Assembly (NCBI RefSeq): GCF_007860175.1
Contig: NZ_SJPX01000003.1
Coordinates: forward strand, 1,065,380 to 1,129,379
Length of the DNA stretch: 64,000 nucleotides
DNA from: Rubripirellula reticaptiva
GTDB taxonomy: Bacteria; Planctomycetota; Planctomycetia; Pirellulales; Pirellulaceae
Direction of reading: 5' to 3'
The notes under the pieces were generated by a model, which ran no database searches, was not told the DNA's origin, and worked only from the letters and a program-made list of their open reading frames with translations. This document shows, piece after piece, positions 1 through 64,000 of the stretch. Positions within the stretch are counted from its first letter, which is position 1. Each line of letters begins with the position of its first letter. The translations under genes and the position numbers were made by a program.

Positions 1-119
1 ACCAAGTCATCGACGATCATTCGCACCAGCGGCAACGTTTGGGTTGCTCGCGTCGGCGTGTAATCCGAAAGTCCATTCTCGGCGGTGTTGCTAGTCTTGT
101 TGTTGATTGCCCGGACCAT
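1..119 (-). CDS. Hypothetical protein, 5' part only (truncated by window edge)
   Basis: An open frame starts at ATG (119-117, minus strand) and runs off the left edge of the window, giving about 39 residues. A strong Shine-Dalgarno, CGAGGGGA, lies about 8 bases upstream, which is the main reason to accept it. The visible N-terminus ends in RATQTLPLVRMIVDDLV, which resembles the TLPLVrrIV start seen in DUF2203-like small cytosolic proteins. That family assignment is an inference from a short stretch. It is divergent from csrA. Function unknown. Confidence 0.55.
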   Translation of the reverse strand, partial: MVRAINNKTSNTAENGLSDYTPTRATQTLPLVRMIVDDL

Positions 120-613
120 GATAAATCCCCTCGGAGAAGCAGCTCGATATGGAAGGATTCCAGTCTTTACGACGCAGCGAACTTGGAAACGGTTCCGGCG
201 GTCATGAAGATGATCGCGTCAAAGCCGCGACGAGGCAACCTCGGTGCCTCACGCGAATGATACCCACTGGTGCTCAAAAGACCACTTCGATAGCCCGCTG
301 GTAGGAGTTCCGACCGTGAAACTGTCCTTTTGCAAGCATTAAAGTCCTGTTTTAGCGATTGTGTGCCAAAACGATGGAATGGGCAGCGAAATTTACAGCT
401 TGTCAAGGTGGGATTCCTTGACGTGGCCATTTTTTGACCTAGAGTTGGGGGTGTCAGGAGCGGCGAATACCCACGGAAAGAATTCGCGTGGCACAACCGG
501 CCTACGTAGCGGTGACGCAGGGATCAGTTTTGATTCAAGAGACCTGCACAGCATCGGGACTGTAGGCAAGCACGAAAATTTCAAATTGGGCCGGTTAAAA
601 TAAAGGACGAAAC
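120..613. other. Intergenic region upstream of csrA
   Basis: About 490 bases between the divergent truncated gene and csrA. Open frames here overlap one another and have no recognisable protein character. A hairpin-capable inverted repeat GTCAAGG/CCTTGAC (402-408 and 416-422, 7-base loop) is the only clear structure. Promoters for both genes should lie here, but no convincing -35/-10 pair was identified. Confidence 0.5.
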
Positions 614-850
614 ATGCTGGTTTTATCAAGAAAAAAGAACGAAAGTATCGTAATCAACAACGACATAAAAATCGTTGTTGTCGAGATCCGCGGCGACAAG
701 GTTCGCCTTGGTGTCGAAGCGCCGCGCGAGGTGCCAGTTCACCGCCGCGAAGTTTACGATGCGATCCAGCGCAGCCTCGAAGCCGGCGAATTTACTGTCG
801 AAGCAGGTGATGCAGCGACAGAAACTGGCGATACGCCCATCGAATCGTAG
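614..850 (+). CDS. csrA: Carbon storage regulator CsrA
   Basis: Small dimeric RNA-binding protein that represses or activates translation by binding GGA motifs in mRNA leaders; in many bacteria it links metabolism to motility. The start [14 protein letters not shown], the [15 protein letters not shown] core and the [10 protein letters not shown] helix are the family signature. At 78 residues it is longer than the usual ~61; the extra part is an acidic C-terminal tail (about residues 58-78). Start is supported by AAAGGAC seven bases upstream. The gene sits next to tRNA-Glu and a chemotaxis cluster. Autoregulation is known in the family (the ribosome-binding site contains a GGA) but is not demonstrated here. 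Confidence 0.95.
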
Positions 851-1000
851 GGCGTTTTTCGCGATCAGAGCCCAACGGGAAAAGAAATTCCTCGGTGTCG
901 TCTTGAATGCCTTGACGACCTCGGCTCACCTTCGCTACAACGGTGCCCATGAGGAACACGAAAGCGAATTCACTTCGCCGAGATGTTCGTCTAGCTAAAC

Positions 1001-1073
1001 GGTCCCTTCGTCTAGCGGTCTAGGACACTGCCCTTTCACGGCGGCAACACGGGTTCGAGTCCCGTAGGGATCA
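1001..1073 (+). tRNA. tRNA-Glu (anticodon UUC)
   Basis: The cloverleaf can be drawn by eye. Acceptor stem GGTCCCT pairs with AGGGATC (one G-U), followed by discriminator A at 1073. The D-arm contains CTAGCGGTCTAGG. The anticodon stem CTGCC/GGCGG encloses loop CTTTCAC with anticodon TTC. The T-arm ACGGG-TTCGAGT-CCCGT is canonical. CCA is not encoded. Confidence 0.95.
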
Positions 1074-1080
1074 TTCATTA

Positions 1081-1122
1081 GCCCCGTAGATCACGCTTGA
1101 TGTGTGCTTTGCGGGGTTTTTT
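1081..1122 (+). terminator. Rho-independent terminator after tRNA-Glu
   Basis: CCCCG (1082-1086) pairs with CGGGG (1112-1116), followed by six T residues (1117-1122). A small inner ATCA/TGAT helix can form in the loop. It lies 8 bases after the tRNA and fits termination of the tRNA transcript, possibly including csrA. Confidence 0.75.
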
Positions 1123-1472
1123 CGTGCCATGATTTTCGATCGAAAGTTCGTTTTCAATTGGGGGAAGAGCGCAAGAAAAAAGTTCTAATCCCAGAGTCAG
1201 GTTTCGAACTTGCGGAACCCGGTCAGGTCCGTTTTTCGGACAAGCTGGTACATGGCCCAGCATATCGTGTTGCGGGGCTTCCGTTGAGAGTGATTTCGCA
1301 GCGGGGGAACCGGTGCTGACTGCCAAGTTCCCGAAAACACGCTGCTGACGTCAGGGAGAGAGGCCTCGTTTCGATCGGTTAGGCCCCAGTCTTCAAATAG
1401 CGCTGATTCGCCTCATGAAGTTTCAACGTATCGCGTTTCAACGTATCGCGCTTCAACCGGGGACGTCTTGGA
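1123..1472. other. Intergenic region with a short tandem repeat
   Basis: No convincing gene. It contains two exact adjacent copies of the 15-base unit TTTCAACGTATCGCG (1421-1435 and 1436-1450) plus a partial third copy (CTTCAAC). This lies just beyond the 3' end of the minus-strand chemotaxis operon. Confidence 0.5.
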
Positions 1473-1919
1473 TCAAGAAACGCCTTTGCAGATCACGACG
1501 CGAAGTTGCTCGCCGTTGCATAGCATCGGGATCGAGTTTTCAATTTCGGTGCCGAAAATGCGAATGTCGAATTCCTTACCGGTCGTTACGGTCGGCAGCG
1601 ACAACGCGGACGGTCCGGGCACGAGGCTCTTGATATTGCCGCCGATCATATTGGCGATCTCCGCCATCGTGTCTTGGCAATCGTTTTTGTCCAGTTGGTC
1701 GACTTCCATCGCAAACATTTTGCTGGCGACGAAGGATGCCAGTTTTCCGCTCGTCTGGACTAAGATTGCCCCGGTCCATTCGCCGGATATTTGAACGCAT
1801 CCGGTGATAGGTGACTGGTTCGCTAGTTCGTCGGTGTCAGCAGCCAATTCAACATCGCATCCGACCATGGTCGTGAACACGTTTGTAGAGACGGCGAGGA
1901 TTTCTTCGGTCGAGATCAT
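1473..1919 (-). CDS. cheX: CheX-like chemotaxis phosphatase
   Basis: Probable CheY-P phosphatase of the CheC/CheX/FliY class and last gene of the che operon. The helix with EIANMIGGN carries the catalytic E-x-x-N pattern of the family. The fold, of about 148 residues, starts with a helix (STEEILAVSTNVFTTMVG) and ends with a beta strand (QLRVVICKG). An upstream in-frame start at 2018 would overlap the 3' end of cheR by 47 bases and add a low-complexity N-terminus, so the ATG at 1919 is preferred although its ribosome-binding site is weak. A second paralogue lies at 11435 in the divergent arm. Assignment is from motif and context. Confidence 0.8.
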   Translation of the reverse strand: MISTEEILAVSTNVFTTMVGCDVELAADTDELANQSPITGCVQISGEWTGAILVQTSGKLASFVASKMFAMEVDQLDKNDCQDTMAEIANMIGGNIKSLVPGPSALSLPTVTTGKEFDIRIFGTEIENSIPMLCNGEQLRVVICKGVS

Positions 1920-1971
1920 AATCTTTGCTTTTTCAGATAGGTTTGATTCAGTTGCTTTTGGCTCGATGGAG

Positions 1972-2802
1972 CTAGATCGGCAGGTAGGTTGTTGCTTTGC
2001 CGATGATCTTTCGATCAAACTTGACGTTCAGGTTCATGGTGGATTCGGCACCACCTAGAAACAAAGCGCCGTCGCTCTGCATGACTCGGTGTACTTTGTC
2101 GAGAATTTGCTTTTTGGTATCAACGGAGAAGTAGATCAAGACATTGCGCAAGAAGACGATATCCATCTTTGGAAGCATGGAAGGCCAGGGCTCGATCAGG
2201 TTTAACGCTTTGAACTCGACCATTCTTCGAATCTCATCACTGATACGCCAATGCATTCCATCGCGTTGAAAATACTTCAAGAGCATCGGCATCGGCAAAC
2301 CACGATTGATTTCGGTTTGGGTGTAGATGCCCGATTGAGCTTTCTGGAGAATCTGCTTTGACAAGTCGGTTGCAGTCAATCGAACACGCCAACCGGCAAG
2401 CTCGGGAAAGTGTTCTCGGATCAGCATCGCGATCGAGTACACCTCTTGGCCGCTTGAACAAGCATTGGACCAGACGTTCAGGACACGTTCTTTCGAACGG
2501 CGAGAAATTAAGCTTGGAATCACTTCTTCCCGAAGCGCGTTGAACGGGTGCAAATCGCGAAAGAAGCTAGATTCGTTTGTCGTCATCGCGTCGACGACTT
2601 CGTCGACAAGAGCGACCGCACCTGGCTTTTGCAAAGCCTGAACGAGTTCATCGAGAGACGCCATCCCGTGGGCACGCGCCACCGGCAATAGTCGAGACTC
2701 AACCAAGTAGTTCTTTCCAGGATCAATGACGATCGCGGACTTGCGGACAATGAGCTGCGAAATGTAATCGAAGCTCGGTGTCGTGGCTGTTTCTATTGAC
2801 AT
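1972..2802 (-). CDS. cheR: Chemotaxis protein methyltransferase CheR
   Basis: Transfers methyl groups from S-adenosylmethionine to glutamates of chemoreceptors, opposing CheB. The all-helical N-terminal domain (about 1-75) ends at MTTNESSFFRD, and the SAM-binding domain contains the glycine-rich loop NVWSNACSSGQEVYSIAM. Later family motifs include DLSKQIL and FLRNVLIYF. The start at 2802 gives a normal 276 residues and overlaps cheB by 10 bases, implying translational coupling. A longer reading frame to 2979 is rejected because it covers the end of cheB with an arginine-rich, non-conserved tail. No C-terminal TPR or other fusion is present. Confidence 0.93.
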   Translation of the reverse strand: MSIETATTPSFDYISQLIVRKSAIVIDPGKNYLVESRLLPVARAHGMASLDELVQALQKPGAVALVDEVVDAMTTNESSFFRDLHPFNALREEVIPSLISRRSKERVLNVWSNACSSGQEVYSIAMLIREHFPELAGWRVRLTATDLSKQILQKAQSGIYTQTEINRGLPMPMLLKYFQRDGMHWRISDEIRRMVEFKALNLIEPWPSMLPKMDIVFLRNVLIYFSVDTKKQILDKVHRVMQSDGALFLGGAESTMNLNVKFDRKIIGKATTYLPI

Positions 2803-3884
2803 GCCATCTGTCTCCCAATTGCGGTGCGGCCCAGTGCAGAGCGTCGTTGGATTTCTGCAGCGATTCGTTCGAGCGGTAGTGTCGCGTCTTCGATTCCGAG
2901 TCTTGAGACTGCGCCTGGCATGCCCCATACGACTGAAGTTGCTTGGTCTTGAATGATTACTTTGCCGCCCGCTTGGCAAACAGCTTCGGAACCTCGAGCT
3001 CCGTCCTGGCCCATTCCGGTCAAAACAACGGTCAAAAGGTTCGGTCCGTAGATTTCAGATGCGGATCGAAAGAGTACATCGACGGCAGGTCGGCACGAGT
3101 TCTCGGGGGTTTCCTGGTCGAGCTTCGTCTTGATCTCCGTGCCCACTCTTTGAATTCGCATGTGAAAATCACCGGGCGCGATCCAAACACCCCCGGGTTG
3201 AATCGTATCGCCAGGCGATGCTTCAAAAACCGACAGCGCTGATAGGTGATTCAGTCGGTCAGCAAGGTGTTTCGTAAACACAGGCGGCATGTGTTGAACG
3301 ATCAAGACCGGGACCGGAAAGTCGGCCGATAATTGCGTCAACACAGTTTGCAATGCATTCGGTCCACCGGTCGAGCTGCCAATGGCAACTGCGTCGACGC
3401 GAGCCGGAAGGCCCACGGGACGACTCGGTGTTCTTCGGGGTAGCGATGGCGCGGTTGCAGCCGGTGCGGCCGCAACATGCGGGCAAAACGCCTTGATCCG
3501 TGGAACCAATTCGTCGCGAACTTGCTGCATCGCTGCGGTGACACTGCCGACATTCGCAGGCTTGGTCACGTAGTCGTTGGCCCCCTTGGCGAGCGCGTCC
3601 ATTGTTGCCACGGCGCCACGCTGAGTCAGCGTGCTGAACATGATGACGGGAAGTTTCGGGTAGAGCTTCCGCAGCTCGACCAACGTGGTGATGCCGTCCA
3701 TTTCGGGCATCTCCATATCCAGCGTCAAGATATCCGGGTTCAGTTGCGGAATCTTTGCTAAGGCGATCTTTCCATTTGCCGCGATTCCACAGACTTCGAT
3801 CTGGGGATCCGCCGCAAGTGAATCGGAAAGGAGTCGCCGAATGACGGTTGAGTCATCGACGACGAGTACTCGAATTTTACGCAC
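2793..3884 (-). CDS. cheB: Protein-glutamate methylesterase/deamidase CheB
   Basis: Removes methyl groups from receptor glutamates and deamidates glutamines; activated by phosphorylation from CheA. Residues 1-125 form a receiver domain with the DD pair (VVDDSTVIRR), phospho-acceptor Asp in LTLDMEMPEMDG and KP in YVTKPANVG. A proline/alanine linker (about 140-160) leads to the methylesterase domain with Ser (AIGSSTGGPNAL), His (VQHMPPVFTKHL) and Asp (GMGQDGARG) of the catalytic triad. Total 363 residues is normal. It starts 4 bases after the stop codon of cheY and overlaps cheR. No sign of decay. Confidence 0.95.
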   Translation of the reverse strand: MRKIRVLVVDDSTVIRRLLSDSLAADPQIEVCGIAANGKIALAKIPQLNPDILTLDMEMPEMDGITTLVELRKLYPKLPVIMFSTLTQRGAVATMDALAKGANDYVTKPANVGSVTAAMQQVRDELVPRIKAFCPHVAAAPAATAPSLPRRTPSRPVGLPARVDAVAIGSSTGGPNALQTVLTQLSADFPVPVLIVQHMPPVFTKHLADRLNHLSALSVFEASPGDTIQPGGVWIAPGDFHMRIQRVGTEIKTKLDQETPENSCRPAVDVLFRSASEIYGPNLLTVVLTGMGQDGARGSEAVCQAGGKVIIQDQATSVVWGMPGAVSRLGIEDATLPLERIAAEIQRRSALGRTAIGRQMACQ

Positions 3885-3888
3885 TTGA

Positions 3889-4257
3889 CTAAGCTCCTAC
3901 GCCGAGGATTTGCAGCTTCTCGGTGATGGTTGCTTCGTCGAATGGCTTCATCACGTACTCATTGGCCCCGGCGATGAATGCTTGCGCCATCCGTTCCATT
4001 TCGGTTTCGGTCGTGACCATCATGATCGCCACGTCGGAGTACTTGTCCTGTGCGCGGACAGCTTTGATCAAGTCGATCCCGTTCATGACAGGCATGTTCC
4101 AGTCGATCAGAAGCACATCGGGCGTCTCAATTTGCTCGAGTTTCTCCAAAGCATCAACGCCATGTTCCGCTTCGTGAACTTCGTATCCCAAGTTGCGCAT
4201 CATGGTCCCGACGATTCGTCGGATTGCGCGGGAGTCGTCTACAACAAGAGCTCGCAT
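3889..4257 (-). CDS. cheY: Chemotaxis response regulator CheY
   Basis: Single-domain receiver of 122 residues that carries phosphoryl groups from CheA to the motor or acts as a phosphate sink. Conserved residues are DD in VVDDSRAIRR, the phospho-acceptor Asp in LLIDWNMPVMNG, Thr in MMVTTETE and Lys in YVMKPF. The start at 4257 has AGGA upstream and leaves no spare N-terminus; a longer frame to 4407 adds non-conserved sequence and is rejected. It lies between the receptor gene and cheB. A second CheY is at 11008 in the divergent arm; which of the two drives the motor cannot be told from sequence. Confidence 0.92.
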   Translation of the reverse strand: MRALVVDDSRAIRRIVGTMMRNLGYEVHEAEHGVDALEKLEQIETPDVLLIDWNMPVMNGIDLIKAVRAQDKYSDVAIMMVTTETEMERMAQAFIAGANEYVMKPFDEATITEKLQILGVGA

Positions 4258-4374
4258 GATGCGATTCCTACTTTTTAAAAGTACAGGTAAGCTGATTTGG
4301 TTGGTTTGGTTGCGCGGCGAATCCATCATTGGCGCGCCGTTGCGATTGAATCGGGTTGGTCGAATGCCAAGTGG

Positions 4375-4405
4375 CTCCCAAGCCGGTTGGTCCGAACCTG
4401 GGAGC
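4375..4405 (-). repeat. Inverted repeat between receptor gene and cheY
   Basis: GCTCCCA (4375-4381) pairs with TGGGAGC (4399-4405). Inside, GGTT and AACC can pair around a short loop with a four-base bulge. There is no T-run, so it is more likely an mRNA processing or stability element, or chance, than a terminator. It sits in the 170-base gap between the long receptor gene and cheY, where transcript levels may differ. Confidence 0.4.
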
Positions 4406-4427
4406 ACTGGATTTCATCGCGTCGGCA

Positions 4428-7157
4428 CTAAACCGACTGGTACGAGCCGATCGGAGCGGTTGCCAAGACGGGGGAACCGATTGGATTGCTTTGCAAATTG
4501 CCGCTCGATCCGTTCCCGCTGCTCTTGAATCGAGATACTAAATCTTGCAATTCGGCAGCCATGCGGCTGAGTTCACCCGCAGCTTGCTGGCTATTCTCAG
4601 CACCTCGCGTGGTGCTTTCCGCTGCGGTCGCGACCGAGGTGATGTTCTGAGCAATTTCGCTGGCTCCGCGAGACGCTTCGGCGACGTTGCGTCCCATTTC
4701 GTTCGCGGTTGCAGTTTGCTCTTCAACGGCACTGGCAATGGTGCTGCTGATGTCGTTGATCTGGTTGATCACTTCACTGATCTCGCGGATTGCATCGACA
4801 GCTCCTTGAGTGTCGCCTTGGATCGCATCAATCTTTTTGCTGATGTCTTCGGTTGCCTTGGCGGTTTCCTTCGCCAGTTCCTTGACTTCGTTTGCAACCA
4901 CCGCGAATCCCTTACCAGCTTCTCCGGCACGAGCCGCTTCGATCGTCGCGTTCAAAGCCAACAAGTTGGTTTGTTCGGCGATCGAAGTGATCACTTTGAC
5001 AACCTTGCCAATTTCGACACTGCTTTCGCCGAGCTTGGCGATCGTGCAGTTCGTGTTGTCGGCAACCGAAACGGCTTGCAGCGACACGCGTGCCGCGTCG
5101 GTTGCGTTCTTGGCGATTTCGCGAATGGCGGCGTTCAATTCTTCAACCCCAGTCGAAACGGTTTGCACATTCATGCTGACCTGTTCCGACGCCGCCGAGA
5201 CAACGTTGGCCTGCGATGAAGTCTCTTCGGCGTTGCCGCTCATCTGCATGCTGACGGCCGACAGTTCTTCCGATGCCCCCGCCAAAGCGGTCGCGTTTTC
5301 ACCGATCGTGTTCATCGCATCGCGAAGTTCCGATGCCCTTTGACTTTCACGTTTGGCATTCTCGATCGTCTCGAATTCGGCCAGCTTAAGTTCGGTAACG
5401 TCGGTAACGATTTTGATAACCTTTTGGACACGTCCCATCTCGTCCTTGACTGGAGAATAAACGGACTGCAACCAAGCAGCACTGCCATCCTTACGTATCC
5501 GTCGAAAGGTGTCCGAAATGATTTTTCCATCCGCCAAGTTACGCCAAAAGTCAGAATAGTCACTCGAGCTTGCCTCGGCTGGCTCGACAAACATGCGGTG
5601 ATGGTTACCGACAATTTCGCTCAAGTGATATCCCATCGCGTTGAGGAAGTTCGAGTTCGCGGTAATGATCGTTCCGTCTCTCTCAAACTCAATGTAGGCA
5701 TATGCCTGATCGATCGCGTTCAAAACGCCAGCGGCGTTTTGCCGTTCAAGTTCAGCGTCAGTGATATCATATCGCACACCGATGTACTTTCGAGGCTTTC
5801 CATTGTCGCCCATAACCGGAGCGATGCATGCATCGACGTAATACGGTGTTCCGTCCTTGGCCAAGTTTTTGATCTTGCCACGGAAGATCTTTCCGCGACC
5901 AATGGTCGACCACAATTCCTTGAATACTTCCTTTGGCATGTCGGGATGGCGCGTCGTGTTGTGCGGCTTGCCAATCAACTCGCTTCGGCTGTACTTAGAG
6001 ACTTCAATGAACTTTTCATTGATCGCAATGATGTCACCCTTCAAGTCCGATTCCGAAACGATGCTTGTTAGATTGATGATTTCCTCGCGAACCTTCAGTT
6101 CCTCGGCTCGCTCCATGATCTCGTGCTTTAAAGTGCTGTCATGCTTGATGGCCATCACTTTGTAAGGCTTGCCTGTTGCGTCCAGGACTGGGTTGAAGCA
6201 TCCCGTGAACCAGATTTCCTCGCCTGTCTTGGTGATGCGTTTGCATTCACCGCATTGAAACGATCCCTTCCTCATGTGGTCCCACAATTCCTTCTCTGCA
6301 TCCGCCGCCTGTCGGGTCGGCTCAATGAGCATGCTGTGGTTCTTCCCACGAAGATCGTCGATCGAGTAGCCCATAAGGTCAAGGAACTGATCATTGGCCG
6401 TTAAAATTTTTCCATCGAGATCGAACTCGATCAAGCAAACGGATCGGCTTACCGCCGCTAACGCATAGGCGTATTCGTTGTTCTTCTCTTCTTGCTTGGC
6501 AATTCCCTTCCGCAACCAAATCGTGAAACCCACAATTGACGAAAGTAGAAACACTCCGAGCGACTTCAATAAAAATGATCTTGATTGAGTGGTAGCAGTC
6601 GCCAAGTTCTGGTCGATCTCCTCAATCTCCTTGTTCCGGGAAACGGTCTCCTTGATCGCAGCGAAGTGATCACCAAAGTTCTGTTCCAAATCGTGAAGCA
6701 ATAGCTTCGCTACTGCCTCGCTGTCTTGGCGTTTAGCAGCGGGGATCAGCTCTTTCTCAACGACATTAAAGAATTCACGGGCGGCGACTTGCGAACGATC
6801 CAGAAACTCTCGTTGAAGTTGCGGATCCTCGATTGTGTCCGTCCAATTCTTAAGCGAAGCATTGTATTCGCTTTTGAGACGCGAGAATTCAGACTCGATG
6901 AACGCAATTTCATCCGGCGACGTTGTGTCGCGAAGCTTCCGTGAAAGCCAAGACGCCTCGATAATGAAAGCTGGCGGTGGCAAGATGTCTGCCATCAAAT
7001 TCTTGTCGGCCACGATCTTGTTGTAATGTGGCCCGTCGATCTTGACAGTGCTGAGCGTCGAGAAAGCGACAGCTCCGAAGATCAAGAATCCGGTTGCGAA
7101 AACTGCCGACAGCATTAGCAATTTTGCGTTCATTGAAAGGTTCTTAAATTTGGTCAC
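4428..7157 (-). CDS. Membrane chemoreceptor with three PAS domains (methyl-accepting chemotaxis protein)
   Basis: A 909-residue receptor that signals to CheA/CheW. Transmembrane helix 1 is at about 12-35, then a helical periplasmic sensor (36-193), transmembrane helix 2 (194-216), and three consecutive PAS domains (about 225-340, 350-470, 475-595), each with the G-Y/R-S, G-K-x-x-x-x-R and PAC-like ends. The signalling hairpin tip is [19 protein letters not shown], with a downstream helical bundle to about 880. No HAMP domain is visible; the PAS array replaces it. There is no NWETF-like CheR docking tail. The start is GTG with AGGGG nine bases upstream; an internal ATG at 7133 is the alternative. 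The sensed ligand is unknown, and three cytosolic PAS domains suggest redox or small-molecule sensing. Confidence 0.92.
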
Positions 7158-7226
7158 TTTTATATACCCCTAGTTAGTTCAGTTTTTAGGTTTTGATTAC
7201 CGCATGAGCGGTAGGTGAAGGAAGGA

Positions 7227-7664
7227 TCACTCGCGAATGGCATCTTTGGTTTTCAGCACTAATAGCAGGCCGTCCTTGAGTTTGTAAGCTCCTTCGATCA
7301 GCTCACGTGTCAGTCCTTGAAGTGTGTCAGGTGCGGTCTCGAACTCGTCTTTCGACACTTCGATAACATCGCCGATGGCATCGACTAACAGGCTGACAGC
7401 ACCGTCGTCGGATCTTACGACGACGTTCATTGGACGCTTGTCGTCATCCCGATCGGGATAACCGAGACGTTTACGCATATCGATCGCCGTTACGATCTGG
7501 CCACGCAGATTGATGAGCCCACTGACCGACGACGGTGCCAGTGGCACGTGTGTCATTTCTTGATAACGAATGACTTCTTGAACCATGTGCGCGTCCACAC
7601 CAAAGATGTGGTTGCCCAAAAAGAATGTGCAGAGTTGTCGGGTAGGTGCGACCATGGAATTCAT
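7227..7664 (-). CDS. cheW: Chemotaxis coupling protein CheW
   Basis: Scaffold that bridges receptors and CheA. The 145-residue protein is a single CheW-like SH3 domain pair: LCTFFLGNHIFGVDAHMVQEVI at the start, the diagnostic GLINLRGQIVTAIDMRKRLG in the middle, and LVDAIGDVIEVSKDEFE towards the end. Located directly between cheA and the membrane receptor gene on the same strand, with 57- and 69-base gaps, so it is probably in the same transcript. Confidence 0.94.
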   Translation of the reverse strand: MNSMVAPTRQLCTFFLGNHIFGVDAHMVQEVIRYQEMTHVPLAPSSVSGLINLRGQIVTAIDMRKRLGYPDRDDDKRPMNVVVRSDDGAVSLLVDAIGDVIEVSKDEFETAPDTLQGLTRELIEGAYKLKDGLLLVLKTKDAIRE

Positions 7665-7721
7665 TGTCTGATAGGGTGGATGTGTTTTTCAGTTCGATTC
7701 GCGGGGCGTGTTTGACTTTGA

Positions 7722-9977
7722 CTAACGACTAATGATGGCCGGTAAATCGATCAGGTCCGTAACTTGGCCTAGGATTACGGTCGACATGGCACGTCCGGAA
7801 TTGCATGCTCTCTTATCGATCTCAATCGTCTGTTCGACGATGTCGATGATCCGATCGACAACGATTCCGATTGCTCGATCGTCGTCGTTGTAAACAATCA
7901 CGTCGATGAATGGATCACTGTGGTCTCGCGAACTCGGAACACCCATCAGATCCCCAAGTCGAACGAGCGACAGAATCTCGCCGCGGTATTGAACGACTTC
8001 GCGGTTATCTGTGTGTTCGATCTTGGAGGTGTCGATCTTCTCTAACCGTGTGACTTGAGCCAATTCGATCGCGAATCGGTTTGACTTTCCGACTCCGGCC
8101 ACCAGCAGAGTGTGTCGGTCTTTGTTGAGTGTTTGCGACTTTTCTTGGCTATCTTGTAAGTGTGTCCTACCCGCGTCGGTGATGACGTTTGCCGAATGAG
8201 CAACGCCCATCACATCAAGAATTAGCGCAACCTGGCCGTCACCCATGATGGTCGTGCCGGAATAGACGGGAACGTTTTTGAGTTGACTACTTAGCGGTTT
8301 GACGACGATTTCTTCGCTGTCGTTGATTCGATCGACGACCAACCCGAATTGACGGTCGTCGGCTCGCAAGACGACAATGTTCAATGCATCAAAATCGGTT
8401 TCGGTTTCAACCTTGAGCTGTTCACGCAAGTAAACCAGCGGCAACAAGCGTCCACGAAGTCGATAGACGGGAGCCGATTGGATCCATTCGATGCTGCTGG
8501 ATACTTGGTCGCCATCAAGGCGGAGCAGTTCCAACAAGTTGACTTGCGGAATGGCGTAACGATCGTTGTCACAGGTCACAATGAGCGCGGGTATGATCGC
8601 CAGCGTTAAAGGGATCTTGATCTTGATCGTGGTGCCCTTACCTTGCTGGCTCTGCAGATCGACCGTTCCACCGATTTTTTCAATGTTGGTTTTGACAACA
8701 TCCATGCCGACGCCACGACCAGAAACATTGCTGACTTTTTCGGCGGTTGAGAAGCCTGGCAAGAAGATCAAATTGCCCGCGTCGCGGTCGCTCATTTTCG
8801 CGAGCTGTTCTTGCGTCATCAAGCCTTTTTCGAGTGCCTTGGCTTTCACGCGTTCGGCGTTGATCCCGGCGCCGTCATCGCAGATTTCGATGTTGACTTG
8901 ACCACCCTCGTGATAGGCACGCAGTGTCAAACATCCTTCGGCCTGTTTGCCGACTTGTGTACGAACTTCGGGACGCTCGATTCCGTGGTCGACGGTATTG
9001 CGAACCAAGTGAGTCAGGGGGTCCTTGATCGCTTCGATGATCGTTTTGTCGAGTTCCGTTTCCTTGCCTTGCATTTCGATGCGAACTTGCTTTTCGCAAA
9101 TTCCGGCAAGGTCTCGAACTAGGCGAGGGAACTTGCTCCAGACGTTTCCGATCGGCTGCATGCGTGTCTTCATCACGCTTTCTTGCAATTCGCTAGTGAT
9201 CAGATTGAGTCGCTGAGATGTGCGATGCAGTTCACTTTCGATATTGCCGCTCGCAAACTGTAGAATCTGGTTGCGGGCCAGTACCAGTTCGCCGACTCCG
9301 TTCATCAACTTGTCGAGCAAAGAAACATCGACACGAATGGTGCTCTCGGCCGCGCTGATGTCGCTATTGACGCTCGCTTTGGCTGGCTCTGGAGTCGCGT
9401 CTTGAGAGATAGATTGTGCCGCCATCGATTTGACGGTGGGCTGCACATTGTTCTCGGCGAGAGCGGCGTCCGTCCGCCGATCAGTTGTTTTGGGCTCTAT
9501 CTTTGGGTTGCTTTTAGCTGGCGATTTTTTCTTCGCTGATTCGCTTGGCAATAGAATTTCGTGGAGCGTCATCAGGGACTCGGCGAGTGAGTCGCTGCCG
9601 CATTCGGTTTCGGTGCCATCAGTCTCGATCGCCGAAAGCAGTTCGCGAACCTTGTCGACAGTCGTTAGCAAGGCGTTGCCGATTTCAGATCCCATCGGTA
9701 GCGTTCCGCTACGCACGTCGCCGAGAAGGTTTTCAGCGACGTGGGACAAACGTTCGAGCTTGCTAAAGCCGAGGAATCCGGCTGTGCCTTTGATCGTATG
9801 GATGCTGCGGAAGACACCGTTGATCAACTGCTCCGATGCGGGCTCACTTTCGAGCGACAACAAGTCTCGCTCGAGTTGTTCGAGATTCTCATAGCTTTCG
9901 ATGAAGAACTCGCGGAGCGCTTCATCGTCCAGGCCGTTCACCGATGACTTAGCAGAATCGGGAGCAGCTTCGTTCAT
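7722..9977 (-). CDS. cheA: Chemotaxis histidine kinase CheA (main part; reading frame continues upstream to a TGA)
   Basis: Autophosphorylates on receptor signals and passes phosphate to CheY and CheB. The domains are HPt (about 18-125; phospho-His60 in SIHTIKGTAGF), a low-complexity linker, dimerisation P3 (210-270), ATPase P4 (LVRNTVDHGIE N-box, GRGVGMDVVK), a first CheW-like P5 (about 465-600) and a second CheW-like domain (about 630-745). Two C-terminal CheW-like units are more than in a classical CheA. The ATG at 9977 lacks a proper ribosome-binding site (nearest GGGAG is about 17 bases upstream). The same frame is open for 46 more codons, of lysine/alanine-rich linker type, back to a TGA at 10118-10116, beyond which a second HPt ORF continues in frame. 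The functional start or the integrity of the gene is therefore uncertain. Confidence 0.93.
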   Translation of the reverse strand: MNEAAPDSAKSSVNGLDDEALREFFIESYENLEQLERDLLSLESEPASEQLINGVFRSIHTIKGTAGFLGFSKLERLSHVAENLLGDVRSGTLPMGSEIGNALLTTVDKVRELLSAIETDGTETECGSDSLAESLMTLHEILLPSESAKKKSPAKSNPKIEPKTTDRRTDAALAENNVQPTVKSMAAQSISQDATPEPAKASVNSDISAAESTIRVDVSLLDKLMNGVGELVLARNQILQFASGNIESELHRTSQRLNLITSELQESVMKTRMQPIGNVWSKFPRLVRDLAGICEKQVRIEMQGKETELDKTIIEAIKDPLTHLVRNTVDHGIERPEVRTQVGKQAEGCLTLRAYHEGGQVNIEICDDGAGINAERVKAKALEKGLMTQEQLAKMSDRDAGNLIFLPGFSTAEKVSNVSGRGVGMDVVKTNIEKIGGTVDLQSQQGKGTTIKIKIPLTLAIIPALIVTCDNDRYAIPQVNLLELLRLDGDQVSSSIEWIQSAPVYRLRGRLLPLVYLREQLKVETETDFDALNIVVLRADDRQFGLVVDRINDSEEIVVKPLSSQLKNVPVYSGTTIMGDGQVALILDVMGVAHSANVITDAGRTHLQDSQEKSQTLNKDRHTLLVAGVGKSNRFAIELAQVTRLEKIDTSKIEHTDNREVVQYRGEILSLVRLGDLMGVPSSRDHSDPFIDVIVYNDDDRAIGIVVDRIIDIVEQTIEIDKRACNSGRAMSTVILGQVTDLIDLPAIISR

Positions 9978-10115
9978 GCCTTGAACGCATGTCGCTCCCG
10001 CAGCTTCTATTGCTGCGATCAGTGCTTCGGCTTCGGCGAGAGAGTTGTCAGCAGATTTTTCTGCCGCGGCGACTTTCTTCTTTGCTGGCGTGCGCTTCTT
10101 CGCTGTTCTCTTCGG
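9978..10115 (-). other. Open linker-coding stretch joining the HPt ORF to cheA
   Basis: These 138 bases (46 codons) lie between the TGA of the upstream HPt ORF and the cheA ATG and are fully open in the same frame. The translation begins PKRTAKKRTPAKKKVAAAEK and continues as an Ala/Glu-rich segment. Its composition matches an inter-domain linker and the Lys/Ala/Ser repeats just before the TGA. This shows that the two ORFs were, or are, one coding sequence. Confidence 0.75.
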
Positions 10116-10640
10116 TCAAGTTTTGGTTGGTTTTGATGCTTTTGATGCTTTTGATGCTTTTGATGCTTTTGATGCTTTTGATGCTTTTGATGCTTTTGAT
10201 GCTTTTGATGCTTTTGATGCGGAAACGGCAAGCGGTTTGGCAGCAACGGTCGGATTTCCCGCGGCGACGGAACTGAGCGAGTTAGAGAGTTCACTCACGT
10301 CGACTTCGTTCGAGTTCATTACGTTTTCGAGCAGCCCACGTAGTTGGTCGGCGGCCTTCAGCATCATGTCAACGATGGCTTTCGTCGGCACCAACTGTCG
10401 TTCACGCATCAAGTTGAGAACGTTTTCGAGACTGTGCGCCAGTTCGTTGATCGACGTTAAGGATAGAAAGCCGGCCGCACCCTTGATCGAGTGAACCGCG
10501 CGGAACACCGTATTGACGAGGGCGACGTCTATATCGGCACCGCCCTCTTCAATCGTAAGAAGCTGGTTTTCGATGTCTGAAAGATGTTCCGTCGATTCAA
10601 CGACGAACTCTTGAATGATTTCTTGATCCTCAAATACCAC
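10116..10640 (-). CDS. HPt domain ORF, N-terminal part of a split CheA
   Basis: 174 residues comprising one histidine phosphotransfer domain (about 1-110; phospho-His50 in AVHSIKGAAGF), a short alanine-rich linker and a tail of KAS tripeptide repeats ending at TGA. The sequence around His50 closely parallels the HPt of the following cheA, so this looks like a duplicated P1 domain. The TGA at 10118-10116 is followed by C, the stop context known to be most leaky in several organisms. Possible readings are a genuine separate HPt protein, a nonsense mutation in a two-HPt CheA, programmed readthrough, or a sequencing error. Stop-codon spacing (141 bases to the cheA ATG) is exactly divisible by three. 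Confidence 0.8.
   Translation of the reverse strand: MVFEDQEIIQEFVVESTEHLSDIENQLLTIEEGGADIDVALVNTVFRAVHSIKGAAGFLSLTSINELAHSLENVLNLMRERQLVPTKAIVDMMLKAADQLRGLLENVMNSNEVDVSELSNSLSSVAAGNPTVAAKPLAVSASKASKASKASKASKASKASKASKASKASKPTKT
10131..10220. repeat. Nine-base tandem repeat (ten copies) in HPt/CheA linker
   Basis: Ten consecutive exact copies of TTTTGATGC on the plus strand, encoding the tripeptide KAS repeated on the minus strand. Because the unit is three codons, gain or loss of copies changes linker length without shifting the frame. The repeat lies 13 bases upstream (in coding sense) of the TGA that separates the HPt ORF from cheA. It also opens long artefactual frames on both strands. 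Confidence 0.97.
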
Positions 10641-11007
10641 TGGGTACCCCCGTACCGTTGTTTCCAGATGGTTGTGCCCATCGCCATTTTCTCGGTTCGA
10701 ATACGAAATGTCCGAGATGAACTACTGTCAAATTTGCAACAGGGTTAAGAAAAGACAAACGGAAAGCGTTCAGCTTGCGGATCTTACGGAAATATCCGAT
10801 TCTTCATTGTTGATTGATTGGGTTCGCTTTGACCCACGTACTTTTTGTCGGTGTTACACAGATCAAGTGTTATGGTTTGACGGGCGAGCAAATTGGGAAC
10901 CAATGTTTTCAAGTGTTTTGGCAGCAGACACGCAACTTTAGAGAGCTACTCGTTCCACGACCGAAATCCGTTTTTCAAAATTGAACAGAATCTAGTAATC
11001 GAGTTTT
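10641..11007. promoter_or_regulatory. Divergent control region between the two che arms
   Basis: 367 bases separating the HPt/cheA operon (minus) from the cheY-cheX-receptor arm (plus). An 89-codon plus-strand frame (10672-10941) has no family resemblance and no clear ribosome-binding site, so the region is best read as regulatory. The location requires promoters for both arms, but no exact sigma-54 or sigma-28 site could be recognised. Confidence 0.5.
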
Positions 11008-11382
11008 ATGATGAGCCAAAAGGTATTGTTGGTTGATGATTCGGGTGTGATGAGGAAGATCATCCTTCGTGCGCTCAATGCGATCGGAATTTCGGATGTC
11101 GTGGAAGCAGCCGACGGTGCGCAGGCACTCGCGTTGTTTGGCGAAGAAAGCTTTCAATTGGTATTGACGGATTGGAATATGCCAAACATGAACGGCCTTG
11201 AATTACTAAAGGCGATTCGATCGAGCGGATCAACGACTCCGGTGATCATGATCACGACGGAATCGGAGCAGGGGCGAGTTTTAGAGGCGATTCAGGCCGG
11301 CGCCAGCAACTACTTGGTCAAACCATTTGAGCAAGAAACTTTAATGGACAAGCTCCAAAAATACGTTGCGGTCTCCGCGTAA
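11008..11382 (+). CDS. cheY: CheY-like response regulator (second copy)
   Basis: 124-residue stand-alone receiver domain. Conserved features are DD in LLVDDSGVMRKI, phospho-acceptor Asp in LTDWNMPNMNG, TTE in MITTESEQGR and Lys in YLVKPFEQE. The latter half (GLELLKAIR, AGASNYLVKPF) is typical of chemotaxis CheYs. It is the first gene of the plus-strand arm, 40-50 bases before a CheX gene, an arrangement that suggests a regulator plus its dedicated phosphatase. Two ATGs (11008 and 11011) are adjacent; either can be the start. Confidence 0.92.
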   Translation: MMSQKVLLVDDSGVMRKIILRALNAIGISDVVEAADGAQALALFGEESFQLVLTDWNMPNMNGLELLKAIRSSGSTTPVIMITTESEQGRVLEAIQAGASNYLVKPFEQETLMDKLQKYVAVSA

Positions 11383-11434
11383 CGGGTTGCTCCGATCAGC
11401 CGAAAACTCATCCAGCGATTAAATGGGGCAAACC

Positions 11435-11911
11435 ATGAATGACGAAGTAGTCAAAGCGTTCAAAGACTCGACGACCAGCGTTTTTGAAACAATGCTCGGC
11501 AGTGAAGTCACCAGCGGCGAAGCAACACACAACCATCAACTCGCTGCTCGCGGTGTTAGCGGAATCATCGGATTGACCGGCTCGATTTCGGGCGACGTCA
11601 TCATTTGCTTTGACGAGAAAACCGCAATAGCGGCCACTGCAGTGCTTCTAGGGATGGAGCCGGACGGATTGGACGGTGACGTGATCGATGCGGTCGGAGA
11701 ATTGACGAACATGATCGCCGGAAATGCCAAAGGGCGTCTCGAAAAATACGATTTAAGTTTGGCGCTGCCGACGGTGATTACCGGTACTGGACACCGCATC
11801 GGATTTAAATCGGGAATCCAGCCCGTCAGTCTTCCCTTCATTTCTCAGTGGGGTAACTTTAGCATCGAATTAGTATTGGCTGAGGTTAAGGCACTGCAGT
11901 TCGGTTGCTAG
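11435..11911 (+). CDS. cheX: CheX-like chemotaxis phosphatase (second copy)
   Basis: About 158 residues with the CheX pattern: an N-terminal helix (NDEVVKAFKDSTTSVFETML), a central helix with the catalytic E-x-x-N signature in VGELTNMIAGN, and a C-terminal strand (FSIELVLAEV). Expected to dephosphorylate CheY-P, probably the product of the gene just upstream. An ATG at 11423 is also possible, but the one at 11435 has GGGG six bases upstream and matches the family's usual N-terminus. It is a paralogue of the gene at 1473-1919, so each arm of the cluster carries one CheX. Confidence 0.82.
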   Translation: MNDEVVKAFKDSTTSVFETMLGSEVTSGEATHNHQLAARGVSGIIGLTGSISGDVIICFDEKTAIAATAVLLGMEPDGLDGDVIDAVGELTNMIAGNAKGRLEKYDLSLALPTVITGTGHRIGFKSGIQPVSLPFISQWGNFSIELVLAEVKALQFGC

Positions 11912-11943
11912 GGAATCGAGTACTGACTTTCTCGCGGAAGGTG

Positions 11944-12168
11944 TTACCGATTTTGGTAGCAGGTCATTCGGTGTAAAGTCTTTTGAACATCTTCTTCCAT
12001 CGACAAAGCCTCTGCTGGCTGATACCAAGCTTGCGGCGCGCCATCTTCAATGGATGATTGAGCATCCGCCTGCTTCAATCCAAGGCGATTTGCTGGGCAA
12101 GAAGTATCGAATTCTTCTTCGCATTCGCTACAACGAAATGCCGGCCAAATATTAGCCGATTGTTTCAC
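11944..12168 (-). CDS. Possible small CxxC protein
   Basis: 74-residue frame beginning at GTG with AAAGG about ten bases upstream. It contains FRCSECEEEFDTSC near the start, which could be half of a zinc ribbon, and an otherwise ordinary mixed composition. It lies antisense in the gap between cheX and the soluble receptor. No family recognised; it may be a chance frame. Confidence 0.3.
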   Translation of the reverse strand: MKQSANIWPAFRCSECEEEFDTSCPANRLGLKQADAQSSIEDGAPQAWYQPAEALSMEEDVQKTLHRMTCYQNR

Positions 12169-12351
12169 GTTGCGCGTACCTTTTACTTGCTCACATGTCA
12201 GCTCCCGATCATTTAACGGAATGCGCAGGCGGATTCGAGGGTCTCGAAATGCTGTCTATCTCTCTCCAAAATGATGAAATTCAAATCTGCAACGAAAATG
12301 TGTTGCATATTTATTGGTGAACAAGTTTGGTTTCTGAAGAAGGACGATACA

Positions 12352-13350
12352 ATGGCGACGGCGGACATGATTGAAAATACAAGAGACGTTCGCAGTGGCA
12401 AACTTGTTGAGGTGCTTGCAAACGAGAACGTGCAACTAAAGAGCGGATTGGCTCGCATTCAAGCAAACCTTGCCGAGTCGGTTTCGATCAACAACGAAAA
12501 CACCACCAACTTCCGGCAGATCGAAGACAACTGCCGGCAGCTCTCAAGTGAATCTGAATCGATTCGAGCCGAGATCGGCGAGTTTAGTCATGCGGTCACT
12601 CAAATGCGCGCGTTGGTAGAGCAAACCGACCAGCAGTTGATGGGAATGCACAAATTTGTATCTTTGATCGAGGACGTAGCGTCCCAAACTAACTTGCTTG
12701 CGCTCAACGCGACGATAGAAGCGGCGCGAGCGGGCGAAGCGGGTAGGGGATTTGCCGTTGTCGCGAGCGAAGTGAAAACGCTCTCGCGTGAAACACAGGC
12801 GGCAGTCGCAAGTATTGGCGAGTCCATCGAGAGTATCCAAAAGAAATCAAAGCAAGTCGCCGAACAGACACGCGCTCTCGATGAACGCAGCGCCCAAATT
12901 CGTGACAAAGTGGCCGCGTTCAATCAACGCATCCACGAAACCAATGAAAACAACGTCGAAGCGACCCAAAAGGTCAGCGGTGCGAATGATCGAGTCTTTA
13001 TGAGCTTGGCGAAGCTCGATCATATCATCTGGAAAGTAAACACGTACCTAAGCGTGATCGAGGAGAAGCCGACGTTCACCTTCGTTGACGACCACAATTG
13101 TCGTTTAGGTAAATGGTACTACGAAGGAGACGGACAAACATCGTTTTCAAGCTCATCCGCCTATTCGGGGCTCGAACGACCGCATGCTGAAGTGCACCTG
13201 GCAACCAAACGCATCTTCGAGATTCTCGAGTCGGGAGTGTCCGATAACGGTGCCCCTCTGGTTCGTGCACTCGATGCGATGGAACAAGCTAGCGTCGGGG
13301 TTTTTGATTCGCTTGACAAAATTCTGAGTCAGAAATCCAATTCGATGTGA
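12352..13350 (+). CDS. Soluble chemoreceptor with C-terminal zinc-binding CZB domain
   Basis: 332-residue methyl-accepting-type protein with no transmembrane segment. It has an N-terminal coiled coil (about 1-100), the signalling tip [20 protein letters not shown] (about residues 118-137), a further coiled coil, then a CZB domain at about 222-300. The CZB pattern is present: His in [22 protein letters not shown], and His in [11 protein letters not shown] domains bind zinc and in characterised cases sense hypochlorous acid or zinc. The start at 12352 is fixed by AAGGAC seven bases upstream; the longer frame from 12271 is rejected. Third gene of the plus-strand arm, but 440 bases after cheX, so it may have its own promoter. 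Confidence 0.9.
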
Positions 13351-13826
13351 ATGCAAGCGACTGGATCCTTCAGAAACAATTGGAAACTACCAGAGCTGTT
13401 TCCATCATTTTTATCCATTTGACTTTCGGCTCTGCAGCCAGTTTTTTTAGTGAGCGTGTGTCGGTTAAACGAAAGATCAAAGGCGACGACTTTGTCTTCG
13501 ATTGTGTCGACCGTCGTTTAATGCTCTTCGAGAATCTGGTCAGACGCAAAGAACGCGGCTCGAATTAGCTCTACGTTTTTAATGGCTGGTGAGAATCGTA
13601 TCAAAGCTATCGAGGGTTTGGTTCCCCGACAGGGTATTCGAATAGACAATTGTTGCTCGCACCCGCGTCCGCAGAGGCTTTGGGTCTGCTAATACCTGAT
13701 GCTGTCTAGTCGACGCTCGGTTAGAGCGGGCTGACGGTGGATTGGCTTCGGAGCTGATCAATGTTAGGTCGCTAGCTTGCCGCAGATAAAATCTGCGGGC
13801 GGTCGACGTGAATCGTCGGTCGATAT
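13351..13826. other. Convergent intergenic region with hairpin
   Basis: Between the 3' ends of the CZB receptor gene and the M50 protease gene. No gene is supported. A perfect inverted repeat CCGCAGAT-AAA-ATCTGCGG occupies 13780-13798. It lacks a T-run on either strand but is well placed to end transcripts from both sides. Confidence 0.5.
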
Positions 13827-16058
13827 TTAGCGGAATCGCAAAAGGCTGCTTAGCCAGCGAGAAGTTCGGCGAGCGAGCGATGTTTTTGTGGCTTCGATTC
13901 GGGTGTTGGCTAGGGAACCGGTTAGCGCAGGGATTTCGTCGGTTAGGTTCAGTTCGATTCGGACCATGTATGAGGTGGAAAGGGGGGATTGGGATCTGGC
14001 TGCTGCGACATCGTCACGACGCTGCGAGTTCTGGTGTTCTTCCCACTCGGTGCGGGCGATTTCGATGACTGTTCCGGTGAAAATTTTCGATGGTGCCGAT
14101 TCCATTGCCAACTTGACCGCAGCGCCGAGCGAGATTCGCTCCACTTCGTCTTGTTGCAGAACGATTTCCGCATCCCAGCCGTCACCTGGCAGTACGCTCA
14201 TCAGTTCGTGGCCGGTTTCCAAGTAGCAGTTTGCGTTTTGCGGGTCCGTCGGATACCCGGACCAACTGACGAGGTGATTGGAAAGCACCGCCTTTCGGTC
14301 ATCCGGGCGTCTTGGTGCGGCAATCAATCTGCCGGTTGCCGTGGCTTTGATGGTCAGCCCGTCATGCCGACTTTGGTGAGTCGCTAGTTGGGAGGCCAGA
14401 TCTATAAGCAATGATTGCTGGGCGGGCAGTTCGTTGGCGATATCAGGATTGTCGATCGACGCGTGATGCATCGATTCGACGGTTGCAAACTGAGTCGCAT
14501 GCTTTCCCTTGGCCTTGATGAACGCGAGTTCGATGTCGCTGTTTTCGAGTCGTGCGATCACGTCGCCCGACTCGACCAAATCGCCGGGCCATTTTTCGAG
14601 CGATCGAAGCGACCCGGCTGTCGTTACGTAGATAGGATTTTCTTGGTGAGGAACGATTCTGGCCTCTGCTGATACGCCAGACGGGAATGGGTAGAAGGCT
14701 AGCCAGATCAAGCCGATGGCAACGACACCCGAAATCATCAAGCGGTTCATCCGGATGTGTTTCCTACGTGCGGGGTTACGAAAAAAATTAATTGGATTAC
14801 GGAGTAATGTGAACAGCATGCCTCCAACGGCAAAAACGCATAACAGCAAACCAAGCGATTCAAGGCCGTAGGGACGCAATAGCGTTGCCAGTAACCAAAC
14901 GATCGCCAAGGTGAGTGACCATCGGTAGACGAACGCAAGGACTGCGTAAAACATCAACCAAGACGACTCGGTCTTCGAGATCATCACGTCTGGCAGCTCG
15001 TCGACACCCATCGTCGCTTTCATCGCGTAACCGGACAACAACCGACGCGATCTTTCGCCCAAGTTGGGAACGTCAACCAGATCCGATAAAACGAAATATC
15101 CGTCATAACGCAGCAGTGGGTTAGCGTTAAACAATACTGTGCTGACACTGCAAACCAACATCACATTCATGGCGACGTAATGAACCAATCCCGGCGCAGT
15201 CGATGCCCAAACGATGGTTGCAATTGACGCCAAGATGACTTCGGTGCCGATGCCCGCCAATCCCACCGCGGCTCGTTGCCAACGGTTGGACAGCATCCAC
15301 GAGTCCGACGTGTCACAGTACAGTGCCGGTGTGAAGACCAACAGCATTGGGCCGATCTGGTGACACTCGCCGCCAAAGTGCTTGCACATGACTGCGTGGC
15401 CCAATTCGTGCATCACCTTGGTTCCGCCAATGACGGCGGCCAAAATCAAGACGGCTTCCAAGCGAATCCATCTTCCCATCGCTGGAAACTGTCTCATGAA
15501 TTCATCAAAGTGCAGTCCGAAGACGACCACGGCAAACAGCACTAACACGATTGCCGCCGCAGCGCCGGCCTTGTTCAACATCGGTCGCATCGCCGGATAC
15601 AAGCGGTCCAGCAGCGGTGCCGGGTCGACCCCCGGAAAGCGAATGAACAGCAAACTTGAAAGGTGTCCGATTCGCTTCTGTGCTTTCTCTTTTCGGTTGC
15701 GCTCACGCAATCGATCGCCTTGCAAAGCAACGTCCGAAATGGTCAGCCCCGACTGATGCAGACGGAACACTAAATGGTTTAATTCGCCAGTCGTTACCTT
15801 CTGTGGCGCATAGGTTGATTCGTAGTCACTGCGAATCTGTTCCAAGGTCGTGTTGCCGTCCAAGCGATCAAGGACAAAATACTCGTCCGGACGCAGGCGG
15901 TGGTACTTCATCGCGACCGGGTCTTTCACCACGATCGCAGAATCGTGCTTGTGCCGCGTTTCGACCACCTTCAAGTCCAACCGTTTGCGCACAAGCAGAG
16001 GTCGGCCGCTGTCGGCAGCCTGCGGTGCGGTCGGCGGGATAGGACGAAGCTTGTTCAC
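13827..16058 (-). CDS. PqqD-like / M50 metalloprotease / HlyD-like fusion membrane protein
   Basis: 743 residues. N-terminal part (about 38-110) resembles a PqqD-type peptide chaperone (VVKDPVAMKYHRLRPDEYF, LDGNTTLEQI). A multi-pass membrane zinc protease follows: HELGH at 217-221 is the HExxH site, and NPLLRYDGY near 315 supplies the third-ligand region. About eight hydrophobic helices span 165-455. The C-terminal third (about 480-740) is a periplasmic adaptor-like part with a lipoyl-type half (GSLRSLEKWPGDLVESGDVIARLEN). This architecture is usually annotated as 'putative peptide zinc metalloprotease', linked to export or processing of modified peptides. It is preceded by the GAF-HlyD gene with an 89-base gap. 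No precursor peptide or ABC exporter is visible nearby. Substrate unknown. Confidence 0.85.
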   Translation of the reverse strand: MNKLRPIPPTAPQAADSGRPLLVRKRLDLKVVETRHKHDSAIVVKDPVAMKYHRLRPDEYFVLDRLDGNTTLEQIRSDYESTYAPQKVTTGELNHLVFRLHQSGLTISDVALQGDRLRERNRKEKAQKRIGHLSSLLFIRFPGVDPAPLLDRLYPAMRPMLNKAGAAAAIVLVLFAVVVFGLHFDEFMRQFPAMGRWIRLEAVLILAAVIGGTKVMHELGHAVMCKHFGGECHQIGPMLLVFTPALYCDTSDSWMLSNRWQRAAVGLAGIGTEVILASIATIVWASTAPGLVHYVAMNVMLVCSVSTVLFNANPLLRYDGYFVLSDLVDVPNLGERSRRLLSGYAMKATMGVDELPDVMISKTESSWLMFYAVLAFVYRWSLTLAIVWLLATLLRPYGLESLGLLLCVFAVGGMLFTLLRNPINFFRNPARRKHIRMNRLMISGVVAIGLIWLAFYPFPSGVSAEARIVPHQENPIYVTTAGSLRSLEKWPGDLVESGDVIARLENSDIELAFIKAKGKHATQFATVESMHHASIDNPDIANELPAQQSLLIDLASQLATHQSRHDGLTIKATATGRLIAAPRRPDDRKAVLSNHLVSWSGYPTDPQNANCYLETGHELMSVLPGDGWDAEIVLQQDEVERISLGAAVKLAMESAPSKIFTGTVIEIARTEWEEHQNSQRRDDVAAARSQSPLSTSYMVRIELNLTDEIPALTGSLANTRIEATKTSLARRTSRWLSSLLRFR

Positions 16059-16147
16059 GGAATGAAATCAATCGAAGGCAGAGAAATCGATCATGATGTT
16101 GATCCGTGGATTTCGAACGGATGCACGAGAGTCAGTGGGGAATCACT

Positions 16148-18232
16148 CTAGAAGTAGAACAGGATGTTACGGTGTACAAAGTCAAAAACGTCGCCAAACC
16201 AGCTTCTTAGGATCGATCGTTTTCCACACATGACTTTAGCGGTGATATCGGCTCCGCTGCGCATCGTTTCAATGTTGAATGTTTCGAAACGATCCGTGTC
16301 GCTGGGTTGCAGTTCGATGGTTCCGCCGGCGTCGATCACGTATTGACCGTTTTCGTCCAGTCGTGACGCCGTCGACATTTCTTCTAGTTGGGCAACGAAT
16401 GAGGACTCGGGAAGTGTTGCGACTGCAAATTCGATCGGTAGGTGTGGATTTGACTTGCGGGCGTCGATGACGGCACCCGCATCACGATCCGGAATTTGCA
16501 TTTTCAGTGACCATGGGCCATCCGGATTGACCACAGAAACCAGCACGTTGCCTCGCGTGATCGGGCGATCCGACAGTCGACGCTTCAGTTGCCATCCGAC
16601 GATATTTCCGTCGATGGGGCTGGTGATGAAGAGTTCCTTTTGCTGGGTTTCCAAGATGGCCAGTTGACCGCGCAGATTCGCAAGCTCGCTTTCGACTTGC
16701 CGCAACTCAATTGCCATTCGGCTAGACTGAGCCGGATCCGCATCGCTGCTGAGGCGGACGGATTGGATGGATGCAAGTCGCGACGTTGCCGTCTGGATTT
16801 CGCCGGTCAATGCTTCGGCGCGGCTTTCCAATTCCGCGTTTTCAAGTTCGAACAGCATGTCGCCCGCTTTGACGGTTTGTCCATCCGTCACATGCAGCGT
16901 TTTCACGGTGCCATCGATCGTCGCAAAGACATCACGCCGTAGCGATGGTTCGGCGGTCCCTTTCGCGATTACGTGATGGTCGATCTGAATCACCATCGAT
17001 GCGACTAGCAACGCGACGATTGCGGTCAATCCAGCGACAACCCAAGGCCAGCGGCCATCGCCGACCAGTCCGCCGACGGACTTCCATAGGGAAAGCCCGA
17101 ATACACGACTGTGTTCGCGTGAGTTTCGCAGCGCAAGGGTTGCCTCGGTTGCCACCACCGTCATCGGCAAATTGATCGATGTCGGAACTTCGCCCGAAAA
17201 ATACTCTAGGACGATCACACCGATACAGTCTCCGTCGCCACTGAGCGGATCAAACGAAGTGACTTCGGTTTCATCATTTTCACTTGATTGGCCGAACCAA
17301 TACAGTGGCAAAACGATCGCGGAGTTGACTCCGGTTTCGTCCAAATATGTCTCTAACGGATCCTGGATTTGCGGAGGCAATGGATCGGAACCTGGCAATA
17401 CAAGCGGGCGCGACATGACGACGGCAGCATTCACCATTCGCTCGGCCGATCGAATGGCGTTGCCGCGTTTGTCAACCACTGCGACTCCGCTGACCGCGGC
17501 CACTTTGAATCGACTACCGCGCGAGACCAATACCGTGGTTCGGTCACAGTCTAATAATCGCCGCGACTCGTTTGCGATGCGATAGCACGTCGCATCGAGA
17601 TCAAGGTCACGATGCAGCCACTGTAGCGATCGGTGTCCCGCCAAGCCGGGATGGGGCGCCGGTGCAAGCGTTTGCACAGAATCTGTACTTTCGGCAACCG
17701 ACGGATTCGCGATCAACTGAGGAAAGGTTCGCACAACGGATCGAGTGGCTTCGCCGTACGACTGCAGCAATCGAAGATCACCAATTTGCGTCATCGCCGA
17801 AGGACGACTTTCGATGGGATACAACAGAATCAGCGCCGCCCGATCAGGTGACGGTACGATCTCGATTCTTAGCCCTCTTGCCACGTCGCTTTCGCTTGGG
17901 GAATCGGAATCCAAATCGAGCGAGAGGTTGCAGGCGACGGGCGCGACGGTCGCGGTCGACAAAAGTCCTTTCAAATCGGACCGAGTGACTCGTTTAGATA
18001 ACGATTCATCTTTGACCAGCATCATCGGTGCTGGCCAATGAGCGGCTTCGATTGCGACGAGCCCACACTGCAGACTTTCAACGATCTCAGCGGCAAGTCG
18101 TTTGTAAAAATCAGTCCGGTCTGCCGCAGCATTGGCCATCGCCGCAACGCGATCATAAATCACGCTGGATCCGGCAACCGTTTGATCTTGCCGACTTTTC
18201 GACGTTTCGGTGGTCTCAGATGATGTGCTCAA
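16148..18232 (-). CDS. GAF domain plus HlyD-type membrane-fusion protein
   Basis: 694 residues. A GAF-like domain lies at about 205-370, followed by one transmembrane helix (about 396-417, WPWVVAGLTAIVALLVASM). Then comes a HlyD-type adaptor with lipoyl half (FATIDGTVKTLHVTDGQTVKAGDML, 436-460), a coiled-coil hairpin (about 465-530) and the second lipoyl half with the TSPIDGNIVGW motif. A cytosolic GAF sensor joined to a periplasmic adaptor suggests signal-controlled export. The frame begins at TTG with no clear ribosome-binding site; an ATG at 18139 is possible. It precedes and is probably cotranscribed with the M50 protease gene. Confidence 0.83.
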   Translation of the reverse strand: MSTSSETTETSKSRQDQTVAGSSVIYDRVAAMANAAADRTDFYKRLAAEIVESLQCGLVAIEAAHWPAPMMLVKDESLSKRVTRSDLKGLLSTATVAPVACNLSLDLDSDSPSESDVARGLRIEIVPSPDRAALILLYPIESRPSAMTQIGDLRLLQSYGEATRSVVRTFPQLIANPSVAESTDSVQTLAPAPHPGLAGHRSLQWLHRDLDLDATCYRIANESRRLLDCDRTTVLVSRGSRFKVAAVSGVAVVDKRGNAIRSAERMVNAAVVMSRPLVLPGSDPLPPQIQDPLETYLDETGVNSAIVLPLYWFGQSSENDETEVTSFDPLSGDGDCIGVIVLEYFSGEVPTSINLPMTVVATEATLALRNSREHSRVFGLSLWKSVGGLVGDGRWPWVVAGLTAIVALLVASMVIQIDHHVIAKGTAEPSLRRDVFATIDGTVKTLHVTDGQTVKAGDMLFELENAELESRAEALTGEIQTATSRLASIQSVRLSSDADPAQSSRMAIELRQVESELANLRGQLAILETQQKELFITSPIDGNIVGWQLKRRLSDRPITRGNVLVSVVNPDGPWSLKMQIPDRDAGAVIDARKSNPHLPIEFAVATLPESSFVAQLEEMSTASRLDENGQYVIDAGGTIELQPSDTDRFETFNIETMRSGADITAKVMCGKRSILRSWFGDVFDFVHRNILFYF

Positions 18233-18777
18233 GGCAGCGTCAACGTCGGCGGGAATGAGGTAAGCGGATGGAAAGGCCGTCGAAAGTTTCCTCTCAACCT
18301 AGTTCCGGCTAAGTGCAACGAATGCTCGAGCGTACCGGTTTGGTGACCAAAAATCAACAAATTGCGACGAATGCGCAGCTTGTCGCGATTGTGTTTAAAG
18401 CACCACGTGGAACCGAGTCCGTAAATCAGGATCTTGCAGGGCCCGGTTAGTCGGTTGGTAACGGTTGCAATGCCCGATTGTTCACTGCCAGAATCCGTTC
18501 CGCCTAGGAGTGAACTGATCGGATCTGTCACGACACTGTGCGGTAACTTGGTCGGCTTGACGGCGTGACGCGAAGGCTTGGGAAATGGTGATGGTCAAGC
18601 TACAATCTCGCGGTTCACAAACGGACTGGTTCACGCCTTTTCAGATCCCAGAATGACGCGTTTAGGGCTTCGAGTTCTTGCCCACGCAGGTTGACGTTGG
18701 CAGTACGAACGCGAATCGAACGAAGTTGATTTCAAATTTTTATGGCGATTTGAAGTTCTGTTCTTTGGAGACGATCG
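18233..18777. promoter_or_regulatory. Divergent region upstream of GAF-HlyD gene and response regulator
   Basis: 545 bases. A minus-strand frame (18229-18531, GTG start, starting MTDPISSLLGG) ends with a TGA overlapping the TTG start of the GAF-HlyD gene; its second half looks non-coding and no ribosome-binding site is visible, so it is not annotated as a gene. The rest should contain promoters for both directions, none recognised with confidence. Confidence 0.4.
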
Positions 18778-19182
18778 TTGAGACAGCCAACTGAGAGCGA
18801 AGAACCATCAAAGCCCGAAACGATCTTGGTGGTCGATGATGACCCGCTGGTATGCCGAGCTACATCACATTTGGTGACGGTAATTGGCTATTGCGTTCGG
18901 ATCGCGGACAATGGTGACGAGGCGATTGAAATCGTCAAGAATACGCCCACGGAAATCGACGCCGTGCTGATGGACGTTTCGATGCCGGTGATGAATGGGA
19001 TCGAATGTTTTGAAGCACTCATGAAAATCTCGCCGACATTGCCAGTCATCTTGATATCGGGTCATCCCTTCGTCGCGTCTGAATTGCAACGTCTGAACGA
19101 TCTCGGCTTGCGCGGCTATCTAAAGAAGCCGTATCGGATTGCAGATCTTGAGCCAATGTTTGTCGAAGTGTTCGGCAAGTAA
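18778..19182 (+). CDS. Orphan single-domain response regulator
   Basis: 134 residues with a short Pro/Glu-rich N-terminus and one receiver domain: LVVDDDPLVCRA acidic pair, phospho-acceptor Asp in VLMDVSMPVMNG, Ser in ILISGHP and Lys in YLKKPYRIAD. There is no output domain. The alpha-4 region (SGHPFVASELQRLNDLGLRGYLKKPY) resembles receivers of hybrid histidine kinases rather than CheY. Start is TTG, supported by GGAG eight bases upstream. No kinase gene is adjacent; partner unknown. Confidence 0.85.
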   Translation: MRQPTESEEPSKPETILVVDDDPLVCRATSHLVTVIGYCVRIADNGDEAIEIVKNTPTEIDAVLMDVSMPVMNGIECFEALMKISPTLPVILISGHPFVASELQRLNDLGLRGYLKKPYRIADLEPMFVEVFGK

Positions 19183-19186
19183 ACCT

Positions 19187-19217
19187 GCCGAGCAAAGCAT
19201 GTCATCCTTTGCTCGGC
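19187..19217. terminator. Bidirectional hairpin between response regulator and alaS
   Basis: Perfect 11-base inverted repeat: GCCGAGCAAAG (19187-19197) and CTTTGCTCGGC (19207-19217) with a nine-base loop. It lies in the 63-base gap between convergent genes, the expected site for a shared terminator, although no T-run follows. Confidence 0.6.
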
Positions 19218-19245
19218 GATCCGTTGGCGTGTTGCCCTAGCAGAT

Positions 19246-22080
19246 CTACTGACCAAGCATGGTTCGCATTGACGATTTTGCGGTATCCAAGGCGGTCGGC
19301 AACTTACTGGGGTCGCTGCCGCCGGCTTGCGCCATATCGGGACGTCCACCACCGCCGCCGCCGACGATCGCCGCCGCTGCGCCAACCCAGTCACCCGCCT
19401 TCAACTTACGATCAACTAAGTCTCGACTCAGTCCGCCAACCAATAAAACTTTGCTGCCCGTAACGGCAGCCAACAATATCGCGGTTGGTTTGTTCGCTGT
19501 TTTGCGAATCTGGTCAATCAATCCACGCATGATGTTTGGATTGGCGCCGGGGACTTCTGCCACGATAACGAGTGTGTCGCCCACACTTTCGCCACCTGCG
19601 ATCAAGTCGTCAGCCGAAATTTCGCTGCTAGCGCTGACTTGTTTCAGTTCGCCGACCAGTCGAGTTCGTTCGGCCAACATAGCGGACAAACGTTCGGGAA
19701 CGTCATCAATCGAAACGTTTAGCCAACGAGTGATCGTTCGCACGGCCGTTCGAATCGAGTTGTAGTCGGATGTGTCCGTCTTTTCGCCCTTTCCGTCGTA
19801 CTTGAAGGTGGGCGAATGATTGGTCGCCTTGCCAGTGGTCAGGCCCTTCTTCATTGCTCGAACTTCTTTGATCAACGCGTCGGCAGCCATCATCGCATCG
19901 GCTTCGGTGCAAGCAAGTGCAGTCGCGACCTGAGACAGCAATTCACGAGTTTGAGTGCGATGCTGCTTAGCCCGCTGGCCCGTTAACGCTTCGATCCGGC
20001 GAGTGCCCGTTGACACGCTTTCTTCGACAACGACTTCGAAGGCTTCAACATCGGCTGTGTTCGTCAGGTGCGTGCCCGCGCACAATTCACGACTGAACTC
20101 ACCCATCGAAACCATACGGCATGGATCCGGATATTTTTCGCCGAACAACATCATTGCGTTCGCTTGGCGAGCATCGGCCAGCGAAACCGTGTCCCAGCGA
20201 ATCGGTTCGCCTTTGGCAACAAATTCCAACACTTCCTTCTCGATCAGAACGAGTGTCTCGTCCGGGATCGCTTTGGGATTTGTAAAGTCGAATCGCAACC
20301 GGTCGGCTTCGACTTTGCTGCCCTGTTGTTCGGCATGTCGGCCAATATGGTTGTGAAGCGCGTGGTGCAGAATGTGAGTGGCCGAGTGCGCGCGGGCCAA
20401 TGATTGGCGGCGTTCCGTATCGACTTTAGCCTCGCACTTTGCATCTTGCTTCATCGATCCCCGTGTTAAGACGCCGTGATGAACGATCAGGGCGCCGTGC
20501 TTCTGCGTGTCGGCAACTTTGAATGAAAAATCATCGTTTTCGATCACGCCGGTGTCGCCGATTTGGCCGCCCGATTCGGCATAGAACGGCGACTGGTCCA
20601 GGACAACTCGCAGCGGTGTTTTGCCTGGCGAGTCAATGTGTCCCATTAGCTGGCCGTCGTCGTCTTTGCCACCTTCGCCCGTGATGATTCCCTTGATCGT
20701 CGATTCTGCTTCGGTAGCGTCATAGCCAACGAAGGGCGTCACTCGCAGGGCTTCTTTGAGTGTTTCCAGTGGCCCGGTTTGGAACAGGACTTGTTGGTCG
20801 CCGCCGCTGACGGTGGCGTGTTCATCCATTGCCGTGCGGTAGCCTTTCCAATCGAACGTGTAGTTCTGCTCCGCTGCAAGGGTTTGTACCAATTCAGGCG
20901 GCACACCGTACGTCGTTTGCAGATCCGCAGCATCGGCGCCTGGCACCATGCTTTGCGAATCTGATTGCATTTGTTTGAACAGACGTTCGATGCGGGTCAT
21001 GCCGCCATCGATCGTTGCAAAGAACGCTTTTTCCTCAGCCTCGATCGCTTCGGCGACTCGCGCCGTGGTTTGACCAAGTTCCGGATACGGGGTCTTGTGA
21101 GTTTCGGCGACCGCTTCGACCAGTTTGTATAAGAACGGCTCGCGCAAGTTCATCTGATATCCGTCCAACACCGCGCGGCGGATCAACCGGCGGATGACAT
21201 ACCGAGCGTCTTTGGCACCGGGGTAAACGTTTTCGTGAATTGAAAACACACTGGCACGGGCATGGTCGGTGATCCGGCGCAGCCGTCGGCTATTGTCGTT
21301 GTTGTACTCGTACTTGACTCCGCAAACCTCCGCGGCTGCTTGCACGATCGGGAACAGACTGTCGATATGAAAGTTTGTCGGCACGCCCTGCAGCACGCTG
21401 GCGGTCCGTTCTAGCCCCATCCCTGTGTCGATGTTCTTGCTGGGCAAGGGACGCAAGTTGTCGGGCGGATTGCCGGAACGGTTGAATTGCGTGAAGACCA
21501 GATTCCAGATTTCGACTTCGCTGCCGTCTTCAAGGTGGTAATAGATTTCGCTGCACGGACCGCAGACTCCGTCCGGGCCTTCGCTCGGCGCGGAAGCTGG
21601 CCAGAAGTTTTCGTCTTCGTCCATCCGCGCGATCCGGGCATCGGGCAACCCGATCTTGTTGTGCCAGATTCCGTGTGCTTCGTCGTCGTCTTTGTAGACT
21701 GTCACTGACAGACGGTCGCCGGGGATGCCGAGCCATTTTTTGTCAGTCAGAAATTCCCATGCCCAGTGAATCGACTCTTCTTTGAAGTAATCACCGAACG
21801 AAAAGTTACCCAGCATTTCGAAGAACGTGTGGTGGAACGCCGTCCGTCCAACGTTGTCGATGTCGCCGGTTCGCAAGCACTTTTGGCAGGTGGTCGCTCT
21901 GGTGAAATCCAACTCAACTTTGCCAAGGAAGTGATCTTTGAACTGATTCATGCCCGCAGGCGTGAACAGCACCGACGGATCCCAAGCGGGTACCAAGACG
22001 TCGCTGGGGCAGACGGTACAACCCTTGGTTTGGAAGAAGTCGAGGTACTTTTGGCGCAGTTCGTCAGTTTTCATCGTCAA
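19246..22080 (-). CDS. alaS: Alanyl-tRNA synthetase
   Basis: Charges tRNA-Ala and edits mischarged Ser/Gly. 944 residues, slightly above the common ~875. The class II catalytic domain is at the start (RQKYLDFFQTKG, VLFTPAGMNQFKDHFLG, FHHTFFEMLGNFSFGDYF). The editing domain carries HSATHILHHAL and CAGTHL zinc ligands. The DHHA1 C-terminal domain ends with GGGGGGRPDMAQAGG. There is an extra segment of Asp/Gly-rich sequence around the middle (about residue 450-470). ATGs at codons 1 and 3 are both possible starts. Single gene, divergent from the Pup-ligase-like gene. Housekeeping. Confidence 0.97.
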   Translation of the reverse strand: MTMKTDELRQKYLDFFQTKGCTVCPSDVLVPAWDPSVLFTPAGMNQFKDHFLGKVELDFTRATTCQKCLRTGDIDNVGRTAFHHTFFEMLGNFSFGDYFKEESIHWAWEFLTDKKWLGIPGDRLSVTVYKDDDEAHGIWHNKIGLPDARIARMDEDENFWPASAPSEGPDGVCGPCSEIYYHLEDGSEVEIWNLVFTQFNRSGNPPDNLRPLPSKNIDTGMGLERTASVLQGVPTNFHIDSLFPIVQAAAEVCGVKYEYNNDNSRRLRRITDHARASVFSIHENVYPGAKDARYVIRRLIRRAVLDGYQMNLREPFLYKLVEAVAETHKTPYPELGQTTARVAEAIEAEEKAFFATIDGGMTRIERLFKQMQSDSQSMVPGADAADLQTTYGVPPELVQTLAAEQNYTFDWKGYRTAMDEHATVSGGDQQVLFQTGPLETLKEALRVTPFVGYDATEAESTIKGIITGEGGKDDDGQLMGHIDSPGKTPLRVVLDQSPFYAESGGQIGDTGVIENDDFSFKVADTQKHGALIVHHGVLTRGSMKQDAKCEAKVDTERRQSLARAHSATHILHHALHNHIGRHAEQQGSKVEADRLRFDFTNPKAIPDETLVLIEKEVLEFVAKGEPIRWDTVSLADARQANAMMLFGEKYPDPCRMVSMGEFSRELCAGTHLTNTADVEAFEVVVEESVSTGTRRIEALTGQRAKQHRTQTRELLSQVATALACTEADAMMAADALIKEVRAMKKGLTTGKATNHSPTFKYDGKGEKTDTSDYNSIRTAVRTITRWLNVSIDDVPERLSAMLAERTRLVGELKQVSASSEISADDLIAGGESVGDTLVIVAEVPGANPNIMRGLIDQIRKTANKPTAILLAAVTGSKVLLVGGLSRDLVDRKLKAGDWVGAAAAIVGGGGGGRPDMAQAGGSDPSKLPTALDTAKSSMRTMLGQ

Positions 22081-22647
22081 TGACAGATTCGTTTTGTCGT
22101 TTCAGTGGCCGTGGAAAGGCCAGATCATATCGAAAAGGACCGGATTGTTGGAATGCGTCTGCCGGACAGACTTGAAAGCCTCGAAAATAGTTCCTCGGAA
22201 GGTGGCTTCGGGCGGCAGCTGGCCTGGCCACGGTTGGCTCGGGCTTCGTCGCCCTGGATGCCGTTGGCAGAGTGTGCCCGGGATGGGGGAGATAGGCAGA
22301 TGGGGAGAGAGTTTGGCTGCGATTCACGATTTGGATGGCGGAATCCTAGTGGAAAGAGGCATCTGAACCGAAACTTGGGGTGTGATTGTTTGGTTTAGAA
22401 AGGTTGGTTTGTGAGGACGACGGAAACTAGGACGCGGAGCCGGAGGTTCTGGGTTTTGCGTTTGAGATTGCCAAACATTCAACTGACAGACTGCGAATCA
22501 CGCCCGAATGAAACTTCTCGAATCCGTTCGGACGGCTACAATGATCTAGCCTTCCGTCGGTTCCTTTAATCCTGCCGCCCCCAAGATCGCTTGTCCTCTG
22601 CCGCGTCCTATCCCGACCCTACTGCCGGACCTGAAAAAGAGGAAAGG
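22081..22647. other. Intergenic region upstream of alaS and the Pup-ligase-like gene
   Basis: About 510-570 bases. No supported gene and no T-box-like or other recognisable riboswitch structure. It should hold divergent promoters, but no convincing consensus was found. Confidence 0.4.
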
Positions 22648-24354
22648 GTGAAGCGTGCGCCAAAGGTGCGGTTGCGTCGCAATTCTCCTCTGGTTACGCG
22701 TTTAGTCGGGCTGGAAACCGAATACGCTACATTGGTCGCCGATAACCAGAATCTGACTCAGGCCGATCTGCCACCGTCTCAGTTGGTGTACTCGCAAATC
22801 TGCGAAGCGATCCGCCGCGATCAGCCAACAGTGTCGGGACTTTTCGATAGCGAGCAGATGTTCTTGGCAAGCGGCGGTGCGGTCACGTTCGAGTCGCATC
22901 CGTCGATGTATGCGTTGCCCGGTGGATTGGTCGAAATCGCGACGCCTGAGGTTCAGAGCCCCGATGACTTGTTGGCTTGTCAGCGATCGATCGACGAGCT
23001 AGCCAGTGACGCGACGGCGGATTCGGAAACGAGTTTCGACTTGCGAATCTTGAAGAACAGTTCCGATGCGCTTGGCCATGTTTATGGCTGCCACGAAAAT
23101 TATGAAGCAGAAGTCGCATCGGGAATCGGGTTGGTCGTCTACCGCGCGTTTGTGCTGTTGATGTGGGGCATGCAGGTGATCAGCCTGATGTGTTCGTTGC
23201 CGCTAATGATGCTTACGTTTTCGGCGGTCAGTATTTCGAGGATTTTGTCGCGGCAAGAATCGTCGCATGAAGAAAACGAACCGCATGACATTTTTGAATT
23301 AGTGCCAACCTGGATTTCGACATTGCTGGTCGGCGGGCTGCGGCTTGTGCATCTTCCAACGGTGATGGTTTTGCGATTCGTGGCCCGGCATGTCGCCTTC
23401 CGCGTTCAACGTCGTTACCTGTCGGCCATGTTGGTGTCGCGCGTCGCGATTTGCGGTTCTGGCAATTTAGATCCCGACAGCCGGTTTTGCTTGAGCGCGA
23501 AAGCGATGGCAATTGACGCTGTCGCCGACATGGGCGGTTTCCGCGGCGAGCGACCGATCTTTGTTTACGGTCATTGGCTGGGGCAATACTGTGCCAAGTC
23601 GTTCCTGTCGCTTGGCTCGACTCGTCAGATGTTTAACCGTCGCCAGCGACTGCAGATTGGATTGTCCGATTCGAACATGTCGGACTTGGCCGAGTATGTC
23701 AAAGTCGGATCCGTATCCCTGGTGCTAGATATGCTGGAGGCGGGTGAGACGACTGGATTGCCGGTACTAAATCGACCCATCGAATCGCTCAAGCGGATTG
23801 CGAGCGATTGGAATCTCGTTTCACGTGTTCCGACCAATCGCGGTGAAATGTCAGCGATCGAGATTCAACGCGAGTTTCTGCATGCCGCCGAAGCCTTTGT
23901 CGATGCGACGCCCGCGAACATGCGAGGCGAAGCGCCGCTGGTGGTTTACCGATGGCGTGAATTGCTTGATTCCGTCACGGCGTTTCGCAAAGACTTTCAC
24001 GACATCGAAATGGGACTCGGGCGCGTGGACTGGATGACAAAGCGATGGTTGATGGACCAGCTTGGCGATGACAAGCCCTGGGCCGCCAAAAAGAAAATCG
24101 ACCTGCGCTATCACGAACTGTCCCCGGACGGATATTACGTTCAGTTCATTGCAACGCGACCGGATTTGCGATTAGTCGATGACGACAACATTGCCCGGCG
24201 TCGCAAGTCGCCCCCGGCAAGTTCACCTGCCGCTCGCCGCGGTTGGCTGATACGCGAATTCGCCGATAGCGACGAACTGCTGCAAAGCGAATGGACATAT
24301 GCCATGATCGGTCGCGGTCGCCGCAAACGCCGCGTCGACTTTTCCGGACAATAA
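22648..24354 (+). CDS. Pup ligase / Dop (PafA) family protein with inserted hydrophobic region
   Basis: About 568 residues. Motifs of the carboxylate-amine ligase family that includes PafA and Dop are clear: GLETEYAT near the start (Mg-ATP site), GHVYGCHENYEAEV, GSGNLDPDSRFCLSAKA, LQIGLSDSNMSDLAEYVKVG, RVDWMTKRWLMDQ and KKKIDLRYHELSPDGYY. Between the CHENY motif and the GSGNLDP motif lie two strongly hydrophobic stretches (about 161-197 and 217-243 from the GTG start) that soluble PafA and Dop do not have, suggesting membrane association. PafA joins Pup to lysines, and Dop deamidates or removes it. No Pup, UBact, proteasome subunit or Mpa gene is visible in the window. The GTG at 22648 has AGAGG five bases upstream; a TTG at 22591 would add 19 residues. 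Catalytic activity and substrate unknown. Confidence 0.82.
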   Translation: MKRAPKVRLRRNSPLVTRLVGLETEYATLVADNQNLTQADLPPSQLVYSQICEAIRRDQPTVSGLFDSEQMFLASGGAVTFESHPSMYALPGGLVEIATPEVQSPDDLLACQRSIDELASDATADSETSFDLRILKNSSDALGHVYGCHENYEAEVASGIGLVVYRAFVLLMWGMQVISLMCSLPLMMLTFSAVSISRILSRQESSHEENEPHDIFELVPTWISTLLVGGLRLVHLPTVMVLRFVARHVAFRVQRRYLSAMLVSRVAICGSGNLDPDSRFCLSAKAMAIDAVADMGGFRGERPIFVYGHWLGQYCAKSFLSLGSTRQMFNRRQRLQIGLSDSNMSDLAEYVKVGSVSLVLDMLEAGETTGLPVLNRPIESLKRIASDWNLVSRVPTNRGEMSAIEIQREFLHAAEAFVDATPANMRGEAPLVVYRWRELLDSVTAFRKDFHDIEMGLGRVDWMTKRWLMDQLGDDKPWAAKKKIDLRYHELSPDGYYVQFIATRPDLRLVDDDNIARRRKSPPASSPAARRGWLIREFADSDELLQSEWTYAMIGRGRRKRRVDFSGQ

Positions 24355-24377
24355 CGCCAGCATTTGCGTTAGATACG

Positions 24378-25550
24378 CTATTTCCGGTGAATCCATTGAT
24401 GGCTGGTCGCTCGGTAGACGGCTTGTTCGCCGATTTTGTCTCGCAGTTGATCGACGATCTTATCGACCTCTCGCTGGTTCGTTTCGCCCTCGGATTGATC
24501 GAACAACGATAATTGCTGAGGAGCGTTTTTTCCGCTCAGTGAACCGACGGAAACGCCAATCAATCGGACAGGACGCGGTTCTCGCTTTCGCATCTCGACG
24601 AGCATCGATTCGGCCACTCGGTAGATTTCGGCGGTCGAATGAGTCGACGTTTTCAGAGTGGTGGACTTGGCAAATGTTTGAAAGTCATCGCGGCGATACT
24701 TAATCGAAACATTCTTGGCTTGCCGTCCGTGCCGTCGCAGACGCCGCGTGACTTGTTCGACCAAGTAGCTGACCACGGCTCTCAGCATCGTTTCGTCTGT
24801 CATATCGTCGGCGAAAGTTCGTTCGTGACTGATTTGTTTTGCGCTGCGGTCTGGGACAACTCGTCGCTCGTCGATCCCGTTGGCAAGTTTCCAAAGGTGT
24901 TCGCCCCAAGAGCCCAGTGAACGCTGTAAATCGTCGAGTTTGCGAACACGCACTTCGCCGATCGTTCGCAGCCCCATTCGATGCAGACGTTCTTCGCCTA
25001 CTCGACCGACGCCCCAAAAACGAGACACCGGCAGCGGATCCAAGAACCGAATCACGTCGGCAGCAGCGACTTCGACAAACCCGTCGGGCTTGTTCACGTC
25101 GCTGGCGATCTTCGCAACGAATTTGAGCGGCGCTACGCCCACGCTGGCCGTCAGATCGAGTTCCTTCCGAATCTCGTCTTTGATACGTCGGCCAATCGTT
25201 GCTGCGGGACCGAACAATCGCTCGCTGCCTGTCACATCCAAGAATGCTTCGTCGAGTGATAGAGGTTGAACCAGTGGCGTGTAGCGGCAGAAGATGGCAC
25301 GAACTTGCCGACCAACTTCGGCATAGTGTTCGATTCGGCTTTTGACAAAAACCGCCTCGGGACAAAGCTGGGCGGCCCGTCGGCCTGGCATCGCGCTGTG
25401 AATTCCAAACCGGCGTGCTTCGTAGCTGGCTGCGGCGACGACGCCTCGTCCAGTCGAACCGCCCACCACGACCGGGCGACCACGCAGTTCAGGCCGGTCT
25501 CGTTGCTCAATCGCGGCGTAGAACGCATCCATGTCGATGTGCAGAATCAT
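24378..25550 (-). CDS. dinB: DNA polymerase IV (Y-family, DinB)
   Basis: Error-prone translesion polymerase. The 390-residue protein starts MILHIDMDAFYAAIEQRD with the first catalytic Asp pair, and has SYEARRFGIHSAMP and the second catalytic motif PLSLDEAFLDVTGS. Helix-hairpin-helix (GVGRVGEERLHRMGL) and little-finger domain follow. QLSLFD near the C-terminus is a beta-clamp binding motif; about 40 residues follow it. It is preceded on the same strand by a HAD phosphatase gene with a 64-base gap. No LexA box was recognised in that gap. Confidence 0.96.
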   Translation of the reverse strand: MILHIDMDAFYAAIEQRDRPELRGRPVVVGGSTGRGVVAAASYEARRFGIHSAMPGRRAAQLCPEAVFVKSRIEHYAEVGRQVRAIFCRYTPLVQPLSLDEAFLDVTGSERLFGPAATIGRRIKDEIRKELDLTASVGVAPLKFVAKIASDVNKPDGFVEVAAADVIRFLDPLPVSRFWGVGRVGEERLHRMGLRTIGEVRVRKLDDLQRSLGSWGEHLWKLANGIDERRVVPDRSAKQISHERTFADDMTDETMLRAVVSYLVEQVTRRLRRHGRQAKNVSIKYRRDDFQTFAKSTTLKTSTHSTAEIYRVAESMLVEMRKREPRPVRLIGVSVGSLSGKNAPQQLSLFDQSEGETNQREVDKIVDQLRDKIGEQAVYRATSHQWIHRK

Positions 25551-25614
25551 CAGGTCGGTACTTCGCCGGTCAGAGAAATTTGCAATCCAGGATGCTCGTC
25601 TTGCGATCTGTTCG

Positions 25615-26289
25615 TTACTGAGTCAGCCAACGCATGATTTCGGGCAAGTTAGTCAAATCATCTTGAACGGTTAGCGGTGATTCGCTTTCCAGTTGTTCTC
25701 GCGTCTGCCCGCCGGTGCAAACCGCGATGACTTTCGCTCCGATCGCATGTCCGCATCGAATATCGGCGACCGTGTCGCCAACCACGATCAAATCGTCGGC
25801 GGCTGCGGATCCGTAACGGGATACCAGTTCCGTGGCCGTGCGTTTGGCGAGTTCGTTGCGACAGGAATCGTGGTCACCGCCGAAAATGCCGCGAAAGAAA
25901 CCGCTCAGTTCAAAATGCTGCAACTTGTGTTGTCCGGTCTCATGAAAATTACCCGTCATCACATAGGGACGCAGCGACTGATCGCTGGCGACCTCCTTCA
26001 TCAGCGGAAGGACACCGGGCATTAATTCTCCGCCAACCTGGTTGAGCGTTTCCGGAAACAGACGAACATAGTGAGCACGTAGCCGATCACGGTTGGATTG
26101 GTTGTCGACCAATCCGTTCAACAGAAGTAGTTCGGTCAAAATCGATCGATCCGTTCGGCCACCAAATTGAATGCCAATATTCGGCGACTCGATCCCGAAT
26201 CCGTGATACATAGCCTGTCGCAATGTCGCCGCGCCGCCACTGTGAGTGACCAACAGGGTGCCGTCGATGTCGAAGAGAATCGTTTTCAT
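25615..26289 (-). CDS. HAD-family hydrolase (phosphoglycolate phosphatase-like)
   Basis: 224 residues. HAD motif I ILFDIDGTLL at the start with nucleophile Asp8, an alpha-helical cap (about 17-95), motif II VMTGNF, motif III Lys near RTATELVS and motif IV VVGDTVADIRCG. It resembles subfamily IA phosphatases such as Gph or beta-phosphoglucomutase, but the substrate cannot be assigned. Upstream of dinB on the same strand, so it may be cotranscribed. Confidence 0.9.
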   Translation of the reverse strand: MKTILFDIDGTLLVTHSGGAATLRQAMYHGFGIESPNIGIQFGGRTDRSILTELLLLNGLVDNQSNRDRLRAHYVRLFPETLNQVGGELMPGVLPLMKEVASDQSLRPYVMTGNFHETGQHKLQHFELSGFFRGIFGGDHDSCRNELAKRTATELVSRYGSAAADDLIVVGDTVADIRCGHAIGAKVIAVCTGGQTREQLESESPLTVQDDLTNLPEIMRWLTQ

Positions 26290-26534
26290 GCGCTAATGGT
26301 ACGCTTTTGTGGCGATCTTGTCGCCGAGCGTTTGGGGGGCCATTCGCACCCAATTCCAGACCGTATCCAAGCCGTGTACCCAGGCCGCGTCCGCCGCATG
26401 GGGCGTATTTGTTGGGCCACGGGTTCATGGGTGCTTCGGGCGTGTTACGAAGACGGGTAAGATGCGGTTAATCGCCTGAAACATTGACGACCGGGTGATT
26501 GCCGCTGACACGAAAGAGCTGGAAAGAGACATTC

Positions 26535-27338
26535 ATGACCGCAACTGCCGCCCAAGCTTCTGAGACAAAAGAATCGACCGAGGCCGTCGACAAGAGCAAT
26601 CCAAGGGTGCGGGAGATGTTTCGCCAGATCGCGCCGCGCTACGACAAGATGAACCACGTTCTGTCGTTAAATATTGACAAGTATTGGCGTGCCCAGGCCG
26701 TCAAACGCCTTCGCATGGTGCCCGGCCACCCGATTCTGGATACTTGTACGGGAACGGGTGATTTGGCAATTGCGATTTCCGCAAAAGCGGATCCGTCGGT
26801 TGAAGTCGTCGGCAGTGACTTTTGCCATGCGATGCTGGAAATCGCGAGAGAAAAACGAAACCCAGCCAAGTCCTCGTCCCGAATTGATTTCCTAGAAGCC
26901 GATTCCCAATCGTTGCCGTTCTCTGACGATACATTCCAGTGTGTGACGGTTGCGTTCGGATTGCGAAACGTGGCGGATACAGACAAGGGACTGCAAGAAA
27001 TGGCACGTGTTTGCTTGCCGGGTGGCCAAGTGATGGTTTTGGAGTTTTCGACGCCGCGGACGATCGGATTGAAACAGGCCTACGGTTTCTACTTTCGCAA
27101 CGTGCTGCCGCGAATTGGCCAGTGGTTCGCGCGTAACGACAAGTCGGCGTATGAGTACTTGCCCGAGTCGGTTGGGCAGTTTCCGGACGGGCAAGCGCTG
27201 GCCGATCGAATGACGGCCGCCGGGTTGATCGACGTGAAGTTCAAACCGTTGACGTTTGGTGTCGCGACCATTTACGAAGGTACCAAGCCGGGTGAGTTGC
27301 CAGCGCCAGGGATCCAAACGCCAGGGATCCAATCGTGA
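26535..27338 (+). CDS. ubiE: Demethylmenaquinone/ubiquinone C-methyltransferase
   Basis: SAM-dependent methyltransferase of the MenG/UbiE family; in planctomycetes it most likely completes menaquinone by C-methylation. 267 residues. Family signature [25 protein letters not shown] at the start, SAM-binding [37 protein letters not shown] and [13 protein letters not shown]. The ATG at 26535 is preferred to an upstream TTG (26499) because of GGAAAGAGA ahead of it and the conserved N-terminus. Its stop overlaps the ubiX start by four bases. Confidence 0.94.
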
Positions 27339-27997
27339 GCGAATCTCGACTGCCGATCGTGGTTGCGATCACGGGCGCGAGTGGCGCGATTTACGCTGCA
27401 CGTTTGGTCCAGTTGCTGTGTCGGACCGATCATGAAATCCATCTGACGATCAGTCTTAGTGGGGCAGCGGTGATCAAGCAGGAACTTGGATTGGCGTTGG
27501 ACGTTAGGCGACCCGATCTAGCCAGCCTGTTTGGGTACGTGCCGTCATGGACGACATCCGACGCGATCAAGTCGAACGCGGAATACGCGGCAAAAGTGTT
27601 TGCTGGTCGAGTTCGTTATCATCAGCACGATGACTTCATGACCCCGATCGCAAGCGGTTCGTTCCGAACACAAGCGATGGTAATTTGTCCGTGCAGTGGC
27701 AGCACACTTTCGGGAATCGCACGCGCTGCGGCATCAAATTTGGTCCAGCGAGCTGCCGAAGTCCATTTGAAAGAGCATCGCAAACTGGTGATCGTTCCTC
27801 GCGAGACACCAATGAGCGTTCTGCAGCTCGAAAACATGCACCGTATCGCGCAGGCAGGCGCGGTCGTGTTGCCCGCAATGCCGGGGTGGTACCACGGCGT
27901 CGAATCGCTCGACAGTCTGGTCGACTTCGTTGTATCGCGAATCCTCGATCAGATCGACGTCGACAATTCGCTGATGAAACGTTGGGGCGAAGCTTAA
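27335..27997 (+). CDS. ubiX: Flavin prenyltransferase UbiX
   Basis: Makes prenylated FMN, the cofactor of UbiD-type decarboxylases. 220 residues. [13 protein letters not shown] flavin-binding start, HHQHDDF-like region [28 protein letters not shown], and [36 protein letters not shown] motifs are all present. Starts with GTG overlapping the ubiE stop (GTGA), so the two are translationally coupled and probably act in the same quinone pathway. No ubiD is seen in the window. Confidence 0.95.
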
Positions 27998-28054
27998 CGT
28001 TTCAAGAGAACGCAACCGCTGACCGAAATTTAAGCTGCCGCCGAATACACGCAA

Positions 28055-28405
28055 TCACTTGCGACGATAGGTGATTCGGTACTCGGTTTTGTCGGTCGTC
28101 GTTGCGGTCGCATGAGCGGTATGGATCTGGGCGTCGCCACGATTACCGTCATGAGCAGATGCGTTGTTTTGAATGTGCTCGTGAGTGACCAGCCCGATGA
28201 CGGTTTCTTCCTCTCGATCGATCACGTATCCACCCGGGAAATGCTCGTTCATCAACTCGACCGCTTTTTCACGGTTTCGTTCGCTGTTCGAGGGCATCGC
28301 AACAACGCCGACATCCGGATCTTTGAATACGTAACGCGCTGATGAACACCCAACGAATCCACAGACCACCGCGATTGCGGCGGCAAGAACGAAGCGTCGC
28401 TCCAT
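28055..28405 (-). CDS. Small putative lipoprotein
   Basis: 116 residues. A lipoprotein signal is visible: MERR, a hydrophobic core to residue 19, then FVGC with Cys20 as the acylation site followed by SS. The mature part has an Arg/Glu/Lys-rich helix (NSERNREKAVELMNEHFPGG) and a beta-rich end (TVIGLVTHE, KTEYRITYRRK). No known domain recognised. It is downstream of the UDP-glucuronate decarboxylase gene on the same strand with a 42-base gap, so it may be cotranscribed. Function unknown. Confidence 0.75.
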   Translation of the reverse strand: MERRFVLAAAIAVVCGFVGCSSARYVFKDPDVGVVAMPSNSERNREKAVELMNEHFPGGYVIDREEETVIGLVTHEHIQNNASAHDGNRGDAQIHTAHATATTTDKTEYRITYRRK

Positions 28406-28447
28406 GACGATTTCTTCCTCTCAACTAACAATGATCGGTTCAGCGGG

Positions 28448-29416
28448 CTACGAATAGTTGGGCGTTGGTGGGCGATAGTCGCCAAGATCGATTGAATTGA
28501 ACCAGTCGATTGTCTTTTGAAGTCCTTCGGCTAGCGGAATCTTAGGTTCCCAGCCAAGTTTCTCTTTGGCTAGTGAAATGTCCGGTCGGCGGCGAGTCGG
28601 GTCGTCGGCCGGTAATGGACGGGTCACTAATTTGCTCTTTGAACCTGACAGTGCGATCACTTGCTCGGCAAGTTCGCGAATCGTGAATTCAACCGGGTTA
28701 CCGATGTTCACAGGCCCCACAAAATCATCGACGTTCATCATCGACATGATCGCGTTGCAAAGATCGTCGCGATAGCAGAACGATCGAGTTTGGGATCCAT
28801 CGCCGAAAATGGTGATGTCTGTGCCCGCCATCGCTTGGCGAATGAAGTTCGACACGACTCGGCCATCGTACGGATGCATTCGTGGGCCGTAGGTGTTGAA
28901 GATCCGTACAATTCGAACGTCTACTTTGTTGCTGCGGTGATAGTCCATGAACAACGTTTCGGCGACCCGCTTGCCTTCGTCGTAACAGGCGCGAGGGCCG
29001 ATTGGATTGACACTGCCGCGATAGCTTTCAACTTGTGGGTGCACTTCGGGGTCGCCATAGACTTCGCTTGTGCTAGCCTGCAAAATTCTAGCCCCGCAAC
29101 GTTTTGCAACGCCCAACATGTTGATCGACCCCAGGACGCTAGTCTTGATCGTTTTAATGGGGTTGTATTGGTAGTGGCCCGGGGCGGCGGGACAGGCCAT
29201 GTTGTAGATCTGGTCGACCTCTAGGAAGATCGGCAGTGTCACGTCGTGGCGAATCAGTTCGAAATTCGGACGATCCAACAGGTGAACGACGTTCGATTTT
29301 TGGCTGGTAAAGAAATTATCCAGACAAATGACGTCGTGCCCTTCGTTAACCAATCGTTCACAAAGGTACGAACCGAGGAAGCCGGCGCCGCCGGTGACGA
29401 GAATCCGTTGAATCAT
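28448..29416 (-). CDS. UDP-glucuronate decarboxylase (UDP-xylose synthase)-like SDR
   Basis: Extended short-chain dehydrogenase converting UDP-glucuronate to UDP-xylose for surface polysaccharide. 322 residues from the ATG at 29416. NAD-binding [10 protein letters not shown] at residues 8-17, then the UXS-typical [21 protein letters not shown], catalytic Ser/Thr in [11 protein letters not shown], and YxxxK in [31 protein letters not shown] is characteristic of the family. A longer frame to 29455 adds non-conserved residues and is rejected. The neighbouring lipoprotein gene is on the same strand. Confidence 0.93.
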
Positions 29417-29551
29417 GACTAGCCGAGATCGTAGAACAGGTGATCGAAAACGCACAGACAGAAGCGTAGTCGATTAGGCCGTTTACAGAAATATGAACTG
29501 ATGATTCAGCGGATTTGGGGCCAGAATGACTCGAATGGCCCCGTTTAGGAC

Positions 29552-30919
29552 TTACGCAAGTTCCGTTAAACGTCCACTACTGTCACCGATCGACTCAGCC
29601 GGCGTGCCCATTCCGTCCAGCATCGAAAGGAACAGATTGCCCATCGGGCGTTCAGATTTCGGCTGGATGAACCGGCCAGTTTTGAAACTTCCGCCACCAC
29701 CACCCGCCAAAACAATGGGTAAGTCGCCGTGATCATGGCGATTTCCGTCACTGATTCCGCTGCCGTAAAGCACCATGGATTGGTCCAACAAAGTACCGCC
29801 GCTAGGATCGGAAATCGAATCCAGTTTGTTCAAGAAATACGCAAACTGTTCGACCAAGTAGCGATCAACGTTGCGAAGGTTCTCGACCAAGTCTTCACTG
29901 TTACGGTGATGGCTCATTTGATGGTGTCCTTCTTTGACACCAATTTCGGTGTACCGCCGACTACCGCCTGCGTTATCCAGCATCAAAGTTGCCACACGTG
30001 TCGTGTCGGTTTGGAAACCGAGTGCCATCAAGTCGTACATCAACCGAGCGTGTTCGCGGAACGCTTCGACGCGGCCAAAGGGAACCTTCAAATCGGGCAT
30101 CGCCTTCTGGTCATCTTCTTCGGCACGCACAATCCGCGTTTCGATTTCTCGAACGCTTGTGAAATACTCGTCTAGTTTGCGTTTGTCCGACTGTCCGACT
30201 TTCTTCATTAGTCGCTCAGCATCGACTCGCACCACGTCCAGAATGCTTTGACGCTCGACATTGCGTTTGCGATTCTCGTTGGCGTTTCCCTTGCTGAACA
30301 TTCGCTCGAATGCCAACCGCGGCGTAATCTCTTTTGGCATCGGCTGAGTTTCGTTGCGCCAAGAAATGTTTGACGAGTAGGCACAGCTGTAGCCTGAGTC
30401 GCAGCTTCCGCCGCCGCGATTGGTTTCCAATCCAAGTTCAATCGACGGCAACCGAGTTTGGTTGGCCAGATGAGTTGCCGCGACTTGGTCTACCGATATG
30501 CCAAGCCGGATGTTGCCGCTGGTCTTAACCGGCCGAGCAGCTGTCAGAAAAGTGGACCCGCCGCGTGCGTGATCGCCTGCACCATCGCCGTTCGCACGTC
30601 CATTTTCGTGAGCCAAGTTCGTGATCACGTTGATCTTTGACTTCAACGACTCCAGCGGTTTGAGTGTCCGCGAGAGTTGCCAGTCGTTTTCGGTTCCGGT
30701 CGGTTTCCAATCGGGCATGATCGCCCCGTTTGGAAAGAAGATCATCGCCATGCGTTTAGGCGATTTGGTTTCGCCTGCAGCAAACGCGCTTTTGGCCATC
30801 GGCGTCATGGATTCCAGCATTGGCAAACCCAAGGCCATTCCCGTACCACGCAGTAGCGTCCGGCGGCTGAGCTTTGCACCCGACATCGAACCGGCATTGT
30901 TAGTCGTTGGATCATTCAT
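29552..30919 (-). CDS. DUF1552 family secreted protein
   Basis: 455 residues. The twin-arginine-type N-terminus SRRTLLRGTGMALGLPMLESM suggests Tat export. The body has the planctomycete DUF1552 features KRMAMIFFPNGAIMPDW, GDHARGGSTFLTA and the C-terminal YGSGISDGNRHDHGDLPIVLAGGGGG, which has metal-binding His/Asp character similar to DUF1501/alkaline-phosphatase folds. Activity is unknown. It begins one base after the stop of the upstream DUF1592 haem-type gene, an almost invariant pairing in this phylum, so the products probably work together outside the cytoplasm. Confidence 0.92.
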   Translation of the reverse strand: MNDPTTNNAGSMSGAKLSRRTLLRGTGMALGLPMLESMTPMAKSAFAAGETKSPKRMAMIFFPNGAIMPDWKPTGTENDWQLSRTLKPLESLKSKINVITNLAHENGRANGDGAGDHARGGSTFLTAARPVKTSGNIRLGISVDQVAATHLANQTRLPSIELGLETNRGGGSCDSGYSCAYSSNISWRNETQPMPKEITPRLAFERMFSKGNANENRKRNVERQSILDVVRVDAERLMKKVGQSDKRKLDEYFTSVREIETRIVRAEEDDQKAMPDLKVPFGRVEAFREHARLMYDLMALGFQTDTTRVATLMLDNAGGSRRYTEIGVKEGHHQMSHHRNSEDLVENLRNVDRYLVEQFAYFLNKLDSISDPSGGTLLDQSMVLYGSGISDGNRHDHGDLPIVLAGGGGGSFKTGRFIQPKSERPMGNLFLSMLDGMGTPAESIGDSSGRLTELA

Positions 30920-30920
30920 T

Positions 30921-33440
30921 TCAGTTCAATTCCGTTTCAAGGTTCGTGTTTGAATTCGAATGCGCGGACGTGGTGGTCTCGTTACCTGGTTCGATCCAGT
31001 CATAGTACTGGAACGGCGGGCTGAGGATCGTTTCAAAGATCAAGTCGCCAAATCTAAAATCGTTCTTAGCGGTCTTTTCGATGATCGCATCAATCGTGCA
31101 GCGATCCGAAGGCGTCAATTCGCGTCCCAATGCAAACGTTAGCAATCGCGAAGTCGCTGTCCTTGCGAACGACTCGGACTCCGTCGAGCCCAACAATTTG
31201 CTTAGTTCGACCGCTCCATTGAAATTGCGTCGACCTGGCATTTCGCCGCTCGCATCGATCGGCTTACCGCCATCGGTCGTACGGAAACGCCCGACGGCAT
31301 CGAATTCTTCGAGCCCAAATCCCAACTGATCCATCACCCGGTGGCATGACGCACACGACGGATCAGATCGGTGTTGTTCGAGTTGCTCGCGAAAACTTAG
31401 ACCTGCGGAAGACGTTTTTGCTTCATCAATCTGTGGAACACCGGGCGGTGGTTCCGGCGGAGGCGTGCCGAGTACGTTTTCCAGAATCCACTTTCCTCGG
31501 CCGACTGGTGAAGTTCGGTTTGGGTTGCTCGTCAGTGTCAAAACACTGGCGTGCGACAGGACACCTCGCCGTGGCATTCCGTCGAGAGAGACTTTTTCGA
31601 ACTTATCGTTCTTCAGCTTCGAAACAATCTCTTTCGGCATCGCATAATGTTTTGCCAAGTCCGCGTTTAAGTAAGAATAGTCTGCGGTCAGCAATTCACT
31701 GGCTGGACGATTCATTCGCAGGACATGGTCAAAGACCAGTTCGGTTTCTTTGGCCATTGCCGCCTTGAGCGCAGGTCCAAACGTCTTGAACTGAGTCGTG
31801 TCGGCTTCGTGTTCGGCTAATTTTCGCACGCCCAACCACTGTGACGCGAACTCGGACGCCAGCGAATTTGATTTTGGATCTTTCAACATCCTTTCGATTT
31901 GTTTCGGGATTTCCTTTGGCGTCAGCTTCCCGCGATCAGCCAGATCTAGCAGCGTTTCATCCGGCATGCTGCTCCACAAAAAATACGAAAGTCGCGTTGC
32001 CAATTGGTGCTGGGTTAGTGCCACCGGATCGGATGCGTTGTTCTGTTTTGCGAGTTCATCTTCGTCGGGTGTTTCGACTCGGAAAAGAAAACGGGGAGAC
32101 ACCAGCACGGCGGCGACCGAAATTTGCAAGCCGCGGTAATAGCTTTCACCCCGCTCCTTCGCCTCCAGCGCCAAGTCCGCATACCTTGCCACTTCTTCGT
32201 CTGATACCGGCCCGCGGAAAGCGCGTCGCATCAGCGGTCGCAAACATTCTTCCGCAGATTCATCAACGTCATACCAACTGCTGCCACGGCGCGGCGCGAC
32301 TTTGCGAACAATCATCTTTTGCGTTGGCGGAAAGGCTTCGTCGGGTAACTTGGCCGGACCAGTCAAGCTCATGCTTCGAAACATGACCGAATACTCGCCC
32401 AAGTCGATGTCGCGATCAGGTTTTCGCGGTGTCTTTAGTGCGTCCGTGGTCGACTTGACCCAGTCCGGGTCAAGCGAGTCGAAGTCTTTTCGATAGGTCT
32501 TGCCGATTTGAAGCGGTTCATCTTTATCGAAATAACAGATCATCAATCGCCGACGCCCGGCGGCAAGGTTTACTTTGATTTGCCCGCTGCTGGCTCCACC
32601 GCCGCCGCCGAAGTAGCCGAGCTTCATCGTACCGACGAGCTTGCCGGCATCGTCGAAGACAGCTGCAATTCTGTCTCCGGATTTCTTTTCTGAAACGCCG
32701 CCGCGAAATTTCAGCAAGTATTCGCCTGGCATTTTCACATCAAAGTTTGCCCAAACAAAACTGTCGGGCTTCATGAATCGGCCAAAGAAACTGCCGACCT
32801 TCAAGTCGCCGTGACTAAGCAGTTGGTCGCTGGGGCGGTCTTCGTCAAGTTTTGCGATCGTTTCGGGGTCCACAATCACCGCCGCCGCAACTTGCTCGGC
32901 CGCCGTAAGGTACTTCTCGATCATCAACGGAGACATCGACATCACGTCGCCGTTGTTGTCAAAACCAGCACCGGTTTCGTCGGATGGAAATTGATCGGCG
33001 GGACGCAAATCCATACCAAACAAATCGCGAATTGTATTGTTGTATTCGGTTCGATTGAGTCGCCGTGCAGTCACCTTTCCGGGACGTGGACGCAGATCAC
33101 AGGAAACCGCAAACATCGTTTCGTCCAGCGACTTGACCAGAGCTTTACGTTCCTGGTCGGTGGGCAGGTCCGAGTCTTCCGGTGGCATGGCGCCAAAACG
33201 CACCATTTCCAGAACCCGTTGCATCGAGTTGGCACCGCCGTCGACGTCGTCGAAATTCTCGAAGCTGGAAAGATCCCATTCGGCTTCGGCGTTGTCCGCG
33301 TTGTGGCAGTCGATGCAGTATTTCTGCAGCAATGGCCAACCGACAGTTTTCCAGTCATTCGTTTCCGCGACCGTTGTTTGATCGTGTGACAAAAATGCCA
33401 CGATCAATGCGGCAAGCGAAACGATTCGAAAATCGATCAC
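30921..33440 (-). CDS. DUF1587/DUF1592/DUF1588/DUF1585 cytochrome c-like secreted protein
   Basis: 839 residues with an N-terminal signal peptide (about 1-25). A first haem motif CIDCH lies near residue 42 in a PSD1-type cytochrome domain (FGAMPPEDSDLPTDQERK). The DUF1587 region (ARRLNRTEYNNTIRDLFG), carbohydrate-binding-like central part, DUF1592 (QLATRLSYFLWSSMPD), DUF1588 (RGVLSHASVLTLTSNPNRTSPVGRG) follow. Near the end are a second haem motif CASCH and DUF1585 (FALGRELTPSDRCTID). These proteins are planctomycete-typical and of unproven function, perhaps oxidative metabolism of polymers. First gene of a two-gene operon with DUF1552. Confidence 0.93.
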   Translation of the reverse strand: MIDFRIVSLAALIVAFLSHDQTTVAETNDWKTVGWPLLQKYCIDCHNADNAEAEWDLSSFENFDDVDGGANSMQRVLEMVRFGAMPPEDSDLPTDQERKALVKSLDETMFAVSCDLRPRPGKVTARRLNRTEYNNTIRDLFGMDLRPADQFPSDETGAGFDNNGDVMSMSPLMIEKYLTAAEQVAAAVIVDPETIAKLDEDRPSDQLLSHGDLKVGSFFGRFMKPDSFVWANFDVKMPGEYLLKFRGGVSEKKSGDRIAAVFDDAGKLVGTMKLGYFGGGGGASSGQIKVNLAAGRRRLMICYFDKDEPLQIGKTYRKDFDSLDPDWVKSTTDALKTPRKPDRDIDLGEYSVMFRSMSLTGPAKLPDEAFPPTQKMIVRKVAPRRGSSWYDVDESAEECLRPLMRRAFRGPVSDEEVARYADLALEAKERGESYYRGLQISVAAVLVSPRFLFRVETPDEDELAKQNNASDPVALTQHQLATRLSYFLWSSMPDETLLDLADRGKLTPKEIPKQIERMLKDPKSNSLASEFASQWLGVRKLAEHEADTTQFKTFGPALKAAMAKETELVFDHVLRMNRPASELLTADYSYLNADLAKHYAMPKEIVSKLKNDKFEKVSLDGMPRRGVLSHASVLTLTSNPNRTSPVGRGKWILENVLGTPPPEPPPGVPQIDEAKTSSAGLSFREQLEQHRSDPSCASCHRVMDQLGFGLEEFDAVGRFRTTDGGKPIDASGEMPGRRNFNGAVELSKLLGSTESESFARTATSRLLTFALGRELTPSDRCTIDAIIEKTAKNDFRFGDLIFETILSPPFQYYDWIEPGNETTTSAHSNSNTNLETELN

Positions 33441-33716
33441 AGCGGCGGAGCCTTGTGGTGAGTGGCTGCACCGATTCGATGTCGGTCAGTCAACTTCTGT
33501 AAGGAAGATGCTGTGAGACGACAGGTTCGAAGGCACGACGCCAGCGGTTTTGGTGGGGAAGAATGGTGGGACGCTGAAATACAACGCTGCACTCATTATA
33601 GGGAAAATTCCCCCGTTGACCAGATGAAACTCGCCACCAAATCGTCGCGAAGCCCAGTGGTCAACCTGAATCAGGCGGACCCGCGCGTCGACTCGAACCG
33701 CAATTTAGACCGCTAC

Positions 33717-34181
33717 TTACACGCCGAAAACGCTAGCAGATTCTTCGATTTTACGTTTCAGTTCTGTATTTTCGCTCTTCAGCTCTTCCAATTGAGCCAG
33801 AACGATGTTGAAGTCGTCGGCGGCTTCCAACCAAAAATCGCCGGTGCGGAACTTGATCGGGCCAGTTTCTTTGTTCTGGGCCAGTGATCGCAAGGCGGTG
33901 CGTAGGCGGTACATCGGGCCGGCAAATCGGTTGCTCAGTTTCAGCGAGTCACGCAGGAAGACGGGCAACAGCATCAACATCACAAGGATAATTGGCGTCT
34001 GAGCCTTCAGCGACGACCAAGCGGAATCCAAAAGTGGTTGATCACCAGCGGTGAAGATCACGCGGACCAGGGTGCTAATTGCAACCAAACAGACCAGAAA
34101 CATCGTCCAGTGGCCGGCCAATCGTCCGGCAATCGTCCATTGAACTTTTGGATCTACAAGGATTCTTGAGCGTTCGTACAT
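33717..34181 (-). CDS. Small membrane protein with HAMP-like region and coiled coil
   Basis: 154 residues. Two transmembrane helices (about 22-45 and 61-77) flank a short exported loop. The cytosolic part after helix 2 has HAMP-like character (RFAGPMYRLRTALRSLAQ, with the Pro typical of the first HAMP helix) and ends in a coiled coil (LAQLEELKSENTELKRKIEE). No kinase or receptor output domain follows. It may be a stand-alone signalling or adaptor protein. The ATG at 34181 is chosen; a frame to 34400 adds low-complexity, non-hydrophobic sequence. Function unknown. Confidence 0.75.
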   Translation of the reverse strand: MYERSRILVDPKVQWTIAGRLAGHWTMFLVCLVAISTLVRVIFTAGDQPLLDSAWSSLKAQTPIILVMLMLLPVFLRDSLKLSNRFAGPMYRLRTALRSLAQNKETGPIKFRTGDFWLEAADDFNIVLAQLEELKSENTELKRKIEESASVFGV

Positions 34182-34505
34182 TGCTTGTCTGCTGTTAAGT
34201 AAATGTCTGCGAATTTGTGAAGCAGGGCCGTCGTTGCCGTTGGTCCCGATTCCGTCCGTACAAAACCGTAGCTTTCGGATCGTGAAACTGACGTTGGTTT
34301 TTTTGATTCTCTTCAAGTTCCTCAAAAGGCGGTGCTGCAGGCCCCCCTGTGAATCGTCACATTCGGAACGACCGGCTTGATCCGAGGCCGATTGAAACAA
34401 TCGTGCTGGCGCCGGCCGGGTAGCCGGGACAGTAGCGAGTGATGTGCCGATTGTTTCAGATGCCCGGTTGCAAGTATCGAAACGAATAGACGAAGCGAAA
34501 AAAAC
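34182..34505. other. Divergent intergenic region
   Basis: 324 bases between the HAMP-like membrane protein gene and the cysteine-repeat secreted protein gene. No further gene and no clear regulatory motif recognised. Confidence 0.4.
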
Positions 34506-35681
34506 ATGAGTGCGATCGAAACGAAAGACCTTTGCTGCACCGAAGTCCGTTCGGCTCCCCGGATGCTTCGGTCCCGTGTGGCCAGTTTGGCTACGATCGG
34601 CTTCGGCTTAGGGATCTCGATGGCTTCTGCGATCTGCCTCGATGCGAACGCAGAGGAATATCATCCGATTGAACGAGCCGGACGCTGGTCCGGAATCGGA
34701 TGGGGCGATGGATATCATGCCTGCAAGAGTTCCGGCGTCGGTATTTGCAGCGACCTGCCGCCCCGGTCCTATTCCGCCACCTTCGGTGACCAGACGTCTC
34801 GAGGTAACGCTCATGCGCACGGAGCCAATCGGTCGGACCGTTACCCGACCTTTTATGATCGATTTGACGCAGGCCAGATCGTCGAGTGCAATTCGGTCGG
34901 TTGTGCTACGACTCTGTGTGATTCGGCAGGCTGTGACTCGGTACGTTGCGACTCTAATGGCTGTGATGCGGTCGGATACGGGACGGCGACAAGGGGCAAC
35001 GAGTTCGGATACAACTCACCGGGCATTGAATCGGCAGGACGCGGTGCTGTCGCAGAGTATTCGGTCGAACGTGAATCAGTTGCGCGTCAGCCAGCTGCAC
35101 GCGACGCATCGAAACAGCTTGCGAACAATGGCGATGTTTTTTGGTTTGGTTCTGCGAACCAGGACTCCGTTTCCAATCCTTCCTACGAAATGAACTTCGG
35201 CGAGCACACCTCGCGATCATCCGATTCAGTGCCTTCGTACGCGTCTGCGAAGATTGCTACAGCAGTTGATCCGATCTTGGAAAAGTCCTTGGCGATGGAT
35301 CCAGGCGAACTGACTTTGGCGACTCCGGAACCGCTTCAGAAGCCAATGATTCGGCCGACTGAATCTAAGACGTTGCTGTTGCCACCGGTTCAGCAAATCG
35401 CCCGCCAAGAACAGGAAGTCGTGAAGCTGCCAATCACGGTTCGATCAAGCGATAGCCCTGCGCGAATTGAATTGCAAGTCATCGCCGAGAATGTGGAGGC
35501 AACGTCGACTCGGGATGCCATTGCCAGCACCGCGCCTGTGAGGACAGCGGTGGCAAAGCCAAGCCGTCTAGCTCGACCGACTCGAATCCCGTTTACCCAA
35601 GCAACGGTCGAAGCGACCAGCGATTCCACAGGTGATGGGATGTGGTTGAAGCCTGCGACGAACAATCCATTCGTCAAATAA
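34506..35681 (+). CDS. Secreted protein with cysteine-every-fifth-residue repeat
   Basis: 391 residues. A long N-terminal region ending in a hydrophobic stretch (LATIGFGLGISMASAICLDANA, about 28-49) looks like a signal peptide. Residues 128-153 contain six cysteines spaced exactly five apart (C128, C133, C138, C143, C148, C153) in units such as CDSAG and CDSNG. A further cysteine pair lies near 73-81. The rest is low-complexity Ser/Ala/Arg-rich with a Pro/Thr-rich C-terminus (RPTRIPFTQATVEA). No domain recognised. Possibly a cell-surface or cell-wall protein; planctomycetes have cysteine-rich envelope proteins, which is context only. Confidence 0.75.
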   Translation: MSAIETKDLCCTEVRSAPRMLRSRVASLATIGFGLGISMASAICLDANAEEYHPIERAGRWSGIGWGDGYHACKSSGVGICSDLPPRSYSATFGDQTSRGNAHAHGANRSDRYPTFYDRFDAGQIVECNSVGCATTLCDSAGCDSVRCDSNGCDAVGYGTATRGNEFGYNSPGIESAGRGAVAEYSVERESVARQPAARDASKQLANNGDVFWFGSANQDSVSNPSYEMNFGEHTSRSSDSVPSYASAKIATAVDPILEKSLAMDPGELTLATPEPLQKPMIRPTESKTLLLPPVQQIARQEQEVVKLPITVRSSDSPARIELQVIAENVEATSTRDAIASTAPVRTAVAKPSRLARPTRIPFTQATVEATSDSTGDGMWLKPATNNPFVK

Positions 35682-35789
35682 GGTCGTGCAGTTTCTTAGT
35701 CGTTTTCTTTCTGGCGCTTAGCTCACTCTGCACTCTTCAACGAGAGTGTGAATTGAAATGGCATGACACGTTGCTGTCGGAGAATTTGG

Positions 35790-36146
35790 ATGGCGACTGA
35801 ACCTACCGTTGATGTTTTGCTGGACAGGTTTAGCCAAGAAGCGATGTCGGTTTTCTATCCATTTCTGATTGTTTCGGTGGTCGATCGAAACGGATCGGCG
35901 TCACGAGAACAGATCGCGGGGGAAATTTCCAAGCTAACACGTGGTGCATTTTCGTGTGAACCTGCGTCGCACAACCGACAAGTTAGTCGTCTCGAAAAAA
36001 CGTTTCGGCTGATTGAGCCCGTGAACAACGAAAAGAACAGAACGCTGGTGCAATATCGACTGACCGCAAAAGGTAAACGCTTGTACGCCGAGTCGCTTGA
36101 GCAAGTCGTCCATCCGCTGCGGAATGTACTGAAATCCCTAGACTGA
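35790..36146 (+). CDS. Putative winged-helix transcriptional regulator
   Basis: 118 residues. The pattern FLIVSVVDRNGSASREQIAGEI, SRLEKTFRLIEPV and VQYRLTAKGKRLYAESLEQV is that of a MarR/PadR-like winged helix: recognition helix in the middle, beta wing with the RLTAKGK motif, then a C-terminal dimerisation helix. It starts at ATG with GGAG seven bases upstream; a frame from 35763 is longer but has no ribosome-binding site. It follows the cysteine-repeat gene on the same strand with about 108 bases between. Target unknown. Confidence 0.7.
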   Translation: MATEPTVDVLLDRFSQEAMSVFYPFLIVSVVDRNGSASREQIAGEISKLTRGAFSCEPASHNRQVSRLEKTFRLIEPVNNEKNRTLVQYRLTAKGKRLYAESLEQVVHPLRNVLKSLD

Positions 36147-36213
36147 CTAGCTGTGTCAGAAAATTGCCGCTTGTTGCAACGTGAAATTCTGCCGGCTACA
36201 GACTCGCGACCTG

Positions 36214-39120
36214 CTAAAAGCGGATGCCAATCGTGTCCTCAAACAGCAATTCCAACTCGTCTTCGTCATGAAACAAATCATCGGCTCGCGACGCTTCAAG
36301 TGAAGTCGTCAGCAGATGATTTTTTCGCCCTGGTCCGTTTTGCAGTTCACTCTCTGTCGCGGTTCGACCTAAGCGATTGATGACTTGCAACGCGTCGAGG
36401 GCTGTGATTTGGAAGTCTCCGTTGACGTCATACGAAAACGCGGGAGTAATTCTAAATTGGACATGACCAGATGTTGGGTCAATGAATCGACGCAGTGAAA
36501 GCTCGTTGATGATGTTCAACGCATCCAACGCTGTTACCTGAGCGTCTTCGTTTACGTCGTAGGGATTTGATTGGTTCGTCCAGGCTGATAAAGCAGTCAC
36601 GTCGAAACGCACAGCCATCAGATTGTTGCCTTCGTCCGACTCGGTGACCTCGTTGTTTGCGTCAACATCAAGCAGCAGGAAAAACGGTCCGTCGGCAATT
36701 CCGTCTGGCACGACTATTCTCGCGTTCACTTGTGAATGCGATTCAAAGGGCTCGATCGCAGTGGTTTCAAAACTGTCCAATTCGATGTCGGTTGCATCAA
36801 GCTGTGCGTCGCTGGACCAATAGACCCGGTGGGTTGATGCTGTTGCTTGAGTGCCCCCGGCATTCTCAATCAGCCATTCAAGATAGACAACGTCGCCGCT
36901 TGGTCCGCTAATCGGTGCTCCATCATTCGGCAGGACTCCAACGAGGTCTGCCGCCGAGTCGCCACGACGGGGCAGGTCAGCACTTGCGGTGTTGTCTGAC
37001 TCTTCGATTTCCACGAACCGCGAGTCAGAATCAAGAACCGCTACGAGTTCTACTGCCCATGACGGTCTTTGGTACCGTATTTTTGAGTATTGAAATCGTT
37101 CGAAGTTGACTGAATCGTTATCCGGCACAACCGAGCGAGTGAACGCAGTTTGTCGCGAACTGCCGCTATCGTTACGCCAATAGAGTTGGATCAGCAGTTC
37201 TTCGCCTGCAAGCAGACCGTCGGTGTTGTATTGCAGCAAAAAGTTGCCAGCGTCCCTGTCGTACGTCAGCGACAACGCGTTGAGTGAAGGCCTGATGTCG
37301 AGGGCGGTATTGTTATCGTCCTCGTCAGTCTCTGCAAACCTCTGCTGCGGGTCAGCAGTCGCGATCAAATGGGTTGCAGTTTGGGGACGATTTTCAGAAA
37401 AACCAGCGGTTTGAAAAGTAATCTCGGATGCCAAATTTCCTGTTGGTGACCACGTCGCTGAATCCGCGACCGCCAACAGGTTCCCCTGTTCGTCGGCCCA
37501 GTGGAGTTCAATGTCAATGATTTCGTTTGAAAACACGTTGCTCGCTTGAAGCGTCAACGTCGCAACATCAGCTTGGTCCGAAAGAAGCAAAGATGACGCG
37601 GTCACGTTGGCCGGAAGCTCACTGGATTGATTATCCGACTCATCCATTTCGAAGTAATGATTATCAGCATCCAGTACGGCAGCGATTGAAACAGCGTTTG
37701 TAGGTCGCGGAGTTCCTAGCTCGCTCGCGAAGATGAAAGCGTCAATTTCGCCGTTTCCTTCGATCGGAACGTCTTTTGTCAACGCAGTGCCAACGATATC
37801 TCCATTGGCGTTTCTCCACTGGTAGTCGACGCGAATCGTTTCGGAATGGATGAAATTGACTGCTGTGAACCGATGTTCCAATCCATTGCCGCTCGCATCA
37901 AGTTGCAATTCGTTCAATCCCAAAAATGCCGTTACGTTCAGTTTTTGAAAGTTATTGGATTCATTGGACTCTTTGTAGTCATTGTTTACATCGACTTTTA
38001 CCGACAGCTGGGCTGCACCGGCGGGGCGATTCAGTAGTAGCTCGTCGTAGTCAAACTCGATAGGAACGAGATCTGAAGCGATCGGGTTTACCTGTTTGAT
38101 GGCGGCGGTTTCTAGATATCCCCCGGTTTGATCTCCCCAGTTCAGACGCACTGAGACAGAATCTTGGATTAGCAAATTGAACGCCACCATGTTGATCGCG
38201 ACGGTCTGGTTGGAAGCAATGAGATCGAGTGATGTTGCCGCAATTTCTGGTGCCACACTTAACGAGGCCTCGTTGTTCATTTCATCGGATTCGACGTGAA
38301 TGTCGCCATCGTCTGCAACCACTAGAATCGATGCAGCAGCATAGGGGCGGTCATAGGGGGCCGATAACGCGTTGAGAACAGTCTCCGTCTCTCCCAACGT
38401 TTGGACCTGCCAGCGAAGAAGTTCCGAGATTCTTTGGCCCGAATCGTCGACCCAATAGGCAGCAACATCAACTGGACGCAACAGATCTGTTTCTTGAACA
38501 ATTACCGTTGCAGTCACAAGGCCGCTCGATTCGATCAGCGATTTGACTTCGACGTCACCAATGAATCGACCTTTCGAAATCCATGTCCCAGAGGACTGGC
38601 CATACTGAATCAAAGTGGTGTTTGTCAGCGGATCAATCTGCTCTTCATATTGCCCGGTTGTCGGGTTGTAGTAGTCGCAAGCTTCGTACCCGTAGTCGCC
38701 TGACCAAGTGCCAGTGATCTCGGTCATCGCTGAATTGAAGCGGCCACTGAATTGGCCTACGTAGCCATATTCATCAGCGAACACTTCATCGTGTCCAGTT
38801 ACGTTGTTGGCAGTGACTGTTCCGGTGCGAGTGACGCCCGTTGCACCTGTTGTGCAGGGCTGGCGCACGTTGGGGTCCGTGTCGGTGACCGTCCCGGGCT
38901 GCATGGCTTCATCGATTGCGCCGTTCCCCGCGGCGACATCCGTAAAGTGAATGCGCGTCGTACCTTCCGCCAGATTGATTCTTGATGACGGATGCTGGGT
39001 GACCACCGTGCTGACCAGGTCACCTTGCCATATTCCAACGGCCAATAGTCGACGCTGCTCGAGTGCTTCCAAAGCAAGCGATTTGGTGTTGTATCTGCGT
39101 GGACGACGTTGCGTGTTCAT
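36214..39120 (-). CDS. Giant extracellular protein with CARDB-like repeats and dockerin
   Basis: 968 residues. Planctomycete sorting motif LEALEQRRLLA near residue 20 after a basic start (MNTQRRPRRYNTKS). The body contains about six CARDB-type beta-sandwich units, recognised by their repeated ends of form D-x-D/N-x-x-x-E-x-x-E-x-x-N (for example VESDEMNNEA, KESNESNNF, EMDESDNQS, ETDEDDNNT). At the C-terminus are two calcium-binding dockerin repeats (YDVNEDAQVTALDALNIIN and YDVNGDFQITALDALQVIN). Probably secreted and surface-attached or cohesin-bound. The ATG at 39120 gives the family's typical start; a longer frame reaches 39267. Divergent from the next giant protein. Substrate or partner unknown. 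Confidence 0.85.
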   Translation of the reverse strand: MNTQRRPRRYNTKSLALEALEQRRLLAVGIWQGDLVSTVVTQHPSSRINLAEGTTRIHFTDVAAGNGAIDEAMQPGTVTDTDPNVRQPCTTGATGVTRTGTVTANNVTGHDEVFADEYGYVGQFSGRFNSAMTEITGTWSGDYGYEACDYYNPTTGQYEEQIDPLTNTTLIQYGQSSGTWISKGRFIGDVEVKSLIESSGLVTATVIVQETDLLRPVDVAAYWVDDSGQRISELLRWQVQTLGETETVLNALSAPYDRPYAAASILVVADDGDIHVESDEMNNEASLSVAPEIAATSLDLIASNQTVAINMVAFNLLIQDSVSVRLNWGDQTGGYLETAAIKQVNPIASDLVPIEFDYDELLLNRPAGAAQLSVKVDVNNDYKESNESNNFQKLNVTAFLGLNELQLDASGNGLEHRFTAVNFIHSETIRVDYQWRNANGDIVGTALTKDVPIEGNGEIDAFIFASELGTPRPTNAVSIAAVLDADNHYFEMDESDNQSSELPANVTASSLLLSDQADVATLTLQASNVFSNEIIDIELHWADEQGNLLAVADSATWSPTGNLASEITFQTAGFSENRPQTATHLIATADPQQRFAETDEDDNNTALDIRPSLNALSLTYDRDAGNFLLQYNTDGLLAGEELLIQLYWRNDSGSSRQTAFTRSVVPDNDSVNFERFQYSKIRYQRPSWAVELVAVLDSDSRFVEIEESDNTASADLPRRGDSAADLVGVLPNDGAPISGPSGDVVYLEWLIENAGGTQATASTHRVYWSSDAQLDATDIELDSFETTAIEPFESHSQVNARIVVPDGIADGPFFLLLDVDANNEVTESDEGNNLMAVRFDVTALSAWTNQSNPYDVNEDAQVTALDALNIINELSLRRFIDPTSGHVQFRITPAFSYDVNGDFQITALDALQVINRLGRTATESELQNGPGRKNHLLTTSLEASRADDLFHDEDELELLFEDTIGIRF

Positions 39121-39542
39121 CGTTGATTGCCTCGGTGCAAAGGCGAGCAACGCACTTGCTTGTCGAGTTTGGGGGGAAACAATTTGACATTTCACCCTAG
39201 TCACTTCGGGGCGTGATGCCAAGGCTCTCGCATACTTTTGGGTAACGATGTTTAGCACTTTAAGCATTGGGGACGCCGGGATCGACCAGCTTGATACGTG
39301 AACTCGATGCGGACTTTGGTATACGTATGAGCGTGCCGAAGATGAGGTTCCCAGGCGTCGGGTTTGCCCAAAGGATCAGAAGAGCGAATTACTCGACGAA
39401 CCTCGATCTTGCGGTGCGTGTCTTTCTTCGTCTTCCAAAATCTGGTCGGAATCGACGCGGATTCTCCCTAGATCTGGGTACTGATGCTCCGGTTGAAAGA
39501 ATACACTGAGACCTTGCAGCTATGGTTAGACAAGGTGCCGCG
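39121..39542. promoter_or_regulatory. Divergent region between two giant extracellular protein genes
   Basis: 422 bases, the only place for promoters of both dockerin proteins, suggesting shared control. AAGG lies eight bases before the right-hand start (39543). No operator or sigma-factor site was recognised. Confidence 0.45.
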
Positions 39543-42500
39543 ATGAACTATCGAAAACGTAACCGCCGGTCGCGCCGCGCTCGAGTGGAGGGACTCGAGC
39601 AGCGTCAGTTGTTGGCTGGCGATCTGGTTTTGGTCGATGATCGGTTCGCGACGGATCAGAACTCGAGACCGATTCTTTTCGATGTTCTGGGCAACGACGT
39701 GGTCGACAATGACTACACCGGAGCAGGCAAAATCACGGCAGTGAGTACCGCGAGTCTGGGCGGGCGAGTGCAGATCGTCGCAGGTGGATCCCGTCTTCAG
39801 TACACTCCGCCGGCCGATCATGCTGGCACGGAAACGTTCCGTTACACCGTTGATGATCTGCTGTCGGCCGAAGTTGCTGTCGAAATTGTTTCTCCGTTGA
39901 TACCGTTTGAGACAACCATTGATTTGTCGCAAGACGAGTATCGGTTGGACTTGTTGCTAGGGGCTCGGTTCCCTGATGGCTACACCGGTGACCGTCGAAT
40001 CACGCTGGCTAGCGAGACTGCGCAGGGATCGGGACTTCGCATCAGTGATGACGGGCAGTCGGTTGTCTATCGAACCGAGACCAATCGTTCATCCAAGGAT
40101 CAGTTCACTTACATTGTCGATGACCGCTTCGTCGGCACCGCAGTGGTCAATGTTCGCAGCCCGCTGGTCTTCGACCAATTCGAGATCGTTCAAAACAGCG
40201 GAACGACGAATCTGGATCTGTTGCGAAATGATTTTCGGCTCGGCGCGGCCGGATCCAATGACGGAGTGTTGTCCGAAGACGACTGGCTGGTGGATCGCCT
40301 GAATGCACGCATCACCCATGTCCTCGGCGTGCCTGATTCAGTCGACGTTACGATCGCCAACGACGGTCGCAACGTAAACTTGACGGCCGCGGACGACTAT
40401 TTCGGCTACATCAATTTTCGTTACGTCGTTGACAGTCGGTTTGAACAGACCGCATCGGTCCGAGTCGCGCGGCCGGTCGCCAATGATTCTTTGTTCGCAG
40501 ACATTGATGGCGGTGTTCACCGCTTGGACGTCTTGAGCAACGACAAGTATAGATCAGTTTTTGGTGGATCGCAGGTCGATGTTGTTGCCCGAGTGACTTC
40601 GGTGACTTCGGGCGATCAGGGAGGCACGGTCGAAGTGTCCGAAAACGGCTTGTCTGTTCTTTACACACCGGCCGACGGGTTCACTGGTGTTGAGCACTTC
40701 GATTACATCGCAGACGGAAAATTTTCGGCGTCGGTGAGTGTCGAAGTCACCCTGCCCGTTCGCAATGACTACTTCAGTGTCTACCCCGGTACCACCAATC
40801 GTATTGACGTTTTGGCCAACGATTTCTTGGCAGACGGTTTTTTCGAGAATGACCGCCCGGCGCAAGAGATAACGTCGGTCACCGCGACGGCGTTGGGTGG
40901 GACGGTTGTCGTTGGCAGCGTCATTCAATACACGCCGCCAAATGATGTCGTCGGCTACGAAAACGATTCGTTCGAATACATGGTCAACGATCAGTACACC
41001 GCAACGGTCCAGCTTCGGATCACGCCACTGACCGAACCAGTTCGATTCGAATTTGATCAACGTCAGCCGCGTGATCTTTACGTCCTTGGCAATGATCATT
41101 TCGGGCTCGACTACTTGGGCGATTCGCAAATCACGAGCGTGTCACAGCCGAGCGATGGTGGCACGGCGTCGATCAGTGAAAGCGGCAGGTTCATTCGCTA
41201 TCAACCGGGTGGTTCGTCGGAGACATTCTCTTACACGGTGGACCAACGCTATACTGAAACCGTCTCGGTCGGGGCAATTCCGCGACTCCGTTCTGATCGT
41301 GCTGTGGCCGACCAGAACGGAGCCGCGATCACCGTCGACGTCCTGGCAAACGATTTTCCCAGTTACTTAAGCGGTACTTACGGCGCCTATGCTGGCCCTC
41401 GCGTCCTGAGCGAAGTGACCGCAACCGAGCAGGGCGGCATCGTCTCGATCGTCGATGGAAAGATCCGCTATACGCCACCGCCGGAATACATCGGGGAAGA
41501 CACGTTCCAGTACATTGTTGATGACTATCTCAGCCAAATTGTCCGAGTAAATGTGGTACGGCGTGCCGCTGACGATGTCGTTCGCGTTGCTCCCGGCAGT
41601 CAAGCGAATACGCTAAACGTGCTAGCCAACGATATTCTGGGCGCGGACTACAACGGTGTCGGCTTGATATCCGAGGTGTTTGCATCGACGGCCGGCGGCG
41701 AAGTCACGATCGCCGACGACCGGCGCAGTGTCATGTACACGCCGGCGGTCGGCTTCACCGGCGAAGACACCTTTGTCTATACGATCGACGGCCAATCGCG
41801 GGCGACCGTGACGGTTTCGGTCCACGAAACGACGACCGATCGGCTGGGCAAGTTCGATTCGGTGGACCAGTTCCGCGACTACGTGCTTGATCTCGCCGTG
41901 ACTCGTTATCAGGGGCAATTTGGACAGTCTGCCTATCGTTACTTTGACGAGACCGACGAACGATACGATGCGCTCAATTTCGATGGTGGTGTCGCTTCGC
42001 CCGAGTATTCGGAAACCAACGTCCAAGTCGCTGGCGTCGACGAGCATGACATTGTCGAAACGGACGGCTTCTTCATTTACACGCTTCGTGGCAACGAACT
42101 AACCATCGTTAAGAGTCTGCCTGCGGATAATCTTGAACTCGTCTCGCGGACTCAAGTCGAAGGCACGCCGATCGGCATGTACCTGGACGGCGACCGCGTG
42201 ACCGTCATTGCACAAATGACCAGCGACGTCGTCAGTCCGCAAATATTCGACTCGTCGCGGTTCGTCGTTGACATTCCTGTCGGTCTCTCCGTGTACCCTC
42301 GGCCTAATTCGCCATCGTCGACAATCGTGACGGTCTTGGACGTTGCCGACCGTTCGGATCCCATCGTCGTCCAGAGGACCCAGTTTGACGCTCGTTTTGA
42401 CGATTCTCGCCGGATCGATGATCAGGTTTTCCTAATCATGCAGTCGGACGGTTTGTTGCCGGATCTCGAACTTGTTTGCGTCGAAGAAGGCGTTTGCACG

Positions 42501-44276
42501 TACGAAACAGAGCAGGAGTTTTCCGATCGAGTGATCGCGAATTTTGCGATGTTGATCGAGGAGACGCTGCCGGGCTACGAGAGCTATGACGCCGACGGTG
42601 AATTGGTTCGCGGTGGCCCGCTGCTGATGCCCGAGGACATTAATCGATCACTTGATAACGCTTCCTCGATGACAATTGTCGCGTCGATCGACATGGCGTC
42701 TAGCCAACCTGGCCTGTCCGCCGTCTCGGGTGTAACGTCCGATTTTCGCAGCCAAATTTTCGCTAGTGCGACCAGCTTGTATGTCTTCACCGAACATCGC
42801 GAGGCGGTCGAAAATGAGGTTTGGACCGAGATCCAGAAATTCGACTGGGATGCCCAGTCAGGTGCGATCGAGTTCGCAGCGACTGGTGACGTCCCGGGGC
42901 GGTTTTCGAATCAGTTTGCCGCGGACGAGAGTGATGGATTGCTGCGAGTGACAACGGAAATTGTCAACGTGGGCACTGGCAATCATTCCGCCCAAAACGA
43001 GACCGGCGTGTTCGTGATGCAAGATGACGCGGGTGTACTCGAATTCGTTGGCAGCCTCCAAAACTTGTCGGTTGGCCAGAACATCAAGAGCGTGCGTTAT
43101 TTTGGCGACCGAGTTTTCGTAACGACATTTGAAACGATCGACCCGCTTTATGCGATCGACCTCAGCGACGTTGCATCGCCAAGTGTGATTGGGCATGTCT
43201 CGATCCCAGGCTTTAGCAGTTACATGCAGTTCATCACGCCAGATCGTTTGTTGACGATCGGCACCAACACGGCAACCGGTTTCGGTGGCCGTGCGATGGT
43301 CTCGCTGTTCGACGTCAGCGAGTTGAATCATCCAGCCCTGGTGGACCAGTACAATTTGCCGAAGTACTCGACCAGCGAGGCCAACAACGACCATCACGCG
43401 TTCGGTTGGTTCGCAAATCACGAATTGCTTTCGGTCCCGACCAGTCGCTACTTCAGCGAACGATTCGATTCCGATGATGACGGCTACAAGGATTCGACTC
43501 GGTCGGTCCGGGAAGACGAGCTATCGATCTTGCATATCGACGCCAATGGGATCTCGCCACGTGGCGAAGTGGCTCATCAAGCCAAGGTTGAGCGGAGTGT
43601 GTCGATCAACGATTTCATCTATTCGGTTGGCCAAGACGGGATTCGTGCTGTCAACGTCGGCGACGCTGCCACGGTTGTCGACCAAGTTTTGTTCGACTGG
43701 GATTTGGTCACGTCGGTTCCGCCTTGGGGGCCGTTTGAGCCGCTGCCATTGGCCAAAGCGGTTCGCCAGCGACTGGCGTCGGACAAGGGCATCGATGTCG
43801 GCAACGTGATGTTGGTCACCCAGGAAAAAGTCGGCGGTCGATTTGATGTCGTGGTCCGCTCGGGTAGCGATCACTATCACTATCAGGGCAGCGACGAACA
43901 TGATTTGGTTCTGGCTGACGAAACGTTCGCGTTCGCACCGAACATGCACAATCGCGAAAAGCCGTTGGATGCAAACGGCGATGGTGCAATCAGCGCGTTA
44001 GATGCGTTGATGGTGATCAACCAACTGGCGTTGCAGAAGAGCACGTCGGTCGACCAAGTTCTGCGGCAAATCAATGTTCAAATCGGTCGCTACGTCGATA
44101 CCAACGGTGACGGCCAAGTGACCGCGATCGACGCGCTTAGGATCATCAACGAAATGGCACGTGCAAACGCTCGTGATACGGTTTCGTTTGAATTGTTAAT
44201 TGCTACCCTTCCGCAGCGGTCCCAAGTCGTTGACAAATTCTTCCGTGACGAAGACACCGTCGGCCAGCTTTTCTAA
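39543..44276 (+). CDS. Giant extracellular protein: cadherin-like repeats, beta-propeller, dockerin
   Basis: About 1577 residues. Basic start with sorting motif VEGLEQRQLLAGDL. About eight tandem ~95-residue cadherin/Ig-like units follow, each marked by LDVLxND-type motifs (FDVLGNDV, LDLLRNDF, LDVLSNDK, IDVLANDF, LYVLGNDH, VDVLANDF, LNVLANDI) and YTPP/YTPA. Then comes a large beta-propeller domain (VAGVDEHDIVETDGFFIYTL onwards, about 820-1440) of the secreted beta-propeller family. It ends with two dockerin repeats (DANGDGAISALDALMVIN, DTNGDGQVTAIDALRIIN). Likely an adhesin or surface-anchored sensing/catalytic protein. The ATG at 39543 has AAGG at good spacing. Confidence 0.87.
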   Translation: MNYRKRNRRSRRARVEGLEQRQLLAGDLVLVDDRFATDQNSRPILFDVLGNDVVDNDYTGAGKITAVSTASLGGRVQIVAGGSRLQYTPPADHAGTETFRYTVDDLLSAEVAVEIVSPLIPFETTIDLSQDEYRLDLLLGARFPDGYTGDRRITLASETAQGSGLRISDDGQSVVYRTETNRSSKDQFTYIVDDRFVGTAVVNVRSPLVFDQFEIVQNSGTTNLDLLRNDFRLGAAGSNDGVLSEDDWLVDRLNARITHVLGVPDSVDVTIANDGRNVNLTAADDYFGYINFRYVVDSRFEQTASVRVARPVANDSLFADIDGGVHRLDVLSNDKYRSVFGGSQVDVVARVTSVTSGDQGGTVEVSENGLSVLYTPADGFTGVEHFDYIADGKFSASVSVEVTLPVRNDYFSVYPGTTNRIDVLANDFLADGFFENDRPAQEITSVTATALGGTVVVGSVIQYTPPNDVVGYENDSFEYMVNDQYTATVQLRITPLTEPVRFEFDQRQPRDLYVLGNDHFGLDYLGDSQITSVSQPSDGGTASISESGRFIRYQPGGSSETFSYTVDQRYTETVSVGAIPRLRSDRAVADQNGAAITVDVLANDFPSYLSGTYGAYAGPRVLSEVTATEQGGIVSIVDGKIRYTPPPEYIGEDTFQYIVDDYLSQIVRVNVVRRAADDVVRVAPGSQANTLNVLANDILGADYNGVGLISEVFASTAGGEVTIADDRRSVMYTPAVGFTGEDTFVYTIDGQSRATVTVSVHETTTDRLGKFDSVDQFRDYVLDLAVTRYQGQFGQSAYRYFDETDERYDALNFDGGVASPEYSETNVQVAGVDEHDIVETDGFFIYTLRGNELTIVKSLPADNLELVSRTQVEGTPIGMYLDGDRVTVIAQMTSDVVSPQIFDSSRFVVDIPVGLSVYPRPNSPSSTIVTVLDVADRSDPIVVQRTQFDARFDDSRRIDDQVFLIMQSDGLLPDLELVCVEEGVCTYETEQEFSDRVIANFAMLIEETLPGYESYDADGELVRGGPLLMPEDINRSLDNASSMTIVASIDMASSQPGLSAVSGVTSDFRSQIFASATSLYVFTEHREAVENEVWTEIQKFDWDAQSGAIEFAATGDVPGRFSNQFAADESDGLLRVTTEIVNVGTGNHSAQNETGVFVMQDDAGVLEFVGSLQNLSVGQNIKSVRYFGDRVFVTTFETIDPLYAIDLSDVASPSVIGHVSIPGFSSYMQFITPDRLLTIGTNTATGFGGRAMVSLFDVSELNHPALVDQYNLPKYSTSEANNDHHAFGWFANHELLSVPTSRYFSERFDSDDDGYKDSTRSVREDELSILHIDANGISPRGEVAHQAKVERSVSINDFIYSVGQDGIRAVNVGDAATVVDQVLFDWDLVTSVPPWGPFEPLPLAKAVRQRLASDKGIDVGNVMLVTQEKVGGRFDVVVRSGSDHYHYQGSDEHDLVLADETFAFAPNMHNREKPLDANGDGAISALDALMVINQLALQKSTSVDQVLRQINVQIGRYVDTNGDGQVTAIDALRIINEMARANARDTVSFELLIATLPQRSQVVDKFFRDEDTVGQLF

Positions 44277-44320
44277 GCGTAGACGCATGGTTCGCACGCC
44301 CAACAGTGCGGAGCGTGCTT

Positions 44321-46168
44321 TTACTTGGCTGAATCGAGTTGTGCGTCCGGTTCGCCTAACAGTTGCGAAAAGGATCGTCGGTCGACGCCATCTGGCAGTC
44401 GATTCGTGTCTTCGTTTTGCACCCAAAGATGATCCTCGGCGAACCAAACGCCGTTGTTCTTTGAGTCTCGTACGATCAGCGGCAGATCAGGTTTGTCGCT
44501 GTTTTGCGGCGTGAAGCCGCCAAGCTCGGAATCGTACAGATGAATCGATGACTCTTCTCCGTTCGACACGATCAAGTCATCGTGTCCGTCGTGGTTCAAG
44601 TCCACGAATCGCACGCCATTGTCCTGGCCACGATCATCGACGATGGCAACTAGCATCGGTGATTCTCGTTCAGCCCAAATTCCGGTTGCGCCGAGCTTCA
44701 AGATTCGCTTTGTCACTGGATTCGCAACAATGATCTCCGACAGTCCGTCGCCGTCCAAGTCGCGCAGACGTACTCCTTGGTCAATTCCGTTGACCGAAGT
44801 GCGGACGTCCGACAATTCGCTTGGCAATGCGATCCGCACGAAATTGCCATCGATGAAATCGTAGATCGCTCGTTCGCGTTCGTTGCTGACTAGCAGCGAC
44901 ACCGTTGCGCGACTGGACAACCGGCCAAACTTGACTCCCAGGTCAACCACGTCACCAGATTCGCGGTTGTCCACAAACTGTACTCCATGACTGTCGCTGG
45001 CGAATTCAACGTCTCGCCAATTGTTCGTTTCCGGTTGCCAAACTCTGGCGACCTGGCGTTGCTGGTTTCCGATCAACACATCCAGAAATCCGTCCTGATT
45101 CAGATCCAGAATCCGGACGCCGTTGTCACCGCCGGCGGACGAGCGAATGGGGTGCCCCGAAAGCAAGTTTTGGTTGATTCGCTGCACGCATTCTTTGAAC
45201 GTCAGGAATTTTACTCGCTTGCCGTACCTAGCGTTGACTCGGTCGATGACCGTAACCATTTGGTCGGGACGTAGCCAGTTGTGCGGATGAAAGACAATGT
45301 TCGCGATCCCCTTTTTGATGACGGTGGCGTCAATCGCGGCCACCAGGTCATCAACCGTCTTGGGGTTGTACGGTTGTTGGATGTTCTGGCCATGCCAATC
45401 ATCGGGAACCGTGCATGGAAACTCCCAGCAGGTTTTTCCGATGACGTAGGGATAGGGGTAGTTGTCGACCTTGTTCACAAACGACGGAAACGGTAGGTAT
45501 CGGCGGAATCGCTCTTGGCCGTTTTCGTTCAGCGTGATCGACTTTGGCAGCATCGGATCGGCTGACGTGAACAGGCATTCGACAGAACTGCTCGCTTGCA
45601 GAAAGTTGCCCTTGTCGGTGGTCGTGTTGACAATTTCGGCAAACGCTCGCGGGCTAGGCGTGTTCTTCGAATCCATGCACGGGAATCGAAAGGCAACGGG
45701 TTGGTTGCCGGGTATCGCAAACATGACATCAACGCATCGATCGTAAGTCGATTTGGCTTTCGCGAAATCGTTTCCCTGCAGGCATGGGCAGGGATGGTCG
45801 ACCGTGTGTGTTTCGAGCGATAGTCCTTCGGCGAGCCAGGCCTGTAACTGGGGATCGTTCGGATCAACTTGGCAGGTCATGATGCTGACAGCCGCTCGGC
45901 CATCAATCGCATTCAGGCGGTCCAAGATCGGACGCAAGTAAGCTTCGTACTTGGCCGTGTCCCGCATGTCATCGATTCCCAATGTCACAACCGCATCGAC
46001 GCCCGGTTCGCCAATCCACTGGGGCGTCGTCAGTTTGGGGAAATCGATTCCGGGATAGTACGGGTCCAGGAATTCGTCCAAATAGGTCAACGCGTTCGTC
46101 TGGGCTGAAAGGACGCCACAGAATACGCAAGCCCATGCGGCAAAGAGAACTGGCAGAATCAAACGCAT
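44321..46168 (-). CDS. Secreted polysaccharide deacetylase with FG-GAP repeats
   Basis: 615 residues with a signal peptide (about 1-22, MRLILPVLFAAWACVFCGVLSAQ). Residues 50-340 resemble a polysaccharide deacetylase: VVTLGIDDMRDTAKYEAYL start, SLETHTVDHPCPC zinc-ligand region, and NIVFHPHNW near the end of the barrel. The C-terminal half carries about four FG-GAP/VCBS-like repeats with D-x-N/D-x-D-G-x-D motifs (DLNQDGFLDVLIGN, DLDGDGLSEIIVAN, DLNHDGHDDLIVSN), likely a calcium-binding propeller. Convergent with the giant protein and divergent from the DUF1553-DUF1501 pair. Substrate unknown; deacetylase catalysis is inferred from fold motifs. Confidence 0.8.
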   Translation of the reverse strand: MRLILPVLFAAWACVFCGVLSAQTNALTYLDEFLDPYYPGIDFPKLTTPQWIGEPGVDAVVTLGIDDMRDTAKYEAYLRPILDRLNAIDGRAAVSIMTCQVDPNDPQLQAWLAEGLSLETHTVDHPCPCLQGNDFAKAKSTYDRCVDVMFAIPGNQPVAFRFPCMDSKNTPSPRAFAEIVNTTTDKGNFLQASSSVECLFTSADPMLPKSITLNENGQERFRRYLPFPSFVNKVDNYPYPYVIGKTCWEFPCTVPDDWHGQNIQQPYNPKTVDDLVAAIDATVIKKGIANIVFHPHNWLRPDQMVTVIDRVNARYGKRVKFLTFKECVQRINQNLLSGHPIRSSAGGDNGVRILDLNQDGFLDVLIGNQQRQVARVWQPETNNWRDVEFASDSHGVQFVDNRESGDVVDLGVKFGRLSSRATVSLLVSNERERAIYDFIDGNFVRIALPSELSDVRTSVNGIDQGVRLRDLDGDGLSEIIVANPVTKRILKLGATGIWAERESPMLVAIVDDRGQDNGVRFVDLNHDGHDDLIVSNGEESSIHLYDSELGGFTPQNSDKPDLPLIVRDSKNNGVWFAEDHLWVQNEDTNRLPDGVDRRSFSQLLGEPDAQLDSAK

Positions 46169-46442
46169 GATGAATCGAAATTACCCGAGGGAATTGGAAT
46201 AAAGTAACGAAAATCTAGAACAGAAGCGAAATCGCAACTTCAGCAAAACTTCGGCGGTGCGATCATCATAGACGAATTTGTCGCTAGTAAGGTCCAACGC
46301 GGCTAGCCCGCCCCCGGCCCATGCACTGGTAACCGTTTGATGCGGGGCATCTTCAGCACGGGCGTTTCGAAACAGCTATACTTTTGACCCGGCAAGCTTG
46401 TGCTTCGCTCCCGCCTGTTTCCACCCGCCTCTGAGATCGCTA

Positions 46443-49376
46443 ATGACCGATCACTCTCCGGTACCTAGCCGTTTGATGATGGCCATATGTCTTGGCATCG
46501 TTGGCATGACTACATCGGTTATTGCGGACGAGATCGCTAATGTCGATTTTTTCGAGACACGAATCCGACCTGTTCTCGTCGAGCATTGTTACGAATGCCA
46601 TTCCAGCGATGCGACAGAAGTGGGTGGTGGATTGTGGCTGGATTCGGCCGAAGCGATGCTGGTCGGTGGCGACACGGGGCCGGCGATTCAACCTGGCAAC
46701 GTTGATGAAAGCGTTCTGGTTTCGGCGCTGCGCTATGATTCATCAGAGATGCCGCCGAGTGGGAAGTTGCCGGACGAAATCATCCGGGATTTCGAAAAGT
46801 GGATTGCTGCGGGCGCGACCGATCCTCGCACCACCTCGCTCGGTGTCACGCCGCACCCGAAATCCCCCGGAATCGATCTCGAGGCCGGGCGACAGTTTTG
46901 GGCATTTCGACCACTGCATGCCAGCGAAAATCTGGTACTATCGAGCGAGGTAAGCTGGATTGACGAACTGGTGCAGTCGAAATTGCAGTCGGCTGCAATC
47001 GTCCCAAACCGGCGTGGCGATGCTGATACATTGCTGCGTCGACTTTCGTTTGATCTGACTGGACTGCCGCCGTCGGCAGAGTCAATGATTCGCTGGCGTG
47101 CCGACCCTAGCGATGCGCAGTGGCAAGCCATCGTTGACGAGATGCTCGCCTCCACCGCATTCGCTGAACACTGGGCGAGGCATTGGATGGACGTCGCTCG
47201 ATACGCGGACAGCAACGGCAGCGACTTCAATGCCACCTTTCACGACGCCTGGCGGTACCGAGACTATTTGATCAGCAACATTGCTGACGATACACCGGTC
47301 GATCAAATGATCCGGCAGCAGATCGCCGGTGACTTGATGCCTGCCGAGACCGACGAAGTCCGTCGTCAAAACTTGATTGCGACCACATTTTTGATGCTCG
47401 GCACAAAAATGTTGAGTGAACGCGACAAAGCAAAACTGACGATGGATGTTGTTGACGAGCAGATCGACACGGTCGGACGTGCGTTCATGGGGATGACACT
47501 TGGCTGCGCACGTTGTCACGATCACAAATTTGATCCTGTACCGATGCAAGACTATTACGCACTGGCCGGTATCTTTCGCAGCACGATGTCGTTGCAAGGC
47601 GAATCGCAAAAGTACGTCAGCACCTGGAAGCCGGTCCCGTTGCCTACTAGTCAAGATCATCTCGATTTGCTTAAAGAACATGCCGAGAAACTAAAGCAGA
47701 CGAAGGACGCACTCGCTGAAGCCGAAGCCCAAATCAAAAAGTATGCGATACCTGCAAAACAACTTGCCGGTGTGGTGATTGACGATGAATCCGCGATCCG
47801 AACGGGCGACTGGGTCGTGTCGACCTATTTGAAAGGTTTCATCGGCAGTGGATACTTGCATGACGACAATCGGAACAAAGGCGACGCCTCGTTGCAGTTC
47901 AAGGCTACTCTAACAGTTGAACGATCAGAGTCCGGCAGCGAAAAAGTGACGAAGGAAAAGAACAGCAGCCCAACGGTGCGGTGGGAAGCCCGCCTGTGGT
48001 ACACGCCTGGCGGGACACGTGCGTCAAACGTCCCAGTTGAAATCCGAATCGGCGACGAAACTCGACTTGTAAACGTCGATCAGCGCAAATCTGGTGATGA
48101 TGGACCGGTCGCGAGCTTAGGATTCTTCGAAGTTGACCTCGGAACCGAAGCGGTGGTCACCGTTTCGAATGCCGGAACGTCCGGGCATGTGATCGCCGAT
48201 GCGGTTCAGTGGATCCCGCAGGACGGTGCGCAACCGGCGACCGAACGGGTGGACCAAAACCTGCAAAAGGTCACCAAACTGAAGCAGCGCCGGGATGTGC
48301 TAAAATCCGAATTAACCGCACTCGTCAAAGCCGCGCCCGCGCCGTTGCCAACCGCGATGGCCGTGGTCGACAGACCAACTGAAGAAGTCGTCGATTGTCC
48401 GTTGCATGTGCGAGGCGAGGTTAGCAACCTCGGTGATACCGTTCCTCGCGGATTTTTAAGTGTCTGCGGTGCACCGGATGAAAGCCAATCGTCACTATCA
48501 TTCACGGGCAGCGGACGGCTGGAACTGGCGGCTTGGCTAACCGACCCCGATCATCCGTTGACATCTCGTGTCGCCGTCAATCGAATCTGGATGCGCTTGA
48601 TGGGCGACGGGATCGTTCGCACGGTCGACAATTTTGGCGAGCGAGGTGAACGCCCATCACATCCCGAGTTGCTTGACTCGCTTGCGGTTGATTTCATGCG
48701 GAACGGCTGGAGTCGCAAGAAGCTGGTCCGGCAAATCGTTATGTCGGAAACTTACCGTCGTGGATCGCAATCGTCTGCGATTTGCGACGCCGTCGACCCC
48801 GAAAATCGCTTACTGTGGCGTGCCAATCGAAAGCGGCTGCCCGCCGAATCGATTCGCGACTCAATGCTCGTGATCGCTGGGTCGCTCAGTCACGAAGGGC
48901 TCGATGATCCGATGAACGGCTACGGAACGCTGGTTAGCAGCAACAATGCAGGATCGAAGTCGAAGATTTCATTTACGATCAACGACAACCGACGGACGGT
49001 TTATTTACCGATCATCCGAGGAGCGATCCCGGCGTTGCTTTCCGCTCTTGATGTCGCGGACGCGGACCTGCTGGTTGGCAAACGGCCGACGACGAATGTA
49101 CCCGCACAAGCTTTGGCATTGATGGGCAGTAGCGAAGTCCGGCAGTGGGCCGGACTAACCGCAACCAAGTTGCTTGTCGAAGTCCCGAATGAAAGCGAAC
49201 GCGTCCAGTGGGTTTATCAGCGTGTTCTGCAACGTTCGCCGACTGCCGAGGATCACGAACTTGTGCACCGATGGCTCGGCAGCGAAACGGCTCAAGCGAT
49301 GCCAAACGACCAGACGCGTTGGCAACAGTGGATTGCGGCGATGTTTGCAGGAACCGAATTCAGAATCTTGGAATAG
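46443..49376 (+). CDS. DUF1549/DUF1553 secreted protein with cytochrome c-like PSD1 domain
   Basis: About 977 residues. Signal peptide after a short basic start (MMAICLGIVGMTTSVIA), then a PSD1 cytochrome domain with haem motif CYECH, EMPPSGKLPDE. DUF1549 contains HWMDVARYADSNGSD and a second CARCH motif in GCARCHDHKFDP. A central insertion of beta-rich carbohydrate-binding type precedes the C-terminal DUF1553 (HPLTSRVAVNRIWMRLMGDG, RTVDNFGERGERPSHPELLD, MSETYRRGS). A coiled coil is seen at about 418-435. The frame opens at a TTG at 46398; the ATG at 46443 (or 46476) is a better start. First gene of a pair with DUF1501. Confidence 0.92.
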   Translation: MTDHSPVPSRLMMAICLGIVGMTTSVIADEIANVDFFETRIRPVLVEHCYECHSSDATEVGGGLWLDSAEAMLVGGDTGPAIQPGNVDESVLVSALRYDSSEMPPSGKLPDEIIRDFEKWIAAGATDPRTTSLGVTPHPKSPGIDLEAGRQFWAFRPLHASENLVLSSEVSWIDELVQSKLQSAAIVPNRRGDADTLLRRLSFDLTGLPPSAESMIRWRADPSDAQWQAIVDEMLASTAFAEHWARHWMDVARYADSNGSDFNATFHDAWRYRDYLISNIADDTPVDQMIRQQIAGDLMPAETDEVRRQNLIATTFLMLGTKMLSERDKAKLTMDVVDEQIDTVGRAFMGMTLGCARCHDHKFDPVPMQDYYALAGIFRSTMSLQGESQKYVSTWKPVPLPTSQDHLDLLKEHAEKLKQTKDALAEAEAQIKKYAIPAKQLAGVVIDDESAIRTGDWVVSTYLKGFIGSGYLHDDNRNKGDASLQFKATLTVERSESGSEKVTKEKNSSPTVRWEARLWYTPGGTRASNVPVEIRIGDETRLVNVDQRKSGDDGPVASLGFFEVDLGTEAVVTVSNAGTSGHVIADAVQWIPQDGAQPATERVDQNLQKVTKLKQRRDVLKSELTALVKAAPAPLPTAMAVVDRPTEEVVDCPLHVRGEVSNLGDTVPRGFLSVCGAPDESQSSLSFTGSGRLELAAWLTDPDHPLTSRVAVNRIWMRLMGDGIVRTVDNFGERGERPSHPELLDSLAVDFMRNGWSRKKLVRQIVMSETYRRGSQSSAICDAVDPENRLLWRANRKRLPAESIRDSMLVIAGSLSHEGLDDPMNGYGTLVSSNNAGSKSKISFTINDNRRTVYLPIIRGAIPALLSALDVADADLLVGKRPTTNVPAQALALMGSSEVRQWAGLTATKLLVEVPNESERVQWVYQRVLQRSPTAEDHELVHRWLGSETAQAMPNDQTRWQQWIAAMFAGTEFRILE

Positions 49377-49389
49377 GTCATAATTAATC

Positions 49390-50775
49390 ATGTTTGCACA
49401 CAACCGACTCGGTCGCCGCGACCTGATGACGTCGACCGCGATGACGCTCGGATCGCTTGCAGTGACCGCATCAAGCCCAAATGTGTCGTGGGCAGGCGGC
49501 AACGCGTCGATGAATGGCGCTGCTAGCGGACTGCATCATCAGCCGCGCGCCAAACGTGTGATCTTCTTATTCATGCACGGTGGGCCGAGCCATGTGGACA
49601 CGTTTGACTACAAGCCTCGACTGGCCCGCGAAGACGGTAAAGCACTTCCCTTTGCCCTGCCCACAAAGCTTGATGCCAAGTCGACGATCATGAAAGGTCC
49701 ATGGACGTTTTCGCAGCATGGCGAAGCAGGTCTTTGGGGCAGTGATCTATTGCCCGAGATGTGCCGCCACCTCGATTCGCTCTGTGTGGTTCGGTCCATG
49801 CACACACGGGGCCAATCACACGGCCAGGCGGTTGGCATGGTGAACACGGGCAGCGACAACTTCGTTCGTCCAAGCGTTGGTGCATGGATCAGCTATGCAC
49901 TTGGATCGGCTCACCCCGATTTGCCGGCGCACGTTGCAATCGGTCCGGCAACCGCCCACGGTGGGCCGCGTAATTATGGTGCCGCATTTTTGCCTGCCAA
50001 GCATCAAGCCACCGCGATTGGAAAGAATGGCTCACTTGGCACCGGCAAAGTCGCCTACTTAGAAGACTCGCAATTAAGTCAATTCGATTTGGTGAATCAG
50101 CTTAACCACCGTCATGCTGCACGCATTGGTCACGATCGTGAAATCGAAGGAGCGATTGAAGCGGTTGATCTAGCACGCCGGATGCGAGGAACTGCACCGG
50201 AGATTATGGATTTGGCATCGGAAACCGTCGCGACGCAGAAACTTTACGGCATCGGCGAAAAAGCCACCGACCAATATGGTCGCAGTTGCTTGATGGCACG
50301 GCGTTTGGTCGAAGCGGGGGTGCGGTTTGTCAGCGTCAGCAGCGGCCAAGTCTGGGACCAACATGGTGGACTGAAGGCCGGTCACTCAAAGAACGCCCTC
50401 GCAACCGATCGGCCGATCGCAGGTCTGATTGCCGATCTCAAATCACGTGGGATGTGGGATGATACCTTGATCGTATGGGGGGGCGAGTTCGGACGCACGC
50501 CGGTGGTCCAAGGTAAAGACGGCCGTGACCACAATCCGCAAGGCTTCAGCATGCTGTTGGGTGGCGGCGGAGTTCGCGGTGGAACGACGTATGGCGAAAC
50601 CGACGAATACGGTTACTACGCCGCAGTCGATCGCGTCCACATGCACGACTTGCACGCCACAATGCTGCATCTGTTGGGAATCGATCACGAACGTCTGACC
50701 TACCCCTACGCGGGACGCGACTTCCGCCTGACCGACGTCCACGGACGAATCGTAAACGACATCATGACATCGTAA
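49390..50775 (+). CDS. DUF1501 family secreted protein
   Basis: 461 residues. Tat-like start [20 protein letters not shown]. Body has DUF1501 features: [87 protein letters not shown] and the C-terminal [32 protein letters not shown]. The fold is alkaline-phosphatase/sulfatase-like, with metal-binding Asp and His residues, but no FGly motif. It follows the DUF1549/DUF1553 gene by 13 bases; this pairing is one of the most common in planctomycete genomes. Substrate unknown. Confidence 0.94.
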
Positions 50776-50974
50776 GCCGTCGTTCACTTGTCGAGTCCGT
50801 GGTCCTGGGAACCGTTTGGCTGAAGGATGTTTCATCGGAAGACAGAGGAAAAGTTTGACGGCCTGGGCGTCCTTGCCTAAAAGGTTGCGGACGATCTGCA
50901 AACGGCTCACGAACTGCTTGCGTCAATTGCAATTGAGCTTGGAAAAGATTTAGGCCTTTGACTCGTTCGCAATT

Positions 50975-51640
50975 TCAATCAATCCCGATGATCTCGCGAC
51001 AGTTCGGATAGTTGACGCATGCCCAGAAGCGTTTGCCGGCGTGTACTCCTTTCGCTGCTTTGCGCCTGACCATTGTCGTGTGACATTTAGAGCAGGACGG
51101 TTCGCTTGATTCCTGCGGCAATGGTGGCGGAGATGACAGGAAAGTTGCGGTGTCTGGCAGAACGGCCGCGATTTGTTCTTGGACTTCGGTGATCGAATAT
51201 GCGCGGGCAGCTTTGATGTGCAGAATCGACAGGGCGGCGGCAGCAAATGCTTTGTCGACGAATGCATCGCGATCTTGTCGGTCTTTGCGATTGTGGGTGG
51301 TGTCGTCAAGCTCGATGGCGAGGACGGGCTGCATTGTGGTGGGATCGCAGAGCAGGAAGTCGACATGCTTGCTGCGGATCTTGTTCTCGTGCGTGCGGCT
51401 GTCGTCGCTGCGCGGGACGTACAGCACGTCCCATAGTCGCACCTTATGATTGATCGAGTAGGATTGCCCGACCGCTTGCTGAAGAACTCGAAAGAACGCC
51501 AACTCGGCGGCTGACAAGAAGTTGTCACGCAGGCGGTACGGCAGGACATTTTGAGTCACTCCCGATCTAGCACCTGGACCGATGCCCAAAAGCTTGAAAA
51601 AGAAACCAAAGCAACCGTCTCGTTCTGACTTGTCGGCCAT
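50975..51640 (-). CDS. DUF2726 domain protein with C-terminal topoisomerase-type zinc ribbon
   Basis: 221 residues. The central part (LSAAELAFFRVLQQAVGQSYSINHKVRLWDVLYV, KHVDFLLCDPTTMQPVLAIELDD) matches the nuclease-like DUF2726 fold with Asp and Glu in a restriction-endonuclease-like core. The C-terminus is a four-cysteine zinc ribbon, CSKCHTTMVRRK ... FWACVNYPNC, as in topoisomerase I. It starts two bases after the stop codon of the upstream gene (ATG at 51640). A competing frame on the same strand (50950-51549) is a shadow. Probably a DNA-binding or nuclease-like protein; role unknown. Confidence 0.85.
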   Translation of the reverse strand: MADKSERDGCFGFFFKLLGIGPGARSGVTQNVLPYRLRDNFLSAAELAFFRVLQQAVGQSYSINHKVRLWDVLYVPRSDDSRTHENKIRSKHVDFLLCDPTTMQPVLAIELDDTTHNRKDRQDRDAFVDKAFAAAALSILHIKAARAYSITEVQEQIAAVLPDTATFLSSPPPLPQESSEPSCSKCHTTMVRRKAAKGVHAGKRFWACVNYPNCREIIGID

Positions 51641-51642
51641 TT

Positions 51643-52272
51643 CTATTCTGCACCATGCGTTTGAGCTGCATAAAGTTCGTCGTCGCCGACGCTGACGACG
51701 TAGTCTTCGGTGATGAAGGTGCCGATTGATTGGACTTGTTTGTAGTCTTCGCTGCGGATCGTGAACATCAATTGAGACTTCGGCGGACGACCGACAGATC
51801 CCCATTGCTTGTCTAAAAATCTCAACGTGCCTCGAACCTTAAGAGGTTTTCGAGTATTGATTTGAGCCGCTTGTTCGCGAGTCATCGGGATCGATAGAGG
51901 CTGTGTGCTGGTGATTTTGAAAGGCATCTTTCGTGATGGCTTGTAACTTGGAACGCGTGAGGAAGTGCGGAAAGTACCCATTCCCGTCTTCCAGTCGACG
52001 CCAATGATCTTGACCTCGAATTCAAGATCTACTTCATCGAAAGCGTCATGGATTGCTTGACGAAGGTTTGAAAGTGTGTCCTGCCGTTCCAGCTCTGATT
52101 TGCCAGGAGGGTTTCGCCTTGCGAGCAACTGCATTTCTTTTACGAAAACCTCAACCGTGACCACTTCCCTTTTCTTTGTTTCGTCAACGTCATTTGCCGC
52201 CACGGACGATTCGACGAAGAACGCGAATGCAAATGCGAACGTGGCGATTTTTGATTTTCCCAAGCTGACCAT
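51643..52272 (-). CDS. Hypothetical secreted protein
   Basis: 209 residues. Signal peptide-like N-terminus (KIATFAFAFAFFVESSVAA, cleavage about residue 25). The mature part is Lys/Glu-rich with an amphipathic helix (SNLRQAIHDAFDEVDLEFEVKI) and beta-rich C-terminal half. No domain recognised. It is immediately upstream of the DUF2726 gene with a two-base gap, suggesting coexpression, although one is apparently exported and the other intracellular. Function unknown. Confidence 0.7.
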   Translation of the reverse strand: MVSLGKSKIATFAFAFAFFVESSVAANDVDETKKREVVTVEVFVKEMQLLARRNPPGKSELERQDTLSNLRQAIHDAFDEVDLEFEVKIIGVDWKTGMGTFRTSSRVPSYKPSRKMPFKITSTQPLSIPMTREQAAQINTRKPLKVRGTLRFLDKQWGSVGRPPKSQLMFTIRSEDYKQVQSIGTFITEDYVVSVGDDELYAAQTHGAE

Positions 52273-53071
52273 CTCAAGATCCCTAGACTCGAATTTTAGA
52301 ACGTGATCGAGTTTCTAGCAGAATCATGTGATTGTTCTTCGATAGTGTCGGTGAAACATTCGTCAAGTTTTCATGAATTGCGCCTCCATTGCCTGCATGA
52401 CCCTTGAATGTCTTCACCGAAAGTTTCACAACTTCAGTTCCAAGTGTGCATTCCCATGGGGTGTTTGTCCCTTCGTCGCCCAAACGTCGACGCATCACAT
52501 CTAGCGATGGTTCCACCACTGAGTGAGATGGCGTTTCCTGCTTCTTTGGATGGGATGTTGGAACTGGCTGAAGGAAAGAGCCAGTTGGATCCGAACACGG
52601 AAAGAGAGTGATTGGTCCGGGGCCATGGATCTAGTGACGATCGGCTCTCATTCAAAACCATCTCCAATAAGCTTCTCGCCGAGCATAACGCTGATGTCGT
52701 GAAGAATCGGTTCAGGTCTGCCTTCAAAACGAGTGACCTGGACGACAGGTTGCAGGAGTGAACGTCGCAACGCTTTGTCGCGCTGAGCCGACGCATCAGA
52801 ACTGGAAACACTGATCGTCACTCATCGACACTCATCACTCATCGACACTGACGAAGCCTGACGCTGGATTCGTGTGAATGAGCGTCGATTAGAATTCTGC
52901 TTTCTTCTTTGTCATGGTCAAGATTGCGTCTTTCTGCCAAATTCAGATCGCCTCGGTTTTCTCGCCGCCCCTGTGTTTCGACAAACGTGCTGACAGTGAC
53001 GAAATCGATTCGCTGCGGCACCGATTCAACGGTAGCATCGGTTCACTGGTCCGGCGATGACAAACGCGGAC
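52273..53071. other. Gene-poor region with possible coding remnant
   Basis: About 800 bases without a supported gene. A plus-strand frame 52408-52611 is followed in the same frame, after TGA, by about 50 more open codons to 52760; the second part (LSFKTISNKLLAEHNADVVKNRFRSAF) vaguely resembles a helix-turn-helix end of a sigma factor. No start, no ribosome-binding site and no clear family, so at most a decayed gene. Around 52817-52850 there are short direct repeats of CACTCATCGACACT-type sequence. Confidence 0.35.
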
Positions 53072-53704
53072 TTAGATGCCAAGCTGCGCGCGAATATCGG
53101 CTTGAATCGACGCCGGTGGACGTGTGCCGTCGATGTTGAGTACCAATTCCTTGCGTTGGAAGAGACCCAGCACCGGTTCGGTCTTCGAATGATATTCCTT
53201 CAATCGACCGGCCAACGCTTCGGAAGTGTCGTCGGGGCGCGAAACGAGTCCGCCTCCGCAAACGTCGCAGATGTTTTCAACTGCTGGACGATGCGAGATG
53301 AGGTTATAGTCCAAGCCACAATCACGACACAATCGCCTCGACAAGACTCGCTCTCGCACTACCTCATCAGGCACTTGAATGTGAATCACCGCATCGATGT
53401 CATAACGTTCGAGGAAAAACTGAGCCTGCGACTCACTCCGCGGAAACCCGTCGAGAACAAAGCCGAAGTTCCAGTCGTGTTCTTCCAGACGCCGATTGAC
53501 GATCCCCTCGACAACTTCATCGCCGACGAGGTTTCCTGAAGCGACGATCCGCTTGACTTGAGCGCCCAACTTGGTGTGATTCTTGATGTGCCAACGGAAG
53601 ATGTCCCCCACGCTGATGTGCACCAAATCAAAGGCGTCAACAAGCATCGAGGCCTGCGTCCCTTTCCCACATCCCTGGACGCCCATGATCACATATTTGT
53701 GCAC
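53072..53704 (-). CDS. adk: Adenylate kinase
   Basis: Interconverts AMP + ATP and 2 ADP. About 210 residues. The P-loop is GVQGCGKGTQAS rather than the common GPPGAGKGTQA, which retains the GxxGxGKGT frame. AMP-binding region VHISVGDIFRWHI and FGFVLDGFPRSESQAQF are present, and the long LID carries a four-cysteine zinc site (CRDCGLDYN ... CDVC). The start is set at GTG 53704, preceded by GAGAGG at suitable spacing and matching the usual short N-terminus; an ATG at 53737 would add 11 residues. It may be a second, divergent adenylate kinase rather than the housekeeping copy, but that needs the rest of the genome. Confidence 0.85.
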   Translation of the reverse strand: MHKYVIMGVQGCGKGTQASMLVDAFDLVHISVGDIFRWHIKNHTKLGAQVKRIVASGNLVGDEVVEGIVNRRLEEHDWNFGFVLDGFPRSESQAQFFLERYDIDAVIHIQVPDEVVRERVLSRRLCRDCGLDYNLISHRPAVENICDVCGGGLVSRPDDTSEALAGRLKEYHSKTEPVLGLFQRKELVLNIDGTRPPASIQADIRAQLGI

Positions 53705-54662
53705 AAATAGCCTCTCATTCTTGCAAGTATTCAACAAGTTTACGAATGAATCATTGAACGCCTGGAATGAACGCTCGATCTTGTAAGGACGGACCCACGT
53801 AGCCTCCCTCGGCAGGACGCCGTCGTGTGGGCATCAGGTCTTTGTAACTGATCATGCTCAGAAAGTGCCACATGCAAATCAATCATGCGTATTATTGCAA
53901 GTCAGCTTTGGAAACGTACCACGGCGTTTGCTTAATGTCGCTGCGAGCAAACATGGTGTCTTCTGCCTTGTATTACTCAGTCCATCGCGAGCGAGATTCT
54001 ACATTCATCGGGCTCAGTTTCCAAGTTCGGGTTGGATCTTACAATCGCTTTGAAACTTCCGCTCCCGCTGCTCATCGCTAACCGAAAAACCAATCCTTCC
54101 TTGCCTGGATTCTCGATCGAACTAGCATCTTCTAGAGTTCAGGGTACGAGCGGAGAAATTTGTGATGCGGTGCGTTTGTGATGCGGTGCGTCGGAGCAAA
54201 ATCACGTCACGTATTTGACGCTGGTCCGGTGGCACCAGTTTCGATCAAGCAACACGATTTCGGCTGCAATAGGCCAATTGGCGAGATCTCGCTGGAAGGC
54301 CGTGCTTCGCTTTTCTTGCCCGGTTTTTAGAGATTGCGTTGCCGATTGAAATGCGTTGGCAGAACACTATCGCTGTCGGTCGAGTATCCTGAGGCGGTCC
54401 AGGACGGTGAAACCGGGAATTCAGATCAAGCTTGAAAAGCGAAAGTTTTCCGCTGGTTCCTGCGAAACTGGATACCGGAATTGGACACAGAACCGCAACC
54501 TGCGAGAAACACGATCACGCAGATTCGTTCACAAGGCAATGTTTGGCAATGCTACGGTGTGCTCCTGGGTTGCTGGACCTTCAGCCACTCTTGGATCGAA
54601 TATTTCTGGTGCAAGACAGGCCTACTATCTCGACTACTTTGGTTCAAAACAAGAGAACGGAA
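53705..54662. other. Intergenic region with short tandem repeat
   Basis: About 950 bases without a supported gene. Contains an exact tandem duplication of TTGTGATGCGGTGCGT (54160-54175 and 54176-54191). Open frames such as 54356-54820 lack family resemblance. The end should hold the promoter of the sulfatase gene. Confidence 0.45.
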
Positions 54663-56111
54663 ATGATACGATTCATAGTTGTCTTCGCGTCGCTGTTTGG
54701 GATCGTTTCGATTGCAGATGCTTCGGAACGGCCCAACGTGGTATTTGTGGCGATCGACGATTTGAACGATTGGGTGGGCTGCCTGGGTGGTCACCCACAA
54801 GTTCAGACGCCTTGCATTGATCGGCTCGCCGCACGTGGCGTGAACTTCACGAACGCTCACTGCCAGGCTCCGATTTGCAATCCTTCGCGAATCAGCATGT
54901 TGCTGGGTAAGCTGCCTTCGACCACTGGGCACTACTTCTTGGCGCCGGGCTTTCGTGATGTCGATGTGACTCGCGACGACGTGACGTTGTTTCAGTACTT
55001 CCGTTCGCAGGGATACCGGACTGAGTCGATGGGCAAAGTCTTTCACTCGGGTTCAGACGAAGCCTCGTTTGACCACGTCGAGCGATCGCAAGGCTATCGT
55101 CGTGCGAAGGGTCAAACCGAGAAGCTGCGTTATCGGCTGCCGGGATCGCATCCTGGTTGGGACTGGGGCGAGTTTCCGATGGCTGATAAAGACCAACGCG
55201 ATCATTACACGGCCGCCTGGGCAGCCAAGCGGATTCCGGAACTGGCAGAACAGGAGCAACCGTTTTGTATGGCGATCGGTTTCCATCTTCCTCATGTGCC
55301 GATCTACGCAACGAAGAAGTGGTTCGACATGTATCCGCTTGCCACACTTCAAATGCCTAAATCGCCCGCCGACGATCTTGATGATGTGCCACCGATTGCA
55401 GTGCAGCTTAGCCTGAATCCGACGGCGCCGCGTCATCAGTGGATGACCGAAACAGGTGAGGACAAGCATGCTGTGCAAGCTTATTTGGCTTCGATCTCAT
55501 TCGTTGATCACCTGGTGGGAATGGTCACCGATTCCATTGAGAATGCCGGGCTTGGCGACAATACGATGGTTGTCCTGTTCAGCGACCACGGTTTTCACCT
55601 CGGCGAAAAGAACAAATGGGCTAAACGTAGTCTTTGGCTGAGGACAACCCGAGTGCCATTGATCATTTCGGGACCTGGGTTTTCCAAAAATCAGCTTTGC
55701 AATTCGCCCGTTGGTTTGATTGACGTGTATCCGACACTGGTCCAGGCTTGTGGACTGCCGATGCCCGATGGTCTTGATGGGAATAGCCTTGTCGGTCTGA
55801 TGAAAGATACGGCATCGCCTTGGGATCATCCCGCGATCTGCACGTTCGGTCCCGGAAACCATTCGGTCCAATCACGCGACTACCATTACATTCGCTATCA
55901 GGATGGGGCAGAAGAATTGTACGACCACCGGACGGACAAAGACGAACTTCATAATCTTATTGGAGACGAAACGTTGGAACCGATTTCGGCTCGGCACCGT
56001 GCTTGGGTTCCTGTTGATGACGCACCTATGGTTCCCGGCAGTCGAGGCAGCGATTCACCGCTTTACGGCGAATCCGAAGGCCTTCTCGAAGCGATGAACC
56101 GCAATGAATAA
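54663..56111 (+). CDS. Type I sulfatase (iduronate-2-sulfatase-like)
   Basis: 482 residues from the ATG at 54663. Signal peptide (MIRFIVVFASLFGIVSIADAS), metal-binding VVFVAIDDLNDWVGCLGG, and the formylglycine motif C-N-P-S-R in CQAPICNPSRISMLLGKLPS, with cysteine as the modified residue. VLFSDHGFHLGEKNKWAKRSLW supplies the second metal/catalytic group typical of iduronate-2-sulfatase-like enzymes. It hydrolyses sulfate esters, probably of algal or other polysaccharides. A long upstream frame from 54432 is rejected because it would precede a good signal peptide. Starts a cluster of secreted sugar-related genes. Needs a sulfatase-activating enzyme encoded elsewhere. Confidence 0.94.
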   Translation: MIRFIVVFASLFGIVSIADASERPNVVFVAIDDLNDWVGCLGGHPQVQTPCIDRLAARGVNFTNAHCQAPICNPSRISMLLGKLPSTTGHYFLAPGFRDVDVTRDDVTLFQYFRSQGYRTESMGKVFHSGSDEASFDHVERSQGYRRAKGQTEKLRYRLPGSHPGWDWGEFPMADKDQRDHYTAAWAAKRIPELAEQEQPFCMAIGFHLPHVPIYATKKWFDMYPLATLQMPKSPADDLDDVPPIAVQLSLNPTAPRHQWMTETGEDKHAVQAYLASISFVDHLVGMVTDSIENAGLGDNTMVVLFSDHGFHLGEKNKWAKRSLWLRTTRVPLIISGPGFSKNQLCNSPVGLIDVYPTLVQACGLPMPDGLDGNSLVGLMKDTASPWDHPAICTFGPGNHSVQSRDYHYIRYQDGAEELYDHRTDKDELHNLIGDETLEPISARHRAWVPVDDAPMVPGSRGSDSPLYGESEGLLEAMNRNE

Positions 56112-56116
56112 GCCCA

Positions 56117-57087
56117 ATGCAAATCAGGCTGCGTCGAGTGATGCACTTCATGAGAGTCGTTATTAGCTTTTTCACATTCACCGTGTGTGTGGTGACGTGC
56201 CAAGCGTTGACGTACTCGCAGGAAACCACTCGTGGAGACGACTCGCGCGTTAGTCATGATCGTGACCGCGATTTTCCGAGCCCTACGATACCGAACCGGA
56301 AAAGACTTCGCCGATGTCGGCAGAGTAAGCTACGGCACGGCGGTGTTGCTTGAGAAGTTTCGCTGCGAGGTGTTTACCAGCGAGCTGGATGCTAGGCAAC
56401 CGATTGCACTGCGCTTTGACGATCGCGAGCGAATTCGGGTGGCCGAGTGCTACACCCATGCAGAGCGTCCGGACCGTTGGGCCGATGATCTTCGCGATCG
56501 AATCAATATCTTGAAGGATACCGACGGTGATAGTCGAGTGGACAAGCGAGACGTGTTCCGGGACGAATCGGTTCACTTGACCAGCATCGCGAAGTTGATG
56601 GGGGCGTGTACGCGAGTTGTCCGCCAAATCTGCTTTACATCGCGGATGCCGACGGCGACGATATGCCCGACGGCGAACCGAAAATGGTTCTGGTTGGATT
56701 CGAAGCGGACTCTACGAGCCACAACGTTGCCAACGGCTTGAAGGTCGGCCTCGACGGTTACCCCGACGGTTGTCTCTACGGTTGTCACGGTATCCTATCG
56801 GTATCAATGGTGGGCACTCCGGGAATGCCCGAGAGCCAAAGAACACCGGTCAACACGGCGATCTGATGTTATCAGCCAGACACAAAGCGTTTGAAGTGTT
56901 TTTCAGCGGCGGAACCAATCCGTGGAGACTTGATTGGAATGCCGACGGGCAACTGTTCTACACCAACACCGTGATTTGACATCTCTGGCACGGACTGCCC
57001 GGTGTGTATTGCGAACGAATGTTCGGCGATCATTTGAATCCTCACGTCTACGATGTCATCACGTATACGGCGGACCACGTTCATTGA
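56117..57087 (+). pseudogene. Decayed PVC-type membrane-bound dehydrogenase
   Basis: Recognisable pieces of one family appear in order but in different frames: a signal peptide-like start (MRVVISFFTFTVCVVTC), PYDTEPEKTSPMSAE ending at a stop, FRCEVFTSELDARQPIALRF, AECYTHAERPDRW, ILKDTDGDSRVDKRDVF, then a frameshift to YIADADGDDMPDGEPKMVLVG, another to KAFEVFFSGGTNPWRLDWNADGQLFYTNTVI, a TGA at 56977-56979 (apparently replacing Gly) and HLWHGLPGVYCERMFGDHLNPHVYDVITYTADHVH. At least three frameshifts and two internal stops. Family homology is also visible in the intact gene at 60904. The haem part is absent. Confidence 0.88.
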
Positions 57088-57109
57088 GATAAAGGAACTG
57101 ATCCATGCG

Positions 57110-57390
57110 AGTTCCAAGCAAATTTGCATCGGCGACGAGCACGGTAACCGAGCGATTCACTGGGCGATCCCTGCCCGTCGAATTCCCATCATTCAAACAC
57201 TGTGTAATTCCAACGCAGAGATCAACGCGAAACGTACGGATTTGCAGTCGCCGCTACATCTGGGCCATGCAGGTACGGTGCCTGCGTAGCGAACGAAGTG
57301 TTGTGATGGCGATTCAATGGTCAAAAAGTTTCTCAACCACGCGACGGCGAAACGCATCTGCAAAGATAGAGAGTCTGAAGTGTTAGGAAC
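57110..57390 (+). pseudogene. Ankyrin-repeat remnant
   Basis: Following directly on the decayed dehydrogenase, one frame reads DEHGNRAIHWAIPARRIPII ... NAEINAKRTDLQSPLHLGHAGT, which is an ankyrin repeat with its GNxAIHWAI and xSPLHL core. After a stop the repeat seems to continue in another frame (GDSMVKKFLNHATAKRICKD). There is no intact start and the frame is broken, so it is a degraded fragment. It may have been a separate gene or part of the neighbouring dehydrogenase. Confidence 0.65.
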
Positions 57391-57917
57391 GTAATGACAA
57401 ACAGAACCGCTATCGAGAATTTTCATTCGCGATAGTGAATCGTGAATTCCATACTCGTTAGTTGAACTCGAACAGTGAGATAGCAATTGTCGTGGAAGGT
57501 GTTGATGCTTTCGCACATCAGTCCAAAAATCGCTTGGCAGTTCGAAAATTGCGAGACGACGAATTTGTTGAGCTGACTGACTGGATTCTGTATCTACCTC
57601 GCGAGCATCTCCCGTTGCGCGACCGCGTGACGCTGTCTTGATTGCCCAGCAGTTTGTCCTTTTCTAAACGGACGATCGAAGGGCTCCCGATGGCCAGAAC
57701 GATCCAGAGAGAGAACGACGCTAGATTTTTTCGCTAGACTTTTGTGGTAGACGTAATGCACCGCTGGCGAGTTCGGTCGAATTTCTGAATCAGTGCTTCA
57801 AAGTCGCCCGACCGCTTTGGCCGGTTCGGCAGAAAACCTTTCGAACGGGCGGAGTATTTCGGCAACAATCGATATCGATTGTCGCAACGTCTAAACCGAG
57901 ACGGTCTTCGGAAAATC
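57391..57917. other. Intergenic region, possible small frame
   Basis: About 530 bases between the ankyrin remnant and the sialidase-like gene. A small open frame at 57492-57641 (GTG start, 49 codons) reads as plausible protein (LRDDEFVELTDWILYLPREH) but has no family or ribosome-binding site. Probably residual or noncoding sequence. Confidence 0.35.
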
Positions 57918-59342
57918 ATGAGAATTGAGGATAAAGCAACTGTGTCAAACCAAATTCCATTCGCTCGCCAGATGCTCGCATCCGTGGTGATTTCCAGTTT
58001 GCTCGCATGCTCTTCGTCGAGTTTTGCTCCGGCGCTCTACGCCCAGACGGTAGCGCCAGAGTCTGTGTTGGGTGACACCGCGATGCCTTCCTCCGACGAC
58101 GTATCGCAAACCTTCCCTTACGGAATCACCGGCAAGACACCACCTTCTTTGATCAAAATCAATTACGACGGTCAGCCTCCGTATCACAAGCACCGCATCA
58201 ATCTGAGGATCTTTCAAGGCTGCCCACAGGTAGAAATTTCCGAGGGCGGCAGACTTTGGGCAACTTGGTTTGGCTCCAACGTGCAATCCGAACGCGCACC
58301 GTTCCACCAAGGCCAGTTCTCGGTCATCTCGACTTCCGCAGACGATGGTAAAACTTGGCAAGAAGTGTTTGTCTTTGACCCGAGTGACCTGCTTGGTGGC
58401 GGCGCATCGGATCCGATGTTGTGGAAAGACGCCAAGGGCAATATTCGCTTTATTGGTCTTCGGAACATCGATTTCAAAGGCAAGGATGAATTCGCATCTT
58501 CGGCGTGGGAGTTCACGATGCTCGATCCAGAGAACGAGTACACTGCCTGGTCCTCGCCACGTCTACTTGGAAATAAAAACATCTCGGTCATGAAGCCGCT
58601 TATCTTCCCGGATGGAACGATCATGCGCTCGATGGACGACTTCAAACTCGTTGGCAAACCTAACGAAGTGAGGATTCGCTTTTTGAAAGAAGACTCCATC
58701 GGCAAGCCGATCTTTGTTTCTGAATTCCCCGTCGACAACGACGCGGTGTTTGCGGAGCAAATGCCAATCATCCGAAAGGATGGAAGCCTATTTACCTTCT
58801 ACCGCGCTAAAAAGGGCCAGAAGTTTGCCGAGTCTTTCGACGGCGGCAAGAACTGGAAACTTGGCGGCTATTATCCGATGCAGTTCTCAATCAACACGAA
58901 GTGCATTCTCAAAACACTCCCGTCGGGAAGAGTGCTGTTGGTCGCTAACGATGTCCAAATGAACGTGGACAACGGCAAGAGCAAGTTCTACTACACCGAT
59001 GGAAACGGCAATGAACGCGAGCTCGAAGGATACAAGGGCCCACGCGCCCGCATGACGGCCTACTTAAGTGACGACGACGGCAAAACCTTTTCGCACAAGT
59101 TGCTTTTGTGCGACGATGGCCAAATCAGTTACCCCTCGGCAACGATTAACAAAGATGGTGCGATTTACATCGCCTACGACCAGGGACGTGGCGTGATCGG
59201 CCAGCACACAATCTTTCTGTCGAAAATTTCCGAAGAAGACATTCTTGCTGGCGAACTTGTCGATGGCGAAAGCTTTTTGAACAACGTCGTGAGCCGCCCC
59301 AGCGATCAAGGTGGGGGACGCCGCGAGGGCGATAAAATCTAA
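57918..59342 (+). CDS. Secreted sialidase-like (BNR/Asp-box) protein
   Basis: 474 residues from the ATG at 57918. Signal peptide core MLASVVISSLLACSSSSFAPALYA. A six-bladed beta-propeller of the exo-sialidase type is shown by Asp-box motifs SADDGKTWQEV, SFDGGKNWKLG and SDDDGKTFSHK. Arg residues of the expected catalytic triad cannot be identified by eye, so sialidase activity is not certain; many planctomycete proteins of this kind may act on other glycans. Flanked by sulfatase and ThuA genes, so a glycan-degradation role fits the context. The longer frame from 57879 is rejected. Confidence 0.82.
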   Translation: MRIEDKATVSNQIPFARQMLASVVISSLLACSSSSFAPALYAQTVAPESVLGDTAMPSSDDVSQTFPYGITGKTPPSLIKINYDGQPPYHKHRINLRIFQGCPQVEISEGGRLWATWFGSNVQSERAPFHQGQFSVISTSADDGKTWQEVFVFDPSDLLGGGASDPMLWKDAKGNIRFIGLRNIDFKGKDEFASSAWEFTMLDPENEYTAWSSPRLLGNKNISVMKPLIFPDGTIMRSMDDFKLVGKPNEVRIRFLKEDSIGKPIFVSEFPVDNDAVFAEQMPIIRKDGSLFTFYRAKKGQKFAESFDGGKNWKLGGYYPMQFSINTKCILKTLPSGRVLLVANDVQMNVDNGKSKFYYTDGNGNERELEGYKGPRARMTAYLSDDDGKTFSHKLLLCDDGQISYPSATINKDGAIYIAYDQGRGVIGQHTIFLSKISEEDILAGELVDGESFLNNVVSRPSDQGGGRREGDKI

Positions 59343-59673
59343 GATCGACTGCGATTGTCTGTGCTGGATTGCGAGCGTGTCGCCGACTCGTTGACTACAA
59401 GATCGTGACGCTTTTGATGTCGTTGTGGATGCTTGCTTGACGCGAGAAAAGCGTAATCGCTTGCCGCTTCATCGAGAGTCGGTCCGAAACGAACAGTCGC
59501 CGACTTTCTGCTCGTCATGCCTCTGTCTTCCGCAGGTTCGCTGGGCTTTTACATGATGTGCATCGCCTGATGACGGTTCGATTGTTTCGTTTGAAAGCAT
59601 CACAGCACAAAGCCAATCTCCTCTTCGCAAATCCTCTTTGGCCTCGCTAGTCTGATCTCGTTGTGGTCGAACG
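59343..59673. other. Convergent intergenic region
   Basis: 331 bases between the 3' ends of the sialidase-like and ThuA genes. No gene and no strong terminator hairpin recognised. Confidence 0.4.
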
Positions 59674-60612
59674 CTACTTCTCTGGTGCTAGAGCGGGTTG
59701 CTGAATTGACGCGTCGGATGTGGCAGTGTCGTCTGCATTCAGATCACCGATGGCGTACTGAATCCCGTCGAGGATGTGCCTCAAAATATCGGGGTTCTCG
59801 AACGTCTCGTCACGATGCCCAAAGTTGGTGTAGAAGACACGTCCCTTGCCAGCTTTGTGAATCCACGACACGGGCACTTCGCGAGGCCCATCGTTGATGC
59901 GCCCCGAGACTTCATCCTTGCTCATGTCCAAGCTGACTAGCAATCGCAGGACACTTGGCCCTTGGTAAGAATCCGGTCTGTATTGATAGATCTCGTCCTG
60001 GTGCCAGAACCCCTGGCCCTTAAAAGTTGCATTCAAAATGTGTTTTGGATCGTCCAGTTTGAACGCCCACGTCCCACCAGCGCCCCAGGGATGACCTGCA
60101 AATCGTCCTCCGACCAATTCCACACATTCGGGGTGCCGCCCGAAGTTGTCACTTGCCGCGTGAATTCCTGCTAAGCCCTTTCCATCGGCAATGAAATCTA
60201 AAAATGCATTGAGTTGGGATGGCTTGGGAAATTGCATGCCCGTCGTGTTGTTCAAAATGATGCAGTCATACTGCTTCAGATTTTCAGTCGTGAACACGTC
60301 ATAGCTGTCCGCGATATCGGCACTGTAGGCATCGGTCTTGGCACCCATCTGTTCGACCGCATAGTTGGCTGAAGGAATCGAACCGTGCACGAACCCCTCA
60401 CAGCGATAGAACACCAACGCTTTTCTCGGTTTGGTTGGTTTGACAGTCGCTTCAATAGGGATGGCAGCGATGATTGCGTCCTTCGCGTTCTGCGATACGT
60501 CAAATTTGGCTTTTCGCTGTTCCCAGGTCGGTTTCTGTTTCGGCTTGTCCTGCGCGGTGACGACCGCGGCTGTGAAAATAAAAACGAGAGCTATGGCGGC
60601 AGGTCGAATCAT
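59674..60612 (-). CDS. ThuA-domain secreted protein
   Basis: 312 residues from the ATG at 60612. Signal peptide (MIRPAAIALVFIFTAAVVTAQ) followed by a lysine-rich linker. A class I glutamine amidotransferase-like ThuA fold: KALVFYRCEGFVHGSIPSANYAVEQMG, CIILNNTTG, GLAGIHAASDNF, ELVGGRFAGHPWGAGGT, RVFYTNFGHRDETFENPDILRHILDGIQYAIGD. ThuA was named from trehalose utilisation, but the activity is unproven. In this phylum it commonly accompanies PVC-type dehydrogenases and sulfatases, and here it is divergent from a PVC dehydrogenase gene. A longer frame to 60651 is rejected. Confidence 0.9.
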   Translation of the reverse strand: MIRPAAIALVFIFTAAVVTAQDKPKQKPTWEQRKAKFDVSQNAKDAIIAAIPIEATVKPTKPRKALVFYRCEGFVHGSIPSANYAVEQMGAKTDAYSADIADSYDVFTTENLKQYDCIILNNTTGMQFPKPSQLNAFLDFIADGKGLAGIHAASDNFGRHPECVELVGGRFAGHPWGAGGTWAFKLDDPKHILNATFKGQGFWHQDEIYQYRPDSYQGPSVLRLLVSLDMSKDEVSGRINDGPREVPVSWIHKAGKGRVFYTNFGHRDETFENPDILRHILDGIQYAIGDLNADDTATSDASIQQPALAPEK

Positions 60613-60903
60613 GTCTCTTGGTTTCCAATAGTTGGATGGTGAAATGGACAAGGCATTCGTTCTTTCGTGTCCTGACGAGCGTGCCTCGTCGCGAAGGCGG
60701 CGTCAGCCGTGGGGGGACAGAGATTATCCGCTAATCGCGAGTCCCAAGCTAGCGCTCGATGTACTCGATCTTAAAAAGCGGCTTCGGCGGATGAGTATTC
60801 GAGATCTTTGATCTCTTGACTTGATTTAGCGCAACCCATTGGGCAAATTGGCTATTCCTCTGTTGCCACAGAATACCCACCGAACGACTCGAATTGCCGT
60901 AGC

Positions 60904-63051
60904 ATGCTCCAACGCTCGATTGCCTTCGCTTTAGTCCTCTTCCTCCCTTGTTTGTCGCTTACCAAAGCTCAATCGCAGAGTTCGAAAGCTCCGCCGCTAA
61001 CTCCCGAGCAGTCGATTGCCACAATGCAGATCCAGCCCGGATATCGCGTTATCCCGGTGCTGACCGAGCCACAGATTCACGAACCGACGGCGATTGCGTG
61101 GGATGGCGATGGTCGGATGTACGTTGTGGAAATGCGAACATACATGCAAGACATCGACGGCACGGGGGAAATGAAGCGAGGGAGTCGTGTGTCACGTCAC
61201 GAGGACACCGACGGAGATGGCGAGTACGACAAGCACACGGTCTTCGCCGACAATTTGTTGGTGCCGCGAATGGTGTTGCCGCTGTTGGATCGAGTCATCA
61301 TTGGCGAAACCAACACGTTGGACTTGAAGAGCTACCAAGACACCAACGACGACGGTGTCGCGGACAAAATTGAAATGTGGCACGAGTTGGGGCCACGAGC
61401 CGGAAACATGGAGCATCAACCCAGTGGTCTGATCTGGAACATCGACAACTGGATCTACACGACCTATTCACAGCACCGGCTTCGTCTTTCGAACGGAAAA
61501 GTCATTCAAGAACCGCTTCCGTACGGTGCCGGTCAGTGGGGTCTGACTCAAGACAACGTCGGCCGAATGTTCTTCTCAACGGCGGGAGGCGAAAACCCGG
61601 CACACAATTTTCAGCAACCGATCGTTTACGGCAAGTTGGATCTGCCGGGCGAACAGGCCGATGGGTTTCGCGAAGTTTATCCGATCGACAACGTGCCCGA
61701 TGTCCAAGGCGGTCTGAAGCGAGTGCGTGACGACGGTTCGCTGAATTGGTTTACCGGTTGTTGCGGTCAATCGATCTATCGAGGCAACCGATTACCTCCT
61801 GATGTCGATGGTGATCTGTTCATTTGCGAACCTGTAGGTCGACTGATCCGACGGGCAAAAGTTGCCAACGACGAAGGGCGGATCGTAGTTTCTAATGCGT
61901 ATGACAAGCAAGAGTTCATCGCGGCGACCGATCCCAATTTTCGTCCGGTCAACAGTGCCACCGGGCCTGACGGTTGTCTGTACATCGTCGATATGTACCG
62001 CGGCATCATTCAAGAAGGCGCCTGGGTTCGCGAAGGCTCGTATCTTCGTGAAGTCGTTCAGGAATACGAGCTAGATAAAAATATCGGCCGAGGTCGAATT
62101 TTTCGCGTCGATCAGGGGTCGACCAAGCGAGGGTCACAACCCCGAATGCTTGACGAGACTCCGGTGCAATTGGTTGCTCATCTATCAAATCCGAACGGAT
62201 GGTGGCGCGACGAGGCACAGAAGTTGATCATTTTGCATGGTGACAAGAGCGTCTTGCCTGAACTGCAACACCTAGCCCGATCGGGAAGTGATCCGCTCGG
62301 GCGTCTGCATGCCCTGTGGACACTCGAAGGACTGGACGCAGCCGATTCTGAATTGCTGTTGCAAGGATTCGGGGACAGTGACGCTCGCGTCCGCGCCGCC
62401 GCCGTGCGTATCGCCGAGACACGACTGGATTCGGATTCTCAGCTCGCCCGAGGCGTCGCCGCACTGGTACGTGACGAATCACCCGATGTCGTGATCCAGA
62501 CACTGCTGTCCGCGATCCGAGGAAAGCACGCGCAAGCGGATAGAATCGTTGCGGAAATCTTGTCATCTCACCCAAGTAACAAGTGGATTGCTTCGATTGA
62601 GCAACAGGTGCGAGCCGGTATGGCGGCAATCGAAGCCGAACAACGAAAACACGCTGAAATGGCAGAACGCAACAAGGCACTGGCCGAGTCGGTGGTTCAG
62701 GGCAAAGCGATTTTTTCGACACTCTGCGTCACTTGTCACGGCGCCGATGGAAATGTCAAGAAACCGCCGGCGTATTCAAGAGAGATATCTGCGGTCGAGA
62801 TCGTTCTAATTTCGGGAAGAGAGTTGCTCGATGCAAATTCTGGATTGGTTCGCGGGCGACTAGTAACGTTTTGTGGGTCATGGAAGAAATTTGTCGCTCC
62901 ACCTGGACGAGCCATTTTCGTTCCGAACTTGAATCGGGGCTGCTCTACCGCGAAGTCCTTCGAGAGGCGGCATCATCTTGAAGACGCCACGCTCGCGGAC
63001 AAAGCACGTGAACCAGAAAAGCCTTTCCGAACCGGGATTTCGCAATATTGA
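60904..63051 (+). CDS. PVC-type membrane-bound dehydrogenase with haem motif; altered C-terminus
   Basis: 715 residues. Signal peptide (about 1-22), then the PVC-type dehydrogenase beta-propeller (IQPGYRVIPVLTEPQIHEPTAIAWDGDGRMYVVEMRTYMQD, HEDTDGDGEYDKHTVFADNLLVPRMVLPL, RLIRRAKV, GPDGCLYIVDMYRGIIQEG). HEAT-like repeats occupy about 410-580, a coiled helix follows, and a c-type haem motif TLCVTCHGADGN lies near residue 620. After this motif the sequence (from about 626) is unlike a cytochrome c domain: no distal Met motif, and no membrane or family resemblance. It probably reflects a frameshift or a rearranged 3' end. A decayed paralogue lies at 56117-57087. Divergent from ThuA. Confidence 0.85.
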   Translation: MLQRSIAFALVLFLPCLSLTKAQSQSSKAPPLTPEQSIATMQIQPGYRVIPVLTEPQIHEPTAIAWDGDGRMYVVEMRTYMQDIDGTGEMKRGSRVSRHEDTDGDGEYDKHTVFADNLLVPRMVLPLLDRVIIGETNTLDLKSYQDTNDDGVADKIEMWHELGPRAGNMEHQPSGLIWNIDNWIYTTYSQHRLRLSNGKVIQEPLPYGAGQWGLTQDNVGRMFFSTAGGENPAHNFQQPIVYGKLDLPGEQADGFREVYPIDNVPDVQGGLKRVRDDGSLNWFTGCCGQSIYRGNRLPPDVDGDLFICEPVGRLIRRAKVANDEGRIVVSNAYDKQEFIAATDPNFRPVNSATGPDGCLYIVDMYRGIIQEGAWVREGSYLREVVQEYELDKNIGRGRIFRVDQGSTKRGSQPRMLDETPVQLVAHLSNPNGWWRDEAQKLIILHGDKSVLPELQHLARSGSDPLGRLHALWTLEGLDAADSELLLQGFGDSDARVRAAAVRIAETRLDSDSQLARGVAALVRDESPDVVIQTLLSAIRGKHAQADRIVAEILSSHPSNKWIASIEQQVRAGMAAIEAEQRKHAEMAERNKALAESVVQGKAIFSTLCVTCHGADGNVKKPPAYSREISAVEIVLISGRELLDANSGLVRGRLVTFCGSWKKFVAPPGRAIFVPNLNRGCSTAKSFERRHHLEDATLADKAREPEKPFRTGISQY

Positions 63052-63295
63052 TCGAACAAGCGGCTTCGTCGCTCGCCTTCATGAGTGTCCCTCTACGGAT
63101 ACGCCAGAAGAACATTGCCAAATCAATTTTCTTCATCTTTGAAGGTGTTTTGCGTGGTGAAACGACTAATCGATCGGAACCATCGGTGTTTGCCTGACCC
63201 GCTACGGCAGGGATCTTTGAATCATGCTCGTATCGAAAGAAAGTTCGTTGCGATACAGTCGGGGATCTCATCGCAAACAGTTGTCCGAGGAAATC
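63052..63295. other. Short intergenic region
   Basis: About 240 bases between the PVC dehydrogenase gene and the next small gene. No gene supported; overlapping frames on both strands have no family resemblance. It may be the continuation of the rearranged sequence at the dehydrogenase 3' end. Confidence 0.35.
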
Positions 63296-63601
63296 ATGGC
63301 AAAAGACGATCAAGAAGCCCCGAAAAACGAAGAACGCGTGTCGGCGTCAGACCACACGCAAAAAATCAAGGCGCAGATTCTCGAGAAGACCGGCCAACCG
63401 CCGCGACTGCATCACGTGGAAGTGTGCCAGCACCACAATGGGAACTATCGGGTTAACGTTTGGGAGAAACTGGTGCCCTCGGGCAATACGAGTTTTTCGA
63501 CAGAAATCCACATTGGGTCATCGTACTATTTGAAGGTCTCGGATTCTGGCGAGATCGTCCACAGCAACCCGCCGCTAACTCTGCGTTGTTTCTCGGCGTA
63601 A
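63296..63601 (+). CDS. Hypothetical small protein
   Basis: 101 residues starting at ATG with GAGG six bases upstream. Charged start (MAKDDQEAPKNEERVSASDH), a short helix (KIKAQILEKTG), then a beta-rich section (RLHHVEVCQHHNGNYRVNVWEKLV, SSYYLKVSDSGEIV). There are no transmembrane segments. It could be a small intracellular beta-barrel-like protein; no family recognised. A longer frame upstream to 63224 is rejected. Confidence 0.7.
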   Translation: MAKDDQEAPKNEERVSASDHTQKIKAQILEKTGQPPRLHHVEVCQHHNGNYRVNVWEKLVPSGNTSFSTEIHIGSSYYLKVSDSGEIVHSNPPLTLRCFSA

Positions 63602-63932
63602 ACTGCGCACCCAAGACCTCAAAATTTAGCTCCGGCAATCTTTCAGTCGCGCCTGGTCGTATGAGTAAATTTCGACAGAGAGCTCGGGGCGATTTGACAC
63701 CCCGTCGCAGGTTCTTGCGGCGTCGAGCGACGCCGAGAAACATCGGGTTGTCTGGTTGTCGAGGCGGGGGGCGTGTCGCGGAACACAAGCGGAACCACGA
63801 TTGATTCGAATTTTCGTTTGTTTCGTTTCTCACACCATTGACCCCGGATCGCAAGGACGGCTGGTGCCATCTCAATGATCGATAGTACATTCGCCTTGCT
63901 GCTTAGCTACTAAAGTGCCTTCGAGTTGACGC
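63602..63932. other. Intergenic region with two adjacent hairpins
   Basis: Two inverted repeats lie after the preceding gene: CGGGG (63685-63689) with CCCCG (63700-63704), and CGGCGTCG (63718-63725) with CGACGCCG (63728-63735, two-base loop). Neither has a T-run. The pair resembles a REP-like or termination element. Open frames on the minus strand across it (for example 63453-63890) look artefactual. Confidence 0.5.
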
Positions 63933-64000
63933 ATGTCTAGCAACCTTACCGAGAAGCCCGCCGACCACGCTACGAAATCAACGGCAGAGATTACTGTTCG
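63933..64000 (+). CDS. Truncated gene at the right edge
   Basis: An open frame begins at ATG and runs off the window after 22 codons (MSSNLTEKPADHATKSTAEI...). The N-terminus is hydrophilic and has no recognisable motif. No strong ribosome-binding site is seen, so it is only a candidate gene start. Confidence 0.35.
   Translation, partial: MSSNLTEKPADHATKSTAEITV

Follow-up and report, generated by a model that had tools for sequence, protein, structure and literature searches.

The window analysed here, a stretch of 64,000 nucleotides from Rubripirellula reticaptiva, contains a cluster of chemotaxis genes in which a short ORF for a histidine phosphotransfer domain (HPt1) precedes cheA on the minus strand. 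The genes of this cluster have affinities to two kinds of che cluster in related genomes, which we refer to as type-I and type-II (labels coined in this analysis). The features of the locus, in window coordinates, are:

1972 to 2979, minus strand: cheR, type-II affinity, named by reading of the translation
2793 to 3884, minus strand: cheB, type-II affinity, named by reading of the translation
from 3889, in the block 1972 to 4332, minus strand: second cheY, type-II affinity, named by reading of the translation
4428 to 7157, minus strand: chemoreceptor, type-II affinity, named by reading of the translation
7227 to 7664, minus strand: cheW (Pfam CheW), type-II affinity
ATG 9977 to stop at 7722, minus strand: cheA, 751 amino acids (Pfam domains), type-II affinity
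9978 to 10115, minus strand: linker, 46 open codons past the TGA
10116 to 10118, minus strand: in-frame TGA with C as the next base, within a Lys/Ala-rich linker
10131 to 10220, minus strand: ten perfect copies of a 9-bp repeat coding Ala-Ser-Lys, in the linker
GTG 10640 to TGA 10118-10116, minus strand: HPt1 ORF, 174 amino acids (ORF reading, Pfam Hpt)
11008 to 11382, plus strand: cheY, a single receiver (Pfam Response_reg) divergent from HPt1, closest to the type-I locus of genome G021
11423 to 11911, plus strand: cheX, CheY phosphatase family (Pfam CheX, 89.9 bits), closest to the type-I locus of G021

The HPt1 ORF and cheA lie in one frame, with 141 bases from the first base of the TGA to the first base of ATG 9977, and all 46 codons between them are open; the coordinates of the initial annotation, which had described a CheA apparently split by this TGA into an HPt half and a main half, hold. 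Pfam finds Hpt in the short ORF (62.5 bits) and again in residues 20-111 of cheA (52.5 bits; HPt2). Each of the two domains has its histidine, in HSIKG at residue 50 of the HPt1 ORF and in HTIKG at residue 60 counted from the cheA ATG (281 in the joint frame), and we take these motifs to be the sites of the phosphorylatable His. The 751-residue ORF is a CheA in its own right, with Hpt, H-kinase_dim, HATPase_c and CheW all over the Pfam cut-offs, in the order HPt2, dimerisation, HATPase and two CheW domains, and with matches to the N, G1 and G2 box patterns. As read, the TGA separates two HPts that share a frame, and the locus would encode a tandem-HPt CheA only if the stop were read through.

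The open frame past the TGA is by itself weak evidence of coding, and at least 46 open codons follow 5524 of 24260 stops in 444 kb, made up of the window and 19 sampled 20-kb stretches of the genome. The composition of the linker is more unusual. All 14 residues directly past the TGA are K, R, T, A or P, continuing the Lys/Ala-rich linker before the stop, and such 14-codon windows number 19 among 886,240. The case for a once-coding linker is made by this composition together with the homology to the linker of G021 described below. Twelve bases before the TGA ends the Ala-Ser-Lys repeat, a perfect 90 bp that the initial annotation had not mentioned. The G021 linker does not have this repeat, which may be a recent expansion that altered the length of the linker and not its frame.

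The upstream and downstream halves of the locus have different closest relatives. In G021, a genome of the same genus with a type-I cluster, the homologues of HPt1, CheY and CheX share 77%, 83% and 61% identity with those of the window, and the divergent order of cheX-cheY and cheA is common to both. The product of the HPt1 ORF is homologous to the N-terminal part of type-I CheAs, and the GTG of the ORF aligns with the ATG of the G021 CheA. The downstream genes are instead closest to the type-II cluster of G096 (cheA 62%, CheW 74%, receptor 64%, CheY 66%, CheB 67%, CheR 64%), which has the same gene order, whereas G021 matches them at only 30% (CheW), 43% over parts of the protein (receptor), 43% (CheB), 35% (CheR) and 49% (cheA body, over part of its length). 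The evidence that puts the upstream CheX and CheY with type-I comes mainly from G021 and from gene order, because the window cheX is only 30% identical to that of G033, the other type-I locus, and the upstream CheY (69% to G033) is 74% identical to a cheY of G002, of the same genus, that lies 3.7 kb upstream of a type-II cheA. The window cheX has 39% and 43% identity to the cheX genes at loci L094 and L097 (G122 and G105), where cheY and cheX lie upstream of a two-HPt cheA on the same strand; the order in the window is divergent.

The change of affinity falls within the linker between the two HPts. A block of 27 codons, within the open codons past the TGA taken together with ATG 9977, has a counterpart in G021 and in none of the other ORFs compared, and the junction lies past this block and before HPt2. 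The block ends with ATG 9977, which is aligned to an internal Met of the G021 CheA, the last Met of its linker block. The locus thus looks like a chimera, by sequence affinity, with CheX, CheY, HPt1 and the linker on the type-I side and HPt2-CheA onward on the type-II side; the first reading of the sequence, sound as to the frame, was incomplete in that it saw neither this chimera nor the alignment of the ATG with an internal Met. The homology of the linker to G021 is at the protein level only, with no significant blastn match. Outside the cluster, no synteny with G021 was seen when about 20 kb to the left and window positions 1-26000 were compared with about 59 kb of G021, the sole match being one far ORF at 34%; replacement in place is therefore no more than a possibility. 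No type-I cheA body was found elsewhere in the genome, which has a single H-kinase_dim match, nor a type-I cheB: the best match to the G021 CheB is the window CheB (44%), and the other six are weaker (at most 34%).

Phylogenetic trees agree with this mosaic. In a quick tree of 82 HPt rows with long branches flagged, window HPt1 falls among the HPts of single-HPt, type-I-kind CheAs (33 rows, SH-aLRT 90), within a wider set that includes four type-II HPt1s (37 rows, SH-aLRT 98), and HPt2 falls among the second HPts of type-II and allied single HPts (26 rows, SH-aLRT 100). Excluded from this tree were duplicate loci and other HPt proteins of the window's own genome, further loci that were duplicates or short, and the diverged loci from the same genus (L012-L017, L019, L021-L023 and L030-L040). 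The CheA body belongs to a type-II set (24 rows, support 95), apart from a 29-row set with G021, in a quick tree of 74 rows that was likewise flagged for long branches and made without own copies, duplicates and L030-L040. A careful tree was built from 35 hand-picked rows. Forcing HPt1 to join the HPt1s of the close kin of the body costs 67 and 80 log units and is rejected (p-AU 1.75e-9 and 7.57e-12), for groups named after the HPt tree had been seen. The fork uniting HPt1 with type-I rows alone has a support of 90 in the 82-row tree and 93/89 in the 35-row tree, and is not starred.

To survey the frame in relatives, we searched the family with the HPt and linker read through the stop, which matched 76 of 241 genomes (own included) at an E value of 1e-20. 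Among the matches listed, most of which cover the HPt only, the window alone holds a stop, and 22 others (a hand count) pass the position of the TGA. A search with cheA matched 35 of 241 genomes at 1e-190, with 44 rows listed (own included in both counts), and loci were fetched for the best matches only. Among the loci fetched, two HPts lie in one open frame at 19 distinct loci in 18 genomes (24 rows, of which L111, L112, L115, L117 and L118 repeat loci already counted). The CheA body continues in the same frame at 18 of them, and the nineteenth (L130 in G035) runs off its contig; a stop like that of the window is absent from all 19. Three of the tandem loci (L082, L083 and L100) were scanned with Pfam and each has two Hpt stretches, against one in each of the other three proteins scanned; other close relatives, such as G002, G117, G129 and G118, have a single HPt. 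An order-level search (396 genomes, 1e-250) gave matches in eight genomes, two of them new. Two Rhodopirellula records are among the matches, with 52% identity over the best segment. At the level of these relatives, the position reads as sense, which the initial annotation had proposed as a sign of mutation or error.

The linker past the TGA bears the mark of protein-level constraint. The 27-codon block of the window differs from that of G021 by 16.0 synonymous and 10.0 nonsynonymous changes (pS 0.79, pN 0.16), much as HPt1 does (pS 0.76, pN 0.15), and 7 changes fall at first, 3 at second and 16 at third codon positions; this estimate comes from one pair and from a block picked since it is conserved. 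We simulated the block with constraint set to 0.10 and asked how often no more than the observed eight amino-acid differences arise. For 0.75 and 1.0 substitutions per site per branch, the probabilities are 0.09 and 0.008 if 20% of the window branch was unconstrained, and 0.70 and 0.39 with zero unconstrained time; for 1.5 substitutions even zero unconstrained time gives 0.076, a poor fit. Under this model, more than about 20% of the branch spent unconstrained is disfavoured. Constraint on the block implies either that the stop is young or that the stretch is still translated, and so the linker past the TGA appears to have been coding until recently, or still to be. All of this constraint may predate the junction, and it is then no proof of a joint frame translated as one chain; a junction would in any case fall in frame with a chance of 1/3.

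The mosaic affinity of the genes, the frame shared across the stop, the open tandem frames of relatives and the constraint past the TGA together suggest a chimeric che operon that once encoded a two-HPt CheA and was then split by a lineage-specific TGA, an explanation that we consider probable. We infer the order of events as follows. An upstream half (CheX, CheY, HPt1 and the linker to about ATG 9977) would have come from a type-I cluster of the genus and a downstream half (HPt2-CheA body, CheW, receptor, CheY, CheB and CheR) from type-II clusters, the two meeting in frame inside the inter-HPt linker. The joint gene was probably once a two-HPt CheA of about 970 residues, and the lineage would then have acquired the TGA in the linker of that gene. 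Two separate products are now most likely made: a free HPt1 protein of 174 residues, and a CheA, started at ATG 9977 or close to it, that would keep HPt2 and all core domains as the only CheA of the genome. Using HPt2, the kinase half is probably still functional, and HPt1 would persist as a free phosphotransfer protein that could be phosphorylated at most in trans. With a single CheA dimerisation domain in a genome that also has four flagellin matches and one strong FliG match, the window CheA probably serves flagellar chemotaxis.

Among the four options listed by the initial annotation (programmed readthrough, a strain-specific nonsense mutation, a genuine split and an assembly error), a nonsense change specific to the lineage fits best. 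Readthrough, programmed or tolerated, would at some rate yield a complete CheA with both HPts in addition to free HPt1, with the long form as a source of kinase, and is consistent with the common frame, with the constraint past the TGA, with this being the only CheA detected and with the lack of a Shine-Dalgarno (SD) core at ATG 9977. The stop context would also suit it. TGA is indeed followed by C, a weak stop context in E. coli, and TGAC is the rarest TGA context in the window and 19 sampled 20-kb stretches (8 of 59 TGA stops of long ORFs). However, the stop is not conserved among relatives, none of those examined having it while 19 tandem-HPt frames are open, and the constraint may predate the TGA; nothing speaks positively for readthrough, which we regard as improbable. 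The absence of a good ribosome-binding site at the cheA ATG, correctly reported before, is uninformative, and we rejected it as evidence of readthrough, since SD cores are uncommon in this genome, where 28 of the 210 first ATGs in long ORFs have one, versus 67 of 1573 internal ATGs. Planctomycetes are also named among the phyla with small fractions of SD genes (PMC5397173), and with SD cores rare here initiation at ATG 9977 without one is plausible. Selenocysteine at the TGA was rejected as well, as no tRNA-Sec in the genome scores over the gathering threshold: the best RF01852 match has 44.2 bits (threshold 47) and is called tRNA-Ser by ARAGORN, and 8 of 11 sub-threshold hits sit at ordinary tRNA loci. 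The TGA is most probably a nonsense change of recent origin and not a conserved signal for recoding.

The two halves might also never have been one chain, the HPt1 fragment having been left as its own gene at the joining and cheA starting from the linker Met. HPt1 is intact and constrained, ATG 9977 is available (the sole other in-frame ATG, GTG or TTG in the first 75 codons past the TGA is GTG 9941), and separate in-operon HPt genes are documented (PMC10782961). Yet Lys/Ala-rich linker sequence flanks the TGA on either side and stays in frame with HPt2, and two HPts per chain are common among the type-II relatives, so that such a stable split seems rather unlikely. No sigma-70-like promoter was found in the linker or elsewhere in 9700-11100, which is weak evidence, and no terminator lies between the halves on the cheA strand; three terminator-like sites are all on the opposite strand. 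A sequencing or assembly error would leave the gene intact. One codon decides the matter, and the perfect 90-bp repeat 12 bases upstream could disturb assembly, but the TGA lies outside the repeat and not in a homopolymer, collapse of the repeat would shift the sequence by nines without making this codon, and substitution errors in a consensus are presumably rare; we consider an error highly improbable.

The split two-HPt CheA favoured here can be compared with several known systems. Type-II two-HPt CheAs of the same family (G096:C308, G041:C471, G029:C468 and others) have the same HPt-HPt-dimerisation-HATPase-CheW-CheW order, and in G096 and G095 the two-HPt cheA is followed, as in the window, by cheW, receptor, cheY, cheB and cheR; they differ in having one open frame, an HPt1 of another lineage and no 27-codon block. 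The type-I single-HPt CheAs with a C-terminal receiver (G021:C2 and G033:C29) share HPt1 and the divergent cheY and cheX upstream, and among type-I clusters the linker block occurs in G021 only. The window differs from these in its body, CheW, CheB and CheR, which are of another lineage, and its CheA does not have the receiver domain that Pfam finds in the G021 CheA. Two or more Hpt domains occur in 18% of CheAs in a survey of CheA architectures, which also describes bipartite CheAs with a separate in-operon HPt gene, as in the window, and a remaining CheA without Hpt (PMC10782961); the window CheA keeps HPt2 and does not fit that definition. In Rhodobacter sphaeroides, the functions of CheA are split over two polypeptides and the His of CheA3 is phosphorylated by CheA4 (PMC6829392), and by analogy HPt1 may be phosphorylated in trans. 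CheA4 is described there without an Hpt, whereas in the window one stop breaks an otherwise continuous frame. Hik36/Hik43 (PilL-N/PilL-C) of Synechocystis are also a split CheA, with genes distant on the genome (PMC7656254). The window differs from these systems in keeping an HPt in the main part, in a frame broken by one stop and in its origin from two clusters. An open-access full-text search for Planctomycetes or Rhodopirellula with chemotaxis or CheA gave no such locus or chimera recognisable from titles and the starts of abstracts.

Multi-HPt and bipartite CheAs are known, but how they come about can seldom be followed. Here, an apparent recombination junction in the inter-HPt linker would have swapped most of a chemosensory module and retained the HPt, CheY and CheX of the other system, and what looks like a fresh split came after it. 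A tentative extension, possible and not one that we favour, is that the output cassette (HPt1, CheY and CheX) was kept while the input and adaptation module (kinase with its own HPt2, CheW, receptor, CheB, CheR and a second CheY) came from another system, the TGA then making HPt1 diffusible. If so, one kinase would serve two CheYs, a different one through each of HPt1 and HPt2, and the locus would be a chemotaxis pathway rewired in nature and seen at the point of gene fission. Whether HPt-CheY pairs stay together when the kinase is swapped, and whether a freed HPt stays in use, are testable questions.

At 10641-10655, directly upstream of the HPt1 start, the sequence is almost the same as that preceding the cheA start of G021 (L018, just upstream of base 898), a possible leader or regulatory element. 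Locus L008 (G000:C3:304013-304483) encodes a stand-alone HPt protein in an open frame of 250 amino acids with 36% identity to HPt1, and a similar protein is present in G021 (L042). In another genome of the genus, the type-I cheA at 1495-2610 of G014:C59 (L028) is broken, with HPt and body in different frames around the linker; its likeness to the G015 body stops within the ATPase domain, after which the residues are CheR-like by reading. Here a cheA of the genus has decayed independently of the window locus.
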